DNA from: a virus
Strand: one strand, 5' to 3'
Virus record (IMG/VR): IMGVR_UViG_3300025413_000064
Span: 1 to 37,689 of that record
DNA: 37,689 nt
Shown here piece by piece: positions 1 through 37,689 of this stretch. The notes below the pieces were generated by a model. That model was not told the DNA's origin. It did no database searches and worked only from the letters and a program-made list of their open reading frames with translations. The position numbers and the translations under genes are program-made. Positions within the stretch are counted from its first letter, which is position 1, and every line of letters begins with the position of its first letter.

Positions 1-237
1 ACCAGAAACCACATATGTCGTGTCGGGTCTTGGGTCTTGTACGCCTTGTGGATCATCAACTGGGTACATACCGAGTTGCAATTGCGGTTGATCCGGGTCC
101 CAACATTGGGGACAGACTTTCAAGTCGTACGTCTTTGTCTTGATGACTTCTTTTTTAAGTTCTTTTAACTTAAATTGAAACCCGCACCGATCACACTCGG
201 CAATCGAGTTCTTGCCGGATGAAAACCGATTACCCAT
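1..237 (-). CDS. Small zinc-ribbon phage protein, C-terminus cut by window edge
   Basis: An open frame of 79 codons begins with ATG at 237 and is still open at position 1, so the 3' end is missing. The product starts MGNRFSSGKNSIAECDRCGF and has two CxxC knuckles (CDRC at about residues 15-18, CPQC at about 42-45) separated by a Lys-rich segment, which suggests a zinc ribbon. The second half is Pro/Asp/Gln-rich. The start codon follows directly on the stop of the upstream 321-residue gene (TAAATG), indicating translational coupling at the end of the late operon as seen here. Proteins of this look occur in phage structural regions, but I cannot assign a function. Confidence 0.75.
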   Translation of the reverse strand, partial: MGNRFSSGKNSIAECDRCGFQFKLKELKKEVIKTKTYDLKVCPQCWDPDQPQLQLGMYPVDDPQGVQDPRPDTTYVVSG

Positions 238-1203
238 TTAAATAACACCACCTATAAACATCTGTCTTGGTACCAAGCGCAAAGAAGCCTTTTCGTGGTC
301 TTCATAAGCAGCCAACTCCCAAAACTCATCATACTGTTGTTTTAAAATTGGTAATCTTTGTAGCCCATCTGGAACTTTTAAAGCCACATAGTACGCCAAA
401 CCTGCCGCCATACAAGGGATAAATCTAAAAGGAACGTCCATGACGTTGTTACCATACTGTGAAGCATCCTGCGTTCTACGCATGCGCCAGTACACAAATT
501 GATAAGTTTGTGATGCATCAGGGGTCGGCCAAACAGTAATAGCTGGAAGATTAGGTACGTTGACTGTTGCACCAACAGGAAAACTGGTGGCTGTTGTGTT
601 ATTTTGCCCTCTAAAACAATTACCTAGGGTATTCCCTGATATGTTATTGTAGTAAATGGTTTCTGTTACGCCACTAGATATTAAATTAACATACCCGGCA
701 GTAGCCATATTAGCTGTAGATGATAGTGTAATTGTAGTGTCTGTAGCCGCTACTGCGCTTGCTACGGTATATCCAGTTGAATACGTTTGTCCGTTTAATC
801 TCTGTACCCAAACCTGTATAGGTCTGGCTTGAGTTAGTTTATTTGGAATTGTTGCGTATGTAGATACGCTGATACGTGTGATCGTTAAGTCCGCTTGAGT
901 GGACGTATTGTTGGGGTTTGTGCGTATAACGTGATCTAAAAGATCCACTGTGTCAAGCGGTAATGGATATGTATTTAAACCCGGAGTAAGGGTGATCGTA
1001 CCTTGCTCCATCGTCCACATGTTAATACCACGGTTTGCCCAATCAGCAAACAACAAATTAAGAGACCTTCGCGCCGTACGTAGTTCATAACCAGTACGCA
1101 TCTCAAAACCGGCGCGTTCATACGCTTCCTCACATAACTCAGTTAAGTTAAGGTTAAAACTCGCTGTACCCGAAGTCAGCGAATTAAGCGTTGAGATGGT
1201 CAT
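238..1203 (-). CDS. Putative head-tail connector / tail-type structural protein (321 aa)
   Basis: The 321-residue product has an N-terminal helical region with the pattern RTARRSLNLLFADWANRG (about residues 42-59). I associate this with a recurrent family of phage proteins lying downstream of head genes. The middle (about residues 150-210) is Thr/Ser/Ala-rich and beta-like, and the C-terminus returns to helix (LPILKQQYDEFWELAAYEDH). The architecture suggests a head-tail adaptor or tail tubular-like role, but this is inferred from position and general look rather than a diagnostic motif. It lies 2 bases after the 97-residue gene and abuts the Zn-ribbon gene. Confidence 0.65.
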   Translation of the reverse strand: MTISTLNSLTSGTASFNLNLTELCEEAYERAGFEMRTGYELRTARRSLNLLFADWANRGINMWTMEQGTITLTPGLNTYPLPLDTVDLLDHVIRTNPNNTSTQADLTITRISVSTYATIPNKLTQARPIQVWVQRLNGQTYSTGYTVASAVAATDTTITLSSTANMATAGYVNLISSGVTETIYYNNISGNTLGNCFRGQNNTTATSFPVGATVNVPNLPAITVWPTPDASQTYQFVYWRMRRTQDASQYGNNVMDVPFRFIPCMAAGLAYYVALKVPDGLQRLPILKQQYDEFWELAAYEDHEKASLRLVPRQMFIGGVI

Positions 1204-1205
1204 GT

Positions 1206-1499
1206 TTAGTTAGTCGCGTGATCTGGGTCTTCTGTGTGCTGAACTGGCTCAACTACAGGCGTCGCCACAACCACTGTATCAGATACCACAGGAGCTGGAG
1301 TAGATTCAACAGGTTCAACAACAGCAACAGGGGCGGGAGTAACAACAGTTGTATTATTAACATGGGCTTCTAAGTGTGTAACAAAATCTTGGAAAGTAGG
1401 ATCGACTTTGTTACCCTTCATGGTTTGATGAAGTATATGTTCTTTCAGTTCTTGCAGTAGTGTCCCTGCTTGCTTTTCAAACTTTTCAAATATACTCAT
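1206..1499 (-). CDS. Hypothetical protein with Pro/Val-rich tail (97 aa)
   Basis: The first ~48 residues look helical (MSIFEKFEKQAGTLLQELKE). The remainder is a low-complexity tail of Val, Pro, Ala, Thr and Glu ending in an acidic stretch. The start overlaps the upstream gene's stop (ATGA at 1496-1499), so translation is likely coupled. No family is recognised. A helical head plus disordered tail in this position would fit a small virion or assembly factor, but that is only inference. Confidence 0.6.
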   Translation of the reverse strand: MSIFEKFEKQAGTLLQELKEHILHQTMKGNKVDPTFQDFVTHLEAHVNNTTVVTPAPVAVVEPVESTPAPVVSDTVVVATPVVEPVQHTEDPDHATN

Positions 1500-1735
1500 T
1501 TTTTAACCTTTGCTGTTTTTGCAGAATTAATAAAGTCTTGTTTTGTGGGTGCCCCAGGATCACCGGGCTTACGCATTTTTTCACCACGTGCACGTTTGGC
1601 ATTAATGTTTGCATAAAGCCCGACCTTACCGCCCTTCTTAAATTCTTGAAAGTCAGTGTCATCCCTGCGTTTTTTAGTCACAGGTTTAGGCATTTTTGAG
1701 GGAGCAATGTCCCCCATTCCACGACTAGGCATCAC
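1496..1735 (-). CDS. Small basic phage protein (79 aa)
   Basis: A Lys/Arg-rich 79-residue protein with the segment FKKGGKVGLYANINAKRARG in the middle and a C-terminus ending SAKTAKVKK. It has no membrane segment. I recognise the general pattern (MPKPVTKKRRDDTDF near residue 15) as a recurrent small protein in phage structural regions, function unknown. Its start overlaps the His-rich gene's stop (1732-1735) and its stop overlaps the next start (1496-1499), so it sits inside a tightly coupled translational string. The basic composition would suit nucleic-acid contact. An alternative start is the internal Met at residue 15. Confidence 0.65.
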   Translation of the reverse strand: MMPSRGMGDIAPSKMPKPVTKKRRDDTDFQEFKKGGKVGLYANINAKRARGEKMRKPGDPGAPTKQDFINSAKTAKVKK

Positions 1736-1932
1736 TTTTTTCTACCGGGCATTCCGCCACCACACATAGCTTCAACATGCTCGTGGTGTTTTTTGTGTCC
1801 TGCAGCGTGTTGACCAAAGAACTCATGGTGCTGTTTATGTCCGTCACCGCCATACATTTTTTCAGTATGATCTACGTTATGAACATGCTTAGGTGTCTCT
1901 TCGTTCATCATTGGAGGAAAATCATTTTTCAT
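1732..1932 (-). CDS. His-rich small protein (66 aa)
   Basis: The product has about 13 His in 66 residues, mostly in clusters (DGHKQHHEFF, HAAGHKKHHEHVE), and ends with a Cys/Gly-rich GGGMPGRKK tail. There is no signal peptide or membrane segment. It overlaps both neighbours by 4 bases (ATGA-type junctions), which supports it being translated. I recognise no family. The His clusters suggest metal binding; a structural or assembly role is only inferred from its position among virion-region genes. Confidence 0.6.
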   Translation of the reverse strand: MKNDFPPMMNEETPKHVHNVDHTEKMYGGDGHKQHHEFFGQHAAGHKKHHEHVEAMCGGGMPGRKK

Positions 1933-2291
1933 TTTGATGGTCCTTTAACATTATACAAACCGCCAGTACCAATAGAGTTTCCACCCATACTGATCATTCT
2001 TCCTTTTGTTTTTCCGCGTTCAGCAATACCGTCTCTGCTAGGAGCGCCAGTGCGAACTTTACCCATAGTTTCTTTAGTCATGCCTTTTTTCTCTTTGCTA
2101 GAGTTAGACATGCTGGTGTCTCCACCTTTTGACATTTTCTTCATATCACCACCTTTTGAAAATTTTTTGCCTTTATCGGCGTTGCTAAAGTCTTTTCCCA
2201 CTGATTGTGGGATCCCTACCTTCTTAGCAAACGCTGGGTTGTGCGCCACCGCTGCCATAAGATTGTGTTGTTTTTTACTCGTGCTTGGCAT
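1929..2291 (-). CDS. Basic phage protein with SKKQH motif (120 aa)
   Basis: The N-terminus carries SKKQHNLMAAVAHNPAFAKK followed by VGIPQSVGKDF, a pattern I have seen in a widespread family of small phage proteins of unknown role. The rest is Lys/Gly/Ser-rich with repeated FSKGGD-like units (KFSKGGD, KMSKGGD) and then a GMTKETMGK segment. The repeats resemble the FKKGGK segment of the neighbouring 79-residue protein. It overlaps the holin-like gene by 17 bases upstream and the His-rich gene by 4 bases downstream. Confidence 0.65.
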   Translation of the reverse strand: MPSTSKKQHNLMAAVAHNPAFAKKVGIPQSVGKDFSNADKGKKFSKGGDMKKMSKGGDTSMSNSSKEKKGMTKETMGKVRTGAPSRDGIAERGKTKGRMISMGGNSIGTGGLYNVKGPSK

Positions 2292-2460
2292 TTTTTTTGA
2301 TCCAACCTTGAACTGTATCAGTTTCCCAGATGCGAATAATTAACCAAACAATTGATAAAGCCGCAGAAACCGAAGGTAATACTTCCATCAATGTTCCCAA
2401 GGTGGTAGCGATAGCTATGCCGTCTACTACGTTCTTTGCGTTTTCTGCATGTTGTACCAT
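2275..2460 (-). CDS. Putative holin (61 aa)
   Basis: A 61-residue protein with a hydrophobic region at about residues 15-45 (TTLGTLMEVLPSVSAALSIVWLI without the flanks) that could form one or two membrane segments. It is followed by IRIWETDTVQGWIKK and a charged tail. The tail with TVQGWIKK resembles small phage holins. Holins sit in the inner membrane and time lysis. No endolysin gene is in the window, so the lysis partner would have to lie in the missing segment. Assignment rests on size, hydrophobicity and tail motif. Confidence 0.6.
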   Translation of the reverse strand: MVQHAENAKNVVDGIAIATTLGTLMEVLPSVSAALSIVWLIIRIWETDTVQGWIKKNAKHE

Positions 2461-2502
2461 TTAAACCTCTTCTCTTGTTTCTTTGTACTTATCAGTGTTT
2501 TT

Positions 2503-2754
2503 TTAACAATTCCATGCTTTTAAAGACAGCGCTTTACGCGTTGGTTTTCCTTTTTCATCTTTCATTGCGCCGGGCATACCACTCATTCTTGCACAAAAAG
2601 ATTTACGTCGAGCCGCATCTTTTTCTGTTTTTGGATGTGGGGCTGGGGGTTTCAGGTTGTGCCCTTCTTTCTTTGCGGAGGCTCGCCCCTTGGCGTTCAG
2701 CCCCCCATTCGGATTCTTGCCTTCCTTGCGTTGCCATGCTGGAGACTTAGCCAT
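2503..2754 (-). CDS. DUF6321-like basic protein (83 aa)
   Basis: The sequence pattern SPAWQRKEGKNPNGGLNAKG near the N-terminus, RRKSFCARMSGMPG in the middle and a terminal TRKALSLKAWNC matches what I recall of the phage family annotated DUF6321. Two conserved-looking Cys (about residues 53 and 83) and many Lys/Arg are visible. Function is unknown. It lies 1 base after the 262-residue structural gene and 42 bases before the holin-like gene. Confidence 0.65.
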   Translation of the reverse strand: MAKSPAWQRKEGKNPNGGLNAKGRASAKKEGHNLKPPAPHPKTEKDAARRKSFCARMSGMPGAMKDEKGKPTRKALSLKAWNC

Positions 2755-2755
2755 T

Positions 2756-3544
2756 TTAAGATCCGTTAGAAATTAACTTACCGGCAATAATAACTCCAGC
2801 CGCAATGGTCGTAGCCGTGCTTGTAACCAATTGCCACTGAACATCAGTTTTTTCTGCATACAAAAAGGGATCAGAACTTCTATTTGCTGTATAAATAGAT
2901 ACAAACGGTTGTTGCAAAACATTTAGTTTTACGTTGTTAAGGTTATTAATTGCTTGTACAGAATACGTAACAATGTTGGATGATGTATAGCTATTAGAAG
3001 TGTTTACTTCCGCAAAATCCAAATAAAATGAATAGCCTGCAGGGACTGTATAAATGGTACTTTGTGTCTTACCAATTCCTGCATTAATTTGTGCAACAAT
3101 GTTTGAAACTTGTTTTAAAGTGATAGTACCTACATTAGTGTTTTGACCGGTTCCAGGGGAAACCATTATCATGCTATTAACTCTAAAATAACTGTTAACA
3201 GTTGTTACACCTGTAACCCCATTCATTGCTATTATTTCAGAAATTGGTTTAAAGTTAGCATCTAAACCATTAATTAATATGCTTGCTAAAGTGTCATCTG
3301 ATGCAGAAGAACTTACCAACGTAAGCGTGGAGGCTGTTGTAATGTATGTGTAAGTAGTTGCGTTTTCCCATACTGGGATTTTTGTATTTCCAACCGCGGA
3401 TTGATAACCAAACAAACTTAGTGTTTGATGACCAAAAATTTGACCGCGAGATACCTGTAAATCAAAAGGCTCCACCTTCGCTTGACGCGTAATGGAATTG
3501 ATTTGGTTATTAGTACTTGGTATACCGTTTGGGCTTTGTGCCAT
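2756..3544 (-). CDS. Virion structural protein, beta-rich (262 aa)
   Basis: A Thr/Ser/Asn-rich protein with almost no Cys and alternating hydrophobic/polar residues (for example TYTYITTASTLTLVSSSAS), typical of beta-sandwich virion proteins. The N-terminus is polar (MAQSPNGIPSTNNQINSI). A strong Shine-Dalgarno (AAGGAG) lies 8 bases before the ATG. It follows the 234-residue structural gene after a stable UUCG hairpin. I cannot tell whether it decorates the head or belongs to the tail; it could also be a capsid fibre. Confidence 0.65.
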   Translation of the reverse strand: MAQSPNGIPSTNNQINSITRQAKVEPFDLQVSRGQIFGHQTLSLFGYQSAVGNTKIPVWENATTYTYITTASTLTLVSSSASDDTLASILINGLDANFKPISEIIAMNGVTGVTTVNSYFRVNSMIMVSPGTGQNTNVGTITLKQVSNIVAQINAGIGKTQSTIYTVPAGYSFYLDFAEVNTSNSYTSSNIVTYSVQAINNLNNVKLNVLQQPFVSIYTANRSSDPFLYAEKTDVQWQLVTSTATTIAAGVIIAGKLISNGS

Positions 3545-3568
3545 ATTAATCTCCTTAAATCAAGAAAT

Positions 3569-3584
3569 GGGGACCGAAGTCCCC
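3569..3584 (-). terminator. UUCG tetraloop hairpin between two structural genes
   Basis: On the minus strand the transcript reads GGGGAC-UUCG-GUCCCC, a six-pair stem closed by the unusually stable C(UUCG)G tetraloop, 10 bases after the 234-residue gene's stop. The following bases (AUUUCUUGAUUU) are only moderately U-rich, so partial termination or mRNA end protection is more likely than full termination. The AAGGAG of the next gene follows. The stem arms are the same as those of the early-region hairpin family. Confidence 0.55.
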
Positions 3585-3593
3585 GGGGATTAA

Positions 3594-4298
3594 TTAGTCA
3601 AAGTTACCGTAGGGGTAAGTTGTCAATGTACCAATGTTGTTATCAGGCTGTGTATAGCGTAGCGTTACGTTTACTTGTCCTGCAATAGAAGTTGCAGTTA
3701 ATAGCGCAGTACCAACCAATGCAATTGTTACAACAACTTGAGACAAGTTAGGCTGATTGCCGCCTTGATAAATGTCTGTAGAAGTTGCAGATTGATTACT
3801 GATTTGTGTGCCTGTAAAAGTAGCTAGTGATTGACGACCTACAGCGTTTGATGTGATCGCGGCTGTTTGGAAGTAAGCGGCTGTACCGGCTGCAGCTGTG
3901 TAGTTGTTGCTTGCTAAGAACTGAACTGAAGTCAGAGAAGCTGTACCGCCAGTTACAGAAAATGCTGTTTGAATATCAAAAAAGATATCGTCTAAATCAG
4001 CGCCTGTTGGTAAATAAAATACCGCGCCGCGATAGATGTTAGTAGCTGTATCAGCAGGGATTGTTTGTGCTGTTGGTGTTGCTGTAGCTGATGGAACAAA
4101 AACTGTTCCGTTGATGTTAGGAACACCGTTAGAAGCTACAAACTGTCCAGATGCTCCACCGTATGTAGATGAACCAACAGTTGAGTTACCAATATTGATA
4201 TCAATGTTCTGAACTAATTGTGAATATCCTACGTTACGTAGGGGTCCAAATCTAACGTCGCCTGAAAGAATTGGACCTTCGAATGTGGTGCGTGCCAT
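3594..4298 (-). CDS. Virion structural protein, beta-rich (234 aa)
   Basis: The product begins MARTTFEGPILSGDVRFGPL and is rich in Thr, Ala, Ser, Gly and Asn, with repeated beta-like stretches and no Cys or Lys clusters. This fits a capsid-surface or head-completion protein. It is the first gene after the strong minus-strand promoter at 4393-4420 and has a leader of roughly 88 bases with an inverted repeat. Spacing to an AAGGA ribosome site supports the ATG at 4298. The start motif (EGPxLSGDxRFGP) is one I have seen in other phages' structural regions; the exact role is unknown. Confidence 0.68.
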   Translation of the reverse strand: MARTTFEGPILSGDVRFGPLRNVGYSQLVQNIDINIGNSTVGSSTYGGASGQFVASNGVPNINGTVFVPSATATPTAQTIPADTATNIYRGAVFYLPTGADLDDIFFDIQTAFSVTGGTASLTSVQFLASNNYTAAAGTAAYFQTAAITSNAVGRQSLATFTGTQISNQSATSTDIYQGGNQPNLSQVVVTIALVGTALLTATSIAGQVNVTLRYTQPDNNIGTLTTYPYGNFD

Positions 4299-4323
4299 GA
4301 CTTTTAATCCTTATGCAAAAGTT

Positions 4324-4372
4324 ACCTTGTTAATCGTTGCATCGTGACCCCTGGGTGGGCTGGCAACAAGGT
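4324..4372. repeat. 8-bp inverted repeat in the leader of the structural transcript
   Basis: ACCTTGTT (4324-4331) and AACAAGGT (4365-4372) are exact inverted complements 33 bases apart. They lie in the untranslated leader downstream of the minus-strand promoter and upstream of the 234-residue structural gene. The RNA could fold into a stem around a GC-rich loop. A regulatory or stabilising role is inferred. Confidence 0.4.
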
Positions 4373-4400
4373 TTGAATCCCAGATGTGTGATACTATAGC
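4373..4400 (+). promoter_or_regulatory. Possible weak promoter for the plus-strand HNH gene
   Basis: TTGAAT (4373-4378) and TATAGC (4395-4400) are separated by 16 bases, just upstream of the HNH gene start at 4426. Matches to consensus are moderate, and the site overlaps the better minus-strand promoter, so the two may compete. Confidence 0.3.
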
Positions 4401-4420
4401 ACGGTTTTAACTTGTGTCAA
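4393..4420 (-). promoter_or_regulatory. Strong sigma-70-type promoter for downstream structural genes
   Basis: Read on the minus strand this is TTGACA (4420-4415), a 16-base spacer and TATAGT (4398-4393): a perfect -35 and a five-of-six -10. Transcription would start near 4386 and run leftward into the 234- and 262-residue structural genes. It sits after the terminators and HNH genes that follow the capsid gene, so it can restore transcription of the rest of the late block. It overlaps the 5' flank of the opposing HNH gene. Confidence 0.72.
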
Positions 4421-4425
4421 GCGTT

Positions 4426-4836
4426 ATGCCATATAAAGACCCACAAAAACGTAAAGAAGTTAACAAAAAAGCGTCATCTAAGCACTATCAAAACAACAAA
4501 GAGTTAACTAAACAAAGAACGAAAAGTAATCGTATTGAATATAAACGTATTTGGGAAGCACATAGACTTGGGCTAGAGTGTGCGGCATGTGGCTTTGCAC
4601 ACCCTGCTGCTATGGATTTTCATCATATAGACCCCAGTAATAAGTTAGGGGCAGTTCATGAATTTGTGCGAAATAAGTCTTGGAAAAAAGCGTATGAGGA
4701 GGCAGCTAAATGTATCGTATTATGCGCAAATTGCCACCGAATACACCACTATGAGTTACGTGAAGAAAAGAAAGCTAAGAAATTGCGGGACGGAGATTTA
4801 AACTCCGACGGCCCCTTTATCAATGAGGCATCCTAA
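4426..4836 (+). CDS. HNH homing-type endonuclease (136 aa)
   Basis: This gene runs against the surrounding late genes. The product has a basic N-terminus (MPYKDPQKRKE) and an HNH domain: CAACGF (Zn cysteines), DFHHIDPSNK, and CIVLCANCHRIHH, giving paired CxxC knuckles and the catalytic His motif. Such stand-alone HNH nucleases are typically mobile selfish genes in phages. I chose ATG at 4426; a GTG at 4414 in the same frame would overlap the minus-strand promoter more deeply and the family usually begins MPYKDP. No clear ribosome site precedes it. Its insertion separates the acidic 98-residue gene from the structural genes. Confidence 0.85.
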   Translation: MPYKDPQKRKEVNKKASSKHYQNNKELTKQRTKSNRIEYKRIWEAHRLGLECAACGFAHPAAMDFHHIDPSNKLGAVHEFVRNKSWKKAYEEAAKCIVLCANCHRIHHYELREEKKAKKLRDGDLNSDGPFINEAS

Positions 4837-4861
4837 ATGTTAGATCATCCCGCAAAAAATA

Positions 4862-5158
4862 TTACTCGAAATCTACTTCTTGCTCGTCTTCTACAAAGTC
4901 ATCTTCTACTACAACATCCATAACATCGCCTGTTTCAAACCAAGCATCTTGCTCTTCGTCGTAGTAATACTCAACTCCGGTGTCAAAATCTAACCAGAAT
5001 AACTCATCGTTTTCTGCATCATATAAATAACCATCGTCATCGTATTCAAATACTTCTTCGTCTTGCTCAATCAAAAAAGCTTCAACTTGCTCTAAAGCTG
5101 TTTCAATTGCTTGTGCTAAATCTTCAAGAGTCTCGCCTTTAATAATAACTGTCAACAT
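4862..5158 (-). CDS. Very acidic protein (98 aa)
   Basis: After an ordinary N-terminal segment (MLTVIIKGETLEDLAQAIET, which looks like beta strand plus helix) the protein is dominated by Asp, Glu, Tyr, Phe and Trp, including YYYDEEQDAWFE and a Glu/Asp-rich end. No family is recognised. Strong acidity could mean DNA mimicry, a capsid-binding assembly factor, or charge neutralisation, none of which is shown. It is isolated: an HNH gene lies on either side and a hairpin with a T-run stands just upstream, which may attenuate it. Confidence 0.65.
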   Translation of the reverse strand: MLTVIIKGETLEDLAQAIETALEQVEAFLIEQDEEVFEYDDDGYLYDAENDELFWLDFDTGVEYYYDEEQDAWFETGDVMDVVVEDDFVEDEQEVDFE

Positions 5159-5168
5159 TTAAATCTCC

Positions 5169-5195
5169 AAAAAATTAGTACAGCACGGCGCTGTA
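5169..5195 (-). terminator. Intrinsic terminator or attenuator after the minus-strand HNH gene
   Basis: On the minus strand TACAGC-GCCGT-GCTGTA (stem of 6, loop of 5; 5195-5179) is followed by CTAATTTTTT. It follows the HNH gene ending at 5242 and precedes the acidic 98-residue gene, so it would limit read-through. A weak promoter-like pair (TTGTAA 5229-5224, TAACAT 5206-5201, 17-base spacer) also lies here and would start a transcript at the hairpin itself; both cannot act fully. Confidence 0.5.
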
Positions 5196-5241
5196 TTCTC
5201 ATGTTACCCAGTATTTATGACGCTTACAATACAGTAAAAGT

Positions 5242-5826
5242 TTAATTTTGTGTAGGTATTTTGTTTGATTTTATTAGGTTTTCTTCTTGTGTAATAACTC
5301 TTAAGTTCCAAGGCACATGCAACCCACACACTTCTGGCGAAATTAAAGGAATAATATGGTCAACTACATAGCGTTCACCTGTAGCTTTTGTTAATGCTTG
5401 CGCTTGAAGATATAAATTGCGCATAGCCAACTTTTGTTCTGGGGTAATCCATTTGGGGGTTGCGTTTTTATGTCTGCGTCTACGAACACTTACAAACGCT
5501 TTATAAAGTTCTGGGTTTTGCGCCTTATATTTTTCTCTGTGCATTTTGCGTTGCTCCACAGGTCTTGCAGCCGCCCTAGCAATTACTTGTTCCTTATTAC
5601 GCTCATAATAATCTTTTTTGGCTTTTTGTCCTGCATCGGATTGGTTGTATTGCTTAAAGTATTCTGCGCGAGTTTCATTACCTTTAGCCCATTCAACCTT
5701 TAAACAGTCTACGCACGAACCCTTTGTTTTGCGCAATGCTACATGCCCGTGTTTGCAAGGCTGCCCCGTAAAGTAATACTTAGCACCAGTTTTCTTTGCT
5801 TCTTCTCTTGTTGTTGGATAGTCCAT
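5242..5826 (-). CDS. HNH endonuclease with N-terminal Zn motif (194 aa)
   Basis: I place the start at 5826 (MDYPTTREEAKKTGAKYY) because AAAGGAG lies 7 bases upstream; the frame is open further upstream to 5913 but that would run through the capsid-gene terminator. The N-terminal third has CKHGH and CVDC, a Zn-knuckle often seen in such nucleases. The C-terminal third has VVDHIIPL, CGLHVPWNLRVI and ENLIKSNK, the HNH signature. A basic helical linker joins them. It is probably a mobile homing-type nuclease inserted downstream of the capsid gene. Confidence 0.85.
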   Translation of the reverse strand: MDYPTTREEAKKTGAKYYFTGQPCKHGHVALRKTKGSCVDCLKVEWAKGNETRAEYFKQYNQSDAGQKAKKDYYERNKEQVIARAAARPVEQRKMHREKYKAQNPELYKAFVSVRRRRHKNATPKWITPEQKLAMRNLYLQAQALTKATGERYVVDHIIPLISPEVCGLHVPWNLRVITQEENLIKSNKIPTQN

Positions 5827-5862
5827 ATTAACTCCTTTATTACGACACAGGTAATTGTAGCA

Positions 5863-5894
5863 CAAATAAAAAGGGGTCCCTTTTGAGGACCCCT
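5863..5894 (-). terminator. Strong intrinsic terminator after the major capsid gene
   Basis: On the minus strand AGGGGTCC (5894-5887), a 7-base loop and GGACCCCT (5879-5872) are followed by TTTTATTTG: an 8-pair GC-rich stem with a U-tract, 24 bases after the capsid gene's stop. A terminator right after the major capsid gene is common in phages and helps set its high relative expression. Confidence 0.85.
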
Positions 5895-5918
5895 CCGACC
5901 GGGAAACTCCCAATCCTA

Positions 5919-6821
5919 TTAGTAAGAACTAAACATTCCAAGAGGGTCAGACCAACCGAAGCTGTAACGCTCTCTTGATTTGTAGCGAACGTTGCCGGTG
6001 TCGAAGTCCCCGTCCATTGAATTTTGTAAAGCAATACGCTCAAAGTGCTTCATTCCGTTTGGCACGTCAGTTGTCAAGAACCATGTGTTGGTTGATGTCA
6101 AGAAGTGGTTTACGGTGTAGCCTTCAGGAATTGCTCCATTGTTCTTAATAGCGTTAATGTCGTTGTTGTTTGTACCAACGCGCAACTCTGTCTCTAAGAG
6201 GCGAGTAGCAACGAACATTAATGATGGTGGAACAATGAGTTTCTTAGGTCTAGCAGCGATCAACAAACCACGCTCATCTGTCCAACCAGCGATTTGAATA
6301 ACGGCGGCTTCTAATGAAGTCTCGTTCAAATCAGCAGGAGTTGTGAATGTGTTAGCGTTTGTTGCGCCGTTAACTAAGGGGTGTGCTGTGGAGAACAAAG
6401 GTTGGTTGTCGCCACCAACAATAGATGCGTTGTATCCATTGTTTAAAGGAGAAGCGGCTTTAACCTGTTTTGTGTACGCCATAGCGCGGGCAAGAGCCTT
6501 GGTATAACGTGCTGACAAAGAGTCATACAAGTTATCTTCAATCGCTTCTTCAGTGATTGAGAATCCAAGAGCAATTGTTTCGTGGTTGTAACGAGCTGTC
6601 CATGCTTCCTGTGCATTGTCATAAGCAAGAGCGGCGCCCTCGTTTTTAACTGGTGCAGCAGAGAAACCTGAAAGTTTCGTTTCTTCTTCAAAAGAACGCT
6701 CAGAGGTTTCTGTTTCGTAAATCTCTTTGTGCTCTTCGCCGTATCTTGCATACTCTAAACCGAACAGAGCGTTCAATCCAGGAAGCAACTCTTTCAATAG
6801 TTGTGCGCGTGAAATAGCCAT
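5919..6821 (-). CDS. Major capsid protein (300 aa)
   Basis: A 300-residue protein with the sequence character of the Mu gpT-like/HK97-fold capsid family. The N-terminal helix (MAISRAQLLKELLPGLNALF) is followed by an acidic extended E-loop-like part (about residues 35-60: ETSERSFEEETKLSGFSAAP). Then come the helix ITEEAIEDNLYDSLSARYTK and the segment QPLFSTAHPLVNG, which is typical of this family. The C-terminus has the beta strands of an axial domain. It follows the decoration-type protein by 15 bases, has a strong AAGGAG ribosome site, and is followed by a strong terminator. I see no sign of a cleaved prohead protease domain. Confidence 0.85.
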   Translation of the reverse strand: MAISRAQLLKELLPGLNALFGLEYARYGEEHKEIYETETSERSFEEETKLSGFSAAPVKNEGAALAYDNAQEAWTARYNHETIALGFSITEEAIEDNLYDSLSARYTKALARAMAYTKQVKAASPLNNGYNASIVGGDNQPLFSTAHPLVNGATNANTFTTPADLNETSLEAAVIQIAGWTDERGLLIAARPKKLIVPPSLMFVATRLLETELRVGTNNNDINAIKNNGAIPEGYTVNHFLTSTNTWFLTTDVPNGMKHFERIALQNSMDGDFDTGNVRYKSRERYSFGWSDPLGMFSSY

Positions 6822-6836
6822 TTATATGCTCCTTAA

Positions 6837-7736
6837 TTAAGCTGCTGTTGCGTTCATGTACGCATGGTAACCAAAGTTCCACTGAACTTGGACTTCTGGA
6901 TAACCAACAAAAGATATAGCTGATCCTGCTGGGACTGTAACTGAAGCAGACAAAGTAAGTGTTGTGCCACTGATGTTAGTCAATGTCAAAAAGTTACCTG
7001 CCAATGCGCCAGTAACGCCTGGAATGATCACCTGCATACCGGGGCTAATAGCTGTATTAGCTGCAGTAATTGTCAATGTTGCGCTAGAAGAAGTTGCTGT
7101 ACCGCTTGTGGCTGTAACAGTAACTGCTGTGTCTGGAACTACGTTAACAACACGGAAAGGTGCGCTTGAAGTAATACGAGTATTACCTTGTGTACCAGAA
7201 GTGATAGCACCACCAGTTAAACCCATTGCTGAGTCACCTGTGTTTGTGTTACCAGAAGCTGATCCACCGTTAGAACCGTTTGTTACCAAGTACATGTTAG
7301 ACCCAATGAAAGATGGGTTTACATAACCAATAGTAGCGCCAGGTGTGTTAGATACAGAAGTGCTCTGTGTCAATACAGCGGCTTGGAACACAGCTAAAGG
7401 ATCATCAACAACATAGCCTTGCAGACTGTTAGGTCCATAAGCGGCGTTAGTGACGGTGTTAGCAGGGTAGTACTGTGCACGTACTGTTTGGCTCATTGAG
7501 TTGATGTATTGAGCACCAACAAAAACACCGATAGTACCAGCAACAGCTGAAGATGCTGCACCGAGAGTTGTAACAACTAATGAACCACCACTTGCTGTAA
7601 CAACGTCACCGTCGAACAAGTTGTAGCCATAGCCAGAAGCGATAGGAATGAGTCTGGTAGAACCAGAAAACACTCTACCACCTGACAGACTTACAGGCTT
7701 TAAGCCGTAAGCTGCGGGAACGATAGGATATGCCAT
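6837..7736 (-). CDS. Capsid decoration / head surface-type protein (299 aa)
   Basis: It begins MAYPIVPAAYGLKPVSLSGG, a start I associate with phage head proteins encoded just upstream of the capsid gene. Residues ~195-265 are a Thr/Ser/Ala-rich beta domain (for example TATSGTATSSSATLTITAAN) that looks like an Ig-like insertion. The C-terminal segment VQWNFGYHAYMNATAA is conserved-looking. A TAGGAG ribosome site precedes the ATG. The role as a decoration or head stabilising protein is inferred from composition and position. Confidence 0.7.
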   Translation of the reverse strand: MAYPIVPAAYGLKPVSLSGGRVFSGSTRLIPIASGYGYNLFDGDVVTASGGSLVVTTLGAASSAVAGTIGVFVGAQYINSMSQTVRAQYYPANTVTNAAYGPNSLQGYVVDDPLAVFQAAVLTQSTSVSNTPGATIGYVNPSFIGSNMYLVTNGSNGGSASGNTNTGDSAMGLTGGAITSGTQGNTRITSSAPFRVVNVVPDTAVTVTATSGTATSSSATLTITAANTAISPGMQVIIPGVTGALAGNFLTLTNISGTTLTLSASVTVPAGSAISFVGYPEVQVQWNFGYHAYMNATAA

Positions 7737-7751
7737 TTAAAAACTCCTAAG

Positions 7752-8204
7752 TTATTTAGAACCGTTACCAAAAACACTACCTCTGGTACTTGTTGACTGG
7801 CGTTCAGAAAACAAAGTAGCCATACGGGGGTCTTGGTTTTTCAAGAAATTATTATCAACTGACTCCATCTGTGCTCTATTTTGTCTTTGATAGTATTCGT
7901 CCATAGCTTCTACGCGTTCTGTTGGCATTTTGCAAAGCATCAAGCCACCAATTTCTACGTTTCCACTAGCGTTACCTTCAAGCATAAGCTCAGGATGATC
8001 CGCCGCCTTGACTGGTTCCCAGCCATCTCTGCGCTTTTTTGACACGTTAGTTGGGTCGGCAATGCTCATAACATGCGTCGCAATCCAACGGAAAGACATT
8101 CCAGGAATGGGGGTTGGGTCAGGCAGTTTGCTCGATGGTGTGTACACATATCGAACATTCTTGTCACGGGTTGTTAAATCACGGGGGGTACGGTTATCAG
8201 CCAT
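7752..8204 (-). CDS. Conserved phage head-module protein (150 aa)
   Basis: It has the segment FRWIATHVMSIADPTNVSKK followed by RRDGWEPVKAADHPELM, which I recall from a recurrent family encoded between scaffold and capsid genes; its function is unknown to me. The centre (EAMDEYYQRQNRAQMESVD) is helical and the C-terminus is polar and disordered-looking. The start overlaps the scaffold gene's end by 8 bases. An assembly role is plausible from context only. Confidence 0.65.
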   Translation of the reverse strand: MADNRTPRDLTTRDKNVRYVYTPSSKLPDPTPIPGMSFRWIATHVMSIADPTNVSKKRRDGWEPVKAADHPELMLEGNASGNVEIGGLMLCKMPTERVEAMDEYYQRQNRAQMESVDNNFLKNQDPRMATLFSERQSTSTRGSVFGNGSK

Positions 8205-9153
8205 TTTGTTTCTCCAATTTTAAAACTTCTGCAGCATACACTTTAGGATCCATCTTGAATTTCTTTGCCAACGCCATTTGCGTGGTTGTAAGTTGAATCT
8301 TCTTTGTTCCGGAAGACCTGCTTGTTGGCGCAGTTACAGATGGTGTTTTTTTACTTGGAGTCTCAGACGATACCGCTGCCTCTCCAAAAACATCCGGAAA
8401 GGTCTTTTTTATGCGAGAGTCAATAGTCTCGTAATACTGATCTGAGCGAGGATCAACCCCGGAGTTGACTAGTTTTTGGTGCAGTCCTAGTGCATAACTG
8501 GTAATTTCTTCAAATCCCTGTGCCCCAAACCACTGGTTTTTAGCTTGCCAGCGCAAGGTTTTTTCGTCTGGTTGAACAGGTTGGACTTGTTGTTGCGAAT
8601 ATACATCTTCTTTTTCAACTTGTAAAGGGGCCGGTCTATAATTTTTTACCGACTCCACTCTCATTTTGGCTTCAGTCAATGCTTCTTGAGCAGCAATAAT
8701 AGCGTCTGTATCGAACGCTTCTTGTGCCGCTTTATACTCACGTCTGGCTTTGTCAAGCTCTGCTTCTGCAGCAGTCTTAGCCATCTGTGTTGTTTGCTCA
8801 CTACTTGAGTTTACAAAACGTTTTAAATTGTTGTTTTCTTCCAACAAACGCTGTGCAAGTTTATCAAGTTCTTGGCGTTCACGAAGCGCTGCTTCTTTAG
8901 CTCTACGTTCGTCGTGTCTTGCGTGTGTGAGTTCTTTAATTCTTTCTTGTGCACCCTTTGTGTACTGATTAATTTCATCATCAGTTGGGTCTTCTACCTC
9001 ACGATCAAGTGGTCTGCGACCTCTGTCTCGTTCAGGTGTGTCGTCGACGATCTCAATATCTATTTCATCGTCGTGTGTACTTTCTACCTTTATCTTTTCT
9101 TCTGTTTCGATTTCATCAGGGAATTTGAAATCTTCGCCTTTAAATTCTGCCAT
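8197..9153 (-). CDS. Scaffolding protein (318 aa)
   Basis: The protein is highly charged: an acidic N-terminal ~60 residues, a long coiled coil at about residues 70-175 (runs such as RERQELDKLAQRLLEENNNL), then a Pro/Gln linker and a basic C-terminus rich in Lys (about residues 270-318). This is the standard scaffold layout, with the basic C-terminal part contacting the capsid shell. It sits between the co-chaperonin and capsid genes. It has no enzymatic motif. Confidence 0.75.
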   Translation of the reverse strand: MAEFKGEDFKFPDEIETEEKIKVESTHDDEIDIEIVDDTPERDRGRRPLDREVEDPTDDEINQYTKGAQERIKELTHARHDERRAKEAALRERQELDKLAQRLLEENNNLKRFVNSSSEQTTQMAKTAAEAELDKARREYKAAQEAFDTDAIIAAQEALTEAKMRVESVKNYRPAPLQVEKEDVYSQQQVQPVQPDEKTLRWQAKNQWFGAQGFEEITSYALGLHQKLVNSGVDPRSDQYYETIDSRIKKTFPDVFGEAAVSSETPSKKTPSVTAPTSRSSGTKKIQLTTTQMALAKKFKMDPKVYAAEVLKLEKQNG

Positions 9154-9164
9154 TGTTTTTCCTT

Positions 9165-9602
9165 TTAAGCACGGGTTATTCCGCGGGGATCATCTACAAC
9201 ACCGTCTACTTCATCATCATTGATGAACCTGAATTCGTTGCCGTAAATTTTGAAACGCGTACCTGCATAGGTACGAACCATAATGAAGTCACCTTCCTTG
9301 CACCAAGGTCCACTAGGGAATTTGGTTTTGTCTGCGTACGCATCTGGACCAACTTTTAAAACAAACAACACAGTGGTTGCGTGTTCTTCTTGTTTGGCGT
9401 AGAAGTCAGGACGCTCAAGATCTAGCTCAGTACCGTCAATCTTTTTAGAGACCTGGGGTACGCTACACAAAAGCCTGTACCCGGATGGGTTAGGCAAAAG
9501 TGTTGGCTTGTCTTCGTCTTTTTCTGGTGGTTTGGTAATTTGTTCAATTACTTCCACCGTGGGCTTGAGCTTTAAATAGTCTGGAAGTACAAGTTCACTC
9601 AT
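9165..9602 (-). CDS. groES: GroES-like co-chaperonin (145 aa)
   Basis: The C-terminal half follows the Cpn10 pattern: VLFVLKVGPDAYADKT, then WCKEGDFIMVRTYAGTRFKI and FRFINDDEVDGVVDD, matching the GroES motif of a GD-V core, YAGT and I-x-DDI-GV. The N-terminal ~45 residues are an extra Pro/Lys-rich extension, making it longer than the usual ~97 residues. Phage co-chaperonins replace host GroES on GroEL to fold the capsid protein, as T4 gp31 does. It lies next to the scaffold and upstream of the capsid gene, consistent with that role. Confidence 0.8.
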   Translation of the reverse strand: MSELVLPDYLKLKPTVEVIEQITKPPEKDEDKPTLLPNPSGYRLLCSVPQVSKKIDGTELDLERPDFYAKQEEHATTVLFVLKVGPDAYADKTKFPSGPWCKEGDFIMVRTYAGTRFKIYGNEFRFINDDEVDGVVDDPRGITRA

Positions 9603-9789
9603 CTGATTTTTCTACCTTTTCTAGCAGGTCAAGTAATAAACCCTCTGCGATGGCTAGACCCGAAATCACCCCACAGAGTTTTTGATATTGTTCAAAAGAT
9701 GCGCATTGACCTGTTGCCATGTCGTCTGCGTAATCGTTCATTTGTTTGCGTAATTGTTTGCGCAGCGCGTCTGCGAAGTTGGCTATCAT
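9595..9789 (-). CDS. Small helical protein (64 aa)
   Basis: A 64-residue, predominantly helical protein (MIANFADALRKQLRKQMNDY and a C-terminal GLLLDLLEKVEKSDE). It overlaps the portal gene's end by 4 bases and the co-chaperonin gene's start by 8 bases, so it is embedded in coupled translation. Similar small helical proteins occur next to portal genes in other phages; function unknown. Confidence 0.65.
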   Translation of the reverse strand: MIANFADALRKQLRKQMNDYADDMATGQCASFEQYQKLCGVISGLAIAEGLLLDLLEKVEKSDE

Positions 9790-12329
9790 TTTTTAGGTTG
9801 TTCCTTTGGTGTTTTAGCGGCTTGTTGTTTTTCATGTTCAAGCTGGGAAACATGTGTGGCAAGATCTACTCCATGCCCTTGACGTTGCATTTCTAATTCA
9901 TGCTTGTGTTGAGCAGCATGTTTGACCATATCAATGCCTTGATCTCTGGTTTTTTGATGAATATCTGCGGCTTTACTGAGCATATTCATACGGCTATCTT
10001 TCTCTCTAGCCTGTATTTCATGTGTCTTTTCAAGCGCTTGTATCTGTATTTTGCGGTCTTCAAGTGCCAATTTAGCCTGTGCTTCTTGTGCTCTAGCCTG
10101 GGCTTCTTGCGCTTTGATCTGCACTTCTTGTTGACGAATTTGCAGTTCTTGCTGTTGCATTTGAATAAGCGGGTCTTGTGCTTGTTGTTGAGCCTGTTGT
10201 TGGGCAGCTTGATGTTGACTTTGTTGAAGTACTTGGGATGCCGCTTGTGCCATCATGCCTGACAATTGAAGCTCGATTTGGGGCGCCATCTTCTCATCTG
10301 TATCTGGTACTGGCATACCAAGGCGTTGTTCAATATCTTGCCTGTATTTAAATGCAACGTGTTCTGCAATATGCGCCATGATCGCCGCTTGAATCATTGG
10401 TGCTTTTGGATTTTGCCCAATCAATTGCTGAATACTTGGGTCTTGCATCATCGCCATGTGCACTTGAATATGCGACTGATGGTCTTGGTAGAAAAACGCT
10501 TTTGCAGGTTCGCTACGCAGTAGCGCCATGTTTTCTGATACAGGGTCTTTTGGTTTTTGATCATCTGGTAAAGGCACAAGTTTGTCTGCACCCTTAACAC
10601 CCATAACTTCTAACATGCGTCTGTGCAGTTCTGGTAAGTCGTATATTTCAGGCGCTTGTTGCGCCATTTGAATCACTGCCTGATACTGAACTACACGTTG
10701 TGATAATGTTGCTGCATTGGGATCACTTACAGGAATAATATCAACATTGTCATAATCTGACTGTTTTGCAGATCGTGAACCGTATTCGGGTTCGTACTCA
10801 TAGTCTTCTGGTGAATCTTGCTTAATTAACTGTGCAAGAAGTTTTAATTCTTGTTTAAATGCAAAATGCATCCTTGCCTGTACGGCAGACATCACTTTTA
10901 ACTGGCGCTCAAGGATTGCAAAAGTAGTTCCAACAGGAGCCTGACTGGACATGTCAGAAATCTTCATGTCGGCTGTTGCCGCCATCTCTTTGCCTTGCTC
11001 AATAATCTTGTCAAGTAACCCAGCTAAAACAGCGCTTGGCTCTTTGTATGGGAGTGGCAAAATATTGTCACGCAAAGGACCTGATGCAATGTCTACGTCC
11101 CTGAATTCTCCTGGTGCAATGGGTGTATCATCACCTTTAACGCGAAGTCCTCTGGACTTAAGACCTCCGGGCAGGTTAGATAAAGTTCCCGCGTCGACCA
11201 ATTGACGCATAATGCTTGTCGCCGACTTGGCATAGCCTCCAATGATGTGGAAGTATCCGAATCCGTATGCGCCAAAGCCTGGGATGAACTGGTAATGGAT
11301 GAAATGTTGGCGTTTGAGTCTGTTTTTGTCGTTTTCTTTCCAGTTGCGCCGAATTGACAAGACATTATTACTTCCTTTAATCAACGTTACCACGTAAGGC
11401 AAAGCTATACCGTCTTCATCTTCAAAGCCAGGCATGTCTAAATCCGCATGGACTTCATATATTACATAACGATCATCGTTTAAGTCGCTAAATCCCGTCT
11501 CTTTATCTTTGGCTTTTTGAATATCGTCACGAAGCTGTGTGGGTTCTGGTAAATCACAGTCTAAATAGAACCCTGCTTTTTGTAATTTTAAAATTTCATT
11601 TTTTGTTTTGCGCATTACGTGTGTAATTCTGTAACACGTGTCCATATCTGTTGTGCCGTATGGTAAAAGTACGTCTTCTGCTGGAACAAATACAGATGTT
11701 TGGCGCCCCAAACCTATATCGTCATAGACTTTTTTGAACGCAGACCCTGTTGCGGGTAGGCTCCACAACATTCTTTCATGCTCAGGTCTAAATTCCGTCA
11801 TCACTTCTGTCAATTCATAGTTCATGTCATCTTCAACACGAATTGCAGACTCTTTTTTCTCTGTTGTTTCTTTACCAATAATCTTAGTGCGAACGGGACC
11901 TTGGGCGGGAAACATCTCGGTGATACTCTCACTTTGGAAACGCACTACGGCTTCTGTGATCATGGGGTGAAAGACACCCGATGCTCCGTTCCAAGGCTCC
12001 GTTCTCTCTTCGTACTGAAGACCCATTAGCTTGAGTCCCATTACATAGGCTTTTTCCCAGTCTTTTCTGGAATTTTTATCGTTTTCTATGTCTTCAGACA
12101 GATCTGCAGCAAGCGTTGCAAGCTTATTTTCTGGTATTTCTTCTACCAAATTTGCGTAAAAATCTTCATTTTCACCCTTATCTATGCTAATTTCTAGGTC
12201 TCCAGCGTGGATATTTACTTCTTCTGGGTCAACGACCTCAATTTCTATACCTTGTCCTTCACCATCTGTGGTGTCTGAACTTATATTTTCACCGTCCGTA
12301 TATAGTGCTTTATCTATATTAGTCGCCAT
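9786..12329 (-). CDS. Portal protein with long Gln-rich coiled-coil tail (847 aa)
   Basis: The N-terminal ~75 residues are acidic; the core (about residues 80-560) has portal-type features, including ITEMFPAQGPVRTKIIGKE and the central IPGFGAYGFGYFHIIGGYAK, with the long helical crown region after it. The C-terminal ~200 residues are an extreme Gln/Ala coiled coil (QQSQHQAAQQQAQQQAQ and following). At 847 residues it is longer than the P22 portal. Portals form the dodecameric ring for DNA entry. Position directly after the large terminase supports the call. The low-complexity tail may form the barrel inside the head. Confidence 0.82.
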   Translation of the reverse strand: MATNIDKALYTDGENISSDTTDGEGQGIEIEVVDPEEVNIHAGDLEISIDKGENEDFYANLVEEIPENKLATLAADLSEDIENDKNSRKDWEKAYVMGLKLMGLQYEERTEPWNGASGVFHPMITEAVVRFQSESITEMFPAQGPVRTKIIGKETTEKKESAIRVEDDMNYELTEVMTEFRPEHERMLWSLPATGSAFKKVYDDIGLGRQTSVFVPAEDVLLPYGTTDMDTCYRITHVMRKTKNEILKLQKAGFYLDCDLPEPTQLRDDIQKAKDKETGFSDLNDDRYVIYEVHADLDMPGFEDEDGIALPYVVTLIKGSNNVLSIRRNWKENDKNRLKRQHFIHYQFIPGFGAYGFGYFHIIGGYAKSATSIMRQLVDAGTLSNLPGGLKSRGLRVKGDDTPIAPGEFRDVDIASGPLRDNILPLPYKEPSAVLAGLLDKIIEQGKEMAATADMKISDMSSQAPVGTTFAILERQLKVMSAVQARMHFAFKQELKLLAQLIKQDSPEDYEYEPEYGSRSAKQSDYDNVDIIPVSDPNAATLSQRVVQYQAVIQMAQQAPEIYDLPELHRRMLEVMGVKGADKLVPLPDDQKPKDPVSENMALLRSEPAKAFFYQDHQSHIQVHMAMMQDPSIQQLIGQNPKAPMIQAAIMAHIAEHVAFKYRQDIEQRLGMPVPDTDEKMAPQIELQLSGMMAQAASQVLQQSQHQAAQQQAQQQAQDPLIQMQQQELQIRQQEVQIKAQEAQARAQEAQAKLALEDRKIQIQALEKTHEIQAREKDSRMNMLSKAADIHQKTRDQGIDMVKHAAQHKHELEMQRQGHGVDLATHVSQLEHEKQQAAKTPKEQPKK

Positions 12330-12339
12330 TATTTATCCT

Positions 12340-13881
12340 TTAATAGTATGCGTGTTGTCTGCGCCTGAAGTACACAGGATCTTCTTTCTCATCACTGTCT
12401 AGCGGCACAAACCCGCCTCTTCTAAATCTTAACAGTGCCATTGTTGTTGTATCCACAAAGTCATCATGTTCTCCAACAGGGAACACAGCAATTTCTTCAA
12501 TCACTTCTCTAGCCCAGCGTGTGTCTGGCGCCCAGACAACCCCTGATGCAAACAAAGTAGATACCGCGTTAAGTCTGACCATCTTGTCATTGCCTCGGCT
12601 TGGATTGTCTTCTTCAACAAAAATACCCATAGCCCTAAATTCCTGGATCAGCGGTGCACCTGCAGCTTTCTTTTCAACAATAAACGAATCAGGTTCCCAT
12701 TGTCTATAGTGTTTAAGCGCCGTTACTTTTAAATCCGGAAACGCCATTCTATCCTTAAATGCATCCAATAAAATGATATGCGGCTTCATCTTATCTTCTT
12801 CATTGAAGAATATACCCCATGTTGTACACGCAGAATAGTCGGCGCTTGTCTTTGTTTCGTACGCCGTATCCCAAGTTTGTATTACAAATGTACAGTGTGG
12901 TGGATCTTCTTTATCCCAAATTCTCCAAGACTTCCTAGGCACAATGGCTGATGTATCCATCGTAGGCTGTTGCATGTATTGCGCGTTCCAAAATCTAGGA
13001 TCAATTGAGGCTTTGGTTGTTTTTAAAACTTCTAGTTTCCACTGCTCCGGCCAAAGTGACTTCTCGTCTTCTGTGCCTTCATTTAATATGGCGGGGAGTT
13101 CAACCAACTCCCAAGGTAGTGAGTCGGGGTTTTTAATCTGATAGTCCAAAAGTCTGCCGGTTAAGTCCAGCATCGACCAACGCGTCATGATCACAATAAT
13201 AGCGCCGCCTGGCATCAAACGCTGTAGCGGTCCCGTCTGAAACCAAGACCATGCAGTATCAAACGCTAATCGTGAATTCGCCTTAACATCTTGCTCCGAG
13301 TGCGGGTCGTCAATGACGAAAAGATCGGCACCCCTCCCAGCCAAAGCGCCGCCCACTCCAGCGGCATAGTACTGTCCACCGGCTGACGTAGACCATTTAC
13401 CAGCAGCTTTTTGATCGTCTGATATGTTTGTATTAGGGAAAACTTCATGGTACTCTTCCGATTCAATTAAGTTTCTAACTCTGCGTCCAAAATCTTCTGA
13501 GAGTCCCGCTGTGTGCGTTCCCATGATGATCTTCTTGTCTGGGAACTTGCCTAAAAAATATGCTGGAAATAAATAAGAACTGAATTCTGACTTGCCCATA
13601 CGAGGCGCAATGTTGATAATAACTCTGCGCTTTTTGCCCTCAATCACATCTGTAAAGATTCTGGCAAGTTTTTTATGGTGCGGTCCAATCTTAAATCCTG
13701 GGTAAACAGCTGTTGCAAATCCAAGCATTGACTGCTCCGCAGCTAACAACCTTGCCCGTCTTTCCCTAATTTCTAAATCTTCAAATAGCTCTAGCTTGTC
13801 TTTTAACGACATGTGGGGCAACGCCCGCATAAGAGCTTCAAGCTCTACTTTACTAAGCGTTGTTATGTTCTGTAGATTCAT
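12340..13881 (-). CDS. terL: Terminase large subunit (513 aa)
   Basis: Packaging ATPase and nuclease. The Walker A variant IAPRMGKSEF is at about residues 91-100, Walker B LFVIDDPH at about 187-194, and the coupling motif IMTRWS at about 231-236. The nuclease domain begins with QTWDTAYETK (catalytic Asp at about 338) and has a late acidic HDDFVDTTTMALLRF near residue 480. The pattern is that of large terminases from many environmental phages. It overlaps the small-subunit gene by 29 bases and precedes the portal gene by 10 bases. Confidence 0.92.
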   Translation of the reverse strand: MNLQNITTLSKVELEALMRALPHMSLKDKLELFEDLEIRERRARLLAAEQSMLGFATAVYPGFKIGPHHKKLARIFTDVIEGKKRRVIINIAPRMGKSEFSSYLFPAYFLGKFPDKKIIMGTHTAGLSEDFGRRVRNLIESEEYHEVFPNTNISDDQKAAGKWSTSAGGQYYAAGVGGALAGRGADLFVIDDPHSEQDVKANSRLAFDTAWSWFQTGPLQRLMPGGAIIVIMTRWSMLDLTGRLLDYQIKNPDSLPWELVELPAILNEGTEDEKSLWPEQWKLEVLKTTKASIDPRFWNAQYMQQPTMDTSAIVPRKSWRIWDKEDPPHCTFVIQTWDTAYETKTSADYSACTTWGIFFNEEDKMKPHIILLDAFKDRMAFPDLKVTALKHYRQWEPDSFIVEKKAAGAPLIQEFRAMGIFVEEDNPSRGNDKMVRLNAVSTLFASGVVWAPDTRWAREVIEEIAVFPVGEHDDFVDTTTMALLRFRRGGFVPLDSDEKEDPVYFRRRQHAYY

Positions 13882-14440
13882 TTTTAGTTTCTAACGTGAC
13901 CACATCCACAACACCCATAAACCGGTTGAGCTTTTCTTTAATGCGCCCGTCCAGTTCCGCGTCTGAGAGTTCTGCTTTTTTAATCTCAATCTTTTCTGTA
14001 AACAGTCCCACTTCCGTTACTTTGCCCAAAAGAGATAACGCCTTGAGTCTTATATTGGCGCTTGGGTTTTCACATTCTTCTAAAATTTTAGCTACCGTGT
14101 AGCCACGAAGCTCTTTAGCACGTTCTACAAACTCCCAGTCATATGCGGTCAGCATACCAACTAAATGTCTTACGGCTTGTGGTGTTTTTACTTCAGCAAG
14201 GGCTTGATGAGAAATATCTTGTGGTTGCGCAGACACTATACTGGCAAACGCTTTTCTAGCGTGTTGGGTTTCAAGTTCATTAACTTGTTGTTCGCTGTCT
14301 ACAGCGCCTAGTGTTTTTAACCAATCTACTGTGTTTGATTTAGCGTCGACAATAGCTGAGGGTTCCGCTTTTTCAAGGGGAACAAAATCTTGTGGGTATT
14401 CACCCACGTCTGGCTCATAATCCATAAGGTGTTCTAACAT
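13853..14440 (-). CDS. Putative terminase small subunit (195 aa)
   Basis: It is encoded immediately upstream of terL with a 29-base overlap. The middle (AVRHLVGMLTAYDWEFVERA, then LRGYTVAKILEECENPSANI) is helical and ends in LKALSLLGKVTEVGLFTEKI, a pattern I have seen in genes at this position in related phages. The C-terminal part is charged. I see no clear N-terminal HTH, so DNA recognition is inferred from the gene order. AAGGA lies 7 bases before the ATG. Confidence 0.7.
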   Translation of the reverse strand: MLEHLMDYEPDVGEYPQDFVPLEKAEPSAIVDAKSNTVDWLKTLGAVDSEQQVNELETQHARKAFASIVSAQPQDISHQALAEVKTPQAVRHLVGMLTAYDWEFVERAKELRGYTVAKILEECENPSANIRLKALSLLGKVTEVGLFTEKIEIKKAELSDAELDGRIKEKLNRFMGVVDVVTLETKNESTEHNNA

Positions 14441-14510
14441 GCGCGGTCCTTGTAACCTCGATATGGATAGTGTATACTACTTTTAGGTAAATGTGCAACT
14501 GTTTGCTCAT
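14415..14510 (-). CDS. Possible 31-aa leader peptide upstream of the small terminase
   Basis: ATG at 14510 follows AGGAG by 6 bases and opens a 31-codon frame (MSKQLHIYLKVVYTIHIEVT and following) that ends at 14415, overlapping the small terminase start in another frame. The ribosome site is as good as those of real genes here. Overlap across the terminase start would make it a candidate coupling leader. No similarity is recognised; it may be chance. Confidence 0.35.
   Translation of the reverse strand: MSKQLHIYLKVVYTIHIEVTRTAHVRTPYGL
14450..14478 (+). promoter_or_regulatory. Promoter for a short plus-strand transcript
   Basis: TTGTAA (14450-14455), a 17-base spacer and TATACT (14473-14478) form a reasonable sigma-70 promoter pointing rightward. 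The only thing downstream before the strong terminator at 14542-14568 is a short non-coding stretch. Confidence 0.45.
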
Positions 14511-14568
14511 TTGCTTCTCCTAGAGGTGCAGTGCCTCCTTCGCCCCGGCTTTGACCGGGGCTTTTTTT
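14485..14568 (+). ncRNA. Candidate small RNA, about 84 nt, antisense to the late-operon leader
   Basis: A plus-strand transcript from the promoter at 14450-14478 would start near 14485 and end at the U-tract near 14568, giving about 84 bases with a GC-rich terminal hairpin. I see no plus-strand ORF. The 5' part is antisense to the sORF and the region upstream of the small terminase, so it could regulate the late transcript. Evidence is promoter plus terminator geometry only. Confidence 0.4.
14542..14568 (+). terminator. Strong plus-strand intrinsic terminator
   Basis: GCCCCGG (14542-14548), loop CTTTGA, CCGGGGC (14555-14561) and seven T's: a textbook terminator. It faces rightward although the genes to its left are on the minus strand, so it either ends the short transcript starting near 14485 or insulates the early promoter from antisense read-through. 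Confidence 0.88.
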
Positions 14569-14606
14569 ATTTGTAAATGTCTAACGTTTTACTCTGGGTT
14601 TTTTAT

Positions 14607-14622
14607 AATTTTTTAAAAAATT
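14607..14622. repeat. 16-bp AT-only palindrome
   Basis: AATTTTTTAAAAAATT is perfectly self-complementary and lies in an A/T-only tract in the divergent control region. It may be an easily melted or curved element, or a protein site. Function inferred only. Confidence 0.5.
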
Positions 14623-14677
14623 GATTTGCGCCTGAGAAACACTGTTCACGCCAAGCATGCCTAGCCGTGCCAAAAGA

Positions 14678-14699
14678 GGGTTGTGGGGGTAGGGTGGGG
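14678..14699 (+). other. G-quadruplex-type G-run
   Basis: Four G-tracts of at least three (GGG at 14678-14680, GGGGG at 14685-14689, GGG at 14692-14694, GGGG at 14696-14699) with short spacers lie on the plus strand about 55 bases upstream of the TATAAT box. This meets the usual sequence criterion for an intramolecular quadruplex. Together with the AT palindrome it makes the region a candidate control or origin element. Confidence 0.45.
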
Positions 14700-14739
14700 T
14701 CTTTAGTTCTCGTTTCTGCCTGTTATTGGGTGCTGTGTA

Positions 14740-14765
14740 ATACCTCGGTAGTATAATAGAGGTAT
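14740..14765 (+). promoter_or_regulatory. Early promoter -10 box framed by an inverted-repeat operator
   Basis: A perfect TATAAT (14752-14757) lies between ATACCTC (14740-14746) and GAGGTAT (14759-14765), exact inverted complements. A dimeric regulator bound here would block the -10 element. The -35 is poor: TTGGGT at 14726-14731 is spaced 20 bases, so an activator or upstream element may be needed. It should drive the first early gene at 14833. Confidence 0.55.
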
Positions 14766-14795
14766 CGGTTAGGGATTGGCTCTAGTCGGTATCGG
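14761..14795 (+). repeat. Direct repeat GGTATCGG in the early leader
   Basis: GGTATCGG occurs at 14761-14768 and again at 14788-14795, spaced 27 bases start to start. The first copy overlaps the right operator arm and the second runs into the first GGGGAC hairpin. These may be additional regulator contacts. Confidence 0.4.
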
Positions 14796-14809
14796 GGACA
14801 TCTGTCCCC
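14794..14809 (+). repeat. Dispersed hairpin, copy 1 (GGGGAC-ATCT-GTCCCC)
   Basis: First of six plus-strand copies of a 16-base hairpin of the form GGGGAS-ATNT-STCCCC. It lies in the leader 23 bases before the ATG of the first early gene. As RNA it gives six pairs closing a four-base loop. Confidence 0.7.
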
Positions 14810-14832
14810 ATTCAATCTTTAGGAGAAATCAA

Positions 14833-15228
14833 ATGTCTGTCAAAACAATTAAGTCTGTAGTCGTTGAAGCACTCAATGGTAAATACGTTTATGAACTTGC
14901 TATCGTTGATCTCAAGAAAATGCTCAAGGGTAAAGCTCGTGATGTAGTTCGTTCTACTCTACTGCCTATCTTTGCAGAGTGGTATGGTGTTGGGCTTGTT
15001 GAGGGTTCAGGTAAGGCAGAGGGCACACTTGTGCTTGATAGTGGTGCAGAGCACTACGAGGGTTGTCGTAAGGCTTTGAGTCGTATGGTGAGCGAGATTG
15101 CACCGAGCGAGGTTAAGCCTAAGAAAAGTCTACGCATTGCGAAAGAGGTTCGTGCGAGTGCCCTTGAGTTCTTGGCACAGTTCGATAGTGTTAGCGAGGC
15201 TATCGCTGTTCTTAAGCAAGTTGCTTAA
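14833..15228 (+). CDS. First early gene, unknown protein (131 aa)
   Basis: The start is set at 14833 by AGGAG 8 bases upstream; the longer open frame from 14776 would run through the hairpin leader. The product (MSVKTIKSVVVEALNGKYVY...) is mixed alpha/beta: an N-terminal half with DLKKMLKGKARDVVRST and a Lys-rich C-terminal helix ending ALEFLAQFDSVSEAIAVLKQ. No family is recognised. As the promoter-proximal early gene it is a candidate for host takeover. The hairpin repeats flank it on both sides. Confidence 0.7.
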   Translation: MSVKTIKSVVVEALNGKYVYELAIVDLKKMLKGKARDVVRSTLLPIFAEWYGVGLVEGSGKAEGTLVLDSGAEHYEGCRKALSRMVSEIAPSEVKPKKSLRIAKEVRASALEFLAQFDSVSEAIAVLKQVA

Positions 15229-15233
15229 TCATC

Positions 15234-15249
15234 GGGGACATTTGTCCCT
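15234..15249 (+). repeat. Dispersed hairpin, copy 2 (GGGGAC-ATTT-GTCCCT)
   Basis: It begins 5 bases after the stop of the first early gene. The outer pair has become G-U, which still pairs in RNA but not as a perfect DNA palindrome. A second, unrelated hairpin follows at 15263-15288. Confidence 0.68.
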
Positions 15250-15262
15250 GTTCTTTTCCCGA

Positions 15263-15288
15263 GCGCAGAGGCGGGGGTGTCTCTGCGC
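15263..15288 (+). terminator. Strong hairpin, terminator-like
   Basis: GCGCAGAG (15263-15270), a 10-base G-rich loop and CTCTGCGC (15281-15288), followed by AGTCTTAATCTTTGTC. The 8-pair stem is strong but the U-tract is broken, so partial termination or mRNA protection is as likely as full termination. Confidence 0.5.
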
Positions 15289-15319
15289 AGTCTTAATCTT
15301 TGTCTAAAGGAACTTAATC

Positions 15320-15424
15320 ATGCGTTATCTAACTGAACACTTACTTATCCTTGCTGTGTTCGTCATAGTTGTGTATGCCATCATCGTTTACTTTCAAACC
15401 CTCTCTCAATCAATAGGAGCTTAA
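15320..15424 (+). CDS. Small single-pass membrane protein (34 aa)
   Basis: ATG at 15320 follows AAAGGAAC. The 34-residue product (MRYLTEH, then a hydrophobic run LLILAVFVIVVYAIIVYF, then a polar tail) is a clear single transmembrane peptide. Tiny membrane proteins in early phage regions often act on the host envelope or energetics, but nothing specific can be said. The following gene starts 2 bases after its stop. Confidence 0.6.
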   Translation: MRYLTEHLLILAVFVIVVYAIIVYFQTLSQSIGA

Positions 15425-15426
15425 TC

Positions 15427-15534
15427 ATGACTAAACGCCAAATCAAAACAACCAAGCAACTCGTATGGCTCGCAACAGAGGAAGCCAAACGCAATCAACG
15501 CAACTGGACACCAGTCTGGTTTTTATTCATCTAA
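15427..15534 (+). CDS. Small basic protein (35 aa)
   Basis: ATG at 15427 is preceded by AGGAG overlapping the end of the upstream gene. The product MTKRQIKTTKQLVWLATEEA and following is basic, with a Trp-rich C-terminus ending PVWFLFI. Its stop forms part of the next gene's AAGGAG. It has no recognised family. Confidence 0.5.
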   Translation: MTKRQIKTTKQLVWLATEEAKRNQRNWTPVWFLFI

Positions 15535-15544
15535 GGAGATACAC

Positions 15545-15793
15545 ATGGAACTAAGACACAACAACTTTTACCTTGCCCATGCCAATGGTGCATCAGTACA
15601 ACAGGGCGAGACAGTCATCTCATCACGAGACGAACAGTACACAATCACAGGCGGTGCGTCACCACACAAACCCTCTAGTTCAGGCAGAGTCTACGTAGAA
15701 GATAGCGAGGGCAACACCTATGAATACTTCCCCCATGTCTTTGATCTTGCTTGGATACAACGGGGAGATTTCTCCCCAAAAGAGATTAAGTAA
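15545..15793 (+). CDS. Hypothetical early protein (82 aa)
   Basis: AAGGAG lies 9 bases upstream of the ATG. The product starts MELRHNNFYLAHANGASVQQ, looks beta-rich, and ends with SEGNTYEYFPHVFDLAWIQR then GDFSPKEIK. It is not recognised. The third hairpin repeat lies inside its last codons, so RGDFSP is encoded by the hairpin. This suggests either the hairpin drifted into the gene or the C-terminal end was extended over it. Confidence 0.65.
   Translation: MELRHNNFYLAHANGASVQQGETVISSRDEQYTITGGASPHKPSSSGRVYVEDSEGNTYEYFPHVFDLAWIQRGDFSPKEIK
15762..15777 (+). repeat. Dispersed hairpin, copy 3 (GGGGAG-ATTT-CTCCCC)
   Basis: This copy has the sixth base pair changed from C-G to G-C relative to copies 1, 2, 4 and 6, a compensatory change that keeps the stem. 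It lies inside the 3' end of the 82-residue gene, 13 bases before its stop codon. Confidence 0.68.
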
Positions 15794-15806
15794 CTATCGA
15801 ATGTTG

Positions 15807-15841
15807 CTTAATCACTGTTTGTACGTTAGTCCGTGATTAAG
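15807..15841 (+). repeat. Hairpin CTTAATCAC...GTGATTAAG
   Basis: CTTAATCAC (15807-15815) and GTGATTAAG (15833-15841) are exact inverted complements with a 17-base loop, 13 bases after the 82-residue gene's stop. It is the second hairpin after repeat copy 3. A third copy of the same word occurs at 16102-16110. Confidence 0.5.
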
Positions 15842-15915
15842 TAAGCGTACTAAACAATTACCAGTCGCCAAGCCCCATGAATACTGGCGTACACTCATTT
15901 TGTGCCTTATTACTT

Positions 15916-15934
15916 ATCTATTTAAATCTATTTA
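15916..15934 (+). repeat. AT-rich direct repeats ATCTATTTA
   Basis: ATCTATTTA occurs at 15916-15924 and 15926-15934, start to start 10 bases, and is followed by TATATATAT. Helical phasing and AT-richness favour bending or easy melting. Confidence 0.45.
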
Positions 15935-16015
15935 TATATATGAGAGCATTTCCATATGTGTGCGTATTCTTTTGCCTGTACTTACAAGTAAAGAAACTAA
16001 AGTTAAATAGAGCAA

Positions 16016-16045
16016 TTTAAAAATGATAGAATCTATGGCTATAAT
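16016..16045 (+). promoter_or_regulatory. Promoter upstream of the 233-aa gene
   Basis: TTTAAA (16016-16021), an 18-base spacer and a perfect TATAAT (16040-16045). A leader of about 98 bases follows before the ATG at 16151; it holds CCGC...GCGG and the third CTTAATCAC word. It probably drives the 233-residue gene and those after it. Confidence 0.5.
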
Positions 16046-16150
16046 ACGAGTCCGCCCTGTGTTTATGCGGGTTTCCAACTGGCGAAAGTTTAGGCAACTC
16101 TCTTAATCACGGACACTACCTGAGACTACAAACCAAAAAGGTGTTTAATC

Positions 16151-16852
16151 ATGCCAAAGACATACCTCAACATGACCCCGAACGAAATTCACAACGCTTT
16201 AACCAAGCGTATCCCACAACCCGAGGCACGAGAGTTAAAGAAACAAGAGTTACTTAATCTTAAACACAAACTCAAGTCCGAGAGACTACGCACCATTCAA
16301 CACAAACGCTTATGGTCTGAGTTACTCAGCCCCCTTGTATACGAACTAGCCAACGCAAGGGTTGGCATCAAACATGAGAGCAAGTACAAGGGAGAACGAG
16401 AGGTAGCGTTTAACGCTTACATTGCGGTGATGGATAAGCTACTTAATAAGTTCAAGCAAATGCAGTTACTTAGAGATGAGGACAACAACCCTTACACACC
16501 TAGCGAACTAGCTAGACAAGCGGACATACAGAACAAGGGTGTGCATTGGACGGATTGGATACCCATGACTAAGCAACTACAAGTGTGTGAACTATTCGAG
16601 CAGATACCTCATGCACCCAAGACTAAACGCAAAGTACCCTTTCAGCGTACTCAAAGACCGAACACCAAACAGCGGGAGAGGTTACTCAACCGCACCATAA
16701 AAGAACTGGGCAACGCTCAGACAGAGCAACTGATCGAGCCGACCGAGGAAAGAGCCGAGCTTATATCCCAAATGCAAAACGCTATAAAAAGAATAGAGCA
16801 ACTCAAACCAACGGATGCCGTACCACACACATGGCATGGACTAGAAGACTAA
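16151..16852 (+). CDS. Hypothetical basic helical protein (233 aa)
   Basis: The protein is Lys/Arg-rich and mostly helical (for example ELKKQELLNLKHKLKSERLR), with a central DNNPYTPSELARQADIQNK that could be a weak HTH-like stretch, and a basic KTKRKVPFQRTQRPNTKQRE segment before a final helix. I recognise no family. Basic charge and position after a promoter suggest a nucleic-acid-binding early protein. It begins MPKTYLNMTPNEIHNALTKR after TTAATC, without a strong Shine-Dalgarno, as do the two small genes at 15320 and 15427. Confidence 0.65.
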   Translation: MPKTYLNMTPNEIHNALTKRIPQPEARELKKQELLNLKHKLKSERLRTIQHKRLWSELLSPLVYELANARVGIKHESKYKGEREVAFNAYIAVMDKLLNKFKQMQLLRDEDNNPYTPSELARQADIQNKGVHWTDWIPMTKQLQVCELFEQIPHAPKTKRKVPFQRTQRPNTKQRERLLNRTIKELGNAQTEQLIEPTEERAELISQMQNAIKRIEQLKPTDAVPHTWHGLED

Positions 16853-16872
16853 AGCAATAAGGGGGTAACAGT

Positions 16873-16983
16873 ATGCCCAGCAATCATAAACAAAACATCG
16901 GGGACATTTGTCCCCGTGTACGCATGGCTTTGGCTAAGCCGTGCGCTATCCGCAAACTAGCCAACAAAGGAGAAATCAAATGA
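16873..16983 (+). CDS. Possible small ORF spanning hairpin copy 4 (36 aa)
   Basis: ATG at 16873 opens 36 codons (MPSNHKQNIGDICPRVRMAL and following) that end in TGA overlapping the next gene's ATG (ATGA). The ribosome site is weak (GGGGG 8 bases upstream). The frame runs through both hairpins, so it may be chance. The overlap with the next start is the main argument for it. Confidence 0.3.
   Translation: MPSNHKQNIGDICPRVRMALAKPCAIRKLANKGEIK
16900..16915 (+). repeat. Dispersed hairpin, copy 4 (GGGGAC-ATTT-GTCCCC)
   Basis: A perfect copy 47 bases after the 233-residue gene's stop; a second strong hairpin follows 5 bases later (16921-16945). Confidence 0.7.
16921..16945 (+). repeat. Ten-pair hairpin after copy 4
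   Basis: CGCATGGCTT (16921-16930), loop TGGCT and AAGCCGTGCG (16936-16945): ten pairs including one U-G. No U-tract follows, so an RNA structural element is more likely than a terminator. Confidence 0.5.
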
Positions 16984-17162
16984 CAGAAATAGAACACTTC
17001 GTGACATCAATAAGAACTGCGCTCATATGCGTGTGTTTATATGTCGGGGCAGATTCAAGTGGTATGTATTTACAGCAGATACTTTTGGTATTTGCGGGGT
17101 ATTTACTCGGCTTGCTGATTCGTGACATTCGTACAGGGTTCAATAAAGGAGAAATCAAATGA
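16980..17162 (+). CDS. Small two-helix membrane protein (60 aa)
   Basis: ATG at 16980 follows AAAGGAG. The product has two hydrophobic segments, about residues 10-25 (SIRTALICVCLYVGA) and 30-48 (LQQILLVFAGYLLGLLI), separated by a short polar turn. It ends RTGFNKGEIK, where the GEIK codons are the next gene's ribosome site. It overlaps the next gene by 4 bases. Likely an inner-membrane protein of unknown function. Confidence 0.65.
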   Translation: MTEIEHFVTSIRTALICVCLYVGADSSGMYLQQILLVFAGYLLGLLIRDIRTGFNKGEIK

Positions 17163-17437
17163 TTAAGCAAACACACGCAGAAAGATTAGTAGAACAGTTC
17201 CAGTCACAGAGAGACGCACAATCGCAAAGTGCAGACAGACATGACTTAATTACGCTACGCATGAGCTTAGCGAGGTTGGCTCAGGCTTTGTATGTGCAGA
17301 CTGTTGAGTTGCCTGTGCTTGAGACGCATGGGTACGATGACATGGTGACACTCGCCAATCAAGACAAAGGTTGGAACATACTTGTTCTTGAATGTATAAG
17401 AGCGCTACACGATGAGAAGAACGTGTACGCTAAATGA
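17159..17437 (+). CDS. Hypothetical early protein (92 aa)
   Basis: It starts within the upstream stop (ATGA 17159-17162) after AAAGGAG. The product is helical, with LRMSLARLAQALYVQTVEL in the middle and a C-terminal WNILVLECIRALHDEKN. Not recognised. Hairpin copy 5 begins 6 bases after its stop. Confidence 0.65.
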   Translation: MIKQTHAERLVEQFQSQRDAQSQSADRHDLITLRMSLARLAQALYVQTVELPVLETHGYDDMVTLANQDKGWNILVLECIRALHDEKNVYAK

Positions 17438-17443
17438 GAATTT

Positions 17444-17459
17444 GGGGAGATATCTCCCC
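17444..17459 (+). repeat. Dispersed hairpin, copy 5 (GGGGAG-ATAT-CTCCCC)
   Basis: Second copy with the compensatory G-C sixth pair. It lies between the 92-residue gene and the amidoligase gene, and a further hairpin follows at 17468-17486. Confidence 0.7.
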
Positions 17460-17467
17460 GATCTGTA

Positions 17468-17486
17468 GCCTATGCAGTTCATAGGC
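17468..17486 (+). terminator. Hairpin upstream of the amidoligase gene
   Basis: GCCTATG (17468-17474), loop CAGTT and CATAGGC (17480-17486) followed by ATTTTAAAAA. A 7-pair stem and a short T-run make it terminator- or attenuator-like. It is 23 bases before the amidoligase ATG. Confidence 0.5.
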
Positions 17487-17509
17487 ATTTTAAAAACTAG
17501 GAGAATCAA

Positions 17510-19345
17510 ATGAAATTTTATGTAACTACTTTACCCTTTTCAAACTACGACACACAAGCAGTCAGACTCTTTGCTGTGTTTGCTGATAGGCGGTATGCAA
17601 TTCTTGACATGACCAGAGAGCAATGGCTTGGTGCTATGGCGGGTGTATCTCAAGGCGGTAGATATCTGGCTTTTGATAGTCAAATGTTTGATGCGAGTAC
17701 ACGCACGAGTCATAGTGAGTTTTATGCAAGGCTTTTTCCTGAGCCAGTACAGTTAAACACATACGAGATCAACCTGCTGTATACCAACAACAACTACTAC
17801 ATGGAGAAACTCTTTAATCTGATAGCAAACCAGCTTGACTATTACAGAACTAGACGGCTCAGGAATATATATGCAGAACGATCAAACAGACTATCGTTCA
17901 CAGGCTCTACACCCAAGCACATCGTTTACAAAGGTCGCACTTATAACTGTAACAATGATGAATATGACATGGTGCGTTATAACAAAGCTCGTGCTAACTA
18001 CAAGCTACTCAAATCAGCGTTCAATCAGTTGTTATCGGGTGAGGAGGATGATGCACGAGAGTGGTGCGATGTGTTCATGGATTTGTATTCGGCAGATCGT
18101 TCACGCCACGACTACCTAGTTACAGCCTTTGAGAAGTGTCGTGAGGTTCTTGCAAGCAAACACTTAGATGGTACGTTGACTATTGCTATTGCAGATACTT
18201 GTGGTCACATTGAGTATATTAACGAGATGCACAGCGATCTAGGTTCATCGGGAGACGAGCAAGTTTGTGATCGTTGTTTCGGCGATAACTATGTGTATGT
18301 CGAGGATCATAGTGAGTATTGGGATCGTGAGAACGAGGAGGTGTATTACCATGAGAGTAGAGATGCGTACTATTCATACGCAGAAGACGACTACGATGAC
18401 AATGATGATGACGACAGAGACCCAGGTGATCCCAACTATCTTATGGACTACGCAACCAATGTGCTTAGGGTACTAGAGCCTGACCACAAACTTATATCAT
18501 CTACGCATGGTGACTTCCGCATGGGTATCGAGTTCGAGATGACTAGCGGTAGAGATAAGTATCGTGATGATGCAGTCACCAATGTACGACAGCAATTAGG
18601 TACAGAGTATTGCGTGTGTAAGTCTGACGGCTCGTTGCCCGACAACGGACTAGAGATTGTGACTGCGCCTCGTGGACTAGCCGAGCATATCAAGCGCTTC
18701 AAGAACTGGGATATAGATCCATCGTATCGTGCATGGGACGTAGGTACTTGCGGTATGCACATTCACGTCCACTCTAAAGCGTTCAGTCCACTTGTGTTTG
18801 GTAAGTTCGTTATGTTTATTAACTGCGAGGAGAACACCGATTTCATTCGTAAGATTGCAGGTCGTCATCCACGCAAAGATAGACAAGCCCAGTCGTACTG
18901 CCAAGTCGAGGGCGAGGAAGCATTACAGAATCCATCCAAGGCAGTCAAGGGTAAAGGCGGTGATCGTTACTACATGATCAACACACAGAACTTATCAAGA
19001 GCAGAGCGTGATCGGTTGCAGATCAATAAACATTGCTATACCAATGGTAAGGACTACGATACTGTTGAGTTGCGTATCTTTAGAGCATCGCTCAAGAAAG
19101 AACGTCTGCTTGCACAGATCGAGTTTACCCATGCGTCTGTTATGTTCTGTCGTGTCGCATCGTGGAAACATTTAGATAAGATGCACTTCATCGAGTGGCT
19201 CAAGACTACGGACAATGTGTATCCACATCTCTCCGACTGGTACGGCGTACGTAGACGTGCCAAGAAACAAGAAACTCTTGTGCATCCAACAAGCGCACCG
19301 CTTGAGAACTCTTGTGCCGACACACCTGATTCAACATCTGTTTAA
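17510..19345 (+). CDS. Amidoligase-family protein (COOH-NH2 ligase), 611 aa
   Basis: The C-terminal half matches the amidoligase (glutamine synthetase-fold COOH-NH2 ligase) pattern: RMGIEFEMTSG (about residues 337-347), DGSLPDNGLEIVTAP (about 373-387), GTCGMHIHVHS (about 412-422) and TVELRIFRASLK (about 517-528). These supply the acidic metal-binding and His residues of the ATP-dependent ligase site. The N-terminal ~220 residues are unassigned. A Cys/His segment (CGH near 230, CDRC near 253) may bind Zn, and an Asp/Tyr-rich linker (about 285-310) precedes the ligase domain. The family joins amines to carboxylates. The next gene is a glutamine amidotransferase that could supply ammonia. Start: AGGAG 7 bases upstream. 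Confidence 0.75.
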   Translation: MKFYVTTLPFSNYDTQAVRLFAVFADRRYAILDMTREQWLGAMAGVSQGGRYLAFDSQMFDASTRTSHSEFYARLFPEPVQLNTYEINLLYTNNNYYMEKLFNLIANQLDYYRTRRLRNIYAERSNRLSFTGSTPKHIVYKGRTYNCNNDEYDMVRYNKARANYKLLKSAFNQLLSGEEDDAREWCDVFMDLYSADRSRHDYLVTAFEKCREVLASKHLDGTLTIAIADTCGHIEYINEMHSDLGSSGDEQVCDRCFGDNYVYVEDHSEYWDRENEEVYYHESRDAYYSYAEDDYDDNDDDDRDPGDPNYLMDYATNVLRVLEPDHKLISSTHGDFRMGIEFEMTSGRDKYRDDAVTNVRQQLGTEYCVCKSDGSLPDNGLEIVTAPRGLAEHIKRFKNWDIDPSYRAWDVGTCGMHIHVHSKAFSPLVFGKFVMFINCEENTDFIRKIAGRHPRKDRQAQSYCQVEGEEALQNPSKAVKGKGGDRYYMINTQNLSRAERDRLQINKHCYTNGKDYDTVELRIFRASLKKERLLAQIEFTHASVMFCRVASWKHLDKMHFIEWLKTTDNVYPHLSDWYGVRRRAKKQETLVHPTSAPLENSCADTPDSTSV

Positions 19346-19375
19346 TTCATTCATCAACTATTAAAGGAAATCATT

Positions 19376-20482
19376 ATGTGTTTAATCATTACAGGTAAAT
19401 CAAATTCTATTCGTGCAACATTACTAAATACACATGGTATGTTGGCTGACATCTTTACATCTAACCCAGATGGTATCGGTATCATGTATGGCTCGGCTAA
19501 GGGACTCAAGGTTATCAAGACTTTGCCCAAGTCTTTGGCAGATGCAACAGCGTTCATTCAACGCTTACCAGTAGATGATCGTGAACTAGCTATTCACTTT
19601 CGTTGGACAACACACGGCAACACAGACATGACCAACTGCCATCCTTACGATGTCATCCCTGGTTATGTAGCTATGATGCACAACGGCGTATTGCATACTG
19701 GTAACAAAGCCGACACAACCAAGTCAGACACATGGCACTTCATCAAAGACTTCGTAGCCAGTCCAGTTACCGAGCATCCGCCACTCGTACACAATCAATC
19801 GTATCTTGATATGCTTGCTGAGTACATTGGTGACAATCGCTTTGTGTTCATGGATGGTGACGGCAAAATGTCCCATGTCAACTATGACCAAGGTATCGAG
19901 CATGATGGGCTATGGTTCAGCAACACATACGCATGGAGTCCAGCCAAGCTCATACCCAATTACTACAAATCATCTGTATATTCCAAGCGGTACAGCGCAT
20001 ACGACTATGATTACGATGACGAATACAACTACAACAATTGGGCGTTCAACAAACCACTAGCGTCTACTACAAAGCCTGTAGCAACTACGGCAACTACAAC
20101 AAAATCAGCAATCATCAAGCCTTTGTCTGCCCATAATCACAACTGGATGGATGACGACTACGATATGCCTGAAGACTTTGATCCTGACAACAAGGTTGCT
20201 TTGATTGAGAAAGCGTTAGACGAGTACAACGCAACACTTATGATGGACTTGATTGACGCTGATCCCGAGGACACGCTTGAGTTGTTGTTTGATGTGTTCG
20301 AGCCTAACTACGCTAGTTCAGTAGATATGGAGTATGCAGGTATAGAGGAGGACATTGTGCACATGGTCATGGCAGAGGATGTGGGTGCGTTGCTCGAAGT
20401 GGCTTACGATCACCGAGTTGCTAACGTGATCTGTTATTACTTTGCATGGGACAAACGTGAGAGTATTCATCAAATAGGTTGA
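19376..20482 (+). CDS. Class II glutamine amidotransferase-like protein (368 aa)
   Basis: The N-terminal nucleophile is present (MCLIITGKS; Cys2 exposed after Met removal). GAT-II motifs follow in order: SNPDGIGIMYG (about residues 29-39), HFRWTTHGNTDMTNCHPYD (74-92) and MMHNGVLH (100-107). These form the glutaminase site of Ntn hydrolases. The domain ends near residue 200. A Tyr/Asp-rich linker (YDYDYDDEYNYNNW) and an unassigned acidic C-terminal region (about 270-368) follow; no synthetase domain is fused. It begins 30 bases after the amidoligase gene, with AAAGGAAATC before the ATG, so the two are probably one functional unit. Confidence 0.78.
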   Translation: MCLIITGKSNSIRATLLNTHGMLADIFTSNPDGIGIMYGSAKGLKVIKTLPKSLADATAFIQRLPVDDRELAIHFRWTTHGNTDMTNCHPYDVIPGYVAMMHNGVLHTGNKADTTKSDTWHFIKDFVASPVTEHPPLVHNQSYLDMLAEYIGDNRFVFMDGDGKMSHVNYDQGIEHDGLWFSNTYAWSPAKLIPNYYKSSVYSKRYSAYDYDYDDEYNYNNWAFNKPLASTTKPVATTATTTKSAIIKPLSAHNHNWMDDDYDMPEDFDPDNKVALIEKALDEYNATLMMDLIDADPEDTLELLFDVFEPNYASSVDMEYAGIEEDIVHMVMAEDVGALLEVAYDHRVANVICYYFAWDKRESIHQIG

Positions 20483-20494
20483 TGAGGCAGGGTC

Positions 20495-20510
20495 GGGGAC
20501 ATTTGTCCCC
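20495..20510 (+). repeat. Dispersed hairpin, copy 6 (GGGGAC-ATTT-GTCCCC)
   Basis: Perfect copy 12 bases after the glutaminase gene's stop, followed by GATCTTTATTTAAA, a moderate U-tract, so it could work as a weak terminator for the amidoligase-glutaminase unit. It is the last copy I found in the early block. Confidence 0.7.
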
Positions 20511-20539
20511 GATCTTTATTTAAACTAAAGGAGAAACAA

Positions 20540-20740
20540 ATGGAGATTGATTTGGATAAAGTGCTTGAGAACGCAGTTCATCATATGGACAGCGATGTAG
20601 ATGTGCATTGGACGATAGGCATGGCGCTAGTGGAATTGTACCCAAAACAGATACTTAAGTTACAAGAATCAATGGTGCAGAAGTACAACGAGCGTTTAAA
20701 AGATATGTATAATGTTAGACACAACAACCAGGAGAAGTAA
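20540..20740 (+). CDS. Hypothetical protein (66 aa)
   Basis: AAAGGAG precedes the ATG by 8 bases. The 66-residue product is acidic at the start (MEIDLDKVLENAVHHMDSDV) and helical after it (ALVELYPKQILKLQESMVQK). It is followed 1 base later by the next ATG. Not recognised. Confidence 0.6.
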   Translation: MEIDLDKVLENAVHHMDSDVDVHWTIGMALVELYPKQILKLQESMVQKYNERLKDMYNVRHNNQEK

Positions 20741-20741
20741 T

Positions 20742-21272
20742 ATGGGAACATTACAAACAGAACTCAGGAAAGTTATAGACGAGTGGACAGCAGACGAGGT
20801 AGGGCAAGATCAGCAATCACAAACAAAACAGGAAAGCAAAATGCACATTAGTAAAACAATATTCAACTACATCAAAGACCACGAGGGGTGCACAATTAAG
20901 AATGTGGTGGATGCTATGACAGCGCTTGGTATCAAAGACAAGACTACAGATTCGCTTATCTATCAAATGATGGGGTGTAGCATGATCTTCAGAGACGAGA
21001 CGTGTGGCGAGTTATTTGTTAGGGTCAAAGAGTATCAGTCTATTAAATCTATGTATAAGAAAAAGGATGCTAATAGAGTTAAACGCAAATACACTAAGCA
21101 ACAAAAGCCAATTGAGCCAACGCCACAGACGAAGCCCGAACCTACCCGCATACTACCTAAGACAGAGCGACCACTTTGGAATGTACAAACGCTCATTGAG
21201 AATCTATCGCTGTTGCAAGGTAGAGAATTGTATTTTGCACTTAAATTAATATTTGAGGAAAGCACAAAATGA
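20742..21272 (+). CDS. Winged-helix-like protein (176 aa)
   Basis: I place the start at 20742 (CAGGAG 7 bases upstream). Residues ~35-95 look like a winged helix: HISKTIFNYIKDHEGCTIKN, VVDAMTALGIKDKTTDSLIY and a strand pair at MIFRDETCGELFVRV. After it comes a basic Pro/Lys/Thr linker (about 105-145) and a C-terminal helix. This could be an early regulator or replication accessory protein; the DNA-binding call is by fold pattern only. Its stop overlaps the next small gene (ATGA). Confidence 0.6.
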   Translation: MGTLQTELRKVIDEWTADEVGQDQQSQTKQESKMHISKTIFNYIKDHEGCTIKNVVDAMTALGIKDKTTDSLIYQMMGCSMIFRDETCGELFVRVKEYQSIKSMYKKKDANRVKRKYTKQQKPIEPTPQTKPEPTRILPKTERPLWNVQTLIENLSLLQGRELYFALKLIFEESTK

Positions 21273-21385
21273 TAACAACTAGCACAGGCATAAAGATAGG
21301 GTGTAGGTACGACCCTTGGTATAACTACCACAACGAAGATCAGGATTGGATTAAGTATTTAATAAACTGGAAATGGTATGACTAA
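21269..21385 (+). CDS. Tiny aromatic-rich protein (38 aa)
   Basis: ATG at 21269 overlaps the upstream stop, and the frame ends at 21385, 8 bases into the next gene. The product (MITTSTGIKIGCRYDPWYNY and following, ending LINWKWYD) is rich in Trp and Tyr. GAGGAAAG upstream may serve as ribosome site. The double overlap matches the way confirmed neighbours are packed. Confidence 0.5.
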   Translation: MITTSTGIKIGCRYDPWYNYHNEDQDWIKYLINWKWYD

Positions 21386-21584
21386 AGAAGAAATAATTGA
21401 GATGGCTAGACAGGCGGGACTACCAGAAGCAATCATTGAAATGACACCAATTGCGTTTGAACGCTTTGCCAAACTAATAGCAGAAAAAGAGCGTGAGAAG
21501 TTTTGCGCTGTACTTCGGCAATTACATGATTCATATTCATTGACAAGCGATTCAAACGCCATCAGAGCAAGGGGACAAGAATGA
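21378..21584 (+). CDS. Small phage protein ending IRARGQE (68 aa)
   Basis: The pattern MTKEEIIEMARQAGLPEAII, then FERFAKLIAEKEREKF, and a final IRARGQE belongs to a small-protein family I have seen repeatedly in environmental phages; function unknown. The last codons (AAGGGGACAAGAATGA) are at once the RGQE tail and the next gene's ribosome site and start. A shortened relative lies at 21774-21974. Confidence 0.68.
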   Translation: MTKEEIIEMARQAGLPEAIIEMTPIAFERFAKLIAEKEREKFCAVLRQLHDSYSLTSDSNAIRARGQE

Positions 21585-21781
21585 CACAAGACAAAGACAT
21601 GAATGAGATATTTGAGTCGGCATTTACAAGCGCACTTATTATTGGAATAGGAGTTGTAAAGATAAGCAACACAAACTCAGGTATGGAATGGGAGGCGGTA
21701 GCACCTGATAAGTTTTTAGAGCTTTCAGAAGAGCTTAAATGGCGTGATCAGAAGAGAATCAAAGGAGATAAAAATGACTAG
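21581..21781 (+). CDS. Hypothetical protein (66 aa)
   Basis: The start lies in the previous gene's stop (ATGA at 21581). The product has a short hydrophobic segment (FTSALIIGIGVVKI, residues ~14-27) and a basic C-terminus. Not recognised. It overlaps the next gene's start by 8 bases. Confidence 0.6.
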   Translation: MTQDKDMNEIFESAFTSALIIGIGVVKISNTNSGMEWEAVAPDKFLELSEELKWRDQKRIKGDKND

Positions 21782-21974
21782 GGATGATGCTATAAACATA
21801 CTTTTGGAACACTTTAGTGAGGGTATGGTACGCACTATTGTTGATGCCTTAATTGAAGATGAACGTGAGGAGTGCGCAAAGGTGTGTGATGCTATGGATA
21901 GCATAAGCGATTACTACACATTAAGGGTTGAGTTAATTTGTGCTCAAGCTATTCGTGCAAGGGGACAAGAATGA
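21774..21974 (+). CDS. Small phage protein, paralogue of the 68-aa gene (66 aa)
   Basis: The start at 21774 is set by AAAGGAG 7 bases upstream. The product runs MTRDDAINILLEHFSEGMVR, then EREECAKVCDAMDSIS and ends QAIRARGQE, clearly related in pattern to the 21378 gene. The C-terminal codons again form the next ribosome site and ATGA. Duplication or acquisition of related small genes is suggested. Confidence 0.68.
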   Translation: MTRDDAINILLEHFSEGMVRTIVDALIEDEREECAKVCDAMDSISDYYTLRVELICAQAIRARGQE

Positions 21975-22186
21975 AAGCATTTCCACATACATATGAAAAA
22001 ACAATAGATGGTCATATTGCTACCTGCACTAATACAGGTATGGATTTAAGAGATTGGTTTGCAGGGTTAGCTATACAAGGTTTGGCTATGGAATCAATTG
22101 CTTTTCAAGGTTTGGGAGTAAAACAAGGAGTTCAGTTTGCATATGAAATAGCAGATGCAATGATGGAAGCAAGGGTGCAAGAATGA
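21971..22186 (+). CDS. Small phage protein with MDLRDWFA motif (71 aa)
   Basis: ATG at 21971 overlaps the upstream stop. The segment MDLRDWFAGLAIQGLAMESI followed by YEIADAMMEARVQE is a common environmental-phage small protein pattern of unknown function. The end reads GCAAGGGTGCAAGAATGA, a variant of the junction repeat. Confidence 0.68.
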   Translation: MKAFPHTYEKTIDGHIATCTNTGMDLRDWFAGLAIQGLAMESIAFQGLGVKQGVQFAYEIADAMMEARVQE

Positions 22187-22353
22187 CTAAAGAAGAAATA
22201 TTAACTAAAGATTATGCGTTAGCAGTTGCACTTGAGGCACTTGTGTTGGCTAGGACTCTTTCAACTGGTAAAGCGAGTGATCAATTCCATAATGCCATAG
22301 AAATTATTAAAAGAACGTTTATAGAACAGCAAGGGGACAAGAATGAAACATAA
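22183..22353 (+). CDS. Small hypothetical protein (56 aa)
   Basis: ATG at 22183 (ATGA overlap) opens 56 codons: MTKEEILTKDYALAVALEAL and following, ending EQQGDKNET. Here the junction element is read in another frame (QGDKNE rather than RGQE), and the gene ends 11 bases inside the next one. It is helical, with no recognised domain. Overlaps on both sides support it. Confidence 0.55.
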   Translation: MTKEEILTKDYALAVALEALVLARTLSTGKASDQFHNAIEIIKRTFIEQQGDKNET

Positions 22354-22627
22354 ACACGCAGATTTAATTCACGCCTGGGCAGATGGTGCTCAGATTGAAT
22401 ATAAAAATGCTCTTAACATTTGGATGGAGGTTGATCGTCCTGAATGGTCATCATGGGTTGAATACAGAATAAAACCAGAACCTAAGCCAGATATTGTTAG
22501 GTATCTTGAAATGCCTATGTTTTGGGGATATTCCGAAAGAAGACCAGAATCAAATATGAAAGTTGTATTTGATGGCGAAACAGGTGAGTTGAAATCAGCA
22601 GAGGTGCTCTCAAGGGGACAAAAATGA
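22343..22627 (+). CDS. Small phage protein with YRIKPEPKPD motif (94 aa)
   Basis: The pattern HADLIHAWADGAQIEYKN, then WVEYRIKPEPKPDIVRYLEM is a frequent small phage protein. The C-terminus ends SRGQK, encoded by a junction variant (AAGGGGACAAAAATGA). AAGGGGAC lies before the ATG. The fold looks like a short beta-rich domain; role unknown. Confidence 0.7.
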   Translation: MKHKHADLIHAWADGAQIEYKNALNIWMEVDRPEWSSWVEYRIKPEPKPDIVRYLEMPMFWGYSERRPESNMKVVFDGETGELKSAEVLSRGQK

Positions 22628-22938
22628 CTAGAAAAGATATTTGGGAAGACTTTATAGCACCTATTGGCGGTGCTTTGCTCTTTGTTTTTGGGTTTGGATC
22701 GGTAATAGGGTTACTAATTCGGGCGCTTTACTCAGTGTTTGCTCCTACCCCTGAACAACTGGCTGAATTAAACAAACCAAGGATTGCCTACAAGTTTGAA
22801 GACTGTGAGATATGGATATTTGAAAACACACATTACGTTACTCGGTGCGGTAATCAAACAATAACTGAACGACATTATTCAGAATATTGCGGCAAAGGAT
22901 GTACAAAACAAAAAGTAGAAAGGATTGAGAATGACTAA
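22624..22938 (+). CDS. Single-pass membrane protein with Cys-rich C-terminus (104 aa)
   Basis: A hydrophobic segment at about residues 14-38 (GGALLFVFGFGSVIGLLIRAL) follows a short charged start. The remaining ~60 residues carry four Cys (EDCEIW, VTRCGN, YCGKGC) and could form a small Zn- or disulfide-stabilised domain. The topology is undetermined. Not recognised. It overlaps both neighbours. Confidence 0.62.
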   Translation: MTRKDIWEDFIAPIGGALLFVFGFGSVIGLLIRALYSVFAPTPEQLAELNKPRIAYKFEDCEIWIFENTHYVTRCGNQTITERHYSEYCGKGCTKQKVERIEND

Positions 22939-23284
22939 AGAAGAGCCTGTTGCTTATTTTGATCCGCAAAAAGGCGGTTTCTATTGGGCAAAGCCAACAA
23001 AGATTGAAGCACCAGTATCAGTCGATGTTGAGCCATTGCCTTTATATACAACACCACAACAAGGATGCGCTGAATGTGGAATTGGTGGTGGTTATGCGTT
23101 GTATTGCCTTGCGTGCGCTGAAAAATATGTTAAGCCTGAATGGATAGGTTTGACACATGAAGAAATATCAGTCGAATGGTTTGCAGTTTTTGATGCTGAG
23201 CCTGGCATTGGAAAAAATATAACCAATGGTGTATTTGATTTTGCTAATGCAATAGAAGCTAAATTAAAGGAGAAGAACACATGA
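22931..23284 (+). CDS. Zn-ribbon small phage protein (117 aa)
   Basis: I choose ATG at 22931 (8-base overlap with the upstream stop) over the TTG two codons before. The segment EPVAYFDPQ, VEPLPLYTTPQQ and FANAIEAKLKEKNT is a pattern common to environmental phage genes of unknown function; CAEC and CLAC (about residues 47-62) form a Zn ribbon inserted in it. The terminal KEKNT is coded by the next gene's ribosome site. Function unknown. Confidence 0.68.
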   Translation: MTKEEPVAYFDPQKGGFYWAKPTKIEAPVSVDVEPLPLYTTPQQGCAECGIGGGYALYCLACAEKYVKPEWIGLTHEEISVEWFAVFDAEPGIGKNITNGVFDFANAIEAKLKEKNT

Positions 23285-23529
23285 ACGAAAAACTAATGGT
23301 CGATAGAGCTTGTTTCGAGCGTGGGTGCATGGGACTTCCTAACCCGCACGAGAGACTTATTAAAGAAGATGAGGTGGTGTGGTTGGTGGAGGGGAGAGAG
23401 TGGGTAGGGTTAACTGATGAGGAAAAAGCACAGTTTGTTGTTGCGTATTACCCATCAAACTGGGATAGAAAAACGGCAGTAACTTTAATGAGCGATTACG
23501 AAAAATACCTCAAGGAGAAGAACACATGA
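23281..23529 (+). CDS. Hypothetical protein, partial paralogue of the upstream gene (82 aa)
   Basis: ATG at 23281 (ATGA). The middle WVGLTDEEKAQF resembles the WIGLTHEEI of the 117-residue protein, and both end YLKEKNT or LKEKNT, so a shared C-terminal module or recombination at the junction is likely. The N-terminus has CFERGCMGLPNPHE. Function unknown. Confidence 0.62.
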   Translation: MNEKLMVDRACFERGCMGLPNPHERLIKEDEVVWLVEGREWVGLTDEEKAQFVVAYYPSNWDRKTAVTLMSDYEKYLKEKNT

Positions 23530-23660
23530 GACTTAGCATCAAATTATTTGAATATCGTTACGTTTTAAAAATATTTTTTCCTATAGAGCGCCACATTAAA
23601 TGGCTACCTGCGATTATGTGGGGAAAAGTTAGTCGTGCCCCAATGGAGAAGAACATATGA
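23526..23660 (+). CDS. Small basic protein (44 aa)
   Basis: ATG at 23526 (ATGA) after AAGGAGAAGAACAC. The product MRLSIKLFEYRYVLKIFFPI and following is basic and aromatic, ending APMEKNI. It has a weakly hydrophobic stretch but no clear membrane helix. Overlaps both neighbours. Not recognised. Confidence 0.5.
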   Translation: MRLSIKLFEYRYVLKIFFPIERHIKWLPAIMWGKVSRAPMEKNI

Positions 23661-23902
23661 CACCAGAACAGATACGAAACCTTTGCCCTGTGTGTAAAAA
23701 ACCAAGAGGGGTTGGCAGTCCTTACGAATTTAATCATGGTAACTGTATGGAGATACGGGCGCAGACAGAAGGCAAAGAATCGGCGTATCCTGGTAAAAAA
23801 GGTTTTGAAACTATAACCAAAGACCAACTAAAAAAATCAAAAGATAACAGCTCAAAAAAAGTATATCTTTCGGGTAAATTACCAAAATGGATGTTAAATT
23901 AA
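23657..23902 (+). CDS. Zn-knuckle protein (81 aa)
   Basis: CPVCKKP (about residues 10-16) and HGNC (about 27-30) form a plausible Zn site near the N-terminus (CxxC...HxxC); the rest is basic and polar (KKSKDNSSKKVYLSGKLP). ATG at 23657 overlaps the upstream TGA. No family is recognised. Confidence 0.6.
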   Translation: MTPEQIRNLCPVCKKPRGVGSPYEFNHGNCMEIRAQTEGKESAYPGKKGFETITKDQLKKSKDNSSKKVYLSGKLPKWMLN

Positions 23903-23915
23903 AGGAGAGAAACAC

Positions 23916-24029
23916 ATGAATGAGGTATTAGATATTCTTTTATTAATAGGCGCACTTGCCGTTGCATCCGTATGGATTGTTGCGGTATTTTGTTTTATTA
24001 TATACACAGTAGGAGGACACGATGAGTAA
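23916..24029 (+). CDS. Tiny membrane protein (37 aa)
   Basis: ATG at 23916 follows AAAGGAG. The product MNEVLDI then LLLIGALAVASVWIVAVFCF and IIYTVGGHDE is one long hydrophobic helix with acidic ends. It overlaps the next gene by 8 bases. A small phage membrane protein of unknown role. Confidence 0.58.
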   Translation: MNEVLDILLLIGALAVASVWIVAVFCFIIYTVGGHDE

Positions 24030-24282
24030 TATTGATCACGCTAAATTTGCAGAAAACTTTGATAAGATTTTTAGGAGCACACCAATGGATGAATCTATAA
24101 GAGAGCTTGATTTAGAACTAGGCAACGCAAGAATTTTGTTGGGTATGTACGAAGACCTAAGCGCCAAAACAAAAGAACTTTGTGGCTATGTAGAAAAGGG
24201 TATGCAAGGTGACGCAACACGCACCACACCCGCTATATGGGCGATCATCGAGGAGATCAGACGCTTTGAGGCAAAAGCGTGA
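24022..24282 (+). CDS. Hypothetical helical protein (86 aa)
   Basis: The ATG at 24022 lies 8 bases inside the upstream gene, after AGGAGG. The product is helical and acidic (MSNIDHAKFAENFDKIFRST; LDLELGNARILLGMYEDLSA), ending IIEEIRRFEAKA. No domain recognised. Confidence 0.6.
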   Translation: MSNIDHAKFAENFDKIFRSTPMDESIRELDLELGNARILLGMYEDLSAKTKELCGYVEKGMQGDATRTTPAIWAIIEEIRRFEAKA

Positions 24283-24317
24283 GCGGTTGGCGTAAAAGAC
24301 AAATACAGGAGAAACAA

Positions 24318-24491
24318 ATGCCAAGACCACAAACCGAACTAACAAACAGTAGACTACAAGTTGGGGCACGTGTGACCCTAGCGCAAAAAAATGAGTTTCA
24401 AAGACTAGGTGGTTCCACTTGGTTAAAGAACATACTCAACCAAAGCATAAGAGAACGTGCAATAAAGGAAATAGAAAATGAACGCAGATGA
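24318..24491 (+). CDS. Small phage protein, possible ribbon-helix-helix type (57 aa)
   Basis: ATG at 24318 follows CAGGAG by 7 bases. The pattern MPRPQTELTNSRLQVGARVT then EFQRLGGSTWLKNILNQSI suggests a short strand-helix-helix protein that may bind DNA, and is one I have seen in other phages. A GTG at 24279 in the same frame, overlapping the upstream stop (GTGA), would add SGWRKRQIQEKQ; both starts are possible, and I prefer the ATG because of its ribosome site. Confidence 0.58.
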   Translation: MPRPQTELTNSRLQVGARVTLAQKNEFQRLGGSTWLKNILNQSIRERAIKEIENERR

Positions 24492-24699
24492 TAAACAAAT
24501 TGGTGGCAACCACTACAAAGAAATGCCTGTGCAACCTTGGACAGTAATGGAAAATGTCCTTACCCCCGAAGAATTTAGAGGGTTTTTGAAAGGCAACATC
24601 ATCAAGTACTCTATGCGTGCAGGGCGCAAAGGTGCAACAGACGAAGATATAAAAAAAGCATTTCACTACATTGAGAAACTTAATGAGGTGCATTACTAA
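24478..24699 (+). CDS. DUF3310 protein (73 aa)
   Basis: The diagnostic pattern is complete: QIGGNHYKEMPVQPWTVME, GNIIKYSMRAGRKGATDEDI and KKAFHYIEKL. DUF3310 is found in T7 gp1.7, a nucleotide kinase, and in many other phages; whether this short form has kinase activity is not visible, since no P-loop is present. It sits at the entry to the replication genes. It overlaps the upstream gene by 14 bases. Confidence 0.85.
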   Translation: MNADDKQIGGNHYKEMPVQPWTVMENVLTPEEFRGFLKGNIIKYSMRAGRKGATDEDIKKAFHYIEKLNEVHY

Positions 24700-24986
24700 T
24701 GGCTATGACTCCCGAAGCTTTAGTTAAAAAGCAAATCAAAGCAATACTCACAAAGAACAACGCTTACTATGCAATGCCTATCGGTACTGGCTATGGGAAT
24801 TCAGGTGTACCTGATTTTCTTATTTGTCACAAAGGTAGGTTCATCGCTATCGAAGCAAAGGCGGGTGACAACAAACCAACTGCACTACAAGAAGCGCACC
24901 TTGAGCGAATAAAAAAAGCATGGGGTGTAGCGCACGTTATAAATGAAGATAACTTAAATATACTAGAGGAGATACTAAATGACTGA
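24699..24986 (+). CDS. VRR-NUC nuclease (95 aa)
   Basis: A PD-(D/E)xK-type VRR-NUC domain spans nearly the whole protein: GTGYGNSGVPDFLICHKG with the catalytic Asp, then FIAIEAKAGDNKPTALQEAH with the ExK, and a final helix. Such small phage VRR-NUC proteins resemble Holliday junction resolvases and likely process branched DNA in replication or packaging. The start overlaps the DUF3310 stop (TAATG). The length is normal for the family. Confidence 0.85.
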   Translation: MAMTPEALVKKQIKAILTKNNAYYAMPIGTGYGNSGVPDFLICHKGRFIAIEAKAGDNKPTALQEAHLERIKKAWGVAHVINEDNLNILEEILND

Positions 24987-25260
24987 TGAAGAAAAAGCAT
25001 TTGTTATAAGCACGTGTTTAGAAAAGATGCAAATATTTGAGAAAGAACACATGGTGGACATCATGTATCAACTGGTGCATTGCTACGGCAAAGATGCAGG
25101 TAAAGCAGTAATTCTTTTTCAACCCTACAACACAGAATACGTATCCATAACAACCGCTAACTGCAACGACATGGAAGCAGCAACACTTCTACTAAGAGCA
25201 GACGAACACATAGGCTATGTGAATATGCGCAACGCGCCCCCCAAGGAGATGTTTAATTGA
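24979..25260 (+). CDS. Hypothetical protein (93 aa)
   Basis: It overlaps the VRR-NUC gene by 8 bases and the polymerase start by 4 bases. The product starts MTDEEKAFVISTCLEKMQIF and has alternating strands and helices (AVILFQPYNTEYVSITTANC). No domain is recognised. Tight linkage to the polymerase suggests a replication accessory role, inferred only. Confidence 0.62.
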   Translation: MTDEEKAFVISTCLEKMQIFEKEHMVDIMYQLVHCYGKDAGKAVILFQPYNTEYVSITTANCNDMEAATLLLRADEHIGYVNMRNAPPKEMFN

Positions 25261-27224
25261 CTGCACCATACAAGACGATACTGACCATTGATTTTGAAAC
25301 CCGATGGGATAGTAAAGACTACACACTAAGTAAGATGACAACAGAGGAGTACATAAGAGATGCACGATTCAAAGCTTTCGGAGCCTGTATCCACGAATAC
25401 GGGAATGACAAAGTCACACAATGGTATCGAGACGATGAACTACATCGAATCTTATCTACATACGACTGGAAACAAACAGCCATCCTCGCACATAACGCCC
25501 AATTCGATGTTTCCATACTCGAATGGAAATACGACACACACCCCGCTTTCATTTTCGACACACTATCAATGGCACGAGCTTTACGAGGCGTGGAGGTTGG
25601 CAATAGTCTCGCCAAGCTTGCGTCAGATTTTAATCTTCCCCCCAAAGGGAGAGCCGTACACAGTACAGATGGTGCCGTGGAACTTCGGAAGGACGTGGAG
25701 ATTGAACTTGCCGAATACTGTAAACACGACGTATACCTATGTGAACAGATTTTCAATAGACTTATAACAGGATACCCTGCTAAGGAACTCAGACTCATCG
25801 ACATGACGCTGAAGATGTACACGCGCCCAATGCTTGTACTAGATGAAGCCATGTTACTCAAAGCACTAGAAGAAGAAAGGACATCACGTGAGAAGCTACT
25901 ACAAAAACTCAACATCGAGGAGACTGCGCTTGCATCGAATCCGCAGTTTGCTTCCATACTTAAAACGCTTGGCGTCGTTCCGCCAACCAAAGTCAGTAAA
26001 ACTACCGGGAAAGAAACACTCGCACTCGCTAAGAACGACGCGCTTTTCCAAGCGCTACTCAATGGTGAACGCGAAGACGTTGCCCTTTTATGTGAAGCGC
26101 GTCTTCGGGTCAAATCAACGACAGAACGCACACGAGCGCAAAGGTTCTTGGACATCAGTCAGCGAGGTAGTCTACCAGTTCCGCTATCGTACTATGGTGC
26201 GAAGTCTGGTCGTTGGTCAGCGTCCAAAGGATCCGCTATCAATATGCAAAACCTCAAACGTGGGTCGTTCTTACGTAAAGCAATTATGGCTCCCGAGGGT
26301 ACACAACTGGTCGTGGGCGACCTCTCACAAATTGAACCAAGAGTCCTTGCGTGGCTATGTGATTATGAAGACATGCTTACGATCTTCAGGTCAGGAAGTG
26401 ACGCTTATGCGGCGTTCGGTGCGCAAATGTTTAACATACCCGGACTTAGTAAGGAGAGCCATCCCGACCTTCGGCAGTCTGCAAAGAGCGCGCTCTTGGG
26501 TTGTGGGTATGGTCTCGGATGGGCTTCGTTTGCATCGCAACTATTGGTTGGCTTCCTTGGGGCGCCACCAGTCCGCTACGAAAAAGCTTTTGCGAAGAAG
26601 CTGGGTGTAACAAGTGAAATGGTTGAGAAGTTTCTTGATTGGGAAGACAACTTGGTAAAGATGTCGGAAATTCCCCATAACTGTAGCGAACTTGAGTTAG
26701 CTATTCACTGCGTGACCGCTAAAAGAATCATTGACATATATCGTGCTACTGCGTATCAAGTCGTATCATTTTGGGAAATGTGCAATGATCTATTAGAAGT
26801 TGCGTTGTATGGTGGGGCAGAATGTAAACACAAGTGTTTGACATTTCGCAAGGGTGAGATAGAATTACCCAATGGAATGAAGTTGCTTTATCCTGATCTA
26901 CGCAAAGTTAAAGATGATAAAGGTAGGAGCCAGTATGTATACGGGCCAGACGCTACTAAGATATATGCAGGGAAGATTACTAACAACGTCACACAGGCGC
27001 TTGCTCGCATTGTGATGACAGACGGGATGCTACGAGTACAGAAAAGGTACCCTGTAGTTGGAACTGTGCACGACGAGTTAATATGCGTTGTGCCAGATGA
27101 GGAAGCGAAGGAGGCATTGCCTTGGGTGTTAGCGCAGATGACGGCTGAGCCAAGCTATATGCGTGGTATACCTTTGGATGCTGATGGAGGATATAACAGA
27201 AGATATGGAGAAGCAAAAGGATGA
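25257..27224 (+). CDS. polA: Family A DNA polymerase with 3'-5' exonuclease (655 aa)
   Basis: Exonuclease motifs: IDFETRW (Asp12, Glu14), HNAQFD (about residues 79-84) and YCKHD (about 154-158). Polymerase motif A is VVGDLSQIEPR (Asp355, Glu360), motif B RQSAKSALLGCGYG (Arg406, Lys410, Tyr418) and motif C GTVHDE (His605-Glu607). The residue equivalent to E. coli Pol I Phe762 is Leu414. Motif A has Leu and Pro where DYSQIELR is usual. At 655 residues with no 5' nuclease domain, it is a phage replicative polymerase. The start is TTG at 25257, overlapping the upstream TGA, with AAGGAG 9 bases before. Confidence 0.93.
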   Translation: MTAPYKTILTIDFETRWDSKDYTLSKMTTEEYIRDARFKAFGACIHEYGNDKVTQWYRDDELHRILSTYDWKQTAILAHNAQFDVSILEWKYDTHPAFIFDTLSMARALRGVEVGNSLAKLASDFNLPPKGRAVHSTDGAVELRKDVEIELAEYCKHDVYLCEQIFNRLITGYPAKELRLIDMTLKMYTRPMLVLDEAMLLKALEEERTSREKLLQKLNIEETALASNPQFASILKTLGVVPPTKVSKTTGKETLALAKNDALFQALLNGEREDVALLCEARLRVKSTTERTRAQRFLDISQRGSLPVPLSYYGAKSGRWSASKGSAINMQNLKRGSFLRKAIMAPEGTQLVVGDLSQIEPRVLAWLCDYEDMLTIFRSGSDAYAAFGAQMFNIPGLSKESHPDLRQSAKSALLGCGYGLGWASFASQLLVGFLGAPPVRYEKAFAKKLGVTSEMVEKFLDWEDNLVKMSEIPHNCSELELAIHCVTAKRIIDIYRATAYQVVSFWEMCNDLLEVALYGGAECKHKCLTFRKGEIELPNGMKLLYPDLRKVKDDKGRSQYVYGPDATKIYAGKITNNVTQALARIVMTDGMLRVQKRYPVVGTVHDELICVVPDEEAKEALPWVLAQMTAEPSYMRGIPLDADGGYNRRYGEAKG

Positions 27225-27529
27225 TAAAAGAAATACCAAAGAAAATTAAGGTAGGTGACAATTGGTATTCAGTTGAAATTGTTGAGGCACTTGAAGATAA
27301 GTACGCAATGGGTTCAGTTGAATTTACCAAACGAGCAATACAACTCAATAGCCGTAGTCAATCAGGCAAACGCTATACGCCAACAGAGGTTAAGGAAACA
27401 TTTTGGCATGAGTTGGTACACGCAATCCTTGTAGACATGGGTGAGTACAGACTAAACAACAAAGAACAATTTGTAGAACAGTTTGCTATTCGTTTAAGCA
27501 GAGCCGTTAAATCAGCGAGATTCAAATGA
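27221..27529 (+). CDS. Small HExxH zinc metallopeptidase-like protein (102 aa)
   Basis: FWHELVHAIL (about residues 61-70) is an HExxH zinc-site motif; NKEQFVEQFAIRLSRAV downstream offers a third acidic ligand, as in ImmA/IrrE-type minigluzincins. The N-terminus (IKVGDNWYSVEIVEAL) is a short beta sheet. It overlaps the polymerase stop (ATGA) and the nuclease start, so it is expressed with replication genes. Target unknown; repressor cleavage is a possibility by analogy. Confidence 0.72.
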   Translation: MIKEIPKKIKVGDNWYSVEIVEALEDKYAMGSVEFTKRAIQLNSRSQSGKRYTPTEVKETFWHELVHAILVDMGEYRLNNKEQFVEQFAIRLSRAVKSARFK

Positions 27530-28191
27530 CTAATGTAGTATGGTCGCACAGTTCTTTAAAAGACTATGAGGGATGCCCACGTAGGTATCATGAGGTTAAG
27601 GTACTTAAGAAGTTTCCTTTTGTAGAGAACGAACACACAAGATATGGAACAAAATTCCATGAAGCTGCCGAGTTCTATATTAAAGATGCTACGCCCATAC
27701 CACCACAGTTTGAATTTGCTAAAGACACGCTCGATGCCCTTGCATCTATTGAGGGGCGCAAGTTATGTGAGTACAAGATGGCGCTTACAACAGACCTTAA
27801 ACCCTGCGCTTGGACTAGTCCAGACGTTTGGGTAAGAGGTATTGCCGATCTGCTTATTATCAACGATGATGACTTAACTGCCAAAGTTGTTGACTATAAA
27901 ACAGGTAATAACAAATATCCTGACAGAGAGCAATTAAAGCTGATGTCACTTATGGTGTTTGCCCATTTCCCACATATTAGAAAAGTGAATTCAGCTTTGC
28001 TTTTTGTCGTAAAAGATGATATGGTGAAGCAAAGTATGACGCTCGATCAAGCCGAAGCTGAGTGGTGGAATTACCGCCGTAGGGTAGCTAGGGTTGAGCA
28101 AGCGCATGCAACAGGCGTATGGAATCCTACGCCAACACCACTATGTCCGTGGTGTCCTGTAACAACCTGTGAATTTAATCCCAAACATTAG
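27526..28191 (+). CDS. Cas4/RecB-like PD-(D/E)xK nuclease with Fe-S cysteines (221 aa)
   Basis: Motifs: SSLKDYEGCPRRY at the N-terminus, GIADLLI (catalytic Asp), VVDYKTG (DxK) and a QLKLMSLMVF helix. Cys17 with Cys207, Cys210 and Cys215 (CPWCPVTTC) give the one-plus-three spacing of an iron-sulfur cluster as in Cas4 and AddB. It is therefore likely a DNA exonuclease used in recombination or DNA degradation. No CRISPR genes are present, so a Cas4 name would be misleading. It starts within the upstream stop. Confidence 0.86.
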   Translation: MTNVVWSHSSLKDYEGCPRRYHEVKVLKKFPFVENEHTRYGTKFHEAAEFYIKDATPIPPQFEFAKDTLDALASIEGRKLCEYKMALTTDLKPCAWTSPDVWVRGIADLLIINDDDLTAKVVDYKTGNNKYPDREQLKLMSLMVFAHFPHIRKVNSALLFVVKDDMVKQSMTLDQAEAEWWNYRRRVARVEQAHATGVWNPTPTPLCPWCPVTTCEFNPKH

Positions 28192-28199
28192 GAGCAATC

Positions 28200-28469
28200 A
28201 TGCCAAAGTCAAGTCCCAAAAAACTAGCGTACAACACGGAGTACGAATCATCTCCAAAGCAAGTCAAGCTAAGAGAAGAAAGAAACAAAGCGCGTTTATT
28301 AGAAATGAAAGCGGGTAAGGTAAAGAAAGGAGATGGTAAGGAAGTCGATCATATCAAGATGCTCGATGCGGGTGGTAAAAATAATAAAAAGAATTTGCGT
28401 GTAGTACCTGAGAGTGTGAACAGAAGTTGGCGTGATGATCACGGCAAAGTTTACGGCAAGAAAAAATAA
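28200..28469 (+). CDS. HNH-like small phage protein (89 aa)
   Basis: Basic N-terminus, then GDGKEVDHIKMLDAGGKN and NKKNLRVVPESVNRSW, the sequence pattern of phage HNH-like proteins of about 90 residues. The catalytic His is present (VDH) but the Zn cysteines are lacking. It follows the nuclease gene by 8 bases with GGAGC before the ATG and precedes the SNF2 helicase gene, so a role in DNA processing is likely, rather than a mobile homing role. Confidence 0.75.
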   Translation: MPKSSPKKLAYNTEYESSPKQVKLREERNKARLLEMKAGKVKKGDGKEVDHIKMLDAGGKNNKKNLRVVPESVNRSWRDDHGKVYGKKK

Positions 28470-28484
28470 ATATAAGAGAAGCAA

Positions 28485-30059
28485 ATGCAAATAGTAGATG
28501 ATAAGGCGCTGGTCTTTAAGACCAGAAGCCCGGAGAAGTACTCCCTCATTCCTAAGCATAAAGTGCTTAGTGAAGATAACGGCACATACGAGATCGCAGT
28601 TTACTGGGGTCTGGACGAAGTAAGGGTGTTGAAAAACCTTGGCGTTAAAAACGTACCCTCACCGATAACAAGACGTTACAAATGGCCGGGTAGATTTAAA
28701 CCTATGGCACATCAAATAGAAACGTCTGCGTTCTTAACGCTACATAAACGTGCGTTCGTGTTTTCTGAACCAGGCACAGGCAAAACACTATCCGCATTAT
28801 GGGCGGCTGATTATTTGATGCAAAGAAAAGAAGTCAGAAGATGTTTAATACTATGTCCTTTGTCCATCATGCAGTCAGCGTGGCTCAGCGACTTAAACAA
28901 CAGTATCATACATCGCTCTGCCGTAGTCGCGCACCACGCGCAATCTACCCGACGCATCGAGATGATTCAACAAGACTATGAGTTTGTTATTACTAACTAT
29001 GATGGACTCAATCTTGTAGCAGATGAAATAAACAGCAATGGAAAATTTGATCTAATCATAGTCGACGAAGCCAACGCATACAAAACTGTATCAACCAAGC
29101 GATGGAAGTCACTTAAATCTATTATCAAACCCAACACACAGTTGTGGATGATGACAGGAACACCCGCTTCACAGTCTCCAGTTGATGCGTATGGTTTAGC
29201 TAAATTAGTCAACCCCGATGGTGTGCCAATGTTCTTTACAGGTTGGCGTGATAGGGTAATGAACAAGATCACAATGTACAAGTGGGCACCAAAACCAGAT
29301 GCTAAAGAATTAGTACACGAAGCTTTGCAACCGGCTATTAGATTTACTAAAGCGCAGTGTCTTGATCTACCGCCTGTGTTGACGATGACGCGTGAGATAC
29401 CTTTAACGACACAACAAGCTAAGTATTACAACTTACTTAAAGACCGGATGCTGATTCAAGCATCAGGAGAAACTGTAAGCGCTGTTAATGCTGCAGCTAT
29501 GGTTAGTAAACTTCTTCAAGTATCTTGTGGTGCGGCTTATACGGATGACAAAGAGATTGTAGAGTTTGATTCATTACCACGGCTAAACGTGCTTGAAGAA
29601 ATACTGCGTGAGACTGACCGAAAGGTAATAGTTTTTGCAATGTTCCGATCAGTCATTGATACCATCTACAACCACTTGCTTTCCAACAACATACAAACAA
29701 ACTACATCAACGGAGACGTTACCCCATCAAAACGCTCGGATATTATTAGGCGTTTTCAGAATGAGGAAAACCCTAGGGTGTTGGTTATGCAACCACAGGC
29801 TACAGCGCATGGCATTACGTTGACTAGGGCAGATACTGTTGTATTTTACGGACCTCTTATGAGCGTTGAGCAGTACACACAAGCCATTGCAAGGGCTGAC
29901 CGCAAGGGACAGGACTCCGATAAAGTTACTGTTATACATATCCAAGGCAGTCCGATTGAGAAAAAAATGTTTAAAGCTTTGGAGTCCAAGGTAAGTGATA
30001 ACTTACTTATTACACAGATGTTCGAAAATGAAATTAATATAAAGGAGGTGTTGAAATGA
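28485..30059 (+). CDS. SNF2-family DNA helicase/translocase (524 aa)
   Basis: Superfamily 2 motifs in order: SEPGTGKTLSAL (Walker A, about residues 94-105), CPLSIMQSAW (Ia), VITNYDGL, IIVDEANAYK (DEAN box, about 193-200), MTGTPASQSP (III), FAMFRSVIDTI (IV), MQPQATAHGITLT (V) and QAIARADRKGQ (VI, near residue 470). It lacks accessory domains, as phage SNF2 proteins do. It probably remodels replication or recombination intermediates together with the adjacent nucleases. Start ATG at 28485 after AGAGAAGC. A promoter for the next operon overlaps its 3' end. Confidence 0.9.
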   Translation: MQIVDDKALVFKTRSPEKYSLIPKHKVLSEDNGTYEIAVYWGLDEVRVLKNLGVKNVPSPITRRYKWPGRFKPMAHQIETSAFLTLHKRAFVFSEPGTGKTLSALWAADYLMQRKEVRRCLILCPLSIMQSAWLSDLNNSIIHRSAVVAHHAQSTRRIEMIQQDYEFVITNYDGLNLVADEINSNGKFDLIIVDEANAYKTVSTKRWKSLKSIIKPNTQLWMMTGTPASQSPVDAYGLAKLVNPDGVPMFFTGWRDRVMNKITMYKWAPKPDAKELVHEALQPAIRFTKAQCLDLPPVLTMTREIPLTTQQAKYYNLLKDRMLIQASGETVSAVNAAAMVSKLLQVSCGAAYTDDKEIVEFDSLPRLNVLEEILRETDRKVIVFAMFRSVIDTIYNHLLSNNIQTNYINGDVTPSKRSDIIRRFQNEENPRVLVMQPQATAHGITLTRADTVVFYGPLMSVEQYTQAIARADRKGQDSDKVTVIHIQGSPIEKKMFKALESKVSDNLLITQMFENEINIKEVLK

Positions 30060-30078
30060 TTTAAAAAACATGTATACT
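30051..30078 (+). promoter_or_regulatory. Sigma-70-type promoter for the late-early genes
   Basis: TTGAAA (30051-30056), 16-base spacer and TATACT (30073-30078): five of six matches in both boxes. Transcription would begin near 30085, 42 bases before the 134-residue gene. It overlaps the helicase stop codon and gives the ssDNA-binding-type and primase genes their own start. Confidence 0.65.
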
Positions 30079-30126
30079 GTCTAACCCTTGACAAATAACC
30101 TATTAAAAAACAACCGGAGAAGTTAA

Positions 30127-30531
30127 ATGGAAACAGAAGTAATACCGTTTGATCAGCTTACCAAAATCTACAGAAAGATGAAGGCTAAGATTGACGAACT
30201 TACAAAAGAATACGATAGCGAAGTCGAAAAGTTGAAAGCTCAACTGGACGAAATCAAAATCGGTATGAAGGAACAGATGAAAGCCACAGGGGTATCGTCT
30301 GTAAAAACTGAGTTTGGCACAGTAAGTTTAGTGACCAAGACTCGCTACTCAACACAGGACTGGGATTCGTTCAAACGCTTTGTCGTTGAACATGATGTCG
30401 TGGACTTACTTGAGAAGCGTATCGCACAAGCTAACATGGCTAAATTCATTGAAGAAAATCCTGGACTTGTACCTCCAGGTCTTAACTCTATGGCAGAGTA
30501 TGACATTCGCGTTTTAAAATCAACTAAGTGA
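30127..30531 (+). CDS. Coiled-coil phage protein (134 aa)
   Basis: CCGGAG precedes the ATG by 7 bases. Residues ~10-55 are a charged coiled coil (KMKAKIDELTKEYDSEVEKL), followed by a beta region (SVKTEFGTVSLVTKTRYST) and helix (LLEKRIAQANMAKFIEENPG) ending PPGLNSMAEYDIRVLKSTK. I have seen similar sequences near replication genes of other phages, without known function. An oligomeric accessory factor is plausible. Confidence 0.68.
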   Translation: METEVIPFDQLTKIYRKMKAKIDELTKEYDSEVEKLKAQLDEIKIGMKEQMKATGVSSVKTEFGTVSLVTKTRYSTQDWDSFKRFVVEHDVVDLLEKRIAQANMAKFIEENPGLVPPGLNSMAEYDIRVLKSTK

Positions 30532-30539
30532 GATTACAT

Positions 30540-31448
30540 ATGACTAACCTAACAGTTTTTAACCCATCCCAAGTTCCTGCATTTGCTAAGACAGGAGAAC
30601 TATCCGATACAGCTAGAGCCTTAATGGGCGGTGCAGTTGGATCATCTAAGCGCATCTCTATCAAAGGCGGTGTGTTTCGTTTAATTTCCGGTGGCAAAGA
30701 AATGGCAAGTATTGAAGACCGCCATCTCGATGTGATCGTTGTTAAAGCAGCACCTAAAGTCAGCCGTATGTTTTACGCTAAGTCATATGATGCTGAAAAT
30801 ATCAGTGGACCCGATTGCTGGTCTAATGATGGCGAGACACCAGACGCATCTATCAAAGAAGCTCAAAGCGTTTCTTGTGCCACTTGCCCACAGAACATTG
30901 CAGGTTCAGGTCAAGGTAATAGCCGTGCTTGCCGTTATCAACAGCGTCTTGCAGTTGTGTTGGAGAATGATCCATCAGGCGACATCTTACAACTTACACT
31001 ACCCGCAACTTCTATCTTTGGTAAAGAAGACGGAGACAAACGTCCCCTTCAAGCGTATGTTCGTCACTTGGCTTTAGCATCCCCACCTGTTGACGTTGAG
31101 AAGATCGTAACGCGCATGAAGTTCGATATGAAGTCTGAGAGTCCAAAGCTGATCTTTGCTCCTGTTCGTTGGTTGACTGAAGAAGAATACGAAATTACAA
31201 AAGAGCAAGGTGCATCAGACGAAGCCAGTCGTGCAGTTGTTATGACAGTCTCACAAACAGATGGTGTCAAGGACAAACCCAAAGCTATCGGTCTAGCAAT
31301 ACCAAAAGCCGCTAAAGCAAAGGCAGTTCCTGTTGCAGAAGAGGAAGAAGTTGAGCCAGAAGTTCGTAAAGAAACCGCCAAGCCAACCGCAGTCCCTGCA
31401 AAGAAAAGCAAACTTTCTGAAATCGTTAGTGACTGGGATGATGAGTGA
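30540..31448 (+). CDS. Candidate single-stranded DNA-binding protein (302 aa)
   Basis: Start at 30540 (MTNLTVFNPSQVPAFAKTGE); a GTG at 30528 is the alternative. The centre contains Cys in GPDCWS, SCATCPQN and SRACRY (about residues 92-130), possibly a Zn site, within a beta-rich domain. The C-terminus has a Lys/Ala/Pro linker with VAEEEEVEPEV and ends KLSEIVSDWDDE, an acidic tip like those of ssDNA-binding proteins that recruit partners. Gene order (polymerase, helicase, this, primase) supports a replication role. I cannot identify the family with certainty. Confidence 0.6.
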   Translation: MTNLTVFNPSQVPAFAKTGELSDTARALMGGAVGSSKRISIKGGVFRLISGGKEMASIEDRHLDVIVVKAAPKVSRMFYAKSYDAENISGPDCWSNDGETPDASIKEAQSVSCATCPQNIAGSGQGNSRACRYQQRLAVVLENDPSGDILQLTLPATSIFGKEDGDKRPLQAYVRHLALASPPVDVEKIVTRMKFDMKSESPKLIFAPVRWLTEEEYEITKEQGASDEASRAVVMTVSQTDGVKDKPKAIGLAIPKAAKAKAVPVAEEEEVEPEVRKETAKPTAVPAKKSKLSEIVSDWDDE

Positions 31449-31455
31449 ACTATAA

Positions 31456-31734
31456 ATGGCTTATTCTGAAAAAATCATCAGTATCGTAGCCAATGCTCCC
31501 CGAACGCCGGGGAGCGTCCTTGGACGTTGGGCGGTACACCTTAATTTCCCTGTGACTAAGATTGCATATGCGCTTGGAGTTACTAGACAAACTGTGTACA
31601 ACTGGTTTGAAGGTAAAGACATTTTCGTAGCATACCAAGACAGGGTAGAACTTTTAACAAACATAATGTCAACGTCTAAGACGGCTGACGAAGCATGGAG
31701 AAAAATATGCAAGGCATACAACCTAGAACCTTAA
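31456..31734 (+). CDS. Helix-turn-helix DNA-binding protein (92 aa)
   Basis: VTKIAYALGVTRQTVYNWFE (about residues 34-53) is a clear HTH, followed by GKDIFVAYQDRVELLTNIMS. No other domain fits. It could regulate early or late transcription in the phage or bind during replication. The ribosome site is weak, and two small inverted repeats lie at 31495-31526 inside its 5' coding region. It overlaps the next gene's start by 28 bases if that starts at 31707. Confidence 0.72.
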   Translation: MAYSEKIISIVANAPRTPGSVLGRWAVHLNFPVTKIAYALGVTRQTVYNWFEGKDIFVAYQDRVELLTNIMSTSKTADEAWRKICKAYNLEP

Positions 31735-31901
31735 GTAACAAAGAGTTAGTCAAATACGCAGAAATGTTTTTGGATAAGCCCGAAGGTTTGCCAATTAATT
31801 GGCAAAAAGAATTATTGCGCAGGTATGACGATGTAGCTTTTATAGGTCAACAAGGCTATACAGACTACAAGTACGACACCAGACAGCAAGCATTATTCTA
31901 A
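31707..31901 (+). CDS. Small phage protein (64 aa)
   Basis: I choose ATG at 31707 (GGAG 5 bases upstream) over the in-frame ATG at 31695. The product RTLSNKELVKYAEMFLDKPE and then LPINWQKELLRRYDDV is a helical pattern seen in many small phage proteins; no function known. It ends RQQALF. It lies 18 bases before the primase gene. Confidence 0.6.
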   Translation: MQGIQPRTLSNKELVKYAEMFLDKPEGLPINWQKELLRRYDDVAFIGQQGYTDYKYDTRQQALF

Positions 31902-31919
31902 ACAACCCGAGGTATAGCT

Positions 31920-34877
31920 ATGGAACCGCTTGATTTTATGGCGGCGGTTTTGCCACCTCCGGGTAACGGAAGGTATTGCGTGGCAGAGCTGACTAAAAAG
32001 AAAGAACACTTTTATGTTGAGGACTTACAAGATGCACAAACGAAGATAGAAGCGTGGAATAAAAACAGCTACGACATTTACTTTGCGCTAGGTACATTTG
32101 GCACAGAAAACAAACGGGTACAAACCAATGTTCAAAATGTTAAATGTATTGCAATAGATGTTGACTGTAATCATCCTAAAGATTTGCCCGATGCAGATGG
32201 AAATATTAAACCAAAAGCGTATGCTTCTGCACAAGAAGCGGTCAGCGCCATCATGGCGTTTGCTGATGACGTAGGTCTTTCTGATTTGGGCAGTCCTTGG
32301 TTGGTTGCGTCAGGCGGTGGGGTACACGCATACTGGCCGTTTACAGAGACACAATCGGTTGCAGACTGGAAGCCAGTTGCTGAAGGGTTCAAACGTCTAT
32401 GCTTTCAAAAGAGATTAGATATTGATCAGACAGTAACGGCTGATGCGTCTAGGGTACTACGCGTACCGGGCACGGTTAATACAGGCGTAAAGAGTAAAGG
32501 CAAACAAGTCAGAGAACAAACCAATGTTCGGTTTAAGAACGAAGGCGACTTCTTTGAGTTTGAGGATATTAAAGCGCTTGTTGAAAGGAATTTGGTTGGT
32601 ACTGCTTATGAGGTAATGAAACCAAAACCCGCATCTCTTGTACTGCCAGGCACAGCGATTAGTGGTGAAACAAGTGTTAAACTTTTTGAGAATTCACAGA
32701 CTAGGTTTGGGAAGATTATTAAGATAACAGCACAGGGGGATGGCTGTGGACAAATCGCACACTACATTGAGAACGCAGAAGACGACGGCATGGAACCTCT
32801 TTGGAGAGGTCTGCTTAGTATTGCACAAAAATGCGTAGATCATGAGAAAGCAACAGTCTGGCTTAGTGAAAAGCACCCATACGACTTAGAGCGTATGCAC
32901 AAGAAACTAAGCGAGATTAAAGGTCCATACCCATGTACAAAACTTGATAGTGAAAACCCCGGTGTCTGTCCCAGTTGTAAACATTGGGGCAACATCACAA
33001 ATCCATTAGCGCTTGGACGCGAGTACGCAGTATCTCACGAAGAAAAGATCGTTGAGATAAAAGAAATTACAGATGGCAAAGAAGAAATCAAAACTGTAAA
33101 GCGCCCCGAACCACCAAAGGGTTATGCCTACGGAGAGCGAGGCGGTGTATTTATGGAGAAAGAAGACGAGGATGCCAACGGAAACAAAATAAAAAGACAA
33201 GTGATGCTTTTGCCGTATGATTTATTTCCAGTAGACATACTTAATAGTGCAGGGGATCACACAGTCCATATGATTGCGACAAGACCACAGGGAGTGCAAA
33301 CAGTTACATTTGCTCAAGAGGCGATTGTGGCTAAAGACGCTACAGTAAAAGCGCTTGCTTCTCAAAACATTGTTGCTGCATTTGGTTCAGGTAACGATAA
33401 AAATTTAGCAGACTACATAAGGGCGTGTGTAGAAAAAATGAGTACAGAAAAAACACCAGTAAACGTACCCGCTAGTTATGGATGGCAAAAGGATGATACT
33501 TTTGTATTTGCAGGAAAGATTTATGCAAATAAGGCGCACCCCATCCCCGTACCTATGCCGGGCTTAGAAAACATTGTGGCTAACACAAGACCAACAGGAA
33601 CGCTAGAAGGTTGGCGTAACTTTATCAATTTACTTATAAGGAAAAAAATGTATGGACACCTTTCTATTATTTTGGCTGGCGCTAGTGCCCCTCTTATGCG
33701 TTTTACTGGGATGTATGGTATTACGTATCATTGTGGAAGTACGGAGTCTGGAACAGGAAAATCCCTTGCTCTCGAAGGGGCTGCATCAATTTGGGGACAC
33801 CCTGTTCACTACAGAACAGGTAAGGGAACAAGTCCAGTTGCAATGCAACAAAGGCTTGGACTCCTCAACACAACCCCGCTTATCACAGACGAGATAACTT
33901 CTAAGAACCGCAAAGACTTTGAATGGTTTCCTGAGTTCTTACTTGATATGACAGAGGGTCGTGGTAAGGAGCGTATGGAGTCTGGTTCTAATAAGGAGCG
34001 TATCAATCTCTCTACTTGGATGACTGTCGCCATCATGTCTTCTAATACCCACGTTGTTGACATCTTGACAGGCGAGAGAAAACATGCGGCTGAAGGTGAA
34101 CTGCGTAGGTTGATTGAGTTTGTAATGGACGAAGAGTTGTCATGGGAGGCAGAAGAAATTGAAATCATTAAAACGCTCTCTAATAATTATGCGGTTGCCG
34201 GAGAACTTCTTGTTCAATACATGGTTGACAACATCGAGCTTCTAAAAACATTGGTGCCTCAGTGTGTCCGAAAAATGTATACAGAATTTGGAGCTTCCAA
34301 TGATGAGCGCTTTTGGATGGCAGGTATTGGTGCTCAAGTTGCGGCAGCAATCATATTTAACAAACAGCATGCAGACATCGTGGATTTACCCATTGATGAG
34401 ATCATCAAAGACATGCACCAAAGACTCTACTATATGAGAACGAATGTACATGGCGGTAAGCGTTCTGCTGAAGACGTGCTTAACGCTTTCATACGCGAGT
34501 ACTGGGGTCACTTTGTTATAGTCAACTACGGAGAAAAAGGTGGACTATCTGCGGCTATGGGGGACGGCTCGGTGATCGACAAAGCCACGACTAAATCAAA
34601 CGTCATGGGCAGAGTTGAGAACGGGGTGACTGCCGGGTGCAAAGACTTCTTCATAGAGGAGCGCCTACTTAAATCTTTTTGTTCTTCTATGAGCTTTGGA
34701 TACGCTGACTTTAAACGTCAGATGGAGCAAAAGAACGCCGTATCTTATGTGACTAGAAAAGATATGATGGCTAGAACAAACGGACCACAGATGCGTATCG
34801 CTGCAATGAAGATAAGCAGACGTGAAGAAGAAGCAGATGAAATCATTGCGCTTGCAATACCCTTGGCAAAAGCTTGA
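31920..34877 (+). CDS. Primase-helicase (AEP-type PrimPol N-terminus, AAA helicase C-terminus), 985 aa
   Basis: The N-terminal domain has CIAIDVDCNHPKD (Asp80 and Asp82, about residues 76-88) and ASGGGVHAYWPF (about 130-141), matching the metal-binding and His motifs of archaeo-eukaryotic-type primases, then ASRVLRVPGTVNTG. A Cys cluster (YPCTKL, GVCPSCKHWG, about 345-365) may bind Zn. The C-terminal half resembles DUF927-type helicases: GSTESGTGKSLAL (Walker A, about 605-617) and LITDEIT (Walker B, about 653-659). It probably primes and unwinds DNA at the fork. It replaces a T7 gp4-type protein, which I do not see. Confidence 0.86.
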   Translation: MEPLDFMAAVLPPPGNGRYCVAELTKKKEHFYVEDLQDAQTKIEAWNKNSYDIYFALGTFGTENKRVQTNVQNVKCIAIDVDCNHPKDLPDADGNIKPKAYASAQEAVSAIMAFADDVGLSDLGSPWLVASGGGVHAYWPFTETQSVADWKPVAEGFKRLCFQKRLDIDQTVTADASRVLRVPGTVNTGVKSKGKQVREQTNVRFKNEGDFFEFEDIKALVERNLVGTAYEVMKPKPASLVLPGTAISGETSVKLFENSQTRFGKIIKITAQGDGCGQIAHYIENAEDDGMEPLWRGLLSIAQKCVDHEKATVWLSEKHPYDLERMHKKLSEIKGPYPCTKLDSENPGVCPSCKHWGNITNPLALGREYAVSHEEKIVEIKEITDGKEEIKTVKRPEPPKGYAYGERGGVFMEKEDEDANGNKIKRQVMLLPYDLFPVDILNSAGDHTVHMIATRPQGVQTVTFAQEAIVAKDATVKALASQNIVAAFGSGNDKNLADYIRACVEKMSTEKTPVNVPASYGWQKDDTFVFAGKIYANKAHPIPVPMPGLENIVANTRPTGTLEGWRNFINLLIRKKMYGHLSIILAGASAPLMRFTGMYGITYHCGSTESGTGKSLALEGAASIWGHPVHYRTGKGTSPVAMQQRLGLLNTTPLITDEITSKNRKDFEWFPEFLLDMTEGRGKERMESGSNKERINLSTWMTVAIMSSNTHVVDILTGERKHAAEGELRRLIEFVMDEELSWEAEEIEIIKTLSNNYAVAGELLVQYMVDNIELLKTLVPQCVRKMYTEFGASNDERFWMAGIGAQVAAAIIFNKQHADIVDLPIDEIIKDMHQRLYYMRTNVHGGKRSAEDVLNAFIREYWGHFVIVNYGEKGGLSAAMGDGSVIDKATTKSNVMGRVENGVTAGCKDFFIEERLLKSFCSSMSFGYADFKRQMEQKNAVSYVTRKDMMARTNGPQMRIAAMKISRREEEADEIIALAIPLAKA

Positions 34878-35034
34878 GAGAGGGCAGGGGTTTTTTATCC
34901 CCTGCCTCGACCCCGATCCAATAAAGGAGGAGGGTCTACATCAAGCCATACGTTTACGAATACTTAACGCCAAAGTTAAAGTCGGTATTAAAGACGGACG
35001 CTATGGGGTTATGATGTACCTACCACGCCCCTAA
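34837..35034 (+). CDS. Small phage protein, convergent end of the early operon (65 aa)
   Basis: ATG at 34837 lies inside the 3' end of the primase gene (41-base overlap); a GTG at 34822 is the alternative. The product contains GQGFFIPCLDPDPIKEEGL then AIRLRILNAKVKVGIKDGRY and GVMMYLPRP, a small beta-rich pattern I have seen in other phages, function unknown. The GQGFFIPCL codons also form the palindrome at 34883-34906. The 3' end overlaps the end of the opposing large gene by 26 bases. Confidence 0.58.
   Translation: MKSLRLQYPWQKLERGQGFFIPCLDPDPIKEEGLHQAIRLRILNAKVKVGIKDGRYGVMMYLPRP
34883..34906. repeat. 8-bp inverted repeat in the convergent-operon junction
   Basis: GGCAGGGG (34883-34890), an 8-base loop TTTTTTAT, and CCCCTGCC (34899-34906). 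It lies 5 bases after the primase stop, but within the reading frame of the 65-residue gene. The U-run is in the loop rather than after the stem, so it is not a standard terminator. Confidence 0.45.
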
Positions 35035-37689
35035 TAGCTTTTGCATAATTAATACGTACTTGTTGTAGCTTATCCAGTTGTTCACGCTTTTCATCTGGAG
35101 GCATGCTCGACGCTTTAATTGCGTTCATAGCTTTAGCTATGTTATTTAGTTGTGCTTGAGCGTTGCCAGCAATAGAACTTTGGGCTATCTCATTTGTACG
35201 CTTTTGTAATAGCGCCATTGCTTCTTGTCTTTGACCTTTATTTATCAGGTCATCAAATGATTTTTTAGTTTGTTGTATTTCTATTAAACGATCATAGAGA
35301 GCCGCAACTTGTCCACCTGCATCTAATGGTTGGAACATTGCCCCAATTACAGGCATTTCTGTTAAACGCTTAGCGGTCTTTTCAGGACCCTGATCTGGCA
35401 TAGACATGCTTACAGCTTGCGCTAGTGCGGTTCCAAGCGTTCCAGTATACCCCCTAATCAAATTGTCAATCTTAATTGGTGAGTAGCCCAGCGCAGAACC
35501 AAGCCTTTTAGCTATCTCCGATGTTGTATCGTTGTATCTATATTGCGGCAATTCTACTTGTTGTGCTTTAGACTCTAAATTTCTTCCGGTATTAAACGAA
35601 TAGTTCGTTACGTTTTCTACAAAAGGTTTAAACAAAGCGGGCATAAACATAGAAGACCCACCAGGAATAGTTTGAAGCGCTATGTTCTCAAAAGCTTGTC
35701 TAGCTTCTTTAGCTCCATCTTTGTTCATCATTGTGTTGACAAGCGCCTCTGGTATACCTTTAAATATATACCCAATTTCAAATGGTACAGGCACACGAAG
35801 CGGTTCTTTTATACCAGGAATATGCACAAAGAAGTTGCCGTATTTTTCATCGGGCGTTGCGTTCTTATAGGCTTCATCATCTTGCATAAGCATTGCATAA
35901 GCCACAGCAGTTCCCGCCATCAATAACCCACGCTCATATAATTTTTGCTGTATCTTTAAACGCTCGTTAAAAGGCAACTTACCAGTCATCGCCCTATACA
36001 AAACATCCAAGCTCTGTAACTGGGCATTAAAGAAAGGAACAATTTGAGACGCTACACGAACGCTTGTTGACAAACCTTTTCTATTAAAGTTCATAGACTC
36101 AAGAGACATCAGCGTAGCTTCCATCTCAGACAAACCTTGATTAATGTAGCTGTTGTATTGAGCGCGTCTTGTTGAAGCGTCTGCTTCCATGTTCAGCGCT
36201 TCTGCTCTTGCAATAAGTTGTGACAGACCAATCTTGCCAGATTGAAAATCTTGTAGAATTTTCTTTAAATCTTCGTTAGTGCCCGTAAAGATTTGACCGC
36301 CTGTAATACCGCGAGATTCTAATTTTTCTTTTGTTGCAGATTTACCCAGTTCTTTAATTGCCCCAAGTATAGGAACAAAGTCTGCACCGGAAAGTATTGG
36401 AGCCGCAACTGAATCACGGAATAACTGACGCAAAGGAAACACAGGGTTAAGTGTTACGGCTTTTCTAACTAAAGAAGAAGCGCTCCCCATAATTTTAATA
36501 AGCGCTGAAGTATTAACTGGGATGCCTTCCATACCTTTAACAAGTAGATCAGCAGGAATACCTGCAACATCGGTCTCTACACGCACATATTTATCCACAC
36601 CATCTTGTTTAAACTTAACAATGTCTGCACCTGCGGTTGCGCCTTTTAAAAACGTCGCCATTTTAATGCCAACCAATTCGTGCATAGCATTTCTAGTAGC
36701 TCTATTTCTTAGTGCAGCATCCATAATCATGGATGTGTTTTGTACAGAGCTTGTCAAAAAGTCTAGTATCTTTTCTTCACCGCCAATCAACTGTCTAAGT
36801 TGTGGTTGATCTTTTAAATTACCAATGGTTATTGGGTTTTCATTACCAATAATAAGTTCTGCATTACCATTGCGCTCTCTGTAGTAAGGTATATAGTCAT
36901 CTGCTTTGACAAGACGTGCAGCTTCTTCCTTAGAAATAACACCAGCCTTTTGTAAAAAAGTCATTAAATTACGGTTGTATTTATTGTATTCGTCTCGCGC
37001 TTTATTAAATACACTCAACACATCCTTATTGCTTTCAATGTTTGCAACGGCATTTTTAATATCAGTAGCAGAAACGCCAAAATTAAGTGTGTCGTACCCA
37101 ACGCGTTCTGCACGCCTACCCGCTAAGTAAAGTGTAAAGAGCTTGTTAGCCGCTTCAGCGTTCATGCCGGGTGCAGTTTTTAAAATATTAACTACGTTGT
37201 GTAAATTAGCACCCGCTTTGCTTTCAATAATAGTTTCTTTTTGCCCATCTTTACGTGTGTACTCAACAAAATCAGGAACTCCTTTACCCACAGCTTGTTG
37301 TACAAACGACATTTTTTGATCAGCCATGCGTAAGTAGTACATCATTTGTGTACCCTTAAGCCCATCCATTTGGTCTTTAGCAATTTTTTCTAGCGGTGCA
37401 AGGCGGTCTAGGAACTGTGTCCTACCTGCCAAACCAAGATTGGCTTCTACTTTTTGACGTACCGTTTTTGGACTAGCAATAAGTTTATCAGCAACACTTA
37501 GTTCATTTTCAAATCCGTTGGCTTTCGCTGTTCTAAAAACTGCTTTAGAAACTTCTGCTTCGCTTGTTTTAGTTCCGCCCTCAATAACATAACGCCTTGC
37601 ATTAGCAACAATTTGACGTACTTCTGCATCTGAAATATTTTTGTATCCAAAAGTTTTTGCAAACCAGTTTTTAATAGCATCAAATATTT
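35009..37689 (-). CDS. Large polyvalent-type protein, C-terminal ~890 aa (5' end beyond window)
   Basis: The minus-strand frame ends at 35009 and is open to 37689 without an internal stop; an apparent TTG start at 37432 is not needed because the reading frame continues upstream with plausible protein (IFDAIKNWFAKTFGYKN and following). The segment PFFNAQLQSLDVLYRAMTGK with MLMQDDEAYKNATPDEKYGN and FFVHIPGIKEPLRVPVPFEI matches what I recall of the LPD38 domain of phage large polyvalent proteins. Long helices and no signal peptide suggest an ejected internal virion protein. Upstream enzymatic domains, if any, lie outside. Confidence 0.78.
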   Translation of the reverse strand, partial: IFDAIKNWFAKTFGYKNISDAEVRQIVANARRYVIEGGTKTSEAEVSKAVFRTAKANGFENELSVADKLIASPKTVRQKVEANLGLAGRTQFLDRLAPLEKIAKDQMDGLKGTQMMYYLRMADQKMSFVQQAVGKGVPDFVEYTRKDGQKETIIESKAGANLHNVVNILKTAPGMNAEAANKLFTLYLAGRRAERVGYDTLNFGVSATDIKNAVANIESNKDVLSVFNKARDEYNKYNRNLMTFLQKAGVISKEEAARLVKADDYIPYYRERNGNAELIIGNENPITIGNLKDQPQLRQLIGGEEKILDFLTSSVQNTSMIMDAALRNRATRNAMHELVGIKMATFLKGATAGADIVKFKQDGVDKYVRVETDVAGIPADLLVKGMEGIPVNTSALIKIMGSASSLVRKAVTLNPVFPLRQLFRDSVAAPILSGADFVPILGAIKELGKSATKEKLESRGITGGQIFTGTNEDLKKILQDFQSGKIGLSQLIARAEALNMEADASTRRAQYNSYINQGLSEMEATLMSLESMNFNRKGLSTSVRVASQIVPFFNAQLQSLDVLYRAMTGKLPFNERLKIQQKLYERGLLMAGTAVAYAMLMQDDEAYKNATPDEKYGNFFVHIPGIKEPLRVPVPFEIGYIFKGIPEALVNTMMNKDGAKEARQAFENIALQTIPGGSSMFMPALFKPFVENVTNYSFNTGRNLESKAQQVELPQYRYNDTTSEIAKRLGSALGYSPIKIDNLIRGYTGTLGTALAQAVSMSMPDQGPEKTAKRLTEMPVIGAMFQPLDAGGQVAALYDRLIEIQQTKKSFDDLINKGQRQEAMALLQKRTNEIAQSSIAGNAQAQLNNIAKAMNAIKASSMPPDEKREQLDKLQQVRINYAKAIRGVVGTS

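Follow-up and report, generated by a model that had tools for sequence, protein, structure and literature searches.

An amidoligase–class II glutaminase gene pair as a candidate two-enzyme module for amide formation in phages

Two adjacent genes in the IMG/VR virus record IMGVR_UViG_3300025413_000064, a 37.7-kb stretch of DNA that was analyzed over its full length of 37,689 nucleotides and is called the window here, encode a predicted amidoligase and a predicted stand-alone class II glutaminase (GAT-II). Considering sequence conservation and structure models together, we regard it as fairly probable that the pair constitutes a minimal phage-encoded, glutamine-dependent amide-forming module of two enzymes. 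As this two-gene unit is kept in clearly more than a hundred contigs of aquatic phages, it must pay its way in infection, and it also occurs in phages of Proteobacteria, Actinobacteria, and probably Bacteroidota that are unrelated to one another.

Genomic setting and transcription unit

Packaging and head genes occupy the minus strand of the window from about 0.2 to 14.4 kb, and the plus strand carries an early region that includes polA as well as SNF2-like helicase, nuclease, and primase-like genes. The amidoligase gene (17510–19345, plus strand, 611 residues) and the GAT-II gene (19376–20482, plus strand, 368 residues) are located in this early region alongside the replication genes, and both open reading frames agree in their coordinates with the earlier sequence-only reading of this DNA. 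They are separated by 30 nt, and both are closely preceded by a Shine-Dalgarno-like AGGAG/AAGGA element. The upstream neighbor on the plus strand (16151–16852, 233 residues) is kept in 53 loci of the lineage and has no Pfam or PHROG match. The downstream neighbor on the same strand (20712–21272, 186 residues) is a winged-helix-like protein with weak MCM_C, MarR, and Ren-like matches that is kept in 54 loci; as this reflects the synteny of the lineage, its association with the enzyme pair is putative at most.

By its sequence, the pair is a probable transcription unit with putative terminators on both sides. On the 5' side, the hairpin GGGGAGATATCTCCCC, followed by GATCT, is found at 17444–17464 of the plus strand (hairpin at 17444–17459). 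On the 3' side, the hairpin TCGGGGACATTTGTCCCCGA is followed by TCTTTATTT at 20493–20520 of the plus strand (hairpin at 20493–20512) and is the probable terminator of the unit. Of 68 relatives, 59 have a GC stem at this place 3' of GAT-II, and as the stem sequences differ while a T-run is usual, this stem is most likely a terminator. The sequence-only reading had regarded hairpin repeats as boundaries of the unit. They are indeed present on both sides, but they are generic: copies of the 17444 element occur at 14794, 15234, 15762, and 16900, and the GGGGA...TCCC element recurs in the window beyond the unit, which is why we dropped the idea that these hairpins specifically mark it. Including the positions 17444 and 20495 (and also 3569), these short hairpins are mostly GGGGACATTTGTCCCC or GGGGAGATnTCTCCCC and stand within or between early-region genes. 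They are probably terminators; alternatively, such near-identical repeats could be an RNA or protein binding site.

Predicted folds and active sites

The motifs RMGIEFEM, CGMHIHVH, and TVELRIF, from which the 611-residue protein had originally been read as an amidoligase, are present, and PF12224 (Amidoligase_2) matches residues 413–542 with 29.2 bits (E = 1.1e-6), above its curated cut-off of 22 bits. An AlphaFold model of the whole protein, generated with an alignment of 44 relatives as input, had a mean pLDDT of 81.8, with values of about 90–98 across most of the ligase domain in the C-terminal half (about residues 330–580). The top Foldseek match of this model was YbdK from Escherichia coli (E = 8.9e-4), which VIA aligned with a Z-score of 11.2 over 225 residues (rmsd 5.4). 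Residues 329–611 also aligned with glutamine synthetases (GS) in many matches with Z-scores of about 10–11, and PafA was found lower in the list. In the model, the segment 330–580 thus has a glutamine-synthetase fold. When solved structures were searched by sequence with the amidoligase profile, only chance matches were obtained, and these were set aside.

Ten residues (E341, E343, D373, E382, H417, H419, R452, R486, E520, and R522) are invariant in all 45 aligned amidoligases, and the ATP/metal and substrate motifs ExE, DGS...E, HxH, and ExR..R are likewise kept in 45 of 45 sequences. The protein is therefore predicted to be a GS-fold carboxylate–amine ligase whose active site for ATP/Mg and substrate is complete, and ATP-dependent amide-bond formation is its predicted activity. 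Residues 1–220 form a variable N-terminal region without a family match. Between this region and the linker, there is a cluster of cysteines and histidine (C231-x-H233 ... C253-x2-C256) that is invariant among the aligned relatives and suggests a likely zinc site; similar CxxC clusters N-terminal to the ligase domain are also found in the amidoligases of podovirus ctgrD200, mycobacteriophage Marvin, and Bifidobacterium phage BP677P1. The acidic Tyr/Asp linker that follows (about residues 265–325) is evident from the composition of residues 262–330, of which 33% are Asp or Glu and 16% aromatic. Many relatives, among them those of loci L036, L052, and L054, have larger amidoligases of about 690–720 residues, which extend at the C-terminus by about 90 residues that are absent in the window protein.

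The product of the second gene comprises a predicted N-terminal-nucleophile (Ntn) glutaminase domain (residues 1–195), a disordered Tyr/Asp linker (residues 196–254), and an acidic helical domain (about residues 258–364). The motifs MCLI, HFRWTTHG, and MHNG, on which the assignment as an Ntn glutaminase had been based, were confirmed. Family searches were less uniform than for the amidoligase: the GlmS model NF001484 matched with E = 8e-7, but PF13230 (GATase_4), the best Pfam match, stayed slightly below its cut-off of 23 with 21.3 bits (E = 1.4e-4), and PF13522 did not reach its cut-off of 27 (14.5 bits). The ctgrD200 relative passes the PF13230 cut-off with 26.7 bits. With the GAT-II profile, only weak GlmS and PurF matches were obtained among solved structures, and galectin matches were dismissed as chance. 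The Ntn identity is settled by the structure model, which has a pLDDT of about 90 for most of residues 1–185 and below 50 in the linker: residues 2–198 matched EgtC best (Z-score 12.9), followed by GlmS (11.7) and PurF (about 10). By modeled fold and by aligned residues, the window GAT-II is a divergent family member that does not pass the curated score.

The residues M1, C2, N30, G33, R76, T79, H80, G81, H89, N103, G104, and D118 are invariant in 31 of 31 GAT-II relatives. All 31 have Cys2 right after the start Met, as expected from the sequence-only reading, and removal of this Met is predicted to expose the catalytic N-terminal Cys. M1-C2, R76, N103-G104, and D118 align with positions of GlmS that we take to be the nucleophile, the glutamine-carboxylate Arg, the oxyanion-hole Asn-Gly, and the amino-group Asp, respectively. 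The protein is thus a predicted stand-alone Ntn glutaminase with a complete glutamine pocket, and the models contain both the GS-fold ligase and the Ntn-hydrolase active sites.

Pairing and gene order

IMG/VR was searched with each of the two family alignments, which gave 133 and 209 contigs with relatives, and we inspected the best 80 contigs from each search. Among the best 80 GAT-II matches, the amidoligase gene was located directly 5' of the GAT-II gene in 72 contigs, and the other eight contigs are cut off no more than about 400 nt before the GAT-II gene. Among the best 80 amidoligase matches, GAT-II followed directly in 75 contigs, and the other five end right after the amidoligase gene. 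As all contigs without a partner start or end at the pair, there were no informative exceptions in either set of 80, and the two genes are a fixed unit, adjacent and in constant order, wherever a contig has room for both. The pairing claimed from the sequence alone was thereby borne out.

Most of these contigs belong to one phage lineage, since the neighbors around the pair (the terminase genes, the 233-residue gene, the winged-helix gene, and polA) are conserved as well, and therefore synteny alone could account for the constancy of the pair there. Mirror-tree analysis gave a correlation of 0.90 between amidoligase and GAT-II over 59 loci. On 29 common loci, the value was 0.78, in comparison to 0.77 for amidoligase and TerL and 0.81 for GAT-II and the winged-helix protein, and we discarded a specific co-evolution of the pair because 0.78 is not above the genome background. 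Co-inheritance inside the lineage therefore adds little beyond synteny.

Recurrence in unrelated phages is the stronger evidence for the pairing. The amidoligase precedes GAT-II in the same way in OM43 phage MEP401, podovirus ctgrD200, Pseudomonas phage LUZ24 (gp18-gp19), mycobacteriophage Marvin (gp105-gp106), Bifidobacterium phage BP677P1, and in loci of Bacteroidota MAGs with PF12224 E-values down to 1e-30. In BP677P1, the amidoligase gene (1762–3443) is split across two overlapping frames (1762–3144, then 2592–3443), which may be due to a sequencing error, decay, or frameshifting. Some of the Bacteroidota MAG contigs (L165, L166, L168, and L169) have phage-like neighbors. Their PF12224 scores are far better than that of the window protein and their GAT-II comprises only about 180 residues, which makes this pair a simpler form for biochemistry.

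An amidoligase that is not beside any GAT-II is encoded by Clostridioides difficile phage AR1086-1, and such an occurrence counts against the interpretation of the pair as a module. In that phage (1063–7857), the amidoligase gene adjoins a gene for an RlaP-like RNA-repair nucleotidyltransferase and is near a gene for a KptA-like RNA 2'-phosphotransferase.

Possible reactions and relation to known systems

If the pair forms amides, GAT-II would split glutamine into glutamate and ammonia, and the ligase would activate a carboxylate as acyl-phosphate with ATP and join the ammonia to it. Both enzymes could act in trans via their acidic linkers, which had already been noted as Asp/Tyr-rich in both proteins, or via their accessory domains. 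The complete pocket agrees with the ammonia-donating role that had been proposed for GAT-II, but the role itself is inferred, and EgtC matches the structure model just as well as GlmS. The substrate, which the sequence-only reading had left open, may be a molecule that the host makes in its cytosol, and a carboxylate of a peptidoglycan-precursor peptide appears most likely, albeit with low confidence. A cell-wall peptide precursor is also the foremost candidate in published work, and this hypothesis comes from the literature only. An altered substrate might, equally tentatively, shield the infected cell from other phages.

EgtC is a stand-alone gamma-glutamyl amidohydrolase and EgtA a gamma-glutamyl ligase, and both belong to ergothioneine biosynthesis. 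A stand-alone GAT-II may, like EgtC, work as a gamma-glutamyl hydrolase and not as an ammonia donor, which counts against an amide-forming module. The GS-fold enzyme could link the side-chain carboxylate of glutamate, or of a similar acid, to an amine, and the EgtC-like GAT-II could later cleave the gamma-glutamyl amide, in a cycle of protection and deprotection or of making and unmaking whose logic would be comparable to that of EgtA and EgtC. We consider this possible, although clearly less probable than amide formation. The top rank of EgtC, itself stand-alone, the best Pfam match to GATase_4, and the top ligase match YbdK, a carboxylate–amine ligase related to gamma-glutamyl-cysteine ligases, are in line with such a cycle. 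However, the difference in Z-score between EgtC and GlmS is only about 1, the sequence HMMs favor GlmS, the pocket residues R76, N103, G104, and D118 suit either reaction, and pathway partners are not encoded next to the pair. This alternative stands because the same glutamine pocket serves both reactions.

More speculative, and in our view rather unlikely, is a self-sufficient and widespread phage pathway for an undescribed macromolecular modification that does without the further enzymes of the LUZ24/phiEco32 cassette. In such a pathway, the ligase would recognize a host protein, RNA, or a cell-wall precursor through its zinc-binding and acidic segments, and glutamine-derived ammonia or a gamma-glutamyl group would be attached to this target.

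Some phages carry out glutamine- or amino-acid-dependent base modification, and the pair is located in the early region beside replication genes, which would be compatible with the pair adding an amide to a modified base in the phage DNA. Such hypermodification of DNA or nucleotides is improbable, as genes of the thymidylate-synthase (PF00303) and QueC (PF06508) families were not found in the window and 24 related records while bacterial-genome controls matched, and other base-modification enzymes were not recognized among the scanned ORFs. That the two genes are mere neighbors with unrelated functions in one phage lineage is the least credible explanation and very improbable, since, despite the background-level mirror-tree correlation and the conservation of other nearby genes, the same order appears in phages that are unrelated in lineage and host, with different genes around the pair.

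Returning to the amide-forming module, its parts are related to known enzymes only distantly. The window amidoligase shares the core fold and the active-site motif positions with YbdK and glutamine synthetase, but identity is 10–14%, and the window protein has a long N-terminal region with the Cys/His cluster and an acidic linker. The window GAT-II shares fold and catalytic residues with EgtC and the GlmS glutaminase domain, but at 12–15% identity, with an extra acidic helical C-terminal domain and a GS-fold amidoligase as partner. The Marvin pair resembles that of the window in that its first protein is amidoligase-like, has CxxC clusters toward the N-terminus as well as an acidic stretch, and is followed by a GATase_4-like GAT-II, but the pair belongs to an actinobacterial phage, the similarity is weak, and the annotation is just that of glutamine amidotransferase domain proteins.

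The gene pair was confirmed, but it is not peculiar to the phage studied. Amidoligase/GATase genes have been described within the larger cassettes of LUZ24/phiEco32-type phages such as UFV-P2 (PMC3890496) and PSA-HP1 (PMC5498523), for which a remodeling of host peptidoglycan or surface against superinfection has been proposed (PMC3890496, PMC5498523), and a pair was reported as auxiliary metabolic genes in OM43 phages MEP401/MEP402 and relatives (PMC10580990); all three studies credit the amidoligase/GATase idea to Iyer et al. (2009). As in the window, a PF12224 amidoligase is directly followed by GAT-II in the LUZ24/phiEco32 cassette (LUZ24 gp18-gp19), whose core the module resembles. However, the cassette GAT-II is a GATase_6 and that of the window is closer to GATase_4, and the cassette encodes three further enzymes, namely a COOH-NH2 ligase (PF14395), an ATP-grasp enzyme, and a gamma-glutamyl cyclotransferase (GGACT, PF06094). 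None of the three was found in the window and 22 relatives: PF14395 and PF06094 matched in none of 25 records (the window and relatives, some possibly fragments), whereas the positive controls matched (LUZ24 and phiEco32 for PF14395), and the ATP-grasp query LUZ24 gp21 matched in LUZ24 and phiEco32 only. We therefore class the window pair as an OM43-like two-gene core and not as a full cassette, and in this minimal form the question is reduced to a pair of soluble proteins. The OM43 pair has the same two families, order, and adjacency, its GAT-II also starts with Met-Cys, and other cassette enzymes were not found there either. Identity to the window proteins over the alignment is 22% for the ligase and 24% for GAT-II, and the OM43 proteins are shorter, do not have the long C-terminal GAT-II region, and come from a different phage lineage. 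The window pair is thus a new, divergent member of the phage amidoligase–GAT-II pairs already described.
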